NCBI GenBank assembly: GCA_001871075.1
Contig: MNUP01000047.1
Location: 1-49,032, forward strand
Direction: 5' to 3'
Length of the DNA stretch: 49,032 nucleotides
Origin: Candidatus Desantisbacteria bacterium CG1_02_49_89
GTDB taxonomy: Bacteria > Desantisbacteria > UBA1551
Part shown: one piece after another, positions 1 through 49,032 of the stretch
Layout: each line of letters starts with the position of its first letter
Position numbering within the stretch: position 1 is the first letter of the stretch
Position numbers and translations under genes: made by a program
The notes under the pieces: generated by a model
Told to the model about the DNA's origin: nothing
Seen by the model: only the letters and a program-made list of their open reading frames with translations
The model's database searches: none

Positions 1-1
1 C

Positions 2-349
2 ATAAACCTGGACATAGGCCACGCGTATATGGCAGCTGGCACAGACGAGGGATTTTTCAGGTTCATAGAAGAATTCAAGGGAAAGATAGCGGAAGTGCAC
101 CATAACGGAGTGAACCATTTTTGGGGAGGTTATATGGAACACCAGCCCCCGCATATGAACAACATGATAGATTTCCAGCGCGTCTACACGCGCCTGAAAG
201 AGACCGGGTATGAAGGTCCCATTATCTGCGAGATCCAGGGGCATGATATCGCGCAGGTTGTAAGGCACTGCCTGGAATCAAAGGAAATGATAGCCGGCAT
301 CTGGAACGGCAGCGTTAAACTCAAGCAACGATGGAATGTTTCCGAATAA
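2..349 (+). CDS. Sugar phosphate isomerase/epimerase-like TIM-barrel protein, C-terminal part (5' end outside window)
   Basis: Frame is open from base 2 (INLDIGHAYMAAGTDEGFF...); EVHHNGV..., GYEGPIICEIQG resembles xylose-isomerase-like TIM barrels. Confidence 0.7.
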   Translation: MNLDIGHAYMAAGTDEGFFRFIEEFKGKIAEVHHNGVNHFWGGYMEHQPPHMNNMIDFQRVYTRLKETGYEGPIICEIQGHDIAQVVRHCLESKEMIAGIWNGSVKLKQRWNVSE

Positions 350-477
350 CAGGTCAAAGCTCAAAGGTCAAATCGCAAATCGCAAAACTAAGGACTTTCA
401 CCTTTGACTTTTAACCTTTAACTTTTGACATTTGACCTGAATTTCTCTGTGCCTCTGTGGTGAATATTGGAGGTTTG

Positions 478-1554
478 ATGAAAAGACCTGCTCCGTTAGC
501 GTTCAAGCCGGACCTGGAAATGGCAGCGAAAAGATGGGAGGCGTTTTACGCCGGGGATATAATAGACCGCCCGCTTGTTTGCGTGACCGCGCCCAAAAAA
601 GGCGCGAAGGGCCTAACCGGCAGTTGGAGCGATTATTACGAACGCGTGAACGGGGACATGGACGAAATAATAGACAGGACCCTGAGGTGCGGGGAAGCCA
701 CGTTTTACGGCGGGGAATCCATCCCTTCTTTCGGGATCACGTTCGGGCCTGACGAGACCGCGATATTCTGCGGCGGCGAGCTGCGCTGGAGTAAGGATTC
801 ATACGGCACGAACTGGTCAACACCTTTCGTGGAAAACTGGAAAAAAGTCCTGCCCCTGAAAGTCCGGGAAGACAACCCGCTTTGGAGAAGGATGCTGGAG
901 TTTTATAAAAGAGCCGTGAACAAGATGGCGGGAAAAATGCTGGTTAGCCTTCCGGATTTCCACACTAACATGGACCTGCTTGCCGCCATCCGCGGGCCGG
1001 AAAAACTCTGCATGGACCTTGCGGACATGCCCGAGATGATAGACGAGGCGATGAAGAGCGCGAGGCAGGTTTTTCCCGTTGTATGGGACGCCGTGAAAAA
1101 AGCCGGCAGGATGGATGAGCTGGGATATTTCCAGTGCATGTATTCAATGGAGGGAGCCGCGATGCTGCAGTGCGATTTCTCCGCTATGATAAGCCCGGCG
1201 ATGTTCCGCAAATGGGTTCTGCCCGCGCTTGAGGAAGAAGCCGGGATCGTTAAGCATGTTTTTTACCACTGGGACGGGCCGAGTGCTCTTGTGCACGAAA
1301 AGGACATTATCGCGAGTAAGGGGTTGTTCCTGCTCAGTTATGTTCCGGGCGAGGGGCACGGGAACCACATACGCCACCTGGACCTGCTTAAACGCCTGCA
1401 GGCGCAGGGCAAGGCAGTGCACGCGGGAGGCTCGATAGATGACATAAAGGCAATGCATAAGGACCTACGGCCGGAGAAAGTAATGTATGAAACCTGGGCG
1501 CCGACCCAGGATGACGCGCAGGAACTGTTAGACTGGCTCGTTAAAAATACTTAA
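478..1554 (+). CDS. Uroporphyrinogen decarboxylase (URO-D)-like family protein
   Basis: ORF 457..1554; ATG at 478 follows GGAGG; C-terminal FYHWDGPSALVHEKDII...HAGGSIDDIKAMHKDL...MYETWAPTQDDAQELLDWL resembles URO-D-like proteins. Confidence 0.6.
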   Translation: MKRPAPLAFKPDLEMAAKRWEAFYAGDIIDRPLVCVTAPKKGAKGLTGSWSDYYERVNGDMDEIIDRTLRCGEATFYGGESIPSFGITFGPDETAIFCGGELRWSKDSYGTNWSTPFVENWKKVLPLKVREDNPLWRRMLEFYKRAVNKMAGKMLVSLPDFHTNMDLLAAIRGPEKLCMDLADMPEMIDEAMKSARQVFPVVWDAVKKAGRMDELGYFQCMYSMEGAAMLQCDFSAMISPAMFRKWVLPALEEEAGIVKHVFYHWDGPSALVHEKDIIASKGLFLLSYVPGEGHGNHIRHLDLLKRLQAQGKAVHAGGSIDDIKAMHKDLRPEKVMYETWAPTQDDAQELLDWLVKNT

Positions 1555-1727
1555 TAAAGTCGAGGAGTCGAAGACAGTCTAGGGGTCTAGGAGTCTAAGG
1601 GTCTAGGAGTCTAGGGGTCAAGGCTTTTAACTCCAAGACTCCAGATCCCGACATAAAGTCGGGATGACTCCCAGACTCCAGGGCTTGCTGTTCTTCGACG
1701 CAAGCCGACTCCTATTCGGAGGTTAAT

Positions 1728-3059
1728 ATGAACATAATTTTCATCGCGATTGACACGCTCGCGGCAGGGCATATGTCCTGCTACGGGTATAAACGAAAAA
1801 CAAGTCCTACCCTAGACAGGTATGCTAAAAAAAGCGTGCTGTTCCTCAATGCTTTCGCGCCTGACATCCCGACACAGCCCGCGTATACCACGATGTTCAC
1901 CGGCTTGCGCGGTTTAAGGCATACTATAGTCAGCCATGACGGAAGGAACGCGCTTGACCCGTCCGTGCCTGTGCTTGCGGAAGTCCTGCAAGATAACGGT
2001 TACCTTACTGCCGCTGTAGATAATCTTAAAGATATGAAACCGTGGTTTGACAGGGGGTACGCGGAATATTACAATCCCGGCGGCCTGCAGTTCGCCACCG
2101 CGGAAAAGATCAATTCGCTTGCCATACCCTGGCTGAAACAGAACTGCAGGAACAAATTCTATCTTTTCCTGCACTACTGGGATCCCCACACGCCGTACAT
2201 TCCGCACCCCGAATATAATTATTACAAAGGAAAAAAAGATGATCCCGCGAATAACTCGCTGAAAACGTTCCGGACCCAGATGGTTTACCCGTTCTTTGAG
2301 AGATGGTTCAAGGACCTTGGTAACGTGAGTGACGCGGAATACATTACGGCTCTTTATGACGGAGAGATAAACTACGTTGACAGCAAAATGCAGGAGATCT
2401 TCGATCTGCTGGAAGAGCTGGGCATAGCGGAAGACACGCTTGTGGTCATAACCAGCGACCATGGGGAGAGCATGACAGAACACAACATTTACTGGGACCA
2501 TCACGGGTTATACGAGACCACCACGCATATCCCCCTGATAATAAGGCTTGGGAAAAAATTCAAGCCCGCGAAGATCAGGGAAATGGTCCAGCATATTGAC
2601 ATAATGCCGACGATACTGGGGCTTGCCGGAATAAAGATAAAAGCGCGTATGGATGGTATGTCGCTTGCCCCGTTACTTGAAGGGAAGGGCGGGAAGGGTT
2701 ACAAAGAAGTTTATCTGAATGAATGCCTTTACCAGGCAAAGGTCGCCATGCGCACAAACGACTGGAAACTGATACTCGCGGTTGACAAGGGAGTACATCC
2801 GGACACTCCTGACAGGGAATTGTATAGCCTTAAAGCCGATCCTGAGGAAAAAACAAACCTTGCCAAGAAGGAAAAGAAAAAAGCCGATGAAATGGAGAAC
2901 ACGCTCCTTAAATGGAGGGCTTCGCAGCTGGGCGGCAATCCGGATCCTGTGAAGGTTGAGGCAGGCAGGGGGCTTCCGGCGATCGCATGGGTGGACCGCG
3001 CTATGAAAAGTATAAACATGACAAGGGAGGAGTGGCTTTCTCGTCAAAAATACGTATAA
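1728..3059 (+). CDS. Sulfatase / alkaline phosphatase superfamily hydrolase
   Basis: MNIIFIAIDTLAAGHMSCYGY...SPTLDRYA, VVITSDHGESMTEH...HGLYETTTHIPLI; RBS GGAGG. Confidence 0.85.
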   Translation: MNIIFIAIDTLAAGHMSCYGYKRKTSPTLDRYAKKSVLFLNAFAPDIPTQPAYTTMFTGLRGLRHTIVSHDGRNALDPSVPVLAEVLQDNGYLTAAVDNLKDMKPWFDRGYAEYYNPGGLQFATAEKINSLAIPWLKQNCRNKFYLFLHYWDPHTPYIPHPEYNYYKGKKDDPANNSLKTFRTQMVYPFFERWFKDLGNVSDAEYITALYDGEINYVDSKMQEIFDLLEELGIAEDTLVVITSDHGESMTEHNIYWDHHGLYETTTHIPLIIRLGKKFKPAKIREMVQHIDIMPTILGLAGIKIKARMDGMSLAPLLEGKGGKGYKEVYLNECLYQAKVAMRTNDWKLILAVDKGVHPDTPDRELYSLKADPEEKTNLAKKEKKKADEMENTLLKWRASQLGGNPDPVKVEAGRGLPAIAWVDRAMKSINMTREEWLSRQKYV

Positions 3060-3240
3060 GTCAAAATGCAAAATGCAAAATGCAAAAGTCAAAAGTTATA
3101 ATCCGTGTAAATCCGTGGTTGAAAATGCAGTTATGAGTTTAAAGCAAAATTTTTCTCTGTGCCTCTGTGCCTCTGTGGTGAATTTTTTATCCGTTTGCAT
3201 CCGTATTTTCTAATCCGTATGAATCCGTGGAGGTATTAAC

Positions 3241-5578
3241 ATGAAAAAGATCAGCTTGGACGGAACGTGGGAGCTGACGTATTTCCCGGAAGGGAAATTC
3301 AGCGTTAAGGATCCCGGAGAACTTTCAGGGATAAAGGCGAAAACCGTAAGCGCGAAGGTCCCGGGTAACGTGGAGCTGGACCTGGCGCGGGCAGGGGAAA
3401 TACCCGATCCTTTTTACGGCGGGAATATTTTCAAGCTGCGCCCCTACGAGTTCTACGAATGGTGGTACACGCGTTCTTTTGAGGTTGAGGACATCGATAG
3501 GGTTTCCTTCCCGCATATCCATATCGCTTTTGACGGCATAGACTGCTTCTCGGAGATCTGGCTCAACAACAGGAAGATCGGCGAAACGGACAATATGCTG
3601 ATAAAGCACTGCTTTGATGTTACGGACGTTGTTAAGAGTTGTTAAGAAAGGAAAGAACGAGATCGCGGTGAGGATAAGGTCAGCCGTGAATGAGGCGAGG
3701 AAATACACCTACGAACCCGTTGAGCAGGCGCTGCCCGTAAACCACGAATCCCTCTACGTCAGGAAAGCGGCGCATATGTACGGGTGGGATATCTGTCCCC
3801 GGGTGGTAAGCGCGGGCCTGTGGAGGTCCGTGGACCTGGAATTCCGCCCTCCTTCCGAAATAAAGGATATGTATTATTACACAAGCTCAATTGACGCCAG
3901 CAACGCGAGGCTGGGTATTTTCTGGCAGTTCCGGACCGACGAAAAAAGCCTTGAGGGGTTCTCGCTTAAAATAAGCGGCGAAAGCGGCGAAAGCGGCGAG
4001 CATAGGTTTGAAAGGACTATACCGCTTTATTTCGTCACGGGCTGGGAAACGATAGACGTCCAGAACGCGAAACTCTGGTGGCCCAGGGGATACGGCAGGC
4101 AGAACCTTTACGAAGTGAAGGCAGAGCTCATGAAGGACGGAAAAGTCGTTGACAGGAGATGCGACAGGGTCGGCCTGCGCACAATGGAACTTGTCCGCAC
4201 TGATATAACCACGATTACAAACCCCGGAGAATTTCTTTTCAAGTGCAACGGCGTGCCGATAATGTGCAAGGGTTCCAACTGGGTCCCGGCTGACGCGTTC
4301 CACTCAAGGGACGCTTCCAGGTATAAAAAGATCCTGGAGCTGTTTGACGACCTGGGCTGCAACATACTGCGCAGCTGGGGAGGCAGCGTTTACGAGGACC
4401 ACGCTTTTTACGACATTTGCGACGAGAAGGGGATAATGGTCTGGCAGGATTTTTCGTTCGCGTGCGCTCTTTACCCGCAGGAAAATGAATTTTTGAAAAG
4501 GGTGGAGATAGAAGCCGAATCCATTTTAAGGAAACTGCGCAACCACCCCAGCATAATACTGTGGAGCGGGGATAACGAGTGTGATATCTTCGCTTTTTAC
4601 AGGGGGATAGACCCGGCGAAGAACCGCATTACAAGGGAAGTCCTGCCGCGGATGGTTTTCAAATGCGACCCGTTCAGGCCGTTCCTGCCCAGTTCCCCGT
4701 ATTTCTCGCCTGAGGTGGTTAAAAGCAAGAACGGGGGACTTGTGCCTGAAGACCACCTCTGGGGCCCAAGGGATTGTTACAAGAGCAGGTACTACAGGGA
4801 ATCGCTGGCGCATTTCGCGAGCGAAATGGGATACCACGGCTGTCCCAACGTTTCCAGCATCAAGAAATTCATTGACAGGGAATACCTGTGGCCATGGAAG
4901 GACAACCCGCAGTGGAGGGTGCACTGCACAGACCCGGTTGAGGGAGGCTCGTCCTACAGTTACCGCGTCAAGCTTATGGCTGACCAGATCAAGGAGCTGT
5001 TCGGCGAGATGCCTGAAAGCCTCGAAGAGTTCGCGCTCGCGTCCCAGGTAAGCCAGGCAGAGGCAAAAAAATTCTTCATCGAAATGTTCAGGATAAAAAA
5101 GTGGCGCAGGACAGGCATAATCTGGTGGAACGTGATGGACTGCTGGCCCCAGTTCTCGGACGCGATAGTGGATTATTACTTTTCCAAAAAGCTCGCGTAC
5201 TGGTTCATCAAAAGGGTGCAGGTCCCGGTGTGCGTGATGGTTGACGAGCCTGATGACTGGAACTGCAGGATAGTCGCGGGGAATGATTCTCTTGAGCCGG
5301 CAGAGGGAAAATTCAGCATCAGGGACGCGGATTCCGGGGAAGCCCTGCTTAAGGGCAATTTTGAGGTCGGCGCGAACGTGAACAGGGAACTTGGGAAGAT
5401 AAGGGTCAGCCGCGGCGACCAGAAAATGTTCCTGATAAACTGGGAGATAAAGGATAAGAAGTTCGGCAGCCACTACCTGCTTGGCACCCCGCCTTTCTCG
5501 CTGGAAAAATATAAGGGCTGGCTCAGGAAGATCGCGGAAATGCCGTTCCCCTTTGACGCGGACAAGGTCGGCCAATAA
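3241..5578 (+). pseudogene. Glycoside hydrolase family 2 beta-mannosidase-like, interrupted by a frameshift (ORFs 3241..3645 and 3614..5578)
   Basis: N-terminal MKKISLDGTWELTYF...KVPGNVELDL and C-terminal LRSWGGSVYEDHAFYDICDEKGIMVWQDFSFACALYP...NHPSIILWSGDNE are GH2 motifs; the reading frame breaks at a 10-bp tandem duplication (3628..3647). Confidence 0.8.
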
Positions 5579-5700
5579 GACAGTCATGCGTCATGGGTCA
5601 TGAGTCATGCGTCAAATCCACTGAATGCCCGAAGGTGCTGGATGCTGAATGTAGTAATCCGTGGAAATCCGTGTGAATCCGTGGTTTGACTGGAGGTTTA

Positions 5701-7152
5701 ATGAATTATAAGTTGTTCTGGGGCGAAATGCACACCCATACCTATTGCGGCGGGGTTTTCGGAAAGATCGAAGAGGCGGCAGAGGTGGCGAAGACCCACC
5801 TGGATTTCTGGGCCCCGGGCGAGCACCATGACCACAAGGAATTCAACTGGGAAAGGATATGCCGGGTCGCGAGAGAGCATAATGACCCGGGAAAGTTCAT
5901 CGTTTTCCCGGGCGTTGAACGCGGGGACATGGCAGGGGATTACAACGCGTATTTCCTGGACGATACGGTCAGTGTTCCCGCGCTTGAGACCTTTAAAAGC
6001 CTGGTGGATTTCGTTAAGAAGCAGGACGGCAGGGCTATTATGATCCCCCATCACACCGGGTACAAGGTCGGGTGCCGCGGCACGAACTGGAACGACCTGG
6101 ATGAGAGCGTGATGCCGCTTGCCGAAATATTTTCCATGCACGGCTCCTCGGAGAGCGAATACGGATCATTTCCGATGGATCTTTTCTGGATGGGGCCAAG
6201 GGCAACAGAGGGAACAGCCCAGGCAGGCCTGGCAATGGGAAAAAAATTCGGGTTCATGGCTTCGTCAGACGGGCATGACGCTTACCCGGGCTGTTACAAA
6301 ATGGGGCTGATCGCCGTGTACGCGAAAGAGCTTACCAGGGAATCGATCTGGGACGCGTTCAAGAAAAGAAGGGCGTACGCGGTCTCAGGGGACAGGATCA
6401 AGCTGGAATTTTCTGTTGATGGGCATTTTATGGGCGAGGAATACAAGGGCGGTAAAAAAAGAGAAATTAAGTCAAGGGTGATAGGCGATGACCTGCTTGA
6501 CAAGATCGAATTCATTAAGAACAATGAGATTGTTTTTAGAACCAGCGCGCCTTTGAACCGTTGTTATTCCGAGAACCGTAAAGGTAAGTATAAGGTCCGT
6601 GTTGAATGGGGTTGGGGGCCAGGCGGAAAAGCGAAGTGGGATGGCAGGCTTGAGCTGAATGGCGGAAAAATAGTTTCAGCGGAGCCCTGTTTCGGTCCGC
6701 CCGCGCCAAATAAGATCATTTCACTGGCAGAGAAAACCTGCGAATGGCTTTCTCACACGGACAGCTCGTATTTCTTCCGCTGGAACTCAAACCGCAACGG
6801 CAGGGAAGGTACAAATTCAATAATTTTTGAGATAGACGGAAGCGCTGACACGGTGCTTAACCTGAAACTCAACCAGAAGGCCTGCTCTTATTCCATATCC
6901 CGGCTTATGCAGGGCTCTTGCATTGAGCTTGCAAGTGAGCCGCCCAAAGAAGGCGGCTGGAATGTGCTGAAATTCAAGCTCTACGAACCCGTCCCCGAAA
7001 GCCAGTACAAAGCAGAGATTGTTTTTGCGGATAATTCTATTCCCCACTTTGAAAAAGGGGGGCGAGGGGGGATTTCCGATTTCTATTATTTGCGCGTGAC
7101 CCAGGCAAACGGCAACATGGCATGGTCCAGCCCCGTCTGGGTTGCCGGATAA
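5701..7152 (+). CDS. PHP/DUF3604-like metal-dependent hydrolase
   Basis: MNYKLFWGEMHTHTYCGG...PGEHHDHKEF...FPGVERGD; ATG follows GGAGG. Confidence 0.6.
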   Translation: MNYKLFWGEMHTHTYCGGVFGKIEEAAEVAKTHLDFWAPGEHHDHKEFNWERICRVAREHNDPGKFIVFPGVERGDMAGDYNAYFLDDTVSVPALETFKSLVDFVKKQDGRAIMIPHHTGYKVGCRGTNWNDLDESVMPLAEIFSMHGSSESEYGSFPMDLFWMGPRATEGTAQAGLAMGKKFGFMASSDGHDAYPGCYKMGLIAVYAKELTRESIWDAFKKRRAYAVSGDRIKLEFSVDGHFMGEEYKGGKKREIKSRVIGDDLLDKIEFIKNNEIVFRTSAPLNRCYSENRKGKYKVRVEWGWGPGGKAKWDGRLELNGGKIVSAEPCFGPPAPNKIISLAEKTCEWLSHTDSSYFFRWNSNRNGREGTNSIIFEIDGSADTVLNLKLNQKACSYSISRLMQGSCIELASEPPKEGGWNVLKFKLYEPVPESQYKAEIVFADNSIPHFEKGGRGGISDFYYLRVTQANGNMAWSSPVWVAG

Positions 7153-7186
7153 ACTTTATTAGTCATGGAAGTCCGCGCGTATGTGC

Positions 7187-7215
7187 TTGACTTTCGCGCG
7201 CAAATGTGATATAAT
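7187..7215 (+). promoter_or_regulatory. Sigma70-like promoter
   Basis: TTGACT - 17 bp - TATAAT, 34 bp before the next ORF. Confidence 0.75.
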
Positions 7216-7248
7216 ATTAGATAGCTGAAGAGTTTCGGGAGGTGGAAA

Positions 7249-8010
7249 ATGAAGAAAATAATACTGTGCGTTTCGCTGATCCTTTTGACGGCGGCAGCAA
7301 ATAACGCCGGGGCGTGGGAGAAGGCGGGGTGGACAATGTCCCTGCCGGGTTATAATATGGGCACGTCCTATTCCTGCTACCAGCCGCAGCTTGGTGTTTT
7401 CATGAGAGATGAAATTGACTCTTTCCTGGGGCTTGACCCTGTGGCAAACCGCATGACGATCTGGAACCCCGCTTTCGTAGTCCGCTACTCAGTTACGCCC
7501 AACCTGCAGGTCGGCCTGCATTTTAACGGGCAGCAGGACCAGTGGACGAGCTCTGTTACAACCAATCCTGATTCTGTGACAACAAGGATCGACAGGAGCA
7601 TTGCCTCACTTACAAGCTACCTTCCCACAGCTGTCCTGCTTTACAGGATCCCGGTGGCAAAGGGATACTTTTCGATTGGCGGCGGCCTGGGGTACTACGT
7701 TGTGAAGTACAGCGCGGGAAAGGATAACATAACAGTGGTTGAAAATCCCGGCGGGTCGAACACAACCACGTTCGGCCAGGTATTCGGAGTTGACGCCTGG
7801 GCCGGTAATTTCGGTACGCAGGCCCTTTTGGAATTCACATACCCGGTTTTCCGGGATGTTTTCTTCTTCTCTGTCAGAGCGGGATACGTGTTCTGCCTGA
7901 TACCACAGCCTGCGGCGGTTGTGGACAACGAAAAAGGCTACAATTATTATGTTCCGGACATTGACCTGGGCGGCTTGCTTGCCACCGTGGGCTTCACCGC
8001 CGAATTCTAA
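7249..8010 (+). CDS. Secreted/outer-membrane beta-barrel-like protein
   Basis: Signal peptide MKKIILCVSLILLTAAANNAGA; aromatic-rich alternating strands; C-terminal ...TVGFTAEF. Confidence 0.6.
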   Translation: MKKIILCVSLILLTAAANNAGAWEKAGWTMSLPGYNMGTSYSCYQPQLGVFMRDEIDSFLGLDPVANRMTIWNPAFVVRYSVTPNLQVGLHFNGQQDQWTSSVTTNPDSVTTRIDRSIASLTSYLPTAVLLYRIPVAKGYFSIGGGLGYYVVKYSAGKDNITVVENPGGSNTTTFGQVFGVDAWAGNFGTQALLEFTYPVFRDVFFFSVRAGYVFCLIPQPAAVVDNEKGYNYYVPDIDLGGLLATVGFTAEF

Positions 8011-8046
8011 AACCACAGAATTTAACCACGAGACTGTAGCTTTGCT

Positions 8047-8112
8047 GTCATTGCGAACAGAGTGAAGCAATCTCGTATTAGATTGCTTTGTCATTTCATT
8101 CCTCGCAATGAC
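8047..8112. repeat. Palindromic interspersed repeat (GTCATTGCGA...GCAATGAC type)
   Basis: GTCATTGCGAACAGAGTGAAGCAATCT ... AGATTGCTTTGTCATTTCATTCCTCGCAATGAC inverted repeat. Confidence 0.8.
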
Positions 8113-8130
8113 CAGGGTAAGGCGTTATTG

Positions 8131-8166
8131 AACTGCCCTTTAAGGATTCGGGGCAGTTTTTTATTT
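8131..8166 (+). terminator. Rho-independent terminator
   Basis: AACTGCCC...GGGGCAGTTTTTTATTTTTT. Confidence 0.8.
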
Positions 8167-8171
8167 TTTAA

Positions 8172-8199
8172 TTGACAATACCCGAAAAACATATATAAT
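8172..8199 (+). promoter_or_regulatory. Sigma70-like promoter
   Basis: TTGACA - 16 bp - TATAAT upstream of ribD. Confidence 0.75.
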
Positions 8200-8236
8200 A
8201 TGTAAATATCATAAAGTCTATCAAAGAAGGCTTGAT

Positions 8237-9346
8237 TTGATAAAGTCTAATATAAAGAAAGAAAAGTATTACATGGGGCTGGCAATAGAACTTGCAAAGA
8301 AAGCGCGAAATCCCAGCCCCAACCCGTACGTCGGGGCAGTGATCGTAAAAAACGGCAGGATAGCCGGCAGGGGATTCCACCTGAAAGCAGGAGATCCGCA
8401 CGCCGAGATCAACGCGATAAGAGATGCGGGCAAAAACGTAAAGGGTTCAACGCTTTACGTGAACCTTGAGCCCTGCGCTCACTGGGGCAGGACGCCCCCG
8501 TGCACTGACGCCATAGCAGAAGCAGGCATAAGGGAAGTTGTGATAGGAATAAAGGATCCCAATCCGCTCGTGAACGGTAAGGGCATAACCAGGTTAAAAA
8601 AAGCGGGCGTGAAGGTCAGTAGCGGGATCCTTGAACAGGAGTCAAGAAAGCTGAACGAAGTCTATACGCATTACATCATCCAAAAGATACCTTTCGTTCT
8701 TTTGAAAACAGCAATGAGCCTGGACGGCAAGATCGCGGCACGCACAGGCGAATCCAGATGGATCTCCGGCGAACAGTCGCGCAAATACGTAAAGCAGCTG
8801 CGCGCGAAGTTTGACGCGGTGTTAGTCGGAATAAATACGGTGCTGAGGGATGATCCGGAATTAACCACAGTTTACAAGTTTACAAGTTTACAAGTTTACA
8901 AGGAACCACTTAAAATAATAGTGGATAGCAGGCTGAAAATACCGCTCCGTGCGAAACTTCTGAAAAAGCCGGAAGAAGTAATTGTCGCGGCTACAAATAA
9001 AGCTCCTAAAAACAAAGCACGGCAGCTGGAAAGGCTGGGCGTCAGGGTTCTTGCAATAAAGGCAAAAAAAGACAGGATTGATATAAAGGCACTGATGAAG
9101 AAATTGGCAGAGATGGAAATTTCCTCCGTATTTATTGAGGGCGGCGGAGAAATTAACGCAAGCGCAATTGAGTCAGGTATCGTTGATAAAGTTCTATTTT
9201 TCATCGCCCCCAAGTTCATAGGCGGAAGAGACGCGAAAACCCCGGTTGAAGGCAGGGGCATTGCACGGATGGCGCAGGCAGCCCAGCTCCGCAATATAAC
9301 CGTCAGGCGTATCGGCCTGGATATTATAGTTGAGGGGTACCTTTAA
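8237..9346 (+). CDS. ribD: Bifunctional diaminohydroxyphosphoribosylaminopyrimidine deaminase / 5-amino-6-(5-phosphoribosylamino)uracil reductase
   Basis: NPSPNPYVGAVIV, HAEINAI, YVNLEPCAHWGRTPPCTDAI, LKTAMSLDGKIAARTGESRWIS; TTG start inferred. Confidence 0.93.
   Translation: MIKSNIKKEKYYMGLAIELAKKARNPSPNPYVGAVIVKNGRIAGRGFHLKAGDPHAEINAIRDAGKNVKGSTLYVNLEPCAHWGRTPPCTDAIAEAGIREVVIGIKDPNPLVNGKGITRLKKAGVKVSSGILEQESRKLNEVYTHYIIQKIPFVLLKTAMSLDGKIAARTGESRWISGEQSRKYVKQLRAKFDAVLVGINTVLRDDPELTTVYKFTSLQVYKEPLKIIVDSRLKIPLRAKLLKKPEEVIVAATNKAPKNKARQLERLGVRVLAIKAKKDRIDIKALMKKLAEMEISSVFIEGGGEINASAIESGIVDKVLFFIAPKFIGGRDAKTPVEGRGIARMAQAAQLRNITVRRIGLDIIVEGYL
8870..8902. repeat. Tandem word AGTTTACA inside ribD
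   Basis: CAGTTTACAAGTTTACAAGTTTACAAGTTTACAAGG; same word is intergenic at 18605..18645 and 46678..46715. Confidence 0.8.
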
Positions 9347-9550
9347 ATAGCGTGTCAACGTGTCAGCGTATCAGCGTATCAAAGTTTAAAACTTATAAGT
9401 CAAAGGTCAAATCGCAAAGGTTAAAGCTCAAAAGTTAAAATAAAAACACCTTCATTTTTAATTTTGTTCCGAAGGAATCCCTTTGGGACATTTTTAATTG
9501 TAAATCACTGTAATCATCAGTTAATAATCACCGTAATCAATGGAGGAATA
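9347..9550. repeat. Intergenic word-repeat array
   Basis: GTGTCAACGTGTCAGCGTATCAGCGTATC; GTCAAAGGTCAAATCGCAAAGG; CCGAAGGAATCCCTTTGGGACA; AATCACTGTAATCATCAGTTAATAATCACCGTAATCA. Confidence 0.85.
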
Positions 9551-10612
9551 ATGAAGATCGATAATCTAAGGAAAGAGATCGACAGCATAGACGCGAGGAT
9601 ACTGGACCTGCTGAACCGGAGAGGAACGAAGGCCCTTGATATCGCGCGGCTTAAATCGGCTGAAGGCAGGAGATATTACGTGCCCGAGCGGGAAAAATAC
9701 ATAATTTCAAGGCTTCTAGGGAAAAACCGCGGGCCCATCACGGAAGAAGGGCTTAAAATTATTTACCGCGAGATCCTTTCCGTATGCAGGAGCCTGGGAG
9801 CGCCCATAAGGGTCGCGTACCTCGGCCCCGAGGGTTCATTCTCGCACATCGCGGCCACGGAAAAATTCGGTTCATCCATAGAGCTCATGCCCGCGGCAAA
9901 CATCGCCCATGTTTTCGTGCAGGTGGAGAAGAACGAGGTTGAGCTGGGGGTTGCCCCGGTTGAAAATTCGAGTGAGGGGGTCGTAACATACACGATGGAC
10001 ATGCTCGTGGATTCCCCTTTGAAAATAGTCAACGAGATAATACTCGAAGTTACTTATTACCTTGTTTCCAGGGAAAAAGACACAAAGAGCGTAAAGAAGG
10101 TTTATGTGCATCCGCAGGCATTCGGGCAAAGCCGCGTCTGGATGCGCAACAACATGCCCGGGGTGAAGGTTGTGGAGGTTGACAGCAACTCTGAGGCCGC
10201 AAGGCTCGCGTCGCTTGAAAAGAAGAGCGCCGCGATCACCAGCAAGTGGGCGGCGGAAATATACGATCTTAACATACTGCGCTCGCATATCGAGGATCTC
10301 GCGCACAACTACACAAGGTTCATTGTTGTTTCGAAAGAGAACGCGAGGCGCACGGGAAGAGACAAAACTTCGGTTATTTTTTCCCTCAGGCACAGGCCCG
10401 GTGCGCTGTATCACTGCCTGTCGGTTTTCTCGAAGTCCAACATCAACCTGACCAAGATAGAGTCCCGACCGTCGAAGAAGAAGGCGTGGGACTATATTTT
10501 CTTCATCGACCTTGAAGGGCACGCAGACGACAAAAAGGTTAGGAGGGCGCTTGGCAGTTTCGAGAAACTGTGCGTGTATATGAAGGTGCTGGGGTCGTAT
10601 CCAAGAGAATAA
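9551..10612 (+). CDS. pheA: Chorismate mutase / prephenate dehydratase (P-protein)
   Basis: MKIDNLRKEIDSIDARILDLLNRR; VAYLGPEGSFSHIAA; GVAPVENSSEGVV; ESRPSKKKAWDYIFFIDLEGH; start moved to ATG 9551 after GGAGG. Confidence 0.92.
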   Translation: MKIDNLRKEIDSIDARILDLLNRRGTKALDIARLKSAEGRRYYVPEREKYIISRLLGKNRGPITEEGLKIIYREILSVCRSLGAPIRVAYLGPEGSFSHIAATEKFGSSIELMPAANIAHVFVQVEKNEVELGVAPVENSSEGVVTYTMDMLVDSPLKIVNEIILEVTYYLVSREKDTKSVKKVYVHPQAFGQSRVWMRNNMPGVKVVEVDSNSEAARLASLEKKSAAITSKWAAEIYDLNILRSHIEDLAHNYTRFIVVSKENARRTGRDKTSVIFSLRHRPGALYHCLSVFSKSNINLTKIESRPSKKKAWDYIFFIDLEGHADDKKVRRALGSFEKLCVYMKVLGSYPRE

Positions 10613-10700
10613 ACCGTTGAAAGTTAAAAGTTAAAGGTTAAAAGTTAAAACTCACAACCGACAACTGACAACTGGCAACTTGAATACAGGAGAGAAAGAG

Positions 10701-11783
10701 ATGGAGAAATTAGCAAGGAAGTGCATACTGAAAATAAAACCTTATGTGCCGGGAAAACCAATCGAAGAGGTCGAAAGAGAACTCGGTATAAAGGAAGCTA
10801 TTAAGCTTGCCTCAAACGAAAACCCGTTCAGCCCGCCCGCAGGCGTTCTAAAAGCCATAAAAGCTTATCTGCCCAGGCTGAACCGTTATCCGGATGACCA
10901 TGGTTATTACCTGATCAACGCGCTTGCGAAAAAATTCGGGGTAAAAAGGGAGAACCTGATACTGGGATGCGGCAGCGACGAGATAATGGAGCTTATCACG
11001 AAGGCGTTCCTTGAGCCGGGAGAGGAAGTTCTGTTCGGGGACCAGTCCTTCGTTATGTACAGGATCATCACTCAGATAATGGGCGGTAACCCGGTCGCGG
11101 TGCCCCTGAAGAATTACACTTACGACCTCCCGGCAATGGCAAAGGCTGTTACGGACAGAACCAAGATAATTTTTATAGCCAATCCCAACAATCCCACGGG
11201 AACAATAGTAAAGGATAAAGAAGCCAGGGATTTCTTCAGGGATGTGCGCAAGGACGTGATCATAGTCTTTGACGAGGCGTACGCCGAATACGTTGAGGAC
11301 AAAGAATATCCCAGGTCCCTTGAGATCATCCGCGAGAACCGCAACTGCATAATGCTGCGCACTTTTTCGAAGATCTGCAGCCTCGCGGGGCTGCGCATCG
11401 GCTATGGCATCGCAAGCCCGGGGCTTATCGCCTGCCTGGGCCGCGTCAGGCTGCCTTTTAACACGTCCAGCATTTCGCAGATCGCGGCGCTTGCAAGCCT
11501 TAAGGAAAAGAAATGGGCTTCGGAGATAAAGCGGATAAACAGCCAGGGAAAAAAATATTTGTACGGAGAGCTTGAAAAGATGGGCCTGGATTATATTCCG
11601 ACCCAGGCTAATTTTATTCTTATAAAACTCGGGGATAAGGCGGCAAAGGCGGCCGAATCCCTTCTCAGGAACGGCATTATCGTCAGGAGCGGGCTGATCG
11701 GCGATTGCATACGCGTTACAATAGGCACGCAGGCAGAGAACAGGAAATTCGTAAAGGTACTGGGAGCAATACTAAAAAAGTAA
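10701..11783 (+). CDS. hisC: Histidinol-phosphate aminotransferase
   Basis: IKLASNENPFSPP, NPNNPTGTIV, FDEAYAEY, RTFSKICSLAGLRIGYG. Confidence 0.92.
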   Translation: MEKLARKCILKIKPYVPGKPIEEVERELGIKEAIKLASNENPFSPPAGVLKAIKAYLPRLNRYPDDHGYYLINALAKKFGVKRENLILGCGSDEIMELITKAFLEPGEEVLFGDQSFVMYRIITQIMGGNPVAVPLKNYTYDLPAMAKAVTDRTKIIFIANPNNPTGTIVKDKEARDFFRDVRKDVIIVFDEAYAEYVEDKEYPRSLEIIRENRNCIMLRTFSKICSLAGLRIGYGIASPGLIACLGRVRLPFNTSSISQIAALASLKEKKWASEIKRINSQGKKYLYGELEKMGLDYIPTQANFILIKLGDKAAKAAESLLRNGIIVRSGLIGDCIRVTIGTQAENRKFVKVLGAILKK

Positions 11784-11899
11784 AAGACCACCCTTGCCCA
11801 TCCCTCTCCCTTCGCTTGCCCGCCAATCTTAGTGGAGGGAGGGAGAGGATTAAGGTGAGGGGGATCGGTTGTGGGCGTGTTTGATCTAAAGGGGAGAAA

Positions 11900-12589
11900 A
11901 TGATGCAGGTCGCTTTCCTGCTTGGTTTTTTAATAATACTGATATCGCTGGTATCTGTTTTCTGGAACGGGTTCTGGAAAAGGATCGCGGAAGACGTAAA
12001 GACCGTGTTCCAGAAGGATCCCGCGGCGAAGAACATTTTTGAGGTTCTTACGTGTTACCCGGGGCTCCACGCTCTGTGGATGCACCGCATGTCGCACTCT
12101 CTTTTTCAGGAGGGTTTCTACACGATCGCCAGGATGGTATCGCACGCTTCCAGGTTTCTTACCGGGATCGAGATACACCCGGGCGCGAGCATAGGCAGGA
12201 GATTTTTCATTGACCACGGCGCGGGCGTGGTTATCGGGGAGACCTCTGAAATAGCGGATGATGTCCTGGTATACCAGGGGGTGGTGCTTGGCGGCACAAG
12301 CATCGAGAAGAAAAAGCGCCACCCGACCATAAAAGAAGGCGCCATCCTGGGAGCGGGCTCCGTGATCCTGGGCGCGATAACGATCGGCAAGGGAGCAAAA
12401 GTGGGCGCCGGCTCGGTTGTTGTCAAGGACGTTCCTGACGGAGCGACTGTTGTAGGCATACCGGGCAGGGTTGTAGAGCCGGGAGAGCTGCGGCCCAAGG
12501 TTGACCTGGACCACGGAAGGCTTCCGGACCCGGTAGCGGACGCTCTGCGCAAGCTCGAACAGCGGATCAAAAAGCTGGAGAATAAATGA
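11900..12589 (+). CDS. cysE: Serine O-acetyltransferase
   Basis: Left-handed beta helix; [44 protein letters not shown]. Confidence 0.92.
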
Positions 12590-12688
12590 AGATGTCGGCG
12601 ATAAGAAACGATTACGGCGATTAATACAGAACATCAATTATTTATCGCTGAAATCGTGCTTGTATCGCTGTAATCAATATAAGGAATA
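12590..12688. repeat. Intergenic word-repeat array (GCGAT / ATCGCTGTAATCA family)
   Basis: CGGCGATAAGAAACGATTACGGCGATTAAT...TTATCGCTGAAATCGTGCTTGTATCGCTGTAATCA, inverted halves. Confidence 0.8.
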
Positions 12689-13441
12689 ATGAAAAAGATA
12701 TTAGTGACTAACGATGACGGGGTGCACGCGCCCGGCCTTGAAGCCCTGATACAGGGGCTTTCAGGCCTGGGTGAAATAATCGCCGTGGTTCCCAACCAGG
12801 AAAGAAGTTCGGCAAGCCATTCGCTGACCCTTCACCATCCGTTAAGGGTCACCAGGGTCCGTAAAGATATCTACGTGACGACAGGAACACCATCGGACTG
12901 CGTTATTATAGGAATGATGGAAATACTGAAAGAAAAGGTTGACCTTGTTGTTTCCGGGATAAATAACGGCCCCAACCTTGGCGATGACGTGACGTATTCC
13001 GGAACAGTAGCCGCAGGCATTGAGGCTACCCTGAGGGGCGCGCTTTCTTTTGCAGTGTCAGTGGCAAGTTTTCGCGCCTGCAGGTATGACGCAGCCGCTG
13101 GATTTGCCGGCAGGCTTGCCGGGTACGTGTTGAAAAAAGGTCTTCCCGAAGGCACTTTTCTGAACGTGAACGTCCCGAATATCAGGCCCGCCGCGATAAA
13201 GGGCGTTCAGATAACCCGCATGGGAAAGAGGATTTACAGGGACGAGATGGTGCGCAGGCGCGATCCAAGGGGCGGGACATACTACTGGATCGGGGGGAAG
13301 GAGCCGTCCGCAGAAAAGGGATCCGGAACTGACTGCGCGGCAGTTGCGCGCGGTTGGATCTCCGTGACCCCTTTGCAGCTTGACCTTACTGATTACAAGT
13401 CGATCAAGGGACTGCGGAACTGGCGCATCAAGTATCCTTAG
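12689..13441 (+). CDS. surE: 5'-nucleotidase SurE
   Basis: MKKILVTNDDGVHAPGLEAL, VVPNQERSSASHSLT, SGINNGPNLGDDVTYSGTVAAGIEA. Confidence 0.95.
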   Translation: MKKILVTNDDGVHAPGLEALIQGLSGLGEIIAVVPNQERSSASHSLTLHHPLRVTRVRKDIYVTTGTPSDCVIIGMMEILKEKVDLVVSGINNGPNLGDDVTYSGTVAAGIEATLRGALSFAVSVASFRACRYDAAAGFAGRLAGYVLKKGLPEGTFLNVNVPNIRPAAIKGVQITRMGKRIYRDEMVRRRDPRGGTYYWIGGKEPSAEKGSGTDCAAVARGWISVTPLQLDLTDYKSIKGLRNWRIKYP

Positions 13442-13595
13442 AGGATGATGCCAGCGATAAAAGATAGATTTCAGCGATTTTAATACAGTCATTTGTCGAT
13501 CGTCATTTATCAAGAGCAGGATTTTAACTAATGACTAATGACGGTATTTATCGCTGCAATCGTTATTTAAAAATCGCTGTAATCAAGAAGTTAAA

Positions 13596-14246
13596 ATGGA
13601 CTATGAAAGAGAAAGAGAGGAAATGGTCAGGACCCAGGTAGAATTCAGGGGGGTTACTGACAGGCGCGTTCTCGATGCGATGCGCAGGATTTCTAGGGAA
13701 GAATTCGCCGGGGAAAAGTACAGGGCAGGCGCTTACGAAGACCACCCGCTTTCAATAGGGGAAGGCCAGACGATCTCCCAGCCGTACATTGTCGCCCTGA
13801 TGACGCAGCTTCTAAGGCTAAGCGGCAAAGAAAAAGTGCTGGAAGTCGGCACCGGTTCCGGTTATCAGACAGCCCTGCTTGCGGAACTGGGCGGTGAGAT
13901 CTACAGCGTTGAAAGGTGCGGGAAGCTCGCGCAGGGGGCGGCAAAAGTTCTGGAAAGACTCGGTTATAAAAACGTCCGCATCCTTGCCGGGGACGGAACA
14001 GAGGGATTAAAGGAATACGCGCCTTTCGACCGGATCATAGTGACAGCGGCAGCGCCGAAGGTCCCTGAACCGCTTGTTGAGCAGCTTTGTGAGGGCGGGA
14101 TCATCGTAATACCCGCGGGTTCGCTTCATTCGCAGGAGCTGCAGGTTGTGGAAAAGAAGAATAATAAAATCCATATTACAAATCACGGCGGATGCGTTTT
14201 TGTTCCGCTCGTAGGAAGGTACGGTTGGCAGGAAAATGAGATCTAA
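13596..14246 (+). CDS. pcm: Protein-L-isoaspartate O-methyltransferase
   Basis: DHPLSIGEGQTISQPYIVALMTQLL...VLEVGTGSGYQTALLA. Confidence 0.92.
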   Translation: MDYEREREEMVRTQVEFRGVTDRRVLDAMRRISREEFAGEKYRAGAYEDHPLSIGEGQTISQPYIVALMTQLLRLSGKEKVLEVGTGSGYQTALLAELGGEIYSVERCGKLAQGAAKVLERLGYKNVRILAGDGTEGLKEYAPFDRIIVTAAAPKVPEPLVEQLCEGGIIVIPAGSLHSQELQVVEKKNNKIHITNHGGCVFVPLVGRYGWQENEI

Positions 14247-15516
14247 TCAACGTGTTTTGCTTGCATATTTGATCCTGTGCGTAACCGCAGCGTTCTGCAA
14301 CCGCGCATGCGGGGAAATCAGTTCGAAAGACATAGAATATAAAATTTACCTTTATCCCTCTGATGAAGCGCAGCCGCCGAAGCGTGCCCGCATACGCCGC
14401 GTTGCTTCAGTGCCGCCTTCGGTAAAAACGGTTGACTACAGTGTGTATACCGGTCTTGGCAGCATATATACCGATACTTTTCCGATAAGAGGGCTTCACG
14501 TGACTTCGTGGGCTGCCAGTTCTCTCGTTTCCTTTAACAGGCTTGTCGGGCTGGTAAACAGGACGGAGCTGAACGCGCTTGTTCTGGACCTTAAAGAGGC
14601 GGAGGGAAGGATCGCGTATGACAGCAGGCTTGATATCGCAAAAGAGCTGGGAACGCTGGAACCGATCGTTTCAAACATCGACGGGCTCATAACGATAATG
14701 AGGGAAAACAGGATCTTCCCCATAGCGCGCATCTGCGTTTTCAAGGATACGCTTCTTGCGCACAAAAAACCGGAGTGGGCGGTAAAAAACAAGAGCGGAA
14801 ACATCTGGCAGGATAAAAAGGGCCAGTCCTGGCTTGACCAGTATAACAGGGAAGTCTGGGATTATATAGTTATGATCGCGGAAGAAGCGGCTCAGAGGGG
14901 TTTCAGGGAGATACAGTTTGATTACGTAAGGTTCCCCAGCGACGGACAAATATCCGACTGCGTATTTCCCGCAAAGGCGAATTTCGGAGAAACCATTTCT
15001 CCGGCGCGCGTTATTCGAAGATTCCTGGAATATGCAAAAAATCGCCTGAAGCCTTACGGCGTGGCTATTTCGGCAGACCTGTTCGGGCTTACGTGTTCTT
15101 CCCTCGATGACCTGAACATAGGCCAGGTGATCGAAGAAGTGGCGAAGGAAGTGAATTACGTCTGCCCCATGACCTATCCCTCGCACTACTACCGCGGGAT
15201 GTATAACCTCCAGGTGCCGGAGGCAGAACCGTATAAGACTGTTTTCACAAGCATGAAAGACGTAAGGGTTAAACTCGGGGATACCAACCCGTGCGGCATA
15301 AGGCCGTGGCTGCAGGATTTTTCGCTGAAAGTGAAATACAACGCGTTCGAGGTGCAGGAGCAGATAAGGGCGGTCTATGAGAACGGCATAAGCGAATGGC
15401 TGCTCTGGAACCCAAGGTGCGTATACACGGAGGAGGTTTTAAGGCCTGAATCAGAGAGAAAGGCTGTAGCAAAGAAGATCCCGAATGGCGAAACGCTTAC
15501 GAAGCGGATCGAATAA
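14236..15516 (+). CDS. Putative glycoside hydrolase (DUF4015-like), secreted
   Basis: N-terminal signal sequence; GLHVTSWAAS...LVLDLKEAEGRIAYDS...FREIQFDYVRFPSDG. Confidence 0.7.
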   Translation: MRSNQRVLLAYLILCVTAAFCNRACGEISSKDIEYKIYLYPSDEAQPPKRARIRRVASVPPSVKTVDYSVYTGLGSIYTDTFPIRGLHVTSWAASSLVSFNRLVGLVNRTELNALVLDLKEAEGRIAYDSRLDIAKELGTLEPIVSNIDGLITIMRENRIFPIARICVFKDTLLAHKKPEWAVKNKSGNIWQDKKGQSWLDQYNREVWDYIVMIAEEAAQRGFREIQFDYVRFPSDGQISDCVFPAKANFGETISPARVIRRFLEYAKNRLKPYGVAISADLFGLTCSSLDDLNIGQVIEEVAKEVNYVCPMTYPSHYYRGMYNLQVPEAEPYKTVFTSMKDVRVKLGDTNPCGIRPWLQDFSLKVKYNAFEVQEQIRAVYENGISEWLLWNPRCVYTEEVLRPESERKAVAKKIPNGETLTKRIE

Positions 15517-15773
15517 TGTTTTACACCTACGTGCTAAGAAGCCGGAAAAATCAGAAATTATATTACGGTTATACAAATAATCTGGAGAAAAGGATTGTTG
15601 AGCATAATTCGGGAAAGGATGATTTTACACGTCATAACGGACCCTGGGATCTTGTATATTTTGAGGAATTTACTTTAAAAACAGAAGCATTAAAACAAGA
15701 AAGATTCTTTAAGAGCGGCAAAGGAAGAGAATACGTAAGAGGAAAATTAAATAATTTTCAAATCGGGGAATAG
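15516..15773 (+). CDS. Small GIY-YIG nuclease domain protein
   Basis: MFYTYVLRSRKNQKLYYGYTNNLEKRIVEHNSG; short single-domain form. Confidence 0.88.
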   Translation: MFYTYVLRSRKNQKLYYGYTNNLEKRIVEHNSGKDDFTRHNGPWDLVYFEEFTLKTEALKQERFFKSGKGREYVRGKLNNFQIGE

Positions 15774-15795
15774 CCCGCCCAGCAAGATTGGCGGG
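15774..15795. repeat. Hairpin word CCCGCCCAGCAAGATTGGCGGG
   Basis: 21/22 identity to 36269..36290 inside uppP. Confidence 0.8.
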
Positions 15796-15833
15796 TAAAC
15801 TCCGCCTGGGTCAAAGACATCACTTATGTCTTT

Positions 15834-15886
15834 GACGGGTGGAAGAGCGGAGCGACATGCAATCATTCAGGCAGAGCACACAGGAA
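15834..15886. repeat. tRNA-locus shared segment, copy P
   Basis: GACGGGTGGAAGAGCGGAGCGACATGCAATCATTCAGGCAGAGCACACAGGAA; aligns with 19496..19548. Confidence 0.75.
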
Positions 15887-15939
15887 GCGCGCGCGGTTAC
15901 AGTAATTAGGTATAAAAGTATTAGAGCGAAAATTCAAAT

Positions 15940-16013
15940 CGGGGTGTAGCGCAGTCTGGTAGCGCGCGCGGTTCGGGACCGTGAGGCCCCCGGTTCAAAT
16001 CCGGGCACCCCGA
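15940..16013 (+). tRNA. tRNA-Pro (anticodon CGG)
   Basis: Cloverleaf: CGGGGTG/CACCCCG acceptor, loop TTCGGGA, CCCGG-TTCAAAT-CCGGG T-arm; CCA not encoded. Confidence 0.93.
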
Positions 16014-16136
16014 TAGATTTTCGCAAAGCGAAAATCTGGAGCAATCGAACAATAGAAAATAGAGCAATAGATTAAGGAAAAAGTGAGATTGCGGTCTATT
16101 CTCTATTGTTCCATTTTCAGAAGAGCAAGCTATAAC
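16014..16136. repeat. Post-tRNA module, copy A
   Basis: AGATTTTCGCAAAGCGAAAATCT hairpin, then GAGCAATCGAACAATAGAAAATAGA...GATTGCGGTCTATTCTCTATTGTTCCATTTTC; homologous to 20094..20212. Confidence 0.75.
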
Positions 16137-16171
16137 AGTGTAAATCCGTGGCTGAAATATTGGAGGGATCA

Positions 16172-17461
16172 GTGGCAAAGATCGTAATGATCGGCGCGGG
16201 AAGCATGGGCTTTACAAGAAAATTGATAATAGATATCCTTAATTTCAAGGCGCTCAGGGATTCCACTGTAGCGCTGGTCGATATAGACGCCGGAAGGCTG
16301 GATATGATAACAAGGTGGGCGAAAAAGCTCATTGAGCAGGAAAAACTGCCCGCGAAGATCGAATCATCTACAGACAGAAGAGAAGTTCTGAAGGGCGCGG
16401 ACTTTATAGTCATAACCATCCGGGTGGGCGGGCTTGAGGCTTTTGAACTGGATGTGAGCATCCCGCGCAAATACGGCGTGAAGCAGGCGGTCGGGGACAC
16501 GCTTGGGCCCGGAGGGGTTTTTTACGCGATGCGCACGATACCCGTGCTTCTGGGCATATGCAAAGATGCGAACGAGCTCTGCCCGGACGCCTTGATCCTT
16601 AATTATTCAAACCCGATGGCGATGAATACCTGGGCGATGCTGAAATACGGCCACGAAAAAACAATAGGATTGTGCCACAGCGTGCAGGGCACAGCAGGGC
16701 AGCTTTCCAATTATATAGGTGTCCCGTTCGGAGAGGTCTCGTACTGGGTCGCGGGAATCAACCACATGTCATGGTTCCTTGAGTTCAGGCACAAGGATGT
16801 TGACGCCTACCCGAAGCTGTGGAAGGCGCTTGAGAACCCCGATATCTTCAAGCAGGACCCGGTCCGTTTCGAGATAATGAAACATTTTGACTACTTCGTG
16901 ACGGAGTCCAGCTTCCATATGGCTGAATACATGCCGTATTTCAACAAAAGAGAAGAGCTTATCAAGAAATTCAATACCCACGGCTGGATCTACCTTGAGC
17001 TCTGCAAGCAGGGCCTGGACCCGGCCGCGGAACAGATCAGGAAAGAAGTTGCCGGAGAGCAGAAAATAGATTTTTCTTCAAGCCCGGAATACTGCTCCTC
17101 CATTATAAACGCCGCGACCACGGGCATTTCTTACAGGATGAACGCAAGCGTTTTCAACAGGGGCATAATCTCTAACCTTCCGCAGGAGTCCTGTGTGGAG
17201 GTTCCCTGCTATGTTGACAAGACAGGGGTAAGGCCGGCATATGTGGGCGAGCTTCCCTTGCAGTGCGCTGCTCTTAACCGTTCCAGCATAAACGTCCAGG
17301 CGCTTGGCGTTGAAGCCGCTGTGGAAGGCAGCAGGCGCAAGGCGTTCCAGGCGATCTGCCTTGACCCGCTTACCGCAGCCGCGCTATCGCTGGAAGAGAT
17401 CCAGAAGATGACGGACGAAATGTTCGAGGCAGAGGCGCAGTACCTGCCGCAATTTAAATAA
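16172..17461 (+). CDS. Glycoside hydrolase family 4 (alpha-galactosidase-like)
   Basis: AKIVMIGAGSMGFTRKLI, VGDTLGPGGVFYAMRTIPVLL, LNYSNPMAMNTWAM, GLCHSVQGT; GTG start after GGAGGG. Confidence 0.88.
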   Translation: MAKIVMIGAGSMGFTRKLIIDILNFKALRDSTVALVDIDAGRLDMITRWAKKLIEQEKLPAKIESSTDRREVLKGADFIVITIRVGGLEAFELDVSIPRKYGVKQAVGDTLGPGGVFYAMRTIPVLLGICKDANELCPDALILNYSNPMAMNTWAMLKYGHEKTIGLCHSVQGTAGQLSNYIGVPFGEVSYWVAGINHMSWFLEFRHKDVDAYPKLWKALENPDIFKQDPVRFEIMKHFDYFVTESSFHMAEYMPYFNKREELIKKFNTHGWIYLELCKQGLDPAAEQIRKEVAGEQKIDFSSSPEYCSSIINAATTGISYRMNASVFNRGIISNLPQESCVEVPCYVDKTGVRPAYVGELPLQCAALNRSSINVQALGVEAAVEGSRRKAFQAICLDPLTAAALSLEEIQKMTDEMFEAEAQYLPQFK

Positions 17462-17568
17462 TGCAGTATCCAGTGGCCAGTATCCAGTGTCCAGCAAAAT
17501 CATATGGATTTAATCACCGTAATCGTATTCAGAAATCACTGTAATCAAATTTTAATGAGGAGGTTTGG

Positions 17569-18027
17569 ATGAAAGCGAAAGAGATAATGACGAAGAAGGT
17601 GGTAGCGGTTAAACCGGACACGACAGTGGAAAAGATAGCGAAGATACTGGCGGAAAAACACATAAGCGGCGTCCCGGTCGTGGACGACGACAACAGGGTG
17701 CTGGGGATCGTTACGGAGCACGACCTGCTGCTAAAGGACAAGATAAAGCAGGCAGTGCCCAGAATGGCGCTGTTCGGCCTGTTCGTTGTTCCGGACGAGC
17801 TGGTTAAAAAGGCGTACAAAGGCTACTGCAACGTGCACGCGTCGGAAATTATGAACAAGGGCGTCGTTACTTTTTCGGAAGACACCGATATCTCGGAAAT
17901 CGCCGAAGTTATGCATAAAAAAAAGATCAACAGGGTGCCTATAGTAAAAGAGGGAAAGCTTGCCGGTATTGTAAGCAGGGCGGATATCGTCAGGTCAATG
18001 GTGAAGGATTCCTGCAGCACGCAATAA
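17569..18027 (+). CDS. Tandem CBS domain protein
   Basis: MKAKEIMTKKVVAVKPDTTVEKIAKIL...ISGVPVVDDDNRVLGIVTEHDLL. Confidence 0.88.
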   Translation: MKAKEIMTKKVVAVKPDTTVEKIAKILAEKHISGVPVVDDDNRVLGIVTEHDLLLKDKIKQAVPRMALFGLFVVPDELVKKAYKGYCNVHASEIMNKGVVTFSEDTDISEIAEVMHKKKINRVPIVKEGKLAGIVSRADIVRSMVKDSCSTQ

Positions 18028-18159
18028 TGCAAGATTTTAAAATCACCACAGAGACACGGAGACACAGAGTTTTTGCTTTAACTTAAATCTAATAATTCTC
18101 CGTGCCTCGGTGCCTCCGTGGTTATTATTGAAAACATTAATCTTAATTTGAGGTTTAAC
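18028..18159. repeat. Intergenic inverted word array
   Basis: ACCACAGAGACACGGAGACACAGAG...CTCCGTGCCTCGGTGCCTCCGTGGTTAT. Confidence 0.85.
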
Positions 18160-18576
18160 ATGAAGTCATATAAAGAAGAGTTGTGGTTTAATACCAGGAA
18201 AAGAAGGGAATTCATAAATATAACTCCCCAGGTGGAAGAGGCTGTAAGGAAAAGCGGGATAAAAGAAGGCCTGTGCCTGGTCAACGCGATGCATATCACC
18301 GCAAGCGTTTTCATCAACGACGATGAAGGCGGGCTTCACCGGGATTTTGAGGAGTGGCTTGAGAAACTCGCTCCTTTCGGAAAAGAAAAGTATAAGCACA
18401 ACCTGACCGGCGAGGATAACGCGGACGCGCACATAAAAAGGTCTGTTATGGGGCGCGAGGTCGTGGCTGCGGTCACGTGCGGAAAGCTTGATTTCGGCCC
18501 GTGGGAGCAGATCTTCTACGGCGAGTTTGACGGAATGCGCCGCAAGCGCGTGCTGATAAAGATAATAGGCGAATGA
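18160..18576 (+). CDS. YjbQ family protein (UPF0047, possible secondary thiamine-phosphate synthase)
   Basis: [12 protein letters not shown]...[26 protein letters not shown]...[12 protein letters not shown]...[18 protein letters not shown]. Confidence 0.9.
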
Positions 18577-18683
18577 TAATTCGTGCGTCGTGCATCGTTA
18601 AAAATAGTTTACACAGTTTATAAAGTTTACAGAGTTTACAAAGTTTTATCTGTGGAAATCTGTGTCAATAGGAGGGTTTAGGT

Positions 18684-19208
18684 ATGGAAGATCTGAAGAA
18701 ATACATCAGGACCATTCCAAATTTCCCAAAAAAAGGCATAATGTTCAGGGATATTACAACGCTCGTAAAGAACGGGAAGGCGCTGAAAAAAGTAGTGGAC
18801 GCCATTGCGGCGAAATACAAAAGGCAGAAGATAGATGTTGTTGTGGGCGCTGAGTCCCGCGGTTTTATAGTCGGGGCGGGAGTTGCCTATAAACTTGGTG
18901 TAGGGCTTGCGCTTGTCAGAAAAAAGGGAAAGCTTCCCTTCAAGACGATCTCGGCCACGTATGAGCTTGAGTACGGCACAGACACCGTTGAAATGCATAA
19001 GGATGCCATAAAGAAAGGCCAGAGGGTCCTGATAGTAGACGACCTTCTTGCGACAGGCGGCACCGCGTCAGCCGCGGTTGACCTGGTCCGGAAACTCGGC
19101 GGCAGGATCGTGGGCATAGCGTTTATAATTGAGCTGGTGGACCTGAACGGCAGGAACAAGCTGAAAGGCTATGATATTTTTTCGCTTGTGGAGTATAAGG
19201 GGGAATAG
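18684..19208 (+). CDS. apt: Adenine phosphoribosyltransferase
   Basis: IRTIPNFPKKGIMFRDITTLV, VGAESRGFIVGAGVAYKLGVG, VLIVDDLLATGGTASAAVDLV. Confidence 0.95.
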   Translation: MEDLKKYIRTIPNFPKKGIMFRDITTLVKNGKALKKVVDAIAAKYKRQKIDVVVGAESRGFIVGAGVAYKLGVGLALVRKKGKLPFKTISATYELEYGTDTVEMHKDAIKKGQRVLIVDDLLATGGTASAAVDLVRKLGGRIVGIAFIIELVDLNGRNKLKGYDIFSLVEYKGE

Positions 19209-19290
19209 CAAAGGGGCAAGGGACCAGATGCAAGGGACAAGTGTTGGAAAAGGATTTTTCTTTTAAATTAATTAAGCAAGGGAAATAAAG

Positions 19291-19347
19291 GGTGGGATTC
19301 GCCCGCCCATATCGCTTTTATCGATTGGGCGAAGCGAAATCTCGCTT
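19291..19347. repeat. tRNA-Ser upstream double-hairpin element, copy 1 (degenerate)
   Basis: GGTGGGATTCGCCCGCCCATATCGCTTTTATCGATTGGGCGAAGCGAAATCTCGC. Confidence 0.6.
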
Positions 19348-19388
19348 ACTTTAACCTGTAATCGTCTTCTGGATTGACGGATACGTGT

Positions 19389-19454
19389 CCGCCCATATCG
19401 CTTTCAGCGATTGGGCGAGACCTCGCCCGTTCATCCAGAGGATGAAACGGGCGG
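19389..19454. repeat. tRNA-Ser upstream double-hairpin element, copy 2
   Basis: CCGCCC-ATATCGCTTTCAGCGATT-GGGCGAGACCTCGCCC-GTTCATCCAGAGGATGAAAC-GGGCGG. Confidence 0.75.
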
Positions 19455-19472
19455 GGAGAGATGGCCGAGCGG
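19455..19472 (+). pseudogene. Truncated tRNA-Ser 5' fragment
   Basis: GGAGAGATGGCCGAGCGG is identical to the first 18 nt of the intact tRNA-Ser at 19660. Confidence 0.8.
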
Positions 19473-19495
19473 GTCCCGATAACTGACGTTATCGG

Positions 19496-19548
19496 GACGG
19501 GTGGAAGAGTGGAACGACAGGCGTTCATTTATACAGAGCACCCAGGAA
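19496..19548. repeat. tRNA-locus shared segment, copy S
   Basis: GACGGGTGGAAGAGTGGAACGACAGGCGTTCATTTATACAGAGCACCCAGGAA; aligns with 15834..15886. Confidence 0.75.
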
Positions 19549-19599
19549 CCGCATCACTTATGTTAACCGATGATTAATTGTAATATTTTGGGTTGGGAT

Positions 19600-19661
19600 C
19601 CGCCCGTACCTTTCAGGTCGGGCGAGATCTCGCCCACTTGCCTATAAGGCAAGATGGGCGG
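19600..19661. repeat. tRNA-Ser upstream double-hairpin element, copy 3
   Basis: CCGCCC-GTACCTTTCAGGTC-GGGCGAGATCTCGCCC-ACTTGCCTATAAGGCAAGAT-GGGCGG. Confidence 0.75.
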
Positions 19662-19747
19662 AGAGATGGCCGAGCGGCTTAAGGCGTGCGCTTGGAGAGC
19701 GTATAACCTGAAAGGGTTCGTGGGTTCGAATCCCACTCTCTCCGCCA
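19660..19747 (+). tRNA. tRNA-Ser (anticodon GGA)
   Basis: GGAGAGA/TCTCTCC acceptor, loop TTGGAGA, long variable arm, GTGGG-TTCGAAT-CCCAC T-arm, encoded CCA. Confidence 0.93.
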
Positions 19748-19820
19748 TACTACGCTCTACCTGATTATGCACAGGAAGTGTACCGAGCTTCGAATGGCAG
19801 GTTTTTAAAAAGGTAAAAAA

Positions 19821-20075
19821 ATGTATTATGTATATATTTTAAAAGATCAAGACAACAAAACATATATTGGTTCAACCAATAACATAGAAAGAAGACTCAG
19901 GGAACACGGGGAAGGTTGTTGTTATTCGACAAGATATTTTAAGAAAGCAGTTCTAGAAGCATATATTGCTGTGAAGGATGAGTCAACAGCAAGAAAGTTG
20001 GAAAAGTATTTAAAGGTAGGTTCAGGCAAAGCATTTCTTAAAAAGAGAATTTTAACTGACGAAGCCTCGGCGTAG
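19821..20075 (+). CDS. Small GIY-YIG nuclease domain protein
   Basis: MYYVYILKDQDNKTYIGSTNNIERRLREHGEG...ARKLEKYLKVGSGKAFLKKRI. Confidence 0.9.
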   Translation: MYYVYILKDQDNKTYIGSTNNIERRLREHGEGCCYSTRYFKKAVLEAYIAVKDESTARKLEKYLKVGSGKAFLKKRILTDEASA

Positions 20076-20079
20076 TCAG

Positions 20080-20094
20080 TCCCACTCTCTCCGC
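20080..20094. repeat. Duplicated tRNA-Ser 3' end
   Basis: TCCCACTCTCTCCGC is identical to 19731..19745 in tRNA-Ser. Confidence 0.85.
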
Positions 20095-20212
20095 AGTTTT
20101 TCGCTACAGCGAAAAACTAGAGCAATTGAGCAATGGAAAATAGAAAATGGATAAAGACAAAGCGATATTGCGGTCTATTTTCTATTGATCCATTTTCGGA
20201 AATTTTGCTATA
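20094..20212. repeat. Post-tRNA module, copy B
   Basis: AGTTTTTCGCTACAGCGAAAAACTAGAGCAATTGAGCAATGGAAAATAGA...GATATTGCGGTCTATTTTCTATTGATCCATTTTC; aligns with 16014..16136. Confidence 0.75.
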
Positions 20213-20244
20213 GTTTATAGTCTAATGATCGAATAGAGGCTTAA

Positions 20245-21969
20245 ATGGCTTACCTTACTTTAGCGAGAAAATACAGGCCGCAGGACTTCGACGGAGTTGT
20301 GGGCCAGTCGCACATTACACAGACCCTGAAGAACTCCCTTGAATCCGGCAGGATTTCGCACGCTTACCTTTTTAGCGGGCCCAGGGGCATCGGAAAAACT
20401 TCAACGGCAAGGATCCTGGCAAAATGCCTGAACTGCGAAAAGGGCCCCACGGTCAATCCCTGCGGTAAATGCTCTATGTGCCTGGAGATAACCGAGGGTT
20501 CGTCCATGGATATCGTTGAGATAGACGCGGCATCGCACAGGGGCATAGATGAGGCAAAAGATCTGATTGAAAAGGTAAGATTTGTATCAGGGGCCGCGCG
20601 GTATAAAATGTATATCATTGACGAAGTGCATATGTTAACCCCCCAAAGCTTTAACGCTCTCTTGAAAACCATAGAGGAACCTCCCCCAAATGTAATATTT
20701 GTTCTTGCCACCACAGCTCCGCATGATATCCCCCAGACGATCCTTTCGCGCTGCCAGTGGTTTGTTTTCAGGCGCATCTCGGTGCAGGATATGATAAAGC
20801 ACCTGGCAAGGATAAGCAGCCTGGAGAAGATCAAGATCAGCGAGAGCTCGCTTTTCGCGATAGCAAGGCATTCGGAAGGTTCCCTGAGGGACGCTGAGGT
20901 GAGCCTTGAGCAGGTGATCTCATTCAGCGGCACCGACGTGCAGGATGAAGACGTAAGTGCGCTCCTGGGCGTGATAAAGCTTGATTTCTACAGGAACTAT
21001 TTCAAAGGCATAATTACCGGGGATGTGCAGTCCGCGGTCAGCCTGACAGGCGAGATCATGGACAGCGGTTATGAGATAGACGATTTTATCCAGGGCTTGC
21101 AGGAATACGCGCGCAACCTTATAGTGCTCAAGGACGGCCAGGCCCGGGTTTCAGACGCGAATCTTTCCCTGGTTGACCTTCCGGTTGAGGACGTAAAAAA
21201 GCTGAAGGAAGAAACCGCGTGTTTCAGCGAGGAAGAACTTGTGTGGATGGTGGACGCGATCTCGCAGGCGCAGAAAGACCTGCACAATTTCGGGATGGGC
21301 GGCCAGGAAAGGCTGATACTTGAACTGATGGCGATAAGGCTGGTAAAGCACGGCATAAAAAAGCAGGCCGGTGCCGCATCGAAAAACCCGGAAGCCCGGC
21401 AGGTTGCTGTCCAGCCGACAAAGGATCATGCTCCTGTTCCTCCTCCCCCTACTGTTCCGCATCCTGCTCCGCAGGAGCAGGACAAACCGAAGGTTGTTCC
21501 TGCTGTTGCGCCAAAGGTTGGGCAGGCGCAGCCCGCTTCGCGCAGCGATAACGAAGATCCCCGTCCTGCACCGGCCCCAAAGGAAAAAATTGCGCCCGGG
21601 CATAAAGAAATAAGCCTTGAAGCAGTGCTGGAAGGATGGGGAAGTTTTGTGCAGATCATTAAGGAAAAAAAGCCGGGTATGGCTCAATTTCTGGAAGAGG
21701 CAAGGCCGAAGGAGTTGAAAGAAGGCACACTCACGGTATCTTTCAATAAAGAACTTGAGTTCCAGAGAAAAAGGGCAGAGGAAAAAGAGGATAAAAGTTT
21801 TATTGAGTCAACGCTTAAAGAAGTATACAGCGTGCCTTTGAAGATCAAGTACCTGCCCGGCGATCACGCGCAGGAAGAAAAGATCAAGAAGGCCGAGGAT
21901 GAGCCGCTCTTGAAAAAGACGCTTGAGATTTTCAAGGCAAAAATAGTGGACAGAAAGAAAATCCAGTGA
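20245..21969 (+). CDS. dnaX: DNA polymerase III subunit gamma/tau
   Basis: MAYLTLARKYRPQDFDGVVGQSHITQTL, FSGPRGIGKTSTARI, IIDEVHMLTPQSFNALLKTIEEPP. Confidence 0.95.
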   Translation: MAYLTLARKYRPQDFDGVVGQSHITQTLKNSLESGRISHAYLFSGPRGIGKTSTARILAKCLNCEKGPTVNPCGKCSMCLEITEGSSMDIVEIDAASHRGIDEAKDLIEKVRFVSGAARYKMYIIDEVHMLTPQSFNALLKTIEEPPPNVIFVLATTAPHDIPQTILSRCQWFVFRRISVQDMIKHLARISSLEKIKISESSLFAIARHSEGSLRDAEVSLEQVISFSGTDVQDEDVSALLGVIKLDFYRNYFKGIITGDVQSAVSLTGEIMDSGYEIDDFIQGLQEYARNLIVLKDGQARVSDANLSLVDLPVEDVKKLKEETACFSEEELVWMVDAISQAQKDLHNFGMGGQERLILELMAIRLVKHGIKKQAGAASKNPEARQVAVQPTKDHAPVPPPPTVPHPAPQEQDKPKVVPAVAPKVGQAQPASRSDNEDPRPAPAPKEKIAPGHKEISLEAVLEGWGSFVQIIKEKKPGMAQFLEEARPKELKEGTLTVSFNKELEFQRKRAEEKEDKSFIESTLKEVYSVPLKIKYLPGDHAQEEKIKKAEDEPLLKKTLEIFKAKIVDRKKIQ

Positions 21970-21979
21970 GGAGGTCTTT

Positions 21980-22702
21980 ATGAAGAAGATATTTATGTTT
22001 TTGGCGATTGCATTAACTTTCAACTTTTCCCTATGGGATCCCTTTGGGACAACTTTTTTAATTTCAAACTGTTTCTCGCAGGAGAAAGGGCTTGTGGCTT
22101 ACTGGAGTTTTGACGAGGGCTCAGGCAAAATTGCCAAGGACGCGGCGGGCAAGAACAACGGTGATATTATCGACGCGGAGTGGACAGCGGGGAAGGTTGG
22201 GAAAGCGCTTAAATTCAGCGGCGAAGGCAGTTTCATAGATATTCCCGTTTCTGACAGCCTTAACATTGACGGTTCGGTTACGGTGGAGTTGTGGGTGAAG
22301 CATGAAGGGGATGAATACAAGGAATGGGAATGCATACTTGCAAAGGGCGATCACGCTTACAGGCTGCATATCCGCCCGGGAACTTTTGAATTTGATTTCG
22401 GGGTGAATACGGGCGGCGAATTCCACGACCAGGTTTCCGGCATAAAACCCGAACCCGGCAAGTGGTACCACGTCGCGGGGACATATGACGGCGCTAAAAC
22501 ATGCGTATATGTTAACGGAAAGCTTGCCGCTTCAGGCGCTGAATGGTCCGGGCCCATAGACACAAACGACCTGGACCTGTATATCGGGGACAACAGCGAG
22601 GCAACAGGCAGGTTTTTTAAGGGGATCATAGACGAGGTAAGGATCTACAGCAGGGCGCTTTCCGAAGCAGAGATAAAAACGCGCTACGATAAGGAAAAAT
22701 AG
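21980..22702 (+). CDS. Secreted LamG/concanavalin A-like domain protein
   Basis: Signal peptide; GLVAYWSFDEGSGKIAKDAAGKNNGDI...WYHVAGTYDGAKTCVYVNGKL...IIDEVRIYSRALSEAEI. Confidence 0.88.
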   Translation: MKKIFMFLAIALTFNFSLWDPFGTTFLISNCFSQEKGLVAYWSFDEGSGKIAKDAAGKNNGDIIDAEWTAGKVGKALKFSGEGSFIDIPVSDSLNIDGSVTVELWVKHEGDEYKEWECILAKGDHAYRLHIRPGTFEFDFGVNTGGEFHDQVSGIKPEPGKWYHVAGTYDGAKTCVYVNGKLAASGAEWSGPIDTNDLDLYIGDNSEATGRFFKGIIDEVRIYSRALSEAEIKTRYDKEK

Positions 22703-22707
22703 GCTAT

Positions 22708-23475
22708 ATGGAACAGGATCACGCAGGCGCGGCCCAGGCAGCAGGAGAGGTTTTTTACAGGTTTATCTGGACCGCCTACGACAACCTGGGAAAGCTTATA
22801 CTGGCCAATGTGCTTTGGTTCGCCATGACGGTTCCCTTTTTCACCGTGTTTTTGTGCAGGCGCAAAATGCCTGATGCTCTCTATTTTGCCGTGTTCCTGG
22901 GTTCCATCCTGCTTTCCGCGATCGCTTATTCGTCGGTTGCCGGCCTTACGTTCTCGATCGCAGAGGGCAGGGACACGGATGTTATAAGGGAATTTTTTTC
23001 CCGGATGAAAAAGAGCTGGAGGAAGTCCGCGGTCCTTAGCCTGGCAATCCTGGCAGTCGCGCTTGCGGCTGTCGCTGACATAAGGTTTTATGCCGGGGTG
23101 AGAACAAGCGGTATTTTAAGGGTGATCCTGACCGGGGCCGGTATATTTATACTGTTTGCTGCCGGGATGATGCAGGATTATATTTTTCCGCTTCTTGCCC
23201 AGAGGGACATTAAAGCCGGGGATAACCTAAAGACAAGCGCGGCCCTTGTTATTGACAACTTCGGTTTTACGTTTATAATTTTCTTCCAGGGGTTGCTGCT
23301 ATTTTTCATTTTCGGCGTTTCGCTTGTCGGAATCCCTTTTTTCTTCGCGTCTTTTCCCAGCCTGCTTTTCAACACCGGATTGAAAGTACTTTCAGTAAGA
23401 AAGTACGGGATGCCCGGAGAGCTGAGGGACGAAAAAAGGGGATGGAAGGAATTCTGGCAGCCGTGGAAAACATAA
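22708..23475 (+). CDS. Multi-pass membrane protein (possibly YesL/DUF624-like)
   Basis: FYRFIWTAYDNLGKLILANVLWFAMTVPFFTVF; several hydrophobic helices. Confidence 0.5.
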   Translation: MEQDHAGAAQAAGEVFYRFIWTAYDNLGKLILANVLWFAMTVPFFTVFLCRRKMPDALYFAVFLGSILLSAIAYSSVAGLTFSIAEGRDTDVIREFFSRMKKSWRKSAVLSLAILAVALAAVADIRFYAGVRTSGILRVILTGAGIFILFAAGMMQDYIFPLLAQRDIKAGDNLKTSAALVIDNFGFTFIIFFQGLLLFFIFGVSLVGIPFFFASFPSLLFNTGLKVLSVRKYGMPGELRDEKRGWKEFWQPWKT

Positions 23476-23623
23476 AAACAGTGTCAGCGTGTCAGCGTGT
23501 CAGAGTGTCAGAGCAAAAGCAAGGAATTGATTGTAACTCAGGGCTTCAGCCCTGATTTAGATAATCATTGTAATCACAAGTTAAAAATCACTGTAATCAG
23601 TTTCTTAAAAAAAGGAGGGGAAG

Positions 23624-23860
23624 ATGTTAACTTTTATCGGTGGTATCGTGGCGTTAGTCGTCGGTGCGTGGTTGTGGACAATTACAATAGCCGGGCACCA
23701 GTTATTCAGGCTTTTTCTTAAGGCGCTGGCAGCCGTAGTGCCATTCTGCCTGGTTATGATGGGGATCGTGGGGATAATCGCGGGTATTTCAAGCATTAAG
23801 GAAAAAGCCGCGGAGAAAAAGGAAGAGAAAAAAGAGCCTGTTCCGGAAGAAAAGAAATAG
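23624..23860 (+). CDS. Small hypothetical membrane protein with charged tail
   Basis: Strong RBS AAAGGAGGGGAAG; two TM-like segments; KEKAAEKKEEKKEPVPEEKK tail. Confidence 0.55.
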   Translation: MLTFIGGIVALVVGAWLWTITIAGHQLFRLFLKALAAVVPFCLVMMGIVGIIAGISSIKEKAAEKKEEKKEPVPEEKK

Positions 23861-25308
<1,448 letters not shown>

Positions 25309-25346
25309 GGATTAGTGATCAGGGATCAGATATTAGGGAAGGAAAT

Positions 25347-25382
25347 AAAAAAAGCCGCGGAGGAAATTCCGCGGCTTTTTTA
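25347..25382. terminator. Bidirectional rho-independent terminator between eno and asd
   Basis: AAAAAAAGCCGCGGAGGAAATTCCGCGGCTTTTTT. Confidence 0.92.
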
Positions 25383-25387
25383 ATAAT

Positions 25388-25436
25388 GGGGACAGTCCCG
25401 TTCTACCGCTTTCGGCCGGTAAACGGGACAGTCCCC
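25388..25436. repeat. GGGACAGTCCC element, copy a (overlaps 3' end of asd)
   Basis: GGGGACAGTCCCGTTCTACCGCTTTCGGCCGGTAAACGGGACAGTCCCC. Confidence 0.85.
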
Positions 25437-26494
25437 TGCTTTATAAGCAGTTCCGCGATCTGGACGGCGTTGAGAGCCGCGCCCTTGCGCAGGTTATCTG
25501 AAACCACCCACAGGTTGAGCCCGAAAGGTATTGATCTGTCCTCGCGTATCCTTCCGACGTATACAGGGTCTGTGCCCGCTGCATCAACAGGCAGGGGGTA
25601 TTCCGATCTTGCGGGGTCATCAACCACTGCGACCCCCGGAGCTTTCCGCAGGATCTTTTTCGCTTCGCTGGCAGTCAGTTTTTTTCCGAATTCAAGGTTC
25701 ACTGCCTCGGAATGGCTCACGAATACGGGAACCCTGACGCAGGTTGCGGTCAGAGGCATCCGCGGTTCGTCCATGATCTTGCGGGTCTCGTTAACCATCT
25801 TCATTTCTTCCTTAGTGTAGCCGTTCTCTTCGAACTTGTCAATGTGGGGGAAGAGGTTGAAGGCGATCTGGTGGGGAAGAACCTTACCTTTTTGGGACAG
25901 TCCCGATTCTACCCCCCGATGTCCATCGGGGCGGTAAATCTGGGACAGTCCCCACCCTGAGGCTACGATTTTTTTTGTTTCCGCCTTCATTTGCTCAACG
26001 GCCTCTTTACCCCAGCCGGATACTGACTGGTACGTTGAAACCACGATCCTTTTGATGCCTGCCTTAAGGTGCAGGGGGTATATCGCCACCACCATCTGTA
26101 TCGTGGAGCAGTTGGGATTGGCTATTATGCTTTTATGCTCAAACGCGGCATCAGGATTGACCTCGGGAACGACAAGAGGAACATCTTTGTCCATCCTGAA
26201 CGCGTTGCTGTTGTCGATCACCACAGCCCCGGATCTTGCCGCTACCGGGGAAAATTCCTTGCTCAGTTCAGCCCCGATCGAAAACAGGGCATAGTCTATC
26301 CCTTTGAAGGAATTATTACCCAGGATCTCGACCTTCCCGGTTTCGCCTTTGAATTTTAAGTTCCTGCCCGCGGAGCGTTCGGAAGCAAGCAGCCGGATCT
26401 TTTTAACAGGGAACCGGCGCCGCTCCAGGGTCCTCATCATTTCCTGCCCTACAAGCCCGGTTGCGCCTACCACCGCCACATTATACTGCTTCAC
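25403..26494 (-). CDS. asd: Aspartate-semialdehyde dehydrogenase
   Basis: MKQYNVAVVGATGLVGQEMMRTLERRRFPV...IIANPNCSTIQMVVAIYPLH...VSTYQSVSGWGKEAVEQ; GTG start. Confidence 0.94.
   Translation of the reverse strand: MKQYNVAVVGATGLVGQEMMRTLERRRFPVKKIRLLASERSAGRNLKFKGETGKVEILGNNSFKGIDYALFSIGAELSKEFSPVAARSGAVVIDNSNAFRMDKDVPLVVPEVNPDAAFEHKSIIANPNCSTIQMVVAIYPLHLKAGIKRIVVSTYQSVSGWGKEAVEQMKAETKKIVASGWGLSQIYRPDGHRGVESGLSQKGKVLPHQIAFNLFPHIDKFEENGYTKEEMKMVNETRKIMDEPRMPLTATCVRVPVFVSHSEAVNLEFGKKLTASEAKKILRKAPGVAVVDDPARSEYPLPVDAAGTDPVYVGRIREDRSIPFGLNLWVVSDNLRKGAALNAVQIAELLIKQGTVPFTGRKR
25894..25953. repeat. GGGACAGTCCC element, copy b, inside asd
   Basis: GGGACAGTCCCGATTCTACCCCCCGATGTCCATCGGGGCGGTAAATCTGGGACAGTCCCC. 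Confidence 0.85.
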
Positions 26495-26508
26495 GGTAAC
26501 TCCTTAAA

Positions 26509-26614
26509 AAATAACCACGGAGACACTGAGACACGGTCGCCCCTGCGGCGACCCGCCGATGAGGCGGGAGACTATCTTAAAAATATTTTCTCTGTGCCTC
26601 TGTGCCTCTGTGGT
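26509..26614. repeat. Intergenic inverted word array with nested palindromes
   Basis: ACCACGGAGACACTGAGACACGG-TCGCCCCTGCGGCGA-CCCGCCGATGAGGCGGG-...-CTCTGTGCCTCTGTGCCTCTGTGGTTCAT. Confidence 0.85.
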
Positions 26615-27700
26615 TCATTTTGTGTTTTTAATGAATTTGCAGACCAGGTCGCCGACCTCGCTTGTGCCCATTCCCATTTTACCTGCCGCAAGGTCCTTGA
26701 TATGCCCTTCATTTACGATCTTAATGACGGCGTCTTCAACTGCCTTTGCCGCTTTTGCCTCACCAAGCGTTTCAAGCATCATTCCGGCAGCGCAGATCGC
26801 CGCCAGCGGGTTTATCATGTTCTTGCCGGCGTATTTGGGAGCGGAGCCGTGTATGGGTTCAAACATCGATACTCCTTCCGGGTTAAGGTTCGCGCCTGCG
26901 GCGATCCCCATCCCTCCCTGTATCACAGCGCCCAGGTCCGTTATTATGTCCCCGAACATGTTGCACGTGACTATGACGTCGAAATATTCGGGATTTTTTA
27001 CCATCCACATGCAGGTCGCGTCCACGAACGCGTAGTCCTTCCGGACGCCCGGAAATTCATTTCCGACTTCCGCGAAGGTCCTGCGCCAAAGGTCGTGGGC
27101 GTACGTCAGGACATTCGCCTTATCGCAGAGCGTGAGCATTTTTCTCCCGCCCCGCTTTTCCGTAAATGCGTAGGCAAACCTTATGATCCTTTCAACGCCC
27201 TTCCTGGTGTTTATGTCCTCCTGGATGGCGACTTCGTCAGGGGTGCCTTTTTTCAGGAATCCGCCCGCGCCGCAATACGCGCCTTCGGTGTTTTCCCTGA
27301 CAACAACGAAGTTAATATCCGCAGGCCCTTTGTCTTTCAGGGGAGTCCACACGCCGGGATAGAGTTTGACGGGGCGCAGGTTCACGTATTGGTCAAGGGC
27401 GAACCTTATTTTTAAAAGCAATCCTTTTTCAAGCAATCCCGGTTCAACCCGGGGATCGCCGACAGCGCCCAGGTAAATAGCGTCCGCCTTTCTGAATTCT
27501 TCGATGGCGGAATCAGGAAGGATCTCTTTTGTCCTGATGTATCTTTCCGCCCCGAAATCGTAATTGATGCGGTTGAATTTCAGCCCGAATTTGCCGCTTA
27601 CCGCGTCCAGGATCTTCGATCCCTCGCGTATTATTTCGGGGCCGACCCCGTCGCCGGGCAGAACCGCTACGTCATAACTTTTTTTATTGCTGTCCTTCAC
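26615..27700 (-). CDS. Isopropylmalate/isocitrate dehydrogenase family protein (3-isopropylmalate dehydrogenase-like)
   Basis: YDVAVLPGDGVGPEIIREG...LRPVKLYPGVWTPLK...VVVRENTEGAYCG...MFEPIHGSAPKYAGKNMINPLAAI; could be leuB. Confidence 0.85.
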   Translation of the reverse strand: MKDSNKKSYDVAVLPGDGVGPEIIREGSKILDAVSGKFGLKFNRINYDFGAERYIRTKEILPDSAIEEFRKADAIYLGAVGDPRVEPGLLEKGLLLKIRFALDQYVNLRPVKLYPGVWTPLKDKGPADINFVVVRENTEGAYCGAGGFLKKGTPDEVAIQEDINTRKGVERIIRFAYAFTEKRGGRKMLTLCDKANVLTYAHDLWRRTFAEVGNEFPGVRKDYAFVDATCMWMVKNPEYFDVIVTCNMFGDIITDLGAVIQGGMGIAAGANLNPEGVSMFEPIHGSAPKYAGKNMINPLAAICAAGMMLETLGEAKAAKAVEDAVIKIVNEGHIKDLAAGKMGMGTSEVGDLVCKFIKNTK

Positions 27701-28466
27701 CTGTTTTCTCCTTTTCCTGTGCCTCAAGCCTTTTCATTATGCTGGTTTCTGTCTGCGTCTTGTCCACCGGTATATCAAGCGTTATGGTCCTTTTACCGCT
27801 GGAAAGCTTTACGGATCTTCTGTCTATTGAAACCACCTTGTAGCCGTCTATCACGTCGTTCAGCTGGAGTATCTGGTTATTGATGACAACGGATGATTCC
27901 CCGTTTTTCGACTTGATGGTGCCGTTCAGTGTGAACGGGGAGGCATTTTTCATTTCTTCCCTGGAAAAACCGGATGTATAGTCAGCCATGTCGTCGGGCG
28001 TAAATTTTATGGACCCGAAATATTTTTCGATCCCTACAGCCGGTGCCAGGGGGTCTCTCCTGCCCCTTGAAGAATAATCAAACCTCTGCGCAAGTTCCTT
28101 TGCCTGCAGTTCTTTCAGTAGTTTCTGCGTTCCTGACGTTGCCTGCGTGGATTGTTTGACCGCTGCCGCAGGCACTGCGGCTTTGGGAGCCGGGGCTTGT
28201 ACCTTCGGCTGTTTTGCGGCCGGTTGCTGCGGCGCGGCCGTAGGTGCCTGCGGAACTTGTTTCTCAAGGGCGCGTACCTTGACATTGGCAGTTCCGGGCG
28301 GCACAACGCCTTTTTTGCGCATGTCCGCTATTTCCTGCATGGTATATTTTTTATGAGGCAGCAATGCTTTAAAACCGCCCTTCCTCCGCACGAAGATGAA
28401 CAGGCATATAACCGCGTAAGCGGCTATATTTATTATGATGATCAGTTTTTTCAGCTTGGGGTTCAT
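27684..28466 (-). CDS. Pilus/secretion accessory protein (PilP/GspC-like) with N-terminal TM and Pro/Ala-rich linker
   Basis: One N-terminal TM; APQQPAAKQPKVQAPAPKAAVPAAA linker; YSSRGRRDPLAPAV motif; lies next to pseudopilins. Confidence 0.55.
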   Translation of the reverse strand: MNPKLKKLIIIINIAAYAVICLFIFVRRKGGFKALLPHKKYTMQEIADMRKKGVVPPGTANVKVRALEKQVPQAPTAAPQQPAAKQPKVQAPAPKAAVPAAAVKQSTQATSGTQKLLKELQAKELAQRFDYSSRGRRDPLAPAVGIEKYFGSIKFTPDDMADYTSGFSREEMKNASPFTLNGTIKSKNGESSVVINNQILQLNDVIDGYKVVSIDRRSVKLSSGKRTITLDIPVDKTQTETSIMKRLEAQEKEKTGEGQQ

Positions 28467-28475
28467 TTTTTCCTC

Positions 28476-29003
28476 CTACCATTCAGGAAAGGTTTCGCCT
28501 GAAACATCGTTCCCGCTGCGTATAACCAGCACCAGCCCCACCTCTTCATGGTCCAATTTATAGATGTAGAACCAGCCGTCCCATCTCTGTGTGTAAAGGT
28601 CGGTAACGAATGTTTCGTCCGTGTCTTCAAGCATGGTGACCCAGTTGCCGGGAAAATTATCATCCTCGCCCGGGATCAGGTTAGTAGGGATCTTCCTGAG
28701 GTAGTTGGAAGCAGGGGCGATGATCTCGGAGCTGCCGCCCCGGTCGGTTCCTGTATGTCCAATTGCGTAATCCCCGGCCACTATCTTTGAGGGGAAATGG
28801 TTTGTGTCAACGCTGTACATTGACATGGCATCCCTGAGGATCCGCAGGTTTTCCTTTGTGACTTTTTCCCTTGCCCTCTGGATATAAGTGAGACCGTTTT
28901 GGATCGAAATGACTGACAGTATCCCGATGATGTTCACTACTATCATCAGTTCAACAAGCGTAAACCCGCCCTGGCCTTTCCCGGATTTAATTTTATCGAA
29001 CAT
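28476..29003 (-). CDS. Type IV pilin / pseudopilin-like protein
   Basis: GGFTLVELMIVVNIIGILSVISI prepilin N-terminal motif. Confidence 0.88.
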   Translation of the reverse strand: MFDKIKSGKGQGGFTLVELMIVVNIIGILSVISIQNGLTYIQRAREKVTKENLRILRDAMSMYSVDTNHFPSKIVAGDYAIGHTGTDRGGSSEIIAPASNYLRKIPTNLIPGEDDNFPGNWVTMLEDTDETFVTDLYTQRWDGWFYIYKLDHEEVGLVLVIRSGNDVSGETFPEW

Positions 29004-29023
29004 ACAGCCTCCTTGTATAATAA

Positions 29024-29407
29024 TTAGCGAAGAATATGGTCATCCCATTCAATAATGGGGTTGTTCGTTCCTATGGAGCACGTCGGGGTTTCCCCGATGA
29101 CCAGCATGCCTGCGGTACAGCCTTCGTTTTGATATGTTCCGCCCGAAGGGCACCTGGGCGTTCTCTTTATATACGTGGGCACAAGCTCTTCGGCACTAAG
29201 GATATCCCCCTTATTCTTGTTGCTGTCCATGGCATACTGTTCAACCGACATTTCTATCTGCCTGAGGGTTCTGCTGCACGCCTGCGCCCTGGATTTTTCT
29301 CTCATCGAGAAAAAGTTGGGCACGGCTATAAGTATGAGAAGCGCGATGATCCCGAATACCACAAGCACTTCAATAAGCGTGTATCCCTTTATATCTGCGG
29401 TCTTCAT
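29024..29407 (-). CDS. Type IV pilin / pseudopilin-like protein
   Basis: KGYTLIEVLVVFGIIALLILIAVPNF prepilin motif. Confidence 0.85.
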   Translation of the reverse strand: MKTADIKGYTLIEVLVVFGIIALLILIAVPNFFSMREKSRAQACSRTLRQIEMSVEQYAMDSNKNKGDILSAEELVPTYIKRTPRCPSGGTYQNEGCTAGMLVIGETPTCSIGTNNPIIEWDDHILR

Positions 29408-30000
29408 GCCGGTTTCTCTATTTTGTATCTTGCTGTCAGGACCTGGAGTTTTTCCTTTACCATTCCCAGCTTCTTTTCTATATCAACGGCGTTTTCCAGG
29501 CTGATCTCTTTTCTTTTTATGTCCGCCTCAAGCTCGCCGGCGATCAGGGTTATTTCCTTAGCCAGTTCACGGTCTTCCTTAACGATCTCCTTCAGCCCGC
29601 ATATCATCTGGTTTATTGACCTGACAAGATCTTCAAGCTCATCGCCTTTGCGCAGGATTATGACGTGCGTCAGATCCCCGGAACCCACAGCTTCCTTAAG
29701 GTTCCTTTCTATCCTGTAAAGCGGCCCGGCGATCTTGTGCGAGATAAGGATGCTGGCAAGCACTGCAAGCACGATCAGTATTATCAGCTTCCACGAAATG
29801 CTGAACTGGAAAGCCTGTAATACAAAACCGATATTCCTTTCAGGTATATTCAATTTTGCAAGCAGAGGAGGCAGTAACGCGTCCACCGTCGTGTATACAA
29901 GCAGTATGGTCAGGAGTATCCAGAACAGTATAAATATCGTGTACCTGAACTGGAAGCCTTTTTTTACGATATATTGCCGCCTTTTGAAAAGCTGCTTCAT
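29404..30000 (-). CDS. HAMP-domain membrane protein
   Basis: Two TM segments, then SHKIAGPLYRIERNLKEAVGSGDLTHVIILRKGDELEDLVRSINQM. Confidence 0.7.
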   Translation of the reverse strand: MKQLFKRRQYIVKKGFQFRYTIFILFWILLTILLVYTTVDALLPPLLAKLNIPERNIGFVLQAFQFSISWKLIILIVLAVLASILISHKIAGPLYRIERNLKEAVGSGDLTHVIILRKGDELEDLVRSINQMICGLKEIVKEDRELAKEITLIAGELEADIKRKEISLENAVDIEKKLGMVKEKLQVLTARYKIEKPA

Positions 30001-30004
30001 TTTG

Positions 30005-31297
30005 TTACCGCCTTTTGATTTTTTCACCCGTATAATCGCTGAGAAGTTTCAGCGCGCAGAACTTGCCGCACATGGTGCACGGCCCTGCTGAACGCGCTTT
30101 TCCTTTATACCTGCCTGCTTTTTCAGGATCGATGGCAAGCCTTATCTGTTCTTTCCAGTTAAGCATGTGCCTGCTTGCGGACATGCGCCTGTCCCATTCC
30201 AAAGCTCCTTTTACGCCTTTGGCAATGTCCGCCGCGTGCGCGGCGATCCTGGACGCGATAACGCCTTCTTTCACATCATCAAGCCCGGGTAGTTTCAGAT
30301 GTTCAGAGGGGGTCACATAGCAGAGATAATCAGCTCCGCTTGCTGCCGCTACCGCCCCGCCGATCGCGGCGGTGATGTGGTCGTAACCGGGAGCTACATC
30401 CGTCACAAGGGGCCCCAGCACGTAGAACGGCGCACCCCCGCATATTTTCTTTTCAAGCCTTACGTTTTCCGCTACCTGGTTCAGCGGAACATGCCCGGGC
30501 CCTTCTATCATGACCTGCACGTTTTCCTTCCATGCCCTGCGCGCAAGCTTGCCCAGAATCCGGAGCTCGCACAGCTGGGAGCTGTCTGTAGCGTCAATGA
30601 TCGAGCCCGGCCTGAACCCGTCTCCCAGGCTGAGAACAACGTCGTATTTCTTTGCTATTGACAGGAGCCTGTCAAAATTCTCATAAAGCGGGTTTTCTTT
30701 TTTGTTATGCAGCATCCATTCCGTGATCAGTGTGCCGCCGCGGCTGACTATGCCCATAAGGCGCGGGTTTCTTTTAAGCGCCTGCAGAACCCTGCGCGTC
30801 ACGCCGCAGTGGACAGTGACGAAATCGACGCCGTCACACGCGTGCTTTTCTATGCTTGAGAAAATATCGTCTTCGGACGCGTAAACTACCGAACCTTTTT
30901 TCCTGCTTGCTTCTATGAATGCCTGGTAAACCGGGACCGTGCCCACGGGAACAGGGGATTTGGCAAGTACCGCTTTCCTTACCCTGTCGGTGTTGCCGCC
31001 TATACTGAGGTCCATCACCGTGTCGGCGCCGCACCTTACCGCGATCTCCAGCTTTCTGAGTTCTTTTTTTATATCCGCGCAGTCGGGCGACGTTCCGATA
31101 TTGGCGTTGACCTTTGTGCGCAGGCCCGTGCCTATGCCCAGTGGTTTTATCTTTTTCCCGCGTTTTGAATTGCAGGTTATTACGATCTTCCCCGAGGCTA
31201 TTCCCTGCCTGAGCGTCCTGGCATCTATTTTTTCATCGCGGGCAACCGCGCGCATTTCCGCGGTTATTCTTCCTTCCCGCGCAGCCTTCATCTGCAT
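30005..31297 (-). CDS. thiC: Phosphomethylpyrimidine synthase
   Basis: NIGTSPDCADIKKELRKLEIAVRCGADTVMDLSIGG, MIEGPGHVPLNQVAENV, C-terminal CTMCGKFCALK. Confidence 0.96.
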   Translation of the reverse strand: MQMKAAREGRITAEMRAVARDEKIDARTLRQGIASGKIVITCNSKRGKKIKPLGIGTGLRTKVNANIGTSPDCADIKKELRKLEIAVRCGADTVMDLSIGGNTDRVRKAVLAKSPVPVGTVPVYQAFIEASRKKGSVVYASEDDIFSSIEKHACDGVDFVTVHCGVTRRVLQALKRNPRLMGIVSRGGTLITEWMLHNKKENPLYENFDRLLSIAKKYDVVLSLGDGFRPGSIIDATDSSQLCELRILGKLARRAWKENVQVMIEGPGHVPLNQVAENVRLEKKICGGAPFYVLGPLVTDVAPGYDHITAAIGGAVAAASGADYLCYVTPSEHLKLPGLDDVKEGVIASRIAAHAADIAKGVKGALEWDRRMSASRHMLNWKEQIRLAIDPEKAGRYKGKARSAGPCTMCGKFCALKLLSDYTGEKIKRR

Positions 31298-31435
31298 TCA
31301 ACACCTCTATTTCAGCCACGGATTCACACGGATAATCAAAGAAATATCAGCCAAGAAATTAAGATTTTAAAATAAAGTTTGACACTGTGCTAAAGCATCA
31401 CTGATTTTTCTGTGCAAATCTGTGTCAAAATGGTT

Positions 31436-33193
31436 TTATTTTTTATTGAATTCTTCCCAGAGTTCCGCAGGCATCCTGTCACCGAATTTTTCAAAAAATT
31501 TCCCGGCATCTTCTGTTTCCCGGTCCCATTCACCCGGGTTTACTTCAAGCAGTTCTTCCAGTTTTTCCGCCGGAACATCCAGGCCGCGGGTGTCGATGTC
31601 CCCGGGCCGCGGCACAAGGCCTATCGGTGTCTCCCTTGCTCCCGCCTTGCGGTTTGTTCTGTTTATGATCCATTTCAGGATCCTGATGTTCTCGCCGAAA
31701 CCGGGCCAGATGAATTTTCCGTCTTCATCTCTCCTGAACCAGTTGATGAAAAATATCCCGGGCGGATCTTTCATTTTTTTCCCGATATCGAGCCAGTGCC
31801 CGAAATAGTCGCCCATATTGTAGCCGCAGAACGGTATCATTGCCATCGGGTCCCTGCGGAGCGCGCCGATGCTGTGTATCGCGGCAGCGGTTGTTTCCGA
31901 GCCCATCCTGGCTGCGGAAAATACGCCGTGCTGCCAGCCGAAGCTTTCATATACGAGCGGTATGAGTTCTGTCCTTCTGCCGCCGAAGATTATTGCGGAG
32001 ATCGGGACGCCTTTCGGATTATTGAATTCCCTGGAGACAACAGGGCACTGCGATATTGCCGCCGTGAAACGGGAGTTGGGATGCGCGGCCTTGCTGTCCT
32101 GTTGTAAATGGTCCCACCTGCGGCCCTGCCAGTCAAGTACGTTTTCAGGCACAGGGCCGTCACGGCCTTCCCACCACGGCTCGTTCCTGTCAGCATCCAG
32201 AGCGGTGTTTGTGTAAAGGGTGGGGTAGAATGTTCCCGCTTTCAGTGTCCTGACCATGTTCGGGTTTGTTTTCAAAGAGGTGCCGGGCGCCACCCCGAAA
32301 AGCCCGGTTTCCGGATTTATGGCCCACAGCCTTCCGTCCGGGCCGACATTCATCCATGCGATATCGTCACCCACCGTCCATATTTTGTAGCCGGGTATGG
32401 AGGGCTGCAGCATGGCAAGGTTGGTTTTTCCGCAGGCGCTTGGCAAAGCGGCGACAACGTAGGTTATCCTGCCTTCAGGATCTTCGATGCCTATAATTAT
32501 CATGTGCTCTGCCAGCCAGCCTTCCTTCAGCCCCAGCCAGGAGGCAATTCTCAAAGAGAAGCATTTCTTGCCCAGGAGCGCGTTGCCGCCGTATCCTGAG
32601 CCGATGCTCCAGACAAAATTCTCGTCCGGGAAATGCATTATAAAGCGTTTTTCAGGATCAAGATCACCCACGGAATGGAAGCCCCTGACAAAATTTTCCG
32701 ATCCGCCTATCTTCCTGACAACGCCTTTGCCCAGGCGCGTCATTATGCGCATGCTTACAGCGACGTAGGAGATATCGGTGAGCTGGACGCACGCTTTCGC
32801 GTACGGTGAATCGGGATGGCCCATCATATACGGAAGGACGTACATCGTCCTTCCGCGCATGCACCCCTTTGACAGCCTTGAAAGCTTTTCTTTTGCCTCA
32901 AGGGGCGGCATCCAGTTGTTGTTGGGTCCGGCAGTCACTTTGTCCGGGTGGCAGACATAGGTCAGGTGTTCGGTCCTTGCCACATCGGTCGGATGGCTCC
33001 TGTGCAGGTAACTGCCGGGAAAAGAAGACCTGTTGAGCTCATGGAAGACGCTGTGCCCGTTTATTTTTTCTTTTGTAAGGCCGGCCTCAACTATTTTGCG
33101 CGCTTCTTCTTCGGTGCCGTCACACCAGTAAATACTTTCGGGTTCTGCAAGCCCTGCCTGTTCTTCAACCCATCGTTCGAGAGGTGTTGCCAC
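31436..33193 (-). CDS. pckG: Phosphoenolpyruvate carboxykinase (GTP)
   Basis: RGRTMYVLPYMMGHPDSPY, FPSACGKTNLAMLQP-like (LPSACGKTNLAMLQPSIPGYK), GDDIAWM, FGGRRTELIPLVYES. Confidence 0.95.
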   Translation of the reverse strand: MATPLERWVEEQAGLAEPESIYWCDGTEEEARKIVEAGLTKEKINGHSVFHELNRSSFPGSYLHRSHPTDVARTEHLTYVCHPDKVTAGPNNNWMPPLEAKEKLSRLSKGCMRGRTMYVLPYMMGHPDSPYAKACVQLTDISYVAVSMRIMTRLGKGVVRKIGGSENFVRGFHSVGDLDPEKRFIMHFPDENFVWSIGSGYGGNALLGKKCFSLRIASWLGLKEGWLAEHMIIIGIEDPEGRITYVVAALPSACGKTNLAMLQPSIPGYKIWTVGDDIAWMNVGPDGRLWAINPETGLFGVAPGTSLKTNPNMVRTLKAGTFYPTLYTNTALDADRNEPWWEGRDGPVPENVLDWQGRRWDHLQQDSKAAHPNSRFTAAISQCPVVSREFNNPKGVPISAIIFGGRRTELIPLVYESFGWQHGVFSAARMGSETTAAAIHSIGALRRDPMAMIPFCGYNMGDYFGHWLDIGKKMKDPPGIFFINWFRRDEDGKFIWPGFGENIRILKWIINRTNRKAGARETPIGLVPRPGDIDTRGLDVPAEKLEELLEVNPGEWDRETEDAGKFFEKFGDRMPAELWEEFNKK

Positions 33194-33329
33194 TATTTGT
33201 CCCTTCTGTAATACAATTATGAGTTATGAATTATGATTTATGAGTCAAAGGCATGGATTTTCATTTAAATTAATAATCTTGCTGTTGATTCATAACTTAT
33301 AACTCATAATTCATAATTGATTTACATAA
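33194..33329. repeat. Intergenic inverted word array (TCATAATTCATAACTCATAA family)
   Basis: AATTATGAGTTATGAATTATGATTTATGAGTCA ... GATTCATAACTTATAACTCATAATTCATAATT. Confidence 0.85.
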
Positions 33330-33833
33330 TTATTCCCAGTCAAGTTCCTTTACGTTATGCCTTGTGACTTCTTTTACGGGATATATGTGAAAAATTATCT
33401 CCTCGGGTTTGAACCAGAGCTTTATTTCCCTTTCGGCGTCTTTTTCGCTCGAGGACGCGTGTATCGCGTTCTCGTAAACCCCGCTGGTCGTTATCCTCCC
33501 GTAAGAGCCCCTTATGCTTGTAGGGTCGGCTTCTTCGGGATTGGTCGCGCCTGCAAGCTGCCTGACCTTCTTTATCGCGTCCTCGCCGTGGTAAACCATC
33601 GCGATCACCTTGCGCCGGCCATGGAACTCTCCTTGTATATACTTTAATAAATCCTCAAAAAAGGGTTTGTCCTTTAATTCGCTGTAATGTTCTTCCGCGA
33701 GCTTCCTGCTGACCTTGACGACTTTCGCCGCCGCGATTTCAAGCTTTGTCTCGGAAAGGCGCGAGAGTATGTTGCCTGTCAGGGACTTCTTCAGCCCGTC
33801 CGGTTTTATCAAAATAAGGGTCTGCTGGACCAT
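33330..33833 (-). CDS. ndk: Nucleoside-diphosphate kinase (divergent C-terminus)
   Basis: MVQQTLILIKPDGLKKSLTGNILSRL, HGRRKVIAMVYHGEDAI, RGSYGRITTSGVYENAIHASSS. Confidence 0.9.
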   Translation of the reverse strand: MVQQTLILIKPDGLKKSLTGNILSRLSETKLEIAAAKVVKVSRKLAEEHYSELKDKPFFEDLLKYIQGEFHGRRKVIAMVYHGEDAIKKVRQLAGATNPEEADPTSIRGSYGRITTSGVYENAIHASSSEKDAEREIKLWFKPEEIIFHIYPVKEVTRHNVKELDWE

Positions 33834-33855
33834 GGTTCCTCCTAAATATTTTAAT

Positions 33856-33884
33856 ATTATACCACTATTTCTGTTAAAAGTCAA
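33856..33884 (-). promoter_or_regulatory. Sigma70-like promoter for ndk
   Basis: On minus strand: TTGACT - 17 bp - TATAAT. Confidence 0.75.
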
Positions 33885-33890
33885 GAAAAC

Positions 33891-33918
33891 TTGACAAATT
33901 AACTAAATAGTATATAAT
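33891..33918 (+). promoter_or_regulatory. Sigma70-like promoter for CBS/transporter operon
   Basis: TTGACA - 16 bp - TATAAT. Confidence 0.75.
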
Positions 33919-33949
33919 ATATAACCTTGAAAATAAGCCTTCAAAGACC

Positions 33950-33979
33950 AAAAACAGGGCCCTTGTCCTGTTTTTCTTC
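33950..33979 (+). terminator. Intrinsic-terminator-like hairpin in 5' leader
   Basis: AAAAACAGG-GCCCTTGT-CCTGTTTTTCTTC, between the promoter and CBS start at 33995. Confidence 0.6.
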
Positions 33980-33994
33980 TTTAAGGGAGGGCAT

Positions 33995-34441
33995 ATGAAA
34001 GTCAAAGATATAATGACCAGAGAGGTTAAAACCCTCAGTCCGGATATGTCGGTCAAGGACGCCGCGGTAAAACTTTTTACGCTGCAGATAAGCGGCCTGC
34101 CTGTGGTGGACGCGGAAAACCGCGTTGTGGGGATGTTCACCGAAAAAGACATCATAAAGATGGTTCTGCCGTCAAATATAGAGCAAGTAGAGGGTCTGAC
34201 CCAGCTTTTCGGAGGGGAAGCCCTTGAAAAGAAATTCGCCCGCACAGCGGACATCAAGGTTTCGGAGGTAATGCGCAGGGAAGTGATCTGCGTGGATGAG
34301 GATACGGATGTCGCGGAAGTGGCGAAGATGATGATCGTCAAAAAGGTGAGGAGGATCCCCGTGGTCAGGGATAACAAGCTGGCCGGCATCGTTGCAAGAG
34401 GGGATATCGTAAAACAGCTTTTGAAGAAAGAAGGTTTATAA
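33995..34441 (+). CDS. Tandem CBS domain protein
   Basis: MKVKDIMTREVKTLSPDMSVKDAAVKL...SGLPVVDAENRVVGMFTEKDII; paralogue of 17569..18027. Confidence 0.88.
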   Translation: MKVKDIMTREVKTLSPDMSVKDAAVKLFTLQISGLPVVDAENRVVGMFTEKDIIKMVLPSNIEQVEGLTQLFGGEALEKKFARTADIKVSEVMRREVICVDEDTDVAEVAKMMIVKKVRRIPVVRDNKLAGIVARGDIVKQLLKKEGL

Positions 34442-34444
34442 ACA

Positions 34445-35893
34445 ATGGATAACAACGGCGAACGCGCGGAAATAACCAGTAAGCCCAAGCATATATGGAG
34501 AAATTTTTCTCTGCTTCTTCTTATTGTGGTCCTGACAGGTTTTTTAGCGCACAGCAGGAACATGTCATTCAGCCAGGTTCTTGCCATTTCGCTTTTTACT
34601 GCCACTGTCCTGGGCACGCTTCTGTTCTGATCCTTCAGGCTGTCGATAGCGTTTGTGGGTATAGGCATACTGCTTGCGACAAAGACGCTTGACGTAGAGA
34701 ATTTTGTAAAGTTCTCATCCCTGGATGTCATATGTTTCCTTGTGGGAATGATGACCATCGTGGGGATGCTGAAGGATGTCGGGTTCTTCAACTGGATCAT
34801 GATGAAGCTTATCAGGGGCGCGAAGGGAAGCGCGACCAGGTTTCTGACCCTCCTGTGCGTTTCTTCCACCCTTCTCGCATGCCTGGTTGACGAAGTGACC
34901 TCCATTATATTTATTGCCGCGATCATCCTGGAAGCCTGCGATTACTTTGAGGTAGACCCGACTCCCTATATAATCAGCAGCGTGCTTGCGACCAACATCG
35001 GCTCCAGCGGCACGATGCTGGGCAACCCAATAGGGATACTCATAGGAATGAGGGCGGGACTGACTTTTGAGAGCTTCATAAAATGGGCGTTTCCCGTGAC
35101 AATGGCGGCACTGGCGCTGACGCTTCTGATATTAAGGATCTGGTACAGGAAAGACCTGCTGCTCCTGGGCGCGAAGATGAAGGAAAAACTTTCTTCGGCG
35201 GCAGGGACCGCGGGACCGGGAACAGCTAAAATTGAAAATAAAAAGGATTTTAAGATCGGTATATCCATATTTGTTGCCACCATTCTGATGATCGCGTTCC
35301 ACCACCGCATCGAGGTATTGTGCCGGTTCCCGCAGAACACCATGCTTCTTGCCGCTCCGCTGATCGGGGCCGGGGTTGTGATGTTCTGGAAAGCGGAAAG
35401 GGCAAGGCATTACATAGAGAAGGACGTGGACTGGTGGACGCTGATATTTTTTATGATGCTTTTCGCAAAAGCGGGAACTCTCAGATATACGGGTGTCACG
35501 GATATACTGGCGAACAAGATCGTTGCTTTTTCAGGTTCAAACATAACTATTCTCATAATGATAGTGTTGTGGATATCCTGTTTCGGTTCAAGCATCCTTG
35601 ACAACGTTGTGCTCGTATCCGCGATCATACCGGTGATACAAAGTTTCAAGGCCATCGGGATAAACGTGTATCCCCTTTGGTGGGCGCTGCTTTTCGGGGG
35701 CTGCTTCGGCGGCAACATAACAATGGTGGGCAGCACCGCCAACATCGTGGCGATAGGCATGCTGGAAAAACAGGGAAGGAAACAGATGAAATTCTTCCGC
35801 TGGTTCCGGATCGGCGCAACTGTCGGCGTTATTTCCACGGCGGTCGCGGGACTGCTGCTTTTGATCCTTTTTCCGTTTATGCCGAAACATTAA
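34445..35893 (+). pseudogene. SLC13/NhaD/ArsB-type ion transporter interrupted by an in-frame TGA (34628..34630)
   Basis: ORFs 34445..34630 and 34655..35893 are in the same frame; SLDVICFLVGMMTIVGMLKDVGFFNWI, LVDEVTSIIFIAAIILE, NIGSSGTMLGNPIGILIG, SSILDNVVLVSAIIPV. Confidence 0.75.
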
Positions 35894-35898
35894 ATAAC

Positions 35899-36702
35899 AT
35901 GCCATTAATCCAATCCATAATTCTGGGCCTGGTCCAGGGCCTGACCGAATTCCTTCCGGTCAGCTCAAGCGCGCACCTTGTGCTTGTGCCCAATTTTCTG
36001 GGATGGGAGCCCTCTCCTGTTTTGTTTGATATATTCCTGCACCTCGGCACCCTTGTTGCCGTGCTTGTTTACTTCCGCAAGGATATTTTGGGACTCTTCT
36101 CTTCCCGCTCTTCACTACTCACTGTCTTAATTGTGGCCTGCGTTCCGACCGCAATTATCGGTTTTTTATTTAAGGGCTTCTTTGAAAAACTTTTCGAGAA
36201 TCCGGCAGGCGTCTCTGTACTTCTTCTTGTCACCGGTTTTCTTTTATGGTTTTCTTCGCGACGCGCGACCCGCCCAGCAAAATTGGCGGGCAAGCTGTCC
36301 GACCCGCAAGGGCGACGCGCGACGATTTCGTACGCCGACGCCCTCTGGATCGGCATTGCGCAGGGCGCCGCGATAGCGCCGGGCATTTCGCGTTCAGGCG
36401 CCACGATATCAACCGGTCTTTTGAGGGGTCTTTCAGGTGAAGAAGCCGCAAGGTTCTCTTTCCTGCTTTCGATCCCCGCGATCCTGGGCGCGTTAGTGTT
36501 TAAATTAAAAGATCTATCGTCCACAGTTCACGGTCCACAGTCCACGGCGTACATGATTGGAGGGGCAGTCGCGGGATTAGCAGGATATGGGGCGCTGAAA
36601 ATAGTTTTTAAAGCCCTCAAGGCGGGAAGGTTCAAATATTTCGCGCTGTATTGCTGGGCACTGGGAACCATTGGTATTTTATCCGTTTTGGTCCGTGGCT
36701 GA
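35899..36702 (+). CDS. uppP: Undecaprenyl-diphosphatase
   Basis: MPLIQSIILGLVQGLTEFLPVSSSAHLVLVPNFLGW, AQGAAIAPGISRSGATISTGLLRGLSGEEAARFSFLLSIPAI. Confidence 0.95.
   Translation: MPLIQSIILGLVQGLTEFLPVSSSAHLVLVPNFLGWEPSPVLFDIFLHLGTLVAVLVYFRKDILGLFSSRSSLLTVLIVACVPTAIIGFLFKGFFEKLFENPAGVSVLLLVTGFLLWFSSRRATRPAKLAGKLSDPQGRRATISYADALWIGIAQGAAIAPGISRSGATISTGLLRGLSGEEAARFSFLLSIPAILGALVFKLKDLSSTVHGPQSTAYMIGGAVAGLAGYGALKIVFKALKAGRFKYFALYCWALGTIGILSVLVRG
36258..36323. repeat. Word/hairpin insertion inside uppP flanked by 12-bp direct repeats
   Basis: GCGACGCGCGAC at 36258..36269 and 36312..36323; hairpin CCCGCCCAGCAAAATTGGCGGG and CGACCCGCAAGGGCGACGC between/overlapping. Confidence 0.85.
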
Positions 36703-36810
36703 TTCAGTGTCAAGAGTCCCGCCTCAACGGTGGGTCGCCGAAGTGGCGACAAGAGTCAAGTGTCAAGTTTAAAACCAGAAAGTATTATCCGTGGATATCC
36801 GTGGCCAAAC

Positions 36811-37296
36811 ATGATACAGAAACTGCTTGTAGCGTTACAGGGGCTGCCGAAAGAACTCATTACAGTTATCGTGGCGATGCTTCCCATCGCCGAGTTACGG
36901 GGTTCAATACCCGTGGCCCTCGGAATGGGAATGGATCCCCGGTCTGTATTTTGGTGGTCGATAATAGGAAATACAATACCGGTTGCACCGATATTGCTGC
37001 TGCTGGGTCCAGTGTCAAAGTGGCTGAGGCGGTTCAAGATCTTTAACAGATTTTTCAATTGGCTGTTTGCCCGCACTGAGAAGAACAGCGCGGTGATACA
37101 GAAATACGGGTTCTGGGGCCTTGCGATTTTCGTGGGCATTCCCCTTCCGATAACGGGTGCGTGGAGCGGGTGCGCCGCGGCGTTCCTGCTCCAGATGAAA
37201 TTCTGGCGCGCGTTTTTCGCGATCCTGCTGGGGATCCTTATCGCGGGCGGGATCGTCATGCTGGCAAGCTTGGGTGTGATCAAGATTTTCTTATAG
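36811..37296 (+). CDS. Small multidrug-export-like membrane protein (COG2426-like)
   Basis: ELITVIVAMLPIAELRGSIPVALGMGMDP...GLAIFVGIPLPITGAWSGCAAAFLL. Confidence 0.8.
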   Translation: MIQKLLVALQGLPKELITVIVAMLPIAELRGSIPVALGMGMDPRSVFWWSIIGNTIPVAPILLLLGPVSKWLRRFKIFNRFFNWLFARTEKNSAVIQKYGFWGLAIFVGIPLPITGAWSGCAAAFLLQMKFWRAFFAILLGILIAGGIVMLASLGVIKIFL

Positions 37297-37382
37297 TATT
37301 AAGTGTCAAGTATCAAGAGTCAAGTAAGAGATTAATCTTGTGGAAATCTGTGTAATCGTGTGGTTTGAAATCTGAGGTTAAG

Positions 37383-38714
37383 ATGAAAAGAAGGTTTAGT
37401 CCGGCGCAGACCGTTCTCCTGGGCTTCCTGCTCTTGATCCTGACAGGAACTTTCCTGCTGCTACTCCCGTTTTCAACGAAAAGCGGGTCAAAGCCGCATG
37501 GTATCGACGCGCTTTTCACAGCCACTTCCGCCATATGCGTGACCGGCCTGACCGTGGCCAAAACAGGGGAATACTGGTCGCTGTTCGGCCAGCTGGTCAT
37601 CATTGTCCTGATACAGCTCGGGGGCCTTGGTTATATGATGATCACGGGTTTTGTAATGCTTGCGATCAGGAACAGGATAACGCTTGAAGAAAGGCTGGCA
37701 TTCAGGGAGGGCATGGACCAGTTCAGTATGTCGGAACTCGGGCATTTCATAAGACAGGTACTGAAGGCAACGTTCATTGTTGAGGGCGCAGGCGCCCTGG
37801 TCCTTTTTCTTTACTGGCGGGAAAAACTCGGGTGGTTAAGGGCTCTTTATAACGGCATTTTCCACTCTGTCTCCGCCTTCTGCAACGCGGGATTCATCCT
37901 TTTCAGCAATAACCTTGAGGGTTATAAAGGCGATCTGGTCGTCAGCATTACTATAATGTGCCTGATAATAACCGGCGGGATAGGATACCATGTTATCAGG
38001 GACGTTTACCATCATTATTCAACAAAACGCAGGCACCCCCACCTGTACCTCCACACAAGATCCGTGTTGATGATGACCGGTATACTTATCCTTACGGGCG
38101 CGGTTTTTATTTTCATTTTTGAAAGCATGAACCCGGGAGTTTTTACAGGCCTGACGCTTAAGGAAAAAATACTTACTTCACTTTTCCAGTCACTGACCCC
38201 CAGGACCGCGGGTTTTAACACGCTCCCGATCGGGCAGATGACAATACCTTCGCTGTTCCTTATTATCATACTTATGTTCATAGGCGCTTCTCCGGGAGGG
38301 ACCGGCGGAGGCATAAAGACCACCACCTTCCTTGTTATTATCGACGCAACATGGTCAGCCCTGATAGGCCGAAGGGACGTCACGCTTTTCAAAAAAAGAC
38401 TGCCTGAAGAAACGGTCAGCAAATCTTTCGCGATCTTCATACTTGGGCTTCTGCTTGTGTCCGTGGTTACGTTCTTCATGCTGAACACAGAATCAAAGGG
38501 ATTCATACCCGTGCTTTTTGAGATCGTTTCAGCGTTCGGAACCGTGGGCCTGTCCACCGGTATAACACCAAGCCTGACCTTTATAGGCAAGGTCCTGATA
38601 ATAATAACGATGTTCATAGGCAGGATAGGGCTTCTTACTTTTGCGATAGCCCTGACGCAGGTCAGGTACGAATCGCTTTTCAGGTATCCGGAGGAAAGAA
38701 TACTGGTCGGCTGA
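37383..38714 (+). CDS. TrkH/KtrB-type potassium uptake protein
   Basis: TATSAICVTGLTVAKTGEYWSLFGQLVIIVLIQLGGLGYM, SVSAFCNAGF, SLTPRTAGFNTLPI, SAFGTVGLSTGITP selectivity-filter repeats. Confidence 0.93.
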   Translation: MKRRFSPAQTVLLGFLLLILTGTFLLLLPFSTKSGSKPHGIDALFTATSAICVTGLTVAKTGEYWSLFGQLVIIVLIQLGGLGYMMITGFVMLAIRNRITLEERLAFREGMDQFSMSELGHFIRQVLKATFIVEGAGALVLFLYWREKLGWLRALYNGIFHSVSAFCNAGFILFSNNLEGYKGDLVVSITIMCLIITGGIGYHVIRDVYHHYSTKRRHPHLYLHTRSVLMMTGILILTGAVFIFIFESMNPGVFTGLTLKEKILTSLFQSLTPRTAGFNTLPIGQMTIPSLFLIIILMFIGASPGGTGGGIKTTTFLVIIDATWSALIGRRDVTLFKKRLPEETVSKSFAIFILGLLLVSVVTFFMLNTESKGFIPVLFEIVSAFGTVGLSTGITPSLTFIGKVLIIITMFIGRIGLLTFAIALTQVRYESLFRYPEERILVG

Positions 38715-38812
38715 ATTAAAACAGTGTCCAGTGTCCAGCCAAAAGATTAATACTAAATCTGTGTAATCATCTTATAAAATCGGTGTAATCAGTTTTACGG
38801 CGGGAGGGGAAA

Positions 38813-39508
38813 ATGAGACAGTTTGCGGTGATAGGCCTGGGAAAATTCGGCCTTGCGGTGGCAAAGACACTGACCGAGAAGGGATGCCAGATCCTTGTTA
38901 TTGATTCCGACGAGGAAAGGGTAAGGGAGGCAGGTGAGTTTGCCGCGTCTGCCATTCAGATGGACGCTACCGACGAAGAAGCCCTTAGAAAAGTCGGATT
39001 TGAATCAATAGACGTTGCCATAGTCAGCGTCGGCGAAAACCTTGAGTCCAGCATACTAATAACCCTGCTCCTCAAGGAGATAGGCGTGAAAGAGGTTATT
39101 TCCAAGGCGCTGACAGCCCATCACGCGAAAGTCCTGCAGAAGATAGGGGCGGACCGGATAGTGTTCCCGGAAAGGGAAATGGGCATCAAGGTCGCCGAGC
39201 ACCTTATTTCTCCCGACATCCTCGAGCTGATAAGGCTCTCTCCAGATTACGACCTCCTGGAGTTCACGGTTCCCAGGGGCATGAACGGAAAGACGCTCAA
39301 AGACCTCGCGCTCAGGACAAAGTATAAAGTGAATATTGTCGCCATAAAGAAAAGGGTCCCGTATGTCAACGACGCCGGGGAATCGGAATTCAGGGAAGAG
39401 ATCAACCCTACGCCAAACGGGGATGACGAGCTTTCCGCCGGCGACGTGATCGTGATGACAGGCGAAACCAAAATGATAGCTGAGTTTCGAAAGGAAGTCC
39501 AGAAATGA
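38813..39508 (+). CDS. TrkA/KtrA-type potassium channel regulatory protein
   Basis: MRQFAVIGLGKFGLAVAKTLTEKGCQILVIDSDEERV RCK-N; C-terminal TrkA-C. Confidence 0.93.
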   Translation: MRQFAVIGLGKFGLAVAKTLTEKGCQILVIDSDEERVREAGEFAASAIQMDATDEEALRKVGFESIDVAIVSVGENLESSILITLLLKEIGVKEVISKALTAHHAKVLQKIGADRIVFPEREMGIKVAEHLISPDILELIRLSPDYDLLEFTVPRGMNGKTLKDLALRTKYKVNIVAIKKRVPYVNDAGESEFREEINPTPNGDDELSAGDVIVMTGETKMIAEFRKEVQK

Positions 39509-39774
39509 TCGCAGATAAAAAGGAGCTGGCGAACGCGCTTTTTGAAATAGGCAAGTTTTATTTTTTTAACGAAAGGTACGATGAGGCGCTGAGGGTGCTT
39601 AAAAAATCAGCTGACCTGAACAAAAAAGAGCCGGAGACCTATTACCAGATGGGCCTGGTATATGAGGCAAAGAACGAGAGCATGCCAGCCAAGGAAATGT
39701 ACCTTAAAGCCCTTGAGCTGAATCCCAGGCTCAGCGTCGCGCAGGAGCACCTTGACAGGCTTGTCGGTAAATAG
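39505..39774 (+). CDS. TPR repeat protein
   Basis: ALFEIGKFYFFNERYDEALRVLKKSADLNKKEPETYYQMGLVYEAK. Confidence 0.8.
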   Translation: MIADKKELANALFEIGKFYFFNERYDEALRVLKKSADLNKKEPETYYQMGLVYEAKNESMPAKEMYLKALELNPRLSVAQEHLDRLVGK

Positions 39775-39785
39775 TGGTTAAAAGT

Positions 39786-39820
39786 AAGGGGCGCGGGCAT
39801 CAGTGGCGCCCCTTTTTTAT
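39786..39820 (+). terminator. Rho-independent terminator
   Basis: AAGGGGCGC...GCGCCCCTTTTTTATTT. Confidence 0.85.
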
Positions 39821-39924
39821 TTAGAAGCCCGATTACAGTGATTTTCAAAAAATGATTACACCGATTTCAACTGATGATTGCACCGATTATATGAAGCAGA
39901 TTACGCGGATTGAAGGAGATATGC

Positions 39925-41076
39925 ATGAAAACAGCAATTATAAATGGCAGAATTATTACTCCGCTCGAAGAAATAGAAAGCGGAACTGTGCTGATAGACA
40001 ACGGGAAAATAACCGCGGTTGTCAGGGGAAGGCCCAGGACCGGCAGGGATTTCAAGGTAATAGACGCGGGCGGAAAAATAGCGTGCCCGGGATTTATCGA
40101 CCTTCACCTGCAGGGCGGGGGCGGTTCTGATGTTATAGAGGGAACCCCGGAAGCTATATGCAGGGTTGCCCGCACGCACGCCAGATACGGCACCACTTTG
40201 TTCCTGGCAACCACGATAGCCAGGCTGAAAGGAGGCAGGGCCTGCCACCTTAAGGCTATAGCAGAAATGACAGGAAAAGAGACCGGCGGAGCGCGGATAG
40301 CCGGCATTCACCTTGAAGGACCGTTTATCAGCCCGGTAAAAAAAGGTATGATACGCGGGGATTACATAGCGAAGCCTGACATCACCGAGTTGGGGAAGAT
40401 CATAAAGCTGTGCAACGGAACGCTGAAAATGATGACTGTAGCGCCCGAGCTTAAAGGCAGCCTGCCCTTGATAAAAAGGCTTCGCGCAGAGGGCATCATC
40501 CCGTCGCTGGGCCATACTGATACATCTTACGAGGAAGCCATTGCGGGGATAAAAGCTGGCATCAGCCACGCAACGCATTTCTGCAACGCGATGACAGGCC
40601 TGCATCACAGGCTCCCCGGAGCAGTCGGCGCGTGTTTTGATACGGACGTGAGCGTCCAGCTTATCGCTGATATGGTGCATGTCCACCCGGCTGTGGTAAG
40701 GCTGATACTGAAAGTGAAAGGCCTTGACAGGGTCGCGCTGATCACCGATGCGGTGTTGCCTTTGGATATGCCGGACGGTGTTTACGACGGGTACAGGCAG
40801 AAAATAACCGTGAAAAACGGGGTTGTAAGGGGCGTTGGGGGCGTGCTGGCAGGTTCGACCCTGACGCTGGACAGGGCTGTCCGGAATATAAATGCCCTGG
40901 GTGTACCTCTCGCGGATGCGATAAAAATGGCAACGTTTATCCCCGCAAGGATACTGGGCATCGGGAACAGAAAAGGGATATTGAAAAAAGGCGCCGACGC
41001 GGACATCCTTATCATTGACAGGAAGGTGAGCGTGAGCATGGTGATGGTGGGGGGAAAGATAGCGTGGAAAACCTGA
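39925..41076 (+). CDS. nagA: N-acetylglucosamine-6-phosphate deacetylase
   Basis: CPGFIDLHLQGGGGSDVIEGT, HLEGPFISPVKKGM, SLGHTDTSYEEAIAGIKAGISHATHFCNAMTGLHHRLPG. Confidence 0.94.
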   Translation: MKTAIINGRIITPLEEIESGTVLIDNGKITAVVRGRPRTGRDFKVIDAGGKIACPGFIDLHLQGGGGSDVIEGTPEAICRVARTHARYGTTLFLATTIARLKGGRACHLKAIAEMTGKETGGARIAGIHLEGPFISPVKKGMIRGDYIAKPDITELGKIIKLCNGTLKMMTVAPELKGSLPLIKRLRAEGIIPSLGHTDTSYEEAIAGIKAGISHATHFCNAMTGLHHRLPGAVGACFDTDVSVQLIADMVHVHPAVVRLILKVKGLDRVALITDAVLPLDMPDGVYDGYRQKITVKNGVVRGVGGVLAGSTLTLDRAVRNINALGVPLADAIKMATFIPARILGIGNRKGILKKGADADILIIDRKVSVSMVMVGGKIAWKT

Positions 41077-43583
41077 AGTCAAATTTCAAATTGCAAAATG
41101 TAAATTGCAAATTGCAGGATCCAGAGACTGAAACTGCAAAGCTGCGGGAAATAATACAGAAGATAAAGAAGCCTTTCGGGCTGGAGGAGAAGAATGGCTG
41201 CACGAACTTCTCCGTCATTGGAGGCTTCAGCAGTTACGTGATGAACTGGGCGCAGAAAGCATTAGATGCAGTATCAGGTATCAAGTATCAAGTGTCAAGT
41301 AAAGGATATATAATAAGCAACCTTAATGAGTTGAAAAAGATATTTGAAGGATATATTTCGGCGAAAATAAATTACAGGGTTGTTCTTTTGAAACAGGGCC
41401 TGCAGGCCATCGGAAAGATCGAAAAGTTCCTTGAAGATCCCGGGGCGTTCAGGGAGGAAATTGCAGGAAAGAAAGCGCGTACCGCACAGGACCTAAGCTC
41501 GCCGGCGCAGTACCTGAAAGGGGTAGGCCCGAAGCGGGCAAGGATACTGGGTAAAGTGGGCGTTGGCACGATCCGCGACCTGCTGATGTATTTTCCGTTC
41601 AGGTACGAGGACCGCAGCCGCCTGACCCTGATCGCGCAGCTGCAGGACGGCGACGAGAAGACGATACAGGCGATCGTAAAAAATCAGAAGCTCATAAGGA
41701 CAAGAAGGGGCATGCTTTTAAAAGTGATCTTGACGGACGGCACCGGAGAGGTCGGCATGGCCTGCTTCAACCAGTATTACCTTAAGGACATACTGATCCC
41801 CGGGACCTCACTTGTCCTGACAGGGAAATTCAGCCGCAGGGAGGCTTCAAGGTCCAGAAGGCTGGAAGTGTCAAGTTTTACCTATGAAGTCCTGCGAAGC
41901 GCGCAGGAAGGTGAGACGCCTGAAGACGAGATGATACACACAAACCGCATCGTCCCCATATACCCCGTCACGGAAAGGCTGAACATGAGGTTTCTGCGCG
42001 CGCTCATAAAACACACGCTTGACGAATATCTTCCCGCCCTTTCAGACAGCATCCCGGCCGGCATAAGGGAAAGGCAGGGGCTTGCGGATTACAGGACAGC
42101 CGTTGAGAACATACATTTCCCGAAGGATCTTGCGATATGCGAGGAAGCGAGGAGGCGGCTGGTCTTTGACGAGTTCTTCTACCTGCAGGCAGCGCTTGCG
42201 GTCGAGAAAAATAAGGTCAAGGCAGCGCCGGGCATAACATTTTCAATACCGCAGGATTTCCTGCCCGGTTTTGAAAAATTGCTTCCGTTCAAACTGACAG
42301 GATCGCAGAGGAAGGTCATAGGGGAAATTTTTGCCGACATGTCCAGCCCCAGGCCTATGAACAGGCTGCTCCAGGGAGACGTAGGTTCCGGAAAAACCGT
42401 AGTCGCGGTCTGCGCCGCATACGCGGCAATGAAGAACGGATTCCAGGTTGTTTTTATGGCCCCGACAGAAATACTTGCTGAACAGCATTTTCTGAACCTG
42501 CGGGAGTTTCTGTCGGGGCTGGGAATAAAGAGCGTGCTCCTCGTGAGCGGTATCAGCAGGAAGGAAAGAGAATCGGTGCTTGAAGATATTGCCGGCGGTG
42601 AGGCGGATATAGCCATAGGAACCCACGCCCTCCTGGAACAGGACGTGCGGTTCGCGAAACTCGGCCTGGCGATAATAGACGAGCAGCACAGGTTCGGGGT
42701 CCTGCAAAGGGCGGGCCTGAGGCAGAAAGGCGCAAATCCGGATGTGCTTGTGATGACCGCAACGCCCATACCCCGCACTCTCGCCCTCACGCTTTACGGC
42801 GACCTTGATGTTTCCGTTATCAGGGAAATGCCCCCCGGCAGGAAAGAGATCAAGACCAGGCTGTTTTCCGGCAACGCTGACAGGGAATCGGTGCAGGAAA
42901 TTGTGAGGGGCGAGATCAGGTCAGGCAGGCAGGTGTATATCGTTTATCCGCTCATCGAGGAATCAGAAAAGATCGACCTGAAAGCCGCCGTAAAGGAGTT
43001 TGAACGCCTTAAAAAAGTATATCCCGAGTTCAGGCTGGGCCTGATGCACGGAAGGCTTCCGCCGGATGAAAAAGATGACATAATGAAAAATTTTAAGAAC
43101 GGGTCGATAAAAATACTGGTGTCAACAACCGTAATAGAGGTCGGCATAGACGTGGCGAACGCTTCCGTGATGCTGATCGAGCACCCGGAGCGGTTCGGGC
43201 TCGCGCAGCTGCACCAGCTCAGGGGAAGGATAGGGCGCGGGGGGTACGAATCCACCTGCATACTGCTCGCAAGCGCAAGGCTCACAGAGGAAGCAAGGGC
43301 GAGGATAAACGCGCTTGTGAGGACAACCGACGGGTTTGAGATAGCGGAGGCGGACCTGGGCATAAGAGGGCCGGGGGAATTCACCGGCACAAGGCAGAGC
43401 GGGATGCTGGATTTCAGGTTGGCTGACCTGGTGAAAGATTTCCGGCTCCTTGAAACAGCGCGCGAGGAGGCTTTCGCTCTTGCAGGCGCGGACCCCGATC
43501 TCAGTTCGGAAGGCAACCGCCCGCTCAAAGAGATGATAAGGACTATTTACAAGGGCAGGGAGAAGCTCCTTAAAGTAGCATAG
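41064..43583 (+). CDS. recG: ATP-dependent DNA helicase RecG
   Basis: YLKGVGPKRARILGK, LLQGDVGSGKTVVAVCAAYAA, IIDEQHRFGVLQR, MTATPIPRTLALTLYGDLDVSVI, QLHQLRGRIGRGG. Confidence 0.96.
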   Translation: MENLKSNFKLQNVNCKLQDPETETAKLREIIQKIKKPFGLEEKNGCTNFSVIGGFSSYVMNWAQKALDAVSGIKYQVSSKGYIISNLNELKKIFEGYISAKINYRVVLLKQGLQAIGKIEKFLEDPGAFREEIAGKKARTAQDLSSPAQYLKGVGPKRARILGKVGVGTIRDLLMYFPFRYEDRSRLTLIAQLQDGDEKTIQAIVKNQKLIRTRRGMLLKVILTDGTGEVGMACFNQYYLKDILIPGTSLVLTGKFSRREASRSRRLEVSSFTYEVLRSAQEGETPEDEMIHTNRIVPIYPVTERLNMRFLRALIKHTLDEYLPALSDSIPAGIRERQGLADYRTAVENIHFPKDLAICEEARRRLVFDEFFYLQAALAVEKNKVKAAPGITFSIPQDFLPGFEKLLPFKLTGSQRKVIGEIFADMSSPRPMNRLLQGDVGSGKTVVAVCAAYAAMKNGFQVVFMAPTEILAEQHFLNLREFLSGLGIKSVLLVSGISRKERESVLEDIAGGEADIAIGTHALLEQDVRFAKLGLAIIDEQHRFGVLQRAGLRQKGANPDVLVMTATPIPRTLALTLYGDLDVSVIREMPPGRKEIKTRLFSGNADRESVQEIVRGEIRSGRQVYIVYPLIEESEKIDLKAAVKEFERLKKVYPEFRLGLMHGRLPPDEKDDIMKNFKNGSIKILVSTTVIEVGIDVANASVMLIEHPERFGLAQLHQLRGRIGRGGYESTCILLASARLTEEARARINALVRTTDGFEIAEADLGIRGPGEFTGTRQSGMLDFRLADLVKDFRLLETAREEAFALAGADPDLSSEGNRPLKEMIRTIYKGREKLLKVA
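41271..41300. repeat. GTGTCAAGTATCAAG-type word inside recG
   Basis: GTATCAGGTATCAAGTATCAAGTGTCAAGT; compare intergenic 37296..37326. Confidence 0.85.
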
Positions 43584-43840
43584 GACCTTAATCAAAAAGC
43601 GTGTCAACGTATCAGCGTGTCAACGTGTCAAAGTAAAAACAAGGATTTTGAAATTGTCCCAAAGGGACTCCGTATCCCCGACGGTATGTCGGGGCATCGG
43701 AGTAACTTAGGGCTTCAGCCTTGATTTTAGAACCGGTATTCGTCGTTTGCTGACGCGATTTTTTCATAATCGGTGTAATAATTTTTAATCACCGTAATCA
43801 TTATTTAATAATCACTGTAATCAATTTTCCGAAGGAAGAA
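43584..43840. repeat. Intergenic multi-word array
   Basis: GTGTCAACGTATCAGCGTGTCAACGTGTCA; TTGTCCCAAAGGGACTCCGTATCCCCGACGGTATGTCGGGGCATCGGAGT; AGGGCTTCAGCCTTGA; AATCACTGTAATCA. Confidence 0.85.
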
Positions 43841-45943
43841 ATGAAGATAGCGGAAGTGGTCCTGCCCATACCTGTTGACAAATCTTTTTCCTACTCAGTC
43901 CCGGAAGCTTTTGCCGCGCAGTTACGTGCGGGAATGAGGGTGAAGGTACCGTTCGGCAACAGGAAACTGACCGGGTTTGTCATTAAAACGTCCGACGTCC
44001 GACGTCCGACGTCCGACGGGAAAATATTAAAAGATATTATAAATACGGTAGACGAAGAACCCGTGATAAACGCGGAAATAATGAAGCTGTGCGAGTGGAT
44101 CTCCTCCTATTATTTCTGCCCGCTGGGCAAGGTCCTGCATGCGGCAGTACCGGTCAGAGACAGTCGTGCGTCGCCCTTGCGGGTCGTGCGTCGTGCGCAG
44201 GAAACTTCCGAAAACAGTGGCCTGTGGCCAGTGGCCAGTTGCCAGCAAGATGATCAAAACTTAATTTCCGGCAGTCAACTCACCACTGACCACTCACCAC
44301 TCACCACTAATTTACCGGTGCTGACAGGAGAGCAGGAAAGCGCGGTCGGGCAGGTAAAGGCCTGCATCGAAAGCGGGAAGCACGGGGTTTTCCTGTTCGA
44401 AGGCCCGCCGCGTTCAGGCAAGACAGAATCATGCATGCGCGCGATAGCGCTTGCAAGGAAAAAAAATCGAAGAGTACTTGTGCTTGTTCCCGAGATCTCC
44501 GCCCTGGCCGCGCTTGCCGGCAGGTTAAAAACAAGGTTTGCGGGAGAAAGGATCGCGGTCCTGCACAGCGACCTCAAGCAGAAAGACTATGATTCTGTGT
44601 GGTGCGGCATAAAGAGGGGAGAAGCGGATATCGTGGCAGGGACCCGTTCCGCGGTTTTCTGCCCGGTTGAAAACATCGGCCTTATAGTGGTTGAAAGTGA
44701 GGAAGACGGAAGTTTTAAGGAACAGATGGAGCCAAGGTACCATGCCAGGGACGCTGCGGTGGAAAGAGGGAGGATCTGCGGCGCGGCCGTGATACTTAAG
44801 TCCGGCTCTCCATCGATGGAATCGCATTATTCCGCGGTAAAAGGAAGGTATATTCTGTGCGGTTTTTCCGTTCCGCAGGGCGGCGGCGAAGTGCCTGAGG
44901 TTGAAATAATCGACAAGAATCAAGCCCGGCAGGTCAGGCAGAAAAGCTGGATCTTTTCCTCCAGGCTCATAGAAGCAATAAGGTTAAAGCTTGAAACAGG
45001 CGAAAAAATATTTCTTTTCCTGAACAGGCGCGGGTTTGCCTCGCTGCTTTTGTGCGATGAATGCGGGAAGGGAATGCACTGCCCCGGGTGCGGGGTGCCC
45101 CTGACTTTCCACAAGCCGGACCTGCTTCTCTGCCACCGCTGCAACTACAGCGTAAAGGCGCCGGATACCTGCCCGGACTGCGGGAAAAAGAGCATGCGGC
45201 GTTTCGGCATGGGCACTCAGCAGGCTTTCGACGAGCTAAAAAGGCTTTTTCCGCAAACCCCTTCCGGCAGGCTTGATGCGGATGCGGCAAAGGACGTGCT
45301 GTCAGCCGGGCAGATACTGGCGGATTTCAGGGCCGGAAAAACCAGGATCCTTGTTGGAACACAGATGGCCGCCGGGGAAGAGCTTGGCGGGTTCGGGCTG
45401 CTGGGCGTGGTGCTTGCGGATTTTTCAATGAATATTCCCGACTTCAGGAGCCCGGAGCGCACATACCAGATCATATCAAGGCTGATGGGCGGCCTGGCCG
45501 CAAAGGAAGGCGGAAGCAGGCCTTTGGTAATAATCCAGACATACAATCCAAATCACTACGTTTTCAGCGCGCTGAAAGAGGGATATGATTCCTTCTTCAG
45601 GGATGAATCGAGGATAAGGCGCCGCCTGAGATATCCTCCTTTTTCAAGCCTTATCAACTTAATAATATCCGCAGGTACCGAGCAGAAGAGCGCGCAGGCA
45701 GCGGAAAAGATCAGGGAGGCGCTTGCGGCAAGAAAGGGCGCCGCAGGGCGTTCGGGCAGGTTTGACATGCTTGGGCCCGCGCCGGCGCCGGTCCCGGTGA
45801 TTAGGGGAAAATACAGGTACGAGATAATGCTCAAGGGTAAAAAAACCGCTCTGGATAAACTGGTTGACACCGTGGCGGAACAGCGGTTCGGGTCAAAAAC
45901 AGAAAAGGTTGCAGTGGACGTGGACCCGATAAGGATGCTCTAA
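43841..45943 (+). CDS. priA: Primosomal protein N' (replication restart helicase)
   Basis: VVLPIPVDKSFSYSVP, EGPPRSGKTE, Zn motif CDECGKGMHCPGCGVPLTFHKPDLLLCHRCNYSVKAPDTCPDCG, GMGTQQAFDELKRLFP. Confidence 0.95.
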   Translation: MKIAEVVLPIPVDKSFSYSVPEAFAAQLRAGMRVKVPFGNRKLTGFVIKTSDVRRPTSDGKILKDIINTVDEEPVINAEIMKLCEWISSYYFCPLGKVLHAAVPVRDSRASPLRVVRRAQETSENSGLWPVASCQQDDQNLISGSQLTTDHSPLTTNLPVLTGEQESAVGQVKACIESGKHGVFLFEGPPRSGKTESCMRAIALARKKNRRVLVLVPEISALAALAGRLKTRFAGERIAVLHSDLKQKDYDSVWCGIKRGEADIVAGTRSAVFCPVENIGLIVVESEEDGSFKEQMEPRYHARDAAVERGRICGAAVILKSGSPSMESHYSAVKGRYILCGFSVPQGGGEVPEVEIIDKNQARQVRQKSWIFSSRLIEAIRLKLETGEKIFLFLNRRGFASLLLCDECGKGMHCPGCGVPLTFHKPDLLLCHRCNYSVKAPDTCPDCGKKSMRRFGMGTQQAFDELKRLFPQTPSGRLDADAAKDVLSAGQILADFRAGKTRILVGTQMAAGEELGGFGLLGVVLADFSMNIPDFRSPERTYQIISRLMGGLAAKEGGSRPLVIIQTYNPNHYVFSALKEGYDSFFRDESRIRRRLRYPPFSSLINLIISAGTEQKSAQAAEKIREALAARKGAAGRSGRFDMLGPAPAPVPVIRGKYRYEIMLKGKKTALDKLVDTVAEQRFGSKTEKVAVDVDPIRML
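43988..44017. repeat. (ACGTCCG) word tandem inside priA
   Basis: ACGTCCGACGTCCGACGTCCGACGTCCGAC. Confidence 0.9.
44160..44320. repeat. Composite multi-word insertion inside priA
   Basis: GTCGTGCGTCGCCCTTGCGGGTCGTGCGTCGTGCG; CAGTGGCCTGTGGCCAGTGGCCAGTTGCCAGC; CAACTCACCACTGACCACTCACCACTCACCACTAA. Confidence 0.88.
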
Positions 45944-45967
45944 AAACGATAAAAACATTGATTTTTC

Positions 45968-45995
45968 TTGAAATTGCCGAAAAATATGATATAAT
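45968..45995 (+). promoter_or_regulatory. Sigma70-like promoter
   Basis: TTGAAA - 16 bp - TATAAT upstream of rpe. Confidence 0.7.
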
Positions 45996-46005
45996 AATAC
46001 TCCTA

Positions 46006-46668
46006 ATGAATAGAAGAAATATAAAGATCGCGCCGTCAATCCTGTCAGCGGATTTCGCGAATCTTGAGAAAGAAATAAAAAGGGTCGAAAATGCCGGGGC
46101 GGACCTGCTGCACGTTGACGTTATGGACGGGCATTTCGTGCCCAATATCACCATAGGGCCGCCGGTTATCAGCGCGATAAGCGGAAAAACAAAACTTCCG
46201 CTTGACGTCCACCTGATGATCGAAGACCCGGATCCCTGCATAGACAGTTACATAGACGCGGGCGCGTCGTTCCTGAGCGTCCACGCGGAAGCGTGCAGGC
46301 ATTTGCAACGCACTCTTTCAAGCATCGCGGCCAGGAAAGTAAAACCCGGAGTGGCGCTTAACCCGGCAACACCCCTCGACGCGATAAAATACGTGCTTAA
46401 GGACGTTTCGTTCGTCCTTCTGATGACAGTGAACCCGGGATTCGGCGGGCAGAAGTTCATTCCGGCGGTCCTTGAAAAGATCAGGGAGCTGAGCAGTAAA
46501 ATAGCCGCGGAAGGCCTTGATATCGACATCGAGGTTGACGGGGGAATAAACGAAGAGACCGCTCAAAAAGTGATAGACGCGGGAGCCAATATCCTGGTAG
46601 CCGGTTACGCGATCTACAGGGGCGATTCACGTAAAGTCATCAGGGCGCTTAGGAACGCAGGAGATTAA
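46006..46668 (+). CDS. rpe: Ribulose-phosphate 3-epimerase
   Basis: IKIAPSILSADFANLEKEIKRVENAGADLLHVDVMDGHFVPNITIGPPVI, MTVNPGFGGQKFI, DIEVDGGINEETA. Confidence 0.95.
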   Translation: MNRRNIKIAPSILSADFANLEKEIKRVENAGADLLHVDVMDGHFVPNITIGPPVISAISGKTKLPLDVHLMIEDPDPCIDSYIDAGASFLSVHAEACRHLQRTLSSIAARKVKPGVALNPATPLDAIKYVLKDVSFVLLMTVNPGFGGQKFIPAVLEKIRELSSKIAAEGLDIDIEVDGGINEETAQKVIDAGANILVAGYAIYRGDSRKVIRALRNAGD

Positions 46669-46827
46669 AATAAGTCTATAAGTTTACAGAGTTTACAAAG
46701 TTTACAGAGTTTATCCCGAAGAGATCCCTTTGGGACAAGCAAATTCTTATCGCTGCAATCGTTTTAATCTGTGTAATCATTTTTAAATAATCGGCGTAAT
46801 CAATCTTTTGGCGAAAAGGAGGCAATA

Positions 46828-47118
46828 TTGCTTAAAATCAGGCTTCGCAGGATGGGTAAAATCAACAGACCCTATTACAAAATAGTAGTTTGCAATTCCA
46901 GTGTTGCATCGAAAACCGGAAAGTACATAGATACTGTCGGACAGTATATTCCCAAACGCAAACCCCCGGTCATCGAGATAAACAGGGAAAAGTTAGATTC
47001 CTGGGTTAAAAAGGGAGCCGCGGTTTCGGATACCGTGGGATTCCTTCTGAAATCAGGCAGATCAGTTGAAGAGGAAAAACCTGCAGTTGTGACAGAAGCT
47101 GCGGGAACCAGTGGATAG
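46828..47118 (+). CDS. rpsP: 30S ribosomal protein S16
   Basis: LKIRLRRMGKINRPYYKIVVCNSSVASKTGKYIDTVGQYIP; TTG start after GGAGG. Confidence 0.95.
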   Translation: MLKIRLRRMGKINRPYYKIVVCNSSVASKTGKYIDTVGQYIPKRKPPVIEINREKLDSWVKKGAAVSDTVGFLLKSGRSVEEEKPAVVTEAAGTSG

Positions 47119-47187
47119 TGGCCAACAATTCCCACACCACCACTTTTTACTAAAAAACACTTATTCTTTTTCCGGGAGGAGGACTGA

Positions 47188-47418
47188 ATGAAGACGCTGG
47201 TTGAGTATATCGTAAAATGCATTGTGGACAAGAAGGATGAGGTTGAAGTAAAATCCGTGGAGGGCGACAAATCGATTGTTTTGGAAATCAAGGTAGCACA
47301 GGAAGATATGGGAAAAGTCATAGGCAAGGAGGGCAGGACTATAAAAGCAATACGCACCCTGCTTGGAGCAGCCGCGACGAAGATCGGCAAGAAAGTAATG
47401 GTTGAGCTCCTGCAATAA
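47188..47418 (+). CDS. KH-domain RNA-binding protein (YlqC/KhpA-like)
   Basis: KTLVEYIVKCIVDKKDEVEVK...EDMGKVIGKEGRTIKAIRTLLGAAA; between rpsP and trmD. Confidence 0.92.
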   Translation: MKTLVEYIVKCIVDKKDEVEVKSVEGDKSIVLEIKVAQEDMGKVIGKEGRTIKAIRTLLGAAATKIGKKVMVELLQ

Positions 47419-47438
47419 GAAAAGGTTCCCGGGTTACT

Positions 47439-48167
47439 ATGTTAAAAATTGATGTTCTGACGCTCTTTCCGAAAATGTTCGAAGGTCCCCTTACTGAAAG
47501 CATGCTCAGAAGAGCCCGGGAGAAGAAGCTTTTAGGGATAAAGATAATTGACATCAGGAACTTCACTTCCGACAAGCACAGGACCGCGGACGACTCTGCC
47601 TATGGCGGCGGCGGGATGGTATTAAAACCGGAGCCGATCTTTAAGGCGGTCGAGTTCCTTAAAAAGCAGTCGTGCGTCATACGTCGTAAGTCGTACGTTA
47701 AAGAAAAAAAACGCTCGACGCTCGACGCTCGACGTCCGACGGTTGTGCTGATGGCTCCCGACGGGAAGACGTTCGACCAGCAGGCCGCAAAAAGGCTCGC
47801 AAAAAAGAAACACCTGATTTTCATATGCGGGCATTACGAGGGGGTGGACGAAAGGATAAGGAAGATCGCCGACGAGGAAATTTCGATAGGCGATTACGTC
47901 CTTACGGGCGGCGAGATCCCCGCGATGGCCGTTATAGATGCGGTGGCAAGAATGGTGGAAGGCGTGGTGGGGAATAAAGAGGCAGCGGTCAGGGATTCAT
48001 TTTACAGCGGCATCCTGGATTGGCCCCATTACACCCGTCCCGGTAAATTCAGGAATATGAAGGTTCCGGATGTTCTTCTTTCCGGTAACCACAGGAAGAT
48101 AGAGGAGTGGCGCGAAAAAAAAGCGTTTGAACGCACGAAGAAACGACGCCCCGACCTCCTTAAATAA
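47439..48167 (+). CDS. trmD: tRNA (guanine-N1-)-methyltransferase
   Basis: KIDVLTLFPKMFEGPLTESMLRRA, DDSAYGGGGMVLKPEPIF, FICGHYEGVDERI, DEEISIGDYVLTGGEIPAMAVIDAVARMV. Confidence 0.96.
   Translation: MLKIDVLTLFPKMFEGPLTESMLRRAREKKLLGIKIIDIRNFTSDKHRTADDSAYGGGGMVLKPEPIFKAVEFLKKQSCVIRRKSYVKEKKRSTLDARRPTVVLMAPDGKTFDQQAAKRLAKKKHLIFICGHYEGVDERIRKIADEEISIGDYVLTGGEIPAMAVIDAVARMVEGVVGNKEAAVRDSFYSGILDWPHYTRPGKFRNMKVPDVLLSGNHRKIEEWREKKAFERTKKRRPDLLK
47667..47742. repeat. Multi-word insertion inside trmD
   Basis: CAGTCGTGCGTCATACGTCGTAAGTCGTACGTTAAAGAAAAAAAACGCTCGACGCTCGACGCTCGACGTCCGACGG. Confidence 0.88.
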
Positions 48168-48316
48168 AGCGTATCAACGTGTCAAAGTTTAGTTCGTGCA
48201 TCGTTCTTCGTGCATCGTGCATCGCAAACAAACCACTGTGTCTCAATGCCTCCGTGGTTATTCTTGACACCGTAATCGTCAGTAAAAAATCACCGTAATC
48301 ATAAAAGGAGCAAATC

Positions 48317-48634
48317 ATGCTGCAAATAGTAAGGGATTTTGAAAAAGAAAGAATGAAAAAGGATGTACCTGCATTCAAGCCAGGAGATGAGGTCAGGGTG
48401 CACGTCCTGGTTCCGGGCATTGAAGAGGAGAGAACGCAGATTTTTGAAGGCACGGTGATCGCAATGAAGAACGGCGGCCTAAGAGAGACGTTTGTTGTCA
48501 GGAAGCTTTCGTACGGGACCGGGATAGAGAGGACATTCCCCTTGCACTCGCCCATAGTAAAAAAGATCGAAATAATAAAAGAGGGCCATGCCAGGCGGGC
48601 AAAACTTTACTACCTGCGCCGGCTGAAGAAATAA
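48317..48634 (+). CDS. rplS: 50S ribosomal protein L19
   Basis: [68 protein letters not shown]. Confidence 0.95.
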
Positions 48635-48645
48635 AAACAAACACA

Positions 48646-48692
48646 GGGACTGTCCCCTTTACGGACCGCAGGTCGTAGAAGGGGACTGTCCC
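48646..48692. repeat. GGGACAGTCCC element, copy c (inverted relative to a and b)
   Basis: GGGACTGTCCCCTTTACGGACCGCAGGTCGTAGAAGGGGACTGTCCC. Confidence 0.85.
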
Positions 48693-48725
48693 TTTTTATG
48701 GAGACGGAGGGGGATTAACGAGGAC

Positions 48726-49032
48726 TTGGATTTTATTACTGAACAGAAGTTGTGGGTTGAAGGCTACAAACTTATCGCGGGTGTTGACGAGGCGGGTCGC
48801 GGGCCCCTTGCCGGCCCCGTAGTGGCGGCGGCGGTGATACTGCAGTGGACAGTGGACAGTGTTCCCACTGCTTTTTCAGGAAAGCAAAAAGTGGGACTCG
48901 CTTTATGCGGCCAGTGGCCAGTAAAAGACATAAATGATTCAAAGAAATTAACGGCAAAGAAAAGAGAAAGGCTTTTTGAAGAGATTAATAAAAATGCTTA
49001 TTCGGTTGGAGTGGGGATAGTTGATAATGAAA
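48726..49032 (+). CDS. rnhB: Ribonuclease HII, 5' part (runs off window); missing from supplied ORF track
   Basis: [39 protein letters not shown]...[23 protein letters not shown] start inferred. Confidence 0.88.
48841..48923. repeat. Word insertion inside rnhB
   Basis: TGCAGTGGACAGTGGACAGTG...CCCACTGCTTTTTCAGGAAAGCAAAAAGTGGG...CGGCCAGTGGCCAGTAAAAG. Confidence 0.85.

Follow-up and report, generated by a model that had tools for sequence, protein, structure and literature searches.

Features of the tRNA-Ser and tRNA-Pro loci

The window analysed here, a stretch of 49,032 nucleotides from Candidatus Desantisbacteria bacterium CG1_02_49_89, carries an intact tRNA-Ser(GGA) gene that is preceded by a broken copy of its own 5' part and followed by a small GIY-YIG nuclease gene and a copy of the tRNA 3' end (Table 1). 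An earlier note had described the broken copy as the first 18 nt of tRNA-Ser running, after the D-loop, into a hairpin and a segment common to the tRNA-Pro locus. This description holds: GGAGAGATGGCCGAGCGG at 19455-19472 is identical to 19660-19677, the 5' start of tRNA-Ser(GGA), the hairpin occupies 19473-19498, and 19496-19552 shows 82% identity to 15834-15890, beside tRNA-Pro. The sequence that interrupts the copy is a palindromic element, here called E5, which consists of a hairpin (P1), a conserved GGGTGGAAGAGYGGARCGAC, a closing helix (P2) and AGGAA. The region 19455-19552 is predicted to fold at -36.6 kcal/mol (z -4.1), which is better than shuffled sequences.

Window positions 16027-16122 and 20108-20201 each hold a hairpin and, 3' of it, an A+T-rich repeat (GAGCAATNGAGCAATAGAAAATAGA ... 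GCGGTCTATT ... CCATTTTC), and this combination lies 3' of most tRNA genes in the genome.

Table 1. Features of the two tRNA loci and of the E3 family (window positions, unless a locus is named).
Feature	Position	Strand	Evidence or remark
Second small GIY-YIG gene, 3' end overlapping the displaced tRNA-Pro 5' end	15516..15773	+	PF01541, E 4.5e-17
Displaced, degenerate tRNA-Pro 5' part with inserted hairpin, ending in CTGG	15764..15809	+	Comparison with tRNA-Pro 15940-16013
Second E5 of the window, inside displaced tRNA-Pro	15810..15886	+	Model match E 5e-21; one of the four model-building copies
tRNA-Pro sequence resumed 3' of E5, up to the anticodon loop (GCGCGCGCGGTT)	15887..15898	+	Repeat D5
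Intact tRNA-Pro(CGG)	15940..16013	+	ARAGORN; Rfam
Double-hairpin REP-like module 5' of broken tRNA copy	19389..19454	+	Core GGGCGAGACCTCGCCC; like the tRNA-Ser(GCT) and (TGA) modules
Displaced 5' fragment of tRNA-Ser(GGA), nt 1 to D-loop GG	19455..19472	+	Equals 19660-19677
Palindromic element E5, 76 bp	19473..19548	+	Covariance model match E 6.9e-13; helices covary over nine copies
E5 P1 hairpin, GTCCCGATAAC-TGAC-GTTATCGGGAC	19473-19498	+	
E5 P2 helix	19499-19503 paired with 19539-19543	+	
E5 tail AGGAA	19544-19548	+	
CCGC	19549..19552	+	Able to pair with GCGG 19469-19472, closing the junction (predicted fold)
Double-hairpin REP-like module 5' of intact tRNA-Ser	19600..19661	+	Like the module that precedes the E5 fragment of contig C113
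Intact tRNA-Ser(GGA)	19660..19747	+	ARAGORN; Rfam 54.8 bits
Small GIY-YIG nuclease gene, 84 aa	19821..20076	+	PF01541, E 5.4e-14
tRNA-Ser 3'-end copy TCCCACTCTCTCCGC, after the GIY-YIG gene	20080..20094	+	Repeat D6
E3 family, ~95-200 bp, before 3' tRNA fragments	L104:496-740; L084 after tRNA-Leu(TAG); L126:3145-3740		

Copies, position and structure of E5

A covariance model was built from four E5 copies and used to search the genome of origin (a draft of 2.48 Mb in 150 contigs), in which eight copies were found with E values of 2e-21 to 1e-5; because of these eight recurrences the pattern lies far beyond chance. One more copy is present in Candidatus Desantisbacteria CG1_02_38_46 (G001), the one other genome of this phylum that was searched. 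All nine copies are located within loops of tRNA-gene fragments (Ser, Pro, Phe and Tyr), eight of them directly 3' of the D-loop GG and one in the anticodon loop. What the earlier note called foreign sequence is thus no arbitrary insert but a defined element, placed in the loops of tRNAs at nine sites across two genomes.

In the genome of origin, the position after the D-loop GG is occupied in Ser(GGA), Pro(CGG), Phe, Tyr, Pro(TGG) and the Ser fragments C35 and C113, and the Pro(TGG) fragment holds a second copy after the anticodon. The tRNA sequence picks up again 3' of E5 in the Phe and Pro fragments, continuing to the anticodon loop, and in the C113 fragment it extends across the anticodon arm. 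The intact gene of the same tRNA lies 3' of the E5 fragment at five loci: Ser-GGA, Pro-CGG, Phe, Tyr and Pro-TGG. Three of the nine copies (C35, C113 and G001) have no adjoining intact tRNA; the G001 copy is preceded by a tRNA-Ser 5' end, and a truncated tRNA-Ser comes next.

Among the 383 genomes searched at a threshold of E 1e-5, E5 was absent from the 381 outside the two Desantisbacteria. The GTDB genome collection was scanned by exact match, yielding two further matches (Verrucomicrobiota and Halorubrum) that have no surrounding tRNA fragment and look like coding sequence, and which we attribute to chance; no viral contig matched the core in an exact-pattern scan. No Rfam family matched E5, only tRNA scoring above the gathering threshold and weak matches appearing solely at a relaxed one, and no prior description of such elements was found in the open-access subset of the literature that was searched. 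Neither an empty site nor a target duplication of fixed length was seen, the ends of E5 being judged from alignments and the genomes being drafts of uncultured organisms.

Across all nine copies, standard pairs account for 96.5% of the P1 and P2 cells, in an alignment fitted to the model, which favours pairing, while slid controls drop to 24-44%. Moreover, 11 of the 16 pairs are changed on both sides so that pairing is kept, and none of 500 shuffles matched these two values; the helices contain no G-U pairs. Since the helices are compensated in the absence of G-U pairs, E5 is presumably a palindrome maintained at the DNA level and not through selection on an RNA.

This bears on the possibility that E5 is a functional structured RNA, a tRNA-like 5' leader or decoy that is transcribed together with the intact tRNA and controls how this tRNA is processed or how abundant it is. 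Compensated helices, a region that folds better than shuffles and the placement of E5 ahead of an intact gene for the same tRNA at five loci would all suit such a role. However, an RNA helix under selection fits poorly with the lack of G-U pairs, three copies have no intact tRNA downstream, E5 occurs at some tRNAs only, and in the window copy the P1 arm sequence has been replaced wholesale, so that we regard this function as unlikely. Two more specific candidates were dropped: the size and position of E5 do not suit a group I intron, which also had no Rfam match, and the 18-22 nt tRNA 5' end, if it served as a guide RNA, would match the neighbouring intact gene, with no effector seen.

Neighbouring repeats, partial tRNA copies and GIY-YIG genes

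Both tRNA-Ser copies are preceded by the arrangement CCGCCC-hairpin-GGGCGAGAYCTCGCCC-hairpin-GGGCGG with differing arms, as had been noted earlier. This module does precede other tRNA genes, namely tRNA-Ser(GCT) and tRNA-Ser(TGA), but it is not tRNA-specific: 82 exact cores were counted in the genome and none in the reversed control, and the double hairpin is therefore a REP-like repeat and not a part of the tRNA. Its many dispersed extragenic copies are those expected of REP/BIME sequences. The core is absent from G001. The core, GGCGAGRYCTCGCC, lies in the window at 19303-19332 as well as in the two tRNA-Ser modules, and at ~80 further places in the genome.

The two tRNA-Ser modules are of different subtypes. 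That of the broken copy aligns with the tRNA-Ser(GCT) and tRNA-Ser(TGA) modules with local scores of 91 and 83, against 39 with the module of the intact gene, which instead groups with the module before the E5-bearing tRNA-Ser fragment on C113 (score 112). These groupings at tRNA-Ser suggest that it is more likely the broken copy that retains the ancestral upstream region, the intact gene having received its 5' part with the insertion. In the earlier account, the tRNA promoter region was duplicated and an insertion followed; the outline is right, in that the upstream region is repeated, but the modules of the broken and intact copies group apart. If the tRNA-Ser promoter and 5' end had simply been duplicated locally and the copy then broken by unrelated sequence, this would explain why the partial copy adjoins the intact gene and why the upstream modules are alike. 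Such a history does not account for their different subtypes, nor for the recurrence of one element, in two genomes and four tRNA types, at an unchanging position in the tRNA. This recurrence of E5 largely refutes it, and we consider it improbable.

Ten matches to Y1 transposases were found in the genome, and the three loci checked had no double-hairpin core within about 1.5 kb. REP transposases were also rejected as movers, the palindrome not being found near the Y1 loci checked. Two of the Y1-transposase genes (PF01797; L129 and L131, on contigs C13 and C100) are bounded by short GGGGACGG/CCGTCCCC repeats, which are unrelated to E5 or to the double hairpin.

Partial copies of tRNA genes are common in this genome: for 14 of its 43 tRNA genes, a partial self-copy lies nearby, 5' fragments being upstream and 3' fragments downstream. 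A second structured family, E3, occupies the T-loop of 3'-end fragments downstream of intact tRNAs; several of these fragments start in the T-loop with E3 directly before them, and E3 has a left arm complementary to the 3' strand of the T-arm in its particular tRNA. In one array of G001, near-identical E3 copies follow tRNA-Leu and tRNA-Gly, each ending in the 3' end of its own tRNA, which is the trace that would be expected from movement between tRNA targets. Since a possible P1 (GCCCAGA/TCTGGGC) is confined to the E3 copy of tRNA-Lys in G001 and is lacking from the Leu and Ser copies, an HDV-like ribozyme was dropped as a candidate.

Some E3 copies contain a segment (GTAAATCC, GTGAATCT, GCAAATCC) with two alternative pairing partners. 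At tRNA-Pro(GGG) (L103), two tandem CGGGGCGTAGC copies and then a hairpin, CCGCCCAGCAAGATTGGCGGG, lie upstream, and downstream the tRNA 3' end is tandemly duplicated together with ~135 bp of flank.

Small GIY-YIG genes are associated with tRNAs throughout the genome, five of the seven lying at most about 600 bp from one (rough post hoc P 1e-7). At the Cys and fMet loci, the GIY-YIG gene has a hairpin-interrupted tRNA copy on one side and the intact tRNA on the other. At 43 small GIY-YIG loci of other genomes, a tRNA was found in 15, of which 7 also carry a partial tRNA copy; a GIY-YIG frame lies between the copy and the intact gene in six of these seven, the seventh (L149) having only a short interval there. 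In several of the partial copies, a hairpin takes the place of part of the anticodon arm. In other phyla, the loci L133, L137, L163, L164, L178 and L181 have a small GIY-YIG gene flanked on one side by an intact tRNA and on the other by a partial tRNA copy, which is often interrupted by a hairpin. No sequence common to E5 and the GIY-YIG genes was found.

Proposed origin and comparison with known systems

We consider it probable that insertion elements which target tRNAs invaded the tRNA-Ser gene on either side and left the tRNA intact. The events would be insertions, or break-and-repair duplications, at tRNA loops; each would supply the missing part of the tRNA, so that the intact tRNA survives and the displaced part stays as a fragment.

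Genomic islands of the integrase type, which use tRNA attachment sites, likewise regenerate the tRNA and leave a fragment, and in this general respect the fragments fit such an origin. However, the inserts measure just about 76 to 350 bp and are non-coding or hold one GIY-YIG gene, the 5' fragments end in the D-loop, which is not the usual attachment segment, and in this window the stretch from fragment to tRNA holds no integrase gene, which makes islands a very unlikely source. Misassembly of metagenome-derived contigs, a natural concern with a 150-contig draft, is scarcely credible for nine copies that differ in sequence and have compensated helices, several of them lying deep within long contigs and one coming from a genome independent of this draft.

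If insertion elements are indeed responsible, E5 and its T-loop relative E3 may be the non-coding palindromic counterparts of tRNA-associated GIY-YIG elements, and we infer that nucleases mobilise them. The GIY-YIG enzyme of phage T6, SegB, cuts within tRNA genes, prefers the motif RAWTSGAAC and causes a segment made of tRNA and segB to be amplified in tandem, the 5' end of the tRNA and the 3' end of segB sharing microhomology (PMC13096335). We recognise in this motif the tRNA T-loop, a reading of the sequence that is our own, as the term does not appear in the text of PMC13096335; in 102 kb of tRNA-bearing sequence, 16 of the 22 occurrences of its reverse complement, GTTCSAWTY, are the T-loops of intact tRNAs. 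The GIY-YIG nucleases described here might similarly cut conserved tRNA-loop sequence. Because SegB cuts and duplicates tRNA genes and its motif matches the T-loop, a plausible route would start with a cut in a conserved tRNA loop; its repair would then duplicate part of the tRNA and leave an insert at the join. Which enzyme would cut at the D-loop site of E5, and with what specificity, can only be supposed, and the link to GIY-YIG genes is a statistical, post hoc one. This link and the D-loop position count against the proposed invasion, as do the three E5 copies that have no adjoining intact tRNA, the lack of sequence common to E5 and the GIY-YIG genes, and the failure to see an empty site or a fixed-length target duplication.

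More tentatively, and with less confidence than we place in the invasion of tRNA-Ser itself, the elements could be a phylum-restricted family of non-coding palindromes that specifically enter the D, anticodon and T loops of tRNA genes, are moved in trans by small tRNA-targeting GIY-YIG nucleases and rebuild the tRNA. It looks as though E5 is part of a wider, poorly described pattern, in which small elements, some with a GIY-YIG gene, invade tRNA genes and leave a working copy. If true, this would be a bacterial example, spread over the whole chromosome, of selfish DNA that exploits essential tRNA genes while sparing them. It would also explain why small GIY-YIG genes lie beside tRNAs in many bacteria, and where the truncated tRNA copies come from that are passed over as noise in annotation; if the rebuilding reading is true, host viability would be preserved as the tRNA is rebuilt with each insertion.

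Several known systems resemble parts of this arrangement. The likeness to REP/BIME sequences, paired palindromic repeats that the double-hairpin module resembles with its 82 cores, is limited to this flanking module, E5 being a separate family. Theta (HDV-like) ribozymes adjoin phage tRNAs (PMC10879173) and are likewise structured elements beside tRNA genes, but they cleave at the tRNA 3' end, whereas E5 lies inside a 5' fragment, E3 before a 3' fragment, and no Rfam match was obtained. The Rickettsia palindromic elements are short palindromic inserts of about 100 bp (100-150 bp) within genes and are known in the tmRNA and RNase P RNA genes (PMC2229807); E5, also a palindrome, measures 76-84 bp. 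These elements occur between and inside many genes, whereas every E5 copy detected lies in a displaced tRNA fragment, where the loop position is fixed and an intact tRNA has been retained.

With regard to SegB, the nucleases predicted here are chromosomal, very small (about 84 aa) and found at many tRNAs, and the SegB motif is that of the T-loop, whereas E5 occupies the D-loop. The insert at 19821-20076 has a GIY-YIG catalytic domain; the E5-type palindromic elements are non-coding and lack a nuclease gene, and since E5 encodes nothing it is not classed as a SegB-like homing element. What SegB and this locus share is a GIY-YIG enzyme that adjoins tRNA genes together with the partial duplication of a tRNA, both of which are found here.

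Follow-up and report, generated by a model that had tools for sequence, protein, structure and literature searches.

Why should the gene of a small GIY-YIG nuclease lie between a complete tRNA-Ser gene and a second copy of the end of that same tRNA? The question is raised by the window analysed here, the whole stretch of 49,032 nucleotides of contig MNUP01000047.1 from Candidatus Desantisbacteria bacterium CG1_02_49_89 (assembly GCA_001871075.1). An earlier note, made from sequence alone, had claimed that a 15-mer of the tRNA recurs just past the GIY-YIG stop codon and that the interval of about 350 bp holds only the GIY-YIG gene, and both claims held. The 15-mer TCCCACTCTCTCCGC at the 3' end of the intact tRNA-Ser(GGA) occurs in the window only at 19731-19745 and 20080-20094, the next-best match having 3 mismatches; the second copy lies 5 nt past the stop codon, the start-to-start distance is 349 bp and the GIY-YIG gene is the sole ORF between the two repeats. 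Before the tRNA stand genes which we take to be yjbQ and apt, and after the GIY-YIG ORF one which we take to be dnaX (the names were read from the translations). The features of the locus are as follows.

19455 to 19472, plus strand: tRNA-Ser positions 1-18 (5' end as far as the D-loop) in an 18-bp copy, from the tRNA-copy search
19473 to 19548, plus strand: structured repeat of ~76 nt, inserted where the 5' tRNA-Ser copy reaches the D-loop, with the palindrome GTCCCGATAAC..GTTATCGGGAC and then GGGTGGAAGAG..GAGCACCCAGGAA
19660 to 19747, plus strand: intact tRNA-Ser(GGA) with an encoded CCA at its end (ARAGORN; Rfam RF00005)
19731 to 19745, plus strand: 15-bp T-arm/acceptor 3' segment within the intact tRNA-Ser (exact 15-mer match)
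19821 to 20075, plus strand: gene of an 84-aa single-domain GIY-YIG nuclease (ORF, PF01541, fold model)
20080 to 20094, plus strand: 15-bp copy, read as the displaced original tRNA-Ser 3' end, beginning in the T-loop after TTCGAA (exact match; native hairpin directly 3')
20095 to 20118, plus strand: hairpin AGTTTTTCGCTACAGCGAAAAACT, of the kind found directly 3' of 31 of the 42 tRNAs in the genome (tRNA-flank comparison)

Such hairpins lie within a few bases 3' of those 31 tRNAs and are mostly of the type TTTTTCGC..GCGAAAAA; no such hairpin trails the intact tRNA-Ser, and one comes directly after the 15-bp copy (20095-20118). Because the native hairpin trails the copy and not the intact tRNA, we infer that the copy is the old tRNA-Ser 3' end, still at its native position, and that the intact 3' end arrived with the insert. 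Since the truncated copy still stands in its native 3' context, the insert would have split the old tRNA-Ser in the T-loop and supplied a new 3' end. The 15-bp match is not overwhelming by itself: when the downstream 700 bp were dinucleotide-shuffled 400 times, the longest tRNA-Ser match was 11 nt, against the 15 observed, and a cruder test, in which tRNAs were paired with far flanks taken from other loci, gave p = 0.017 for a single 15-bp copy. The case rests on the hairpin context, on the orthologous locus of a related genome and on the survey described below. In this genome (L127-L146), the tRNA-trailing hairpins are followed by repeats of the AGAGCAAT type.

The earlier note had missed the 18-bp copy of the tRNA 5' end, a second GIY-YIG gene of the window beside tRNA-Pro, and three more tRNA-linked GIY-YIG genes of the genome. 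The tRNA-Pro locus consists of the following.

15516 to 15773, plus strand: second GIY-YIG gene, encoding 85 aa, with the stop codon inside a decayed tRNA-Pro copy
15763 to 15898, plus strand: decayed copy of the tRNA-Pro 5' part with the palindrome CCCGCCCAGCAAGATTGGCGGG and the ~76-nt repeat in the D-loop (15810-15885)
15939 to 16014, plus strand: intact tRNA-Pro(CGG) (ARAGORN)

The genome as a whole has 8 GIY-YIG ORFs, of which 5 have a tRNA (Met, Pro, Cys, Ser(GGA) and Ser(UGA)) not more than about 400 bp away, and tRNA-Met and tRNA-Cys show a mirror form, in which a 5' tRNA copy is followed by the GIY-YIG gene and then by the intact tRNA. Partial tRNA copies are present without a GIY-YIG gene as well, for example of Phe, Tyr, Pro(UGG) and Ser(GCU). 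The structured repeat of ~76 nt, with the palindrome GACATCACTTATGTC followed by GGGTGGAAGAG..GAGCACCCAGGAA and a few paired changes, is found at both places in the window and at L131, L132 and L129, and it occupies the D-loop of the decayed copies of Ser, Pro, Phe, Tyr and Pro(UGG). It has no Rfam match, and the Rfam scan of the region gave only the two tRNAs above the gathering score. A group I intron carrying the GIY-YIG ORF was rejected: no Rfam intron match was obtained around the ORF, and the tRNA is complete without splicing.

If the gene was inserted, sites without it should exist, and the earlier note had proposed looking for an empty tRNA-Ser site in relatives. The orthologous locus yjbQ-apt-tRNA-Ser(GGA)-dnaX of G001, a genome of the same order, contains neither the GIY-YIG gene nor tRNA copies. 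Between its tRNA-Ser and dnaX (L362, 3849-4350) there is a PIN-domain-like gene with a small ORF, resembling a toxin-antitoxin pair. A second pair of occupied and empty alleles comes from a single genus, where the mirror form is present at tRNA-Pro(CGG) in G114 and absent in G249, the tRNAs being identical. In G114 the order is native upstream flank, tRNA positions 1-19, palindromes, GIY-YIG gene, short spacer, complete tRNA and native downstream flank; in G249 flank, tRNA-Pro and flank are uninterrupted, and the two differ by a ~380 bp insertion with a 19-bp tRNA duplication. These two are the only loci without the gene that were found for comparison, and loss of the gene by recombination between the repeats would look the same as an uninserted site. 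No syntenic empty locus was found in the families of G203 and G124, only an occupied one, 90% identical.

The generality of the arrangement was assessed by a PF01541 profile search over 290 diverse bacterial genomes, after a 40-genome pilot, from which the small-ORF loci were taken; 23 extra loci from named genomes were added to the survey set. A tRNA lies within 300 bp of 66 of the 168 small GIY-YIG ORFs and of none of the 22 large ones, the chance expectation being about 1.7%. The small ORFs are not all independent, as a group of Flavobacterium tRNA-Met loci are orthologues. The adjoining tRNAs belong to 17 isotypes, and the GIY-YIG gene is on the tRNA strand in 65 of the 66 cases. The tRNA is upstream in 38 cases (type A: intact tRNA, GIY-YIG gene, 3' tRNA remnant) and downstream in 28 (type B: 5' tRNA remnant, GIY-YIG gene, intact tRNA). 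To detect copies, we aligned the flank lying past the GIY-YIG gene with the tRNA of that locus, taking 3,994 pairs of unlike isotype as the null and their 99% level as the threshold. Partial copies above it are found on the far side at 36 of 63 loci and on the near side at 8 (23 and 6 of 46 when the extra loci are left out), and at none of 69 tRNAs in genomes with only UvrC. The remnant typically spans the D-loop or T-loop to the tRNA 3' end in type A, and position 1 to the T-loop or D-loop in type B, where the GIY-YIG stop codon is often the D-loop TAG (positions 21-23) of the intact tRNA.

These data bear on two alternative explanations. One would argue that a tandem tRNA duplication simply decayed beside an unrelated gene, as tRNA loci do recombine and our genome is rich in partial copies. 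This explanation is all but excluded, being contradicted by the enrichment, the orientation bias, the controls and the clustering of the proteins. The other is that the gene is passive cargo, left together with an att-like repeat at a tRNA attachment site after the decay of larger integrase-borne elements. In its favour, integrases classically use tRNA 3' ends, and the 15-bp repeat looks like attL/attR. Against it, many unrelated loci and taxa keep only the GIY-YIG gene of one protein cluster, the G114/G249 insertion is compact, strand agreement is nearly complete, and the 5'-side arrangement makes up 28 of the 66 cases; tyrosine-integrase elements rarely give such an arrangement. We regard the cargo explanation as very unlikely.

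The remaining claims of the earlier note can now be weighed. That small GIY-YIG genes adjoin tRNAs elsewhere held in the survey, and the flanking tRNA-end duplications, which it had suggested to survey, are present. That a minimal element inserted in the tRNA gene and restored the tRNA, with a GIY-YIG nuclease in place of an integrase, is supported by the hairpin, by G001, by the G114/G249 pair and by the enrichment. Insertion at the tRNA 3' end held only in part, given the mirror form. The likeness to an attL/attR duplication held as far as the repeat is real, and nothing shows site-specific recombination of the attL/attR type. The note would have been refuted by a lack of enrichment beside tRNAs together with absence of the repeat, and this was not borne out, as the genes are enriched there with flanking tRNA-end copies. 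Its statement that a mobility mechanism is not established stands: the mechanism is still inferred.

The adjacency to tRNAs follows the protein tree. The tree was built from 160 small GIY-YIG domains; it is a quick one of few columns and its deep branches cannot be trusted. Presence of an adjacent tRNA changes 14 times on it against a shuffled mean of 50.6, and tRNA isotype 38 times against 49.9, and none of 500 shuffles reached the observed value in either case. The best split places tRNA-adjacent genes at 58 of 70 on one side and 7 of 90 on the other (p 1.7e-23, which is optimistic, the split having been picked for the strongest association), so that 12 of the 70 members of the tRNA-linked cluster have no tRNA inside 300 bp; without the extra loci the numbers are 40 of 52 and 7 of 85, with 0 of 22 for the large proteins. 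Two sister pairs join different genomes at the same isotype and side: Cys in our genome and G236 (60% identity, support 84) and Pro in G114 and G236 (51% identity, support 94). Alongside this isotype signal and these cross-taxon pairs, no direct event of horizontal transfer into a cognate site was seen.

The window protein belongs to the GIY-YIG superfamily (PF01541, E 5.4e-14, residues 1-66) and keeps the catalytic-domain residues Y5, Y15, G17, R25, H29 and E61; Y5, Y15, R25, H29 and E61 are invariant. Its AF2 model, made from a shallow alignment, has a mean pLDDT of 78 and matches the fold of UPF0213, Slx1, I-TevI and UvrC GIY-YIG domains, with just one match below E 0.001; the PDB sequence search gave only UPF0213 proteins as credible relatives. 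The UPF0213 and other small GIY-YIG proteins (PDB 1zg2, 1ywl) share the single-domain fold and the length, whereas the tRNA-linked proteins form their own cluster of the tree and few other small GIY-YIG genes have a tRNA nearby. Against viral contigs there were 8 weak matches, and PADLOC and PHROGs gave weak partial matches only, those in PHROGs to homing endonucleases. In relatives the gene is under purifying selection: dN is 0.044 and dS 0.565 between G203 and G304 (dN/dS about 0.08), and in Flavobacterium pairs dN/dS is mostly 0.05-0.2. Therefore, the protein is kept for its function.

That function could also be sought in RNA. According to this explanation, the nuclease cleaves its cognate tRNA or the precursor in a toxin-like or defence-like manner, the remnant is a decoy or regulator, and adjacency reflects co-regulation. 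The same-strand linkage, the inheritance of isotype and remnants nearly identical to the tRNA except for a remodelled arm speak for it. However, the remnants lack one whole tRNA end, the fold matches are to Slx1, I-TevI and UvrC, and the compact insertion with its empty site fits a mobile element. Characterised GIY-YIG enzymes are DNA nucleases. Thus we hold the RNA explanation to be unlikely.

A further regularity is found in the remnants, which often differ from the tRNA in one arm or loop only. A new perfect palindrome (stem of at least 6) is present in 31 of 37 remnants against 14.5% of shuffled ones, mostly TCCGCC..GGCGGA or TCCCGA..TCGGGA; the 15-bp remnant of the window has none. Palindromes of the TCCGCC, TCCCGA or CCCGCC kind lie within 400 bp of 30 of 65 tRNA-linked cluster genes (46%), 6 of 88 other small genes (7%) and 0 of 21 large ones, our own genome being left out of this count. 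It could be, then, that the GIY-YIG enzyme handles hairpins and moves short palindromes in a REP/RAYT-like manner, tRNA genes being hit as hairpin-rich places. Both counts favour this, as do the palindrome-bearing tRNA copies of our genome without a GIY-YIG gene and the Slx1-like fold. However, there is no tyrosine transposase of the IS200/IS605 type, the element encoding only the GIY-YIG protein, and the palindromes are not dispersed in most hosts: our genome has 56 copies and most element hosts few, G106 having the TCCCGAT palindrome once, inside the remnant, and G114 none of the ATCCGCC type. We hold this explanation to be unlikely; dispersed palindromes as the source of those in the remnants are likewise unsupported in most hosts, where few copies exist. 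Two genomes, G208 (49 copies) and G272 (21 copies), have many TCCCGAT..ATCGGGA palindromes and few GIY-YIG genes.

What is shown, then, is insertion in or beside tRNA genes with a complete tRNA preserved, a displaced remnant, one protein cluster and purifying selection. The likely explanation of the interval is a minimal, integrase-free, freestanding element of the homing type that splits and restores tRNA genes; that the DNA is cleaved in the D- or T-loop, and that the element actively homes with tRNA sequences as homology arms, is inferred. In this proposal the nuclease would cut or nick its tRNA gene, where that gene is unoccupied, in the D- or T-loop, with an occupied locus as the template for repair and the tRNA sequences flanking the GIY-YIG gene as the homology arms. 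Repair would copy the gene and rebuild one complete tRNA, so that the host would be unharmed, while the displaced piece would remain as the remnant. The short palindrome, common in the remnant's anticodon arm or loops, would probably keep it from serving as a tRNA or being targeted; that the palindrome blocks use as a tRNA or re-cutting is possible and no more than a guess. Homing with tRNA homology arms would account for both mirror forms, the strand bias, the inheritance of isotype and the absence of any other gene.

Several points stand against the homing reading. No cleavage, transposition or homing has been observed, and a protein of ~85 aa without a DNA-binding domain would be an unusual site-specific endonuclease. 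Plain homing leaves the palindromes unexplained. Our genome has partial tRNA copies without a GIY-YIG gene, 27 of the 63 tRNA-adjacent cases have no copy above the threshold, and some cluster members have no nearby tRNA.

Membership among homing endonuclease genes is unproven, and the likeness in working to known systems is by analogy, with cleavage inferred. SegB, a freestanding GIY-YIG homing endonuclease of phages T4/T6, cuts inside tRNA genes at the motif RAWTSGAAC and promotes recombination between tRNA-linked repeats (PMC13096335); by our own reading, the complement of that motif, GTTCSAWTY, is a T-loop. In both systems a GIY-YIG nuclease gene adjoins tRNA genes, but SegB is a phage protein and the relevant sections of PMC13096335 do not describe a restored tRNA with a displaced remnant, whereas the present gene is chromosomal, encodes ~85 aa and has a tRNA fragment at its opposite flank. 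Fungal mitochondrial mORFs (Allomyces atp6 type; Glomus atp6, atp9, cox2 and nad3) combine an endonuclease gene, in one case of a GIY-YIG enzyme, with a replacement for the displaced end of the host gene, the native end being left as a remnant (PMC3630166). Contrastingly, they reside in mitochondrial protein genes and not in bacterial tRNA genes, and the relevant sections of that paper describe replacement of the 3' (C-terminal) end only and report no palindrome-bearing remnants. Integrase-based tRNA elements also insert at a tRNA, restore it and leave a repeat, like the 15-bp direct repeat of the tRNA end here; the present element has no integrase, carries one short gene and occurs in both 5' and 3' forms.

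The same arrangement at many tRNAs of distant bacteria points to a widespread and apparently undescribed minimal mobile element. Our literature search, largely without subscription papers and preprints, found no GIY-YIG/tRNA element in bacteria, and a prior description is not excluded. A bolder reading, which we would neither favour nor dismiss, is a bacteria-wide class of minimal elements (about 0.35-0.4 kb), each with one GIY-YIG gene of the dedicated cluster and pieces of tRNA, that would home by isotype at the D- or T-loop with the tRNA as homology arms, restore a whole tRNA at one flank and reshape the displaced piece by means of a stereotyped palindrome. Bacterial genomes commonly contain small GIY-YIG genes, most of them with a domain-only annotation; if the homing explanation is true, a large subset of these genes would be selfish elements resident in tRNA genes, which they disturb and rebuild, and would rank among the smallest autonomous mobile elements. 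The tRNA genes would then be homing targets outside phages, and partial tRNA copies adjoining intact tRNAs would be explained.

Two loci show repeated units. At tRNA-Arg of G203 and G304 (L195/L250/L251), units of GIY-YIG gene, leader and tRNA stand in tandem with the second gene truncated. Inside each genome this truncated unit and the first have changed together, and while the units are homogenised within a genome, the hairpin-bearing tRNA copy is conserved between the two; the joint change is a sign of repeated conversion. At L218 (G215 C24), four copies of the tRNA-Glu 5' end lie ~106 bp apart upstream of the intact tRNA and the GIY-YIG gene, and the palindrome TCCCGATGAAATCGGGA is repeated at the same spacing.

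Follow-up and report, generated by a model that had tools for sequence, protein, structure and literature searches.

Introduction

Rickettsia palindromic elements (RPE) are stem-loop elements of 100–150 bp that lie both between genes and in frame within conserved protein genes, where they are apparently tolerated (PMC2229807, PMC10969869). A second type of dispersed repeat is represented by the TAACTGA heptanucleotides of Beggiatoaceae and the STRR heptanucleotides of cyanobacteria. These are 7-nt direct repeats that are mostly intergenic, with a few located inside ORFs where they are stop-free (PMC4679880). Among PriA proteins, that of Deinococcus radiodurans is a demonstrated pseudohelicase (PMC4504706). 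Here we describe a priA gene of Candidatus Desantisbacteria bacterium CG1_02_49_89 (the host), found in a 49,032-nt stretch of contig MNUP01000047.1 that we call the window. The repeats in its interdomain linker are two dispersed elements, E1 and E2, and they are not special to priA, being one case of a genome-wide phenomenon. We consider it likely that the repeats, dispersed through the genome, settled in loops that tolerate them and whose frame stays open, and that they persist there neutrally in a manner like that of RPE.

Results

The host PriA is probably a pseudohelicase

The priA product matches the PriA structures 4nl4/6dgd in the Protein Data Bank (phmmer, E 2e-97). Pfam places the 3' DNA-binding domain (3'BD, PriA_3primeBD) at residues 5–104 and PriA_C at residues 600–696, with PF17764 and PF18074 scoring above the cut-off and PF18319 just below it. 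Between the 3'BD and the helicase core lies a linker (residues ~106–160), and the core is followed by the Zn-binding CRR and the C-terminal domain. The features of the family are thus present, namely the 3' DNA-binding domain, the SF2 helicase fold, the C-terminal domain and a zinc region in which all eight cysteines are aligned and invariant across 11 PriAs. When Klebsiella pneumoniae PriA (4nl4) was compared with the query using phmmer, residues 1–112 and 161–697 aligned. Query residues 113–160 did not, nor did residues 125–213 of the 4nl4 chain, which we take, from established knowledge of PriA structure, to be the winged-helix segment. A winged-helix domain is absent between the 3'BD and the helicase, with no Pfam winged-helix match. 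The linker region is the most variable part of all the PriAs aligned and differs in length among them. Because several other PriAs (L021, L024 and L028) are likewise short at the winged-helix place, loss of this segment does not exclude membership in the PriA family.

Within the helicase core, the GKT of Walker A is retained, DEEH has become ESEE, and the RAGR of motif VI is gone. The PriA of the one relative compared here (see below) has DGEE in place of DEEH and also lacks RAGR. DEEH and RAGR-like motifs are present in most other PriAs checked, with a sizeable share of the 29 loci not scorable as a single ORF and a few more falling outside the strict patterns. With DEEH, RAGR and the winged-helix segment all missing, the host protein is probably a pseudohelicase that is PriA by descent, has a natural delta-WH layout and would have lost helicase activity. 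Calling it an essential-type replication-restart helicase, as a preliminary description of this DNA did, is therefore misleading. A structure predicted from both PriA sequences was too poor (pLDDT 38) for placing the linker, and a scan of viral contigs returned no further PriA relatives.

Table 1. Positions of priA, its linker and its repeats in the window.
Feature	Position	Strand	Basis or remark
priA, 700 aa	43841–45943	+	ORF and translation
Site 1, 31-nt array (ACGTCCG)4+ACG, 3'BD loop, residues 50–60	43988–44018	+	TRF
Linker, residues 106–157, 3'BD-helicase joint	44156–44311	+	In place of K. pneumoniae PriA ~125–213
Element E1, GTCGTGC heptads around core TCGCCCTTGCGGGTCG	44163–44200	+	38/38 identity to C38:18694–18731
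Element E2, ~98-nt hairpin	44213–44310	+	TRF; fold

The linker is built from two dispersed elements

The preliminary description had reported a composite peptide between the N-terminal domain of PriA and the helicase, and the peptide is present there, correct to the last letter (Table 1), encoded by in-frame GTCGTGC, CAGTGGC and ACTCACC heptads. It had also recognized that the gene stays open with composite repeat DNA as its interdomain linker, which is borne out by a frame that is intact across four arrays. An additional in-frame array that it did not mention occupies site 1 in the 3'BD loop. Its division of the linker into three unrelated word families does not hold, as CAGTGGC and ACTCACC are the arms of one element and recur together at a second locus.

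Searching the host genome with priA returned, besides the identical copy of E1, a series of copies at lower identity. Aligned copies have in common the non-repetitive core TCGCCCTTGCGGGTCG, while the flanking heptads vary between copies and tend to match across both sides of one core. Genome-wide, the core has 13 exact and six one-mismatch sites, compared with 0 for a reversed control pattern, and was not found in the genome of the relative. Copies of E1 lie inside priA, rnfC, carA, valS, a thiL-like gene and uppP. In rnfC, carA and valS the element is read on the opposite strand, giving THDP(Q/L)GRRTT, while in priA it reads ASPLRVVRR. The window itself contains a core within uppP/bacA (36300–36315), in the orientation opposite to that of the priA copy.

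The arms of E2 are the two 31-nt TRF arrays of the linker, CAGTGGC at 44215–44245 and ACTCACC at 44278–44308, which are partly complementary and enclose a 32-nt loop. Folded as RNA, the element reaches -31.1 kcal/mol (z -3.5), while as DNA the z is only -1.7. The unit, with both arms and a similar partial loop, recurs at C103:13058–13141 (E 2e-14), in frame in an alpha-L-rhamnosidase gene between the N-terminal and concanavalin-like domains. As expected of RPE-like elements, the repeats are thus dispersed and in frame in unrelated genes, E2 in those for PriA and alpha-rhamnosidase and E1 in priA and others. Their words are far above chance: CCACTCACCACT was counted nine times where 0.01 would be expected, and CGTCGTGCGTCGTGCG 11 times for an expectation of 0.0001.

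Short heptamer arrays of one length abound in the host genome

Array statistics were drawn from 817 kb of host sequence and 927 kb from the relative. Of the host regions, the first 20 had been picked for holding matches; 40 contigs were added later and are about as dense in arrays (252 across about 428 kb). The host sample contains 522 short arrays, 230 of them with period 7, and in the first 389 kb there are 342 TRF rows, compared with eight in a Markov shuffle. Exact period-7 runs are far above the Markov model. The excess extends over periods 7–10 and is absent from periods 4 and 5, and runs of period 1 to 3 are short. The host thus fits the definition of long simple sequence repeats, an excess of tandem units in the 5–11 nt class with heptamers commonest.

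Period-7 arrays show a sharp length peak at 31 nt, the length of 71 of the 230, and a second detector gave the same peak with a broader tail. The words of these 71 arrays make up 28 classes, and GGG or CCC occurs in only three arrays. The 31-nt arrays have the same triplet at the start and the end, commonly ACT/AGT, AAT/ATT or ACG/CGT. An inverted partner lies within 100 nt of 66 of 388 arrays (~17%), compared with seven (2%) in the control. Terminal inverted repeats, target-site duplications and a cognate transposase together mark a MITE, and the inverted partners may correspond to the first of these. Given that only about 17% of arrays have a partner, we rejected the idea that every array is a hairpin arm. 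One inverted pair of ~31-nt arrays (AATTATG/ATTCATA) at 33215–33318 of the window forms a ~100-nt intergenic hairpin that belongs to a many-copy family. Rfam returned two tRNAs for the window and nothing else.

MutS (MutS_V) and MutL (DNA_mis_repair) had no match in either draft genome, while controls were positive. Loss of mismatch repair is insufficient as the sole cause of the arrays: the relative, equally without hits, has few of them, and short periods are not enriched. The same absence of hits would suit de novo slippage, in which the arrays arose in place from priA sequence, were fixed by absent mismatch repair and did not move. Such an origin would also agree with the dominance of unit lengths 7–10, as in the heptanucleotide slippage hypothesis (PMC4679880), and with words that match within one copy on both sides of the E1 core, as local homogenisation would give. 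However, unrelated loci share the non-repetitive E1 core or the E2 unit of two arms and a similar loop, the shortest periods are those that lack enrichment or long runs, and the lengths peak at 31 nt with no geometric fall-off. We therefore regard slippage in place as distinctly unlikely. Y1 transposases gave 10 hits and are present in both genomes. Spread of the REP/RAYT kind was considered on this account, but no link from the transposases to the elements was established.

Arrays lie in frame inside many housekeeping genes

About one third of the genome was sampled for arrays internal to genes, defined as 30 aa or more from both ends, and 71 such arrays were found in 50 ORFs. The gene calls are greedy ORFs, and "internal" is Pfam-confirmed solely for the named genes, which include those for LeuRS, ValRS, HypF, phosphomannomutase, RibD, a ROK protein and both the small and large chains of carbamoyl-phosphate synthase (CarA and CarB), among others. 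Successive copies of a 7-nt unit fall into each of the three frames in turn, so that a long array in an open frame needs a word without a stop. The word is stop-free on the gene strand in any phase in 57 of 58 scored internal arrays. The arrays often lie between domains. In the rhamnosidase, the array spans residues 513–541 and the domains end at 504 and start at 539; in CarA, residues 169–205 lie between domain borders at 130 and 209; in HypF, residues 202–214 lie between borders at 197 and 227. Because the same repeats are in frame in many housekeeping genes, the priA repeats are best seen as tolerated "junk" coding sequence and not as an invention specific to PriA.

Several further arrays were noted. 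In the window, a 34-nt AGTTTACA array lies in frame in ribD (8869–8902), and the RibD of the relative is without these 12 residues. Further in-frame heptad arrays lie close to the start of recG, at its N-terminus (41270–41301), and inside trmD (47711–47741). At L033 12269–12297 and L100 2484–2513, heptad arrays appear to encode a signal-peptide-like, hydrophobic N-terminal stretch.

The host genome is a 150-contig draft, a circumstance that would favor an assembly or binning artefact as the source of the arrays. We give this a negligible chance: arrays of ~31 nt are shorter than an ordinary read, four of them leave the priA frame uninterrupted, and dozens of genes carry arrays of the same sort.

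Different repeats occupy the same sites in a relative

The comparison rests on one relative of the same order, Ca. Desantisbacteria CG1_02_38_46, which was the single match in a scan of named genomes. Its PriA is 49% identical to that of the host, and both PriA sites hold dispersed repeats of the relative's own. The linker is encoded by a palindrome with further copies in that genome, and the codons of site 1 consist of ACG-CACG heptads into which another repeat, likewise present elsewhere, is nested. Neither an empty PriA site nor an intermediate was seen in this one relative. The linker residues of the relative are different and fewer, and the segment is therefore not ancestral PriA; an ortholog alignment had been proposed in the preliminary description as the check on ancestry, and the ancestral outcome, an ortholog free of the words yet carrying the same residues, was not seen. 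That the linker descends in worn form from the ancestral winged helix and resembles repeats by chance is highly improbable. Its position is that of the winged helix, but no winged-helix match was obtained, the residues are not common with the relative, and the TRF and dispersal statistics speak against it. The dispersed identical copies refute it in the main.

For host arrays whose relative orthologs are at least 40% identical, 15 of 25 coincide with gaps of at least five columns (null 11%, p 8e-9), as in LeuRS and RibD, and identity at the 25 array sites is 27% vs 58% elsewhere. The aligned sites of the relative match elsewhere in its own genome in 11 of 25 cases, compared with 12% of control windows. 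The relative has seven TRF heptad rows in 927 kb, three of which are at host array sites, namely PriA site 1, phosphomannomutase and an activase-like radical SAM protein. At PriA site 1 the host word is ACG-TCCG and that of the relative ACG-CACG, with the triplet ACG in common and different tetramers. In the phosphomannomutase orthologs (L041 6655–6681 and L145 2699–2730) the heptads are unrelated (CGT-ACGA vs ATT-GCAA/TCAG), and the arrays occupy one common 31-nt stretch that needs no indel, in a 31-nt alignment read from the printed sequences. As far as these alignments go, the shared sites may be places where repeats land in both lineages, or they may hold old arrays whose words have turned over.

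PriA site 1 and phosphomannomutase, with different words at the same place in two lineages, are the reason for a further reading. An undescribed process may write fixed-length tandem patches of 31 nt (four heptads and the first three bases once more) at preferred places in bacterial genes, the word being exchangeable with place and length unchanged. We hold this to be unlikely.

The recurrence of repeats at the same two PriA sites in both lineages might instead suggest domestication, with selection having given the segment, or E2 as an mRNA hairpin, a function in PriA, for example in tether length or as a translational pause between domains. An RNA fold of E2 that beats shuffles and the frequent position of in-gene arrays at domain borders would be in line with this. 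Against such a role, the two lineages show no conservation of the peptide, the repeat of the relative is a different one, and the same elements occur in unrelated enzymes, read in either orientation. We judge it very unlikely.

Discussion

The reading that we favor is thus the landing of dispersed repeats in tolerant loops. A PriA without a winged helix and with degraded motifs would have a joint tolerant of both length and sequence. Copies of E1 and E2 would have entered this 3'BD-helicase joint, and a third array the 3'BD loop. Only words that are stop-free in any phase would persist in frame, and the priA words are of this kind, except for a single variant unit whose phase makes it harmless. 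If translated, the repeats would serve only as a passive linker, neutral or slightly costly, and would turn over in place. Copying, mediated by recombination or by a transposase, probably spread them, and slippage would then have acted inside the arrays in a background without mismatch repair. The absence of MutS and MutL would let slipped, diverged copies persist. The surprising part, which this explanation leaves unexplained, is the 31-nt quantum together with the word-swapped sites in two lineages; priA is one instance among many.

The in-frame colonisation of housekeeping genes in this uncultured candidate phylum is on a scale comparable to or beyond that in Rickettsia. With shared sites that carry swapped words, in genomes without MutS/MutL hits, the origin of heptanucleotide repeats becomes testable. 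The host is also a test of the G-quadruplex origin proposed for four-unit heptamer arrays, as it has a similar preference without G-tracts.

How do the protein and its repeats compare with known systems? As in D. radiodurans PriA, catalytic motifs are lost and the DNA-binding domain is kept (PMC4504706). The two differ in that D. radiodurans PriA has its Walker A lysine replaced, while the host PriA keeps GKT and has lost DEEH, RAGR and the winged-helix segment. The host repeats can be likened to Rickettsia palindromic elements built from heptamer simple repeats (PMC4679880, PMC4692102). E2, a hairpin of ~98 nt that is read in frame in both PriA and an alpha-rhamnosidase, resembles RPE and the protein-coding palindromes of Wolbachia, a likeness by analogy only. 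Unlike in RPE, the arms in the host are heptad arrays, E1 is found in both orientations, and there is no single conserved peptide. In Beggiatoaceae, one word dominates and the in-ORF cases are mainly at protein ends, whereas the host has dozens of words, many internal to housekeeping enzymes. Finally, the GGGNATC repeats of Xanthomonas and Nostoc have a four-unit preference tied to G-quadruplexes, while the 31-nt (4x7+3) preference in the host spans 28 word classes.
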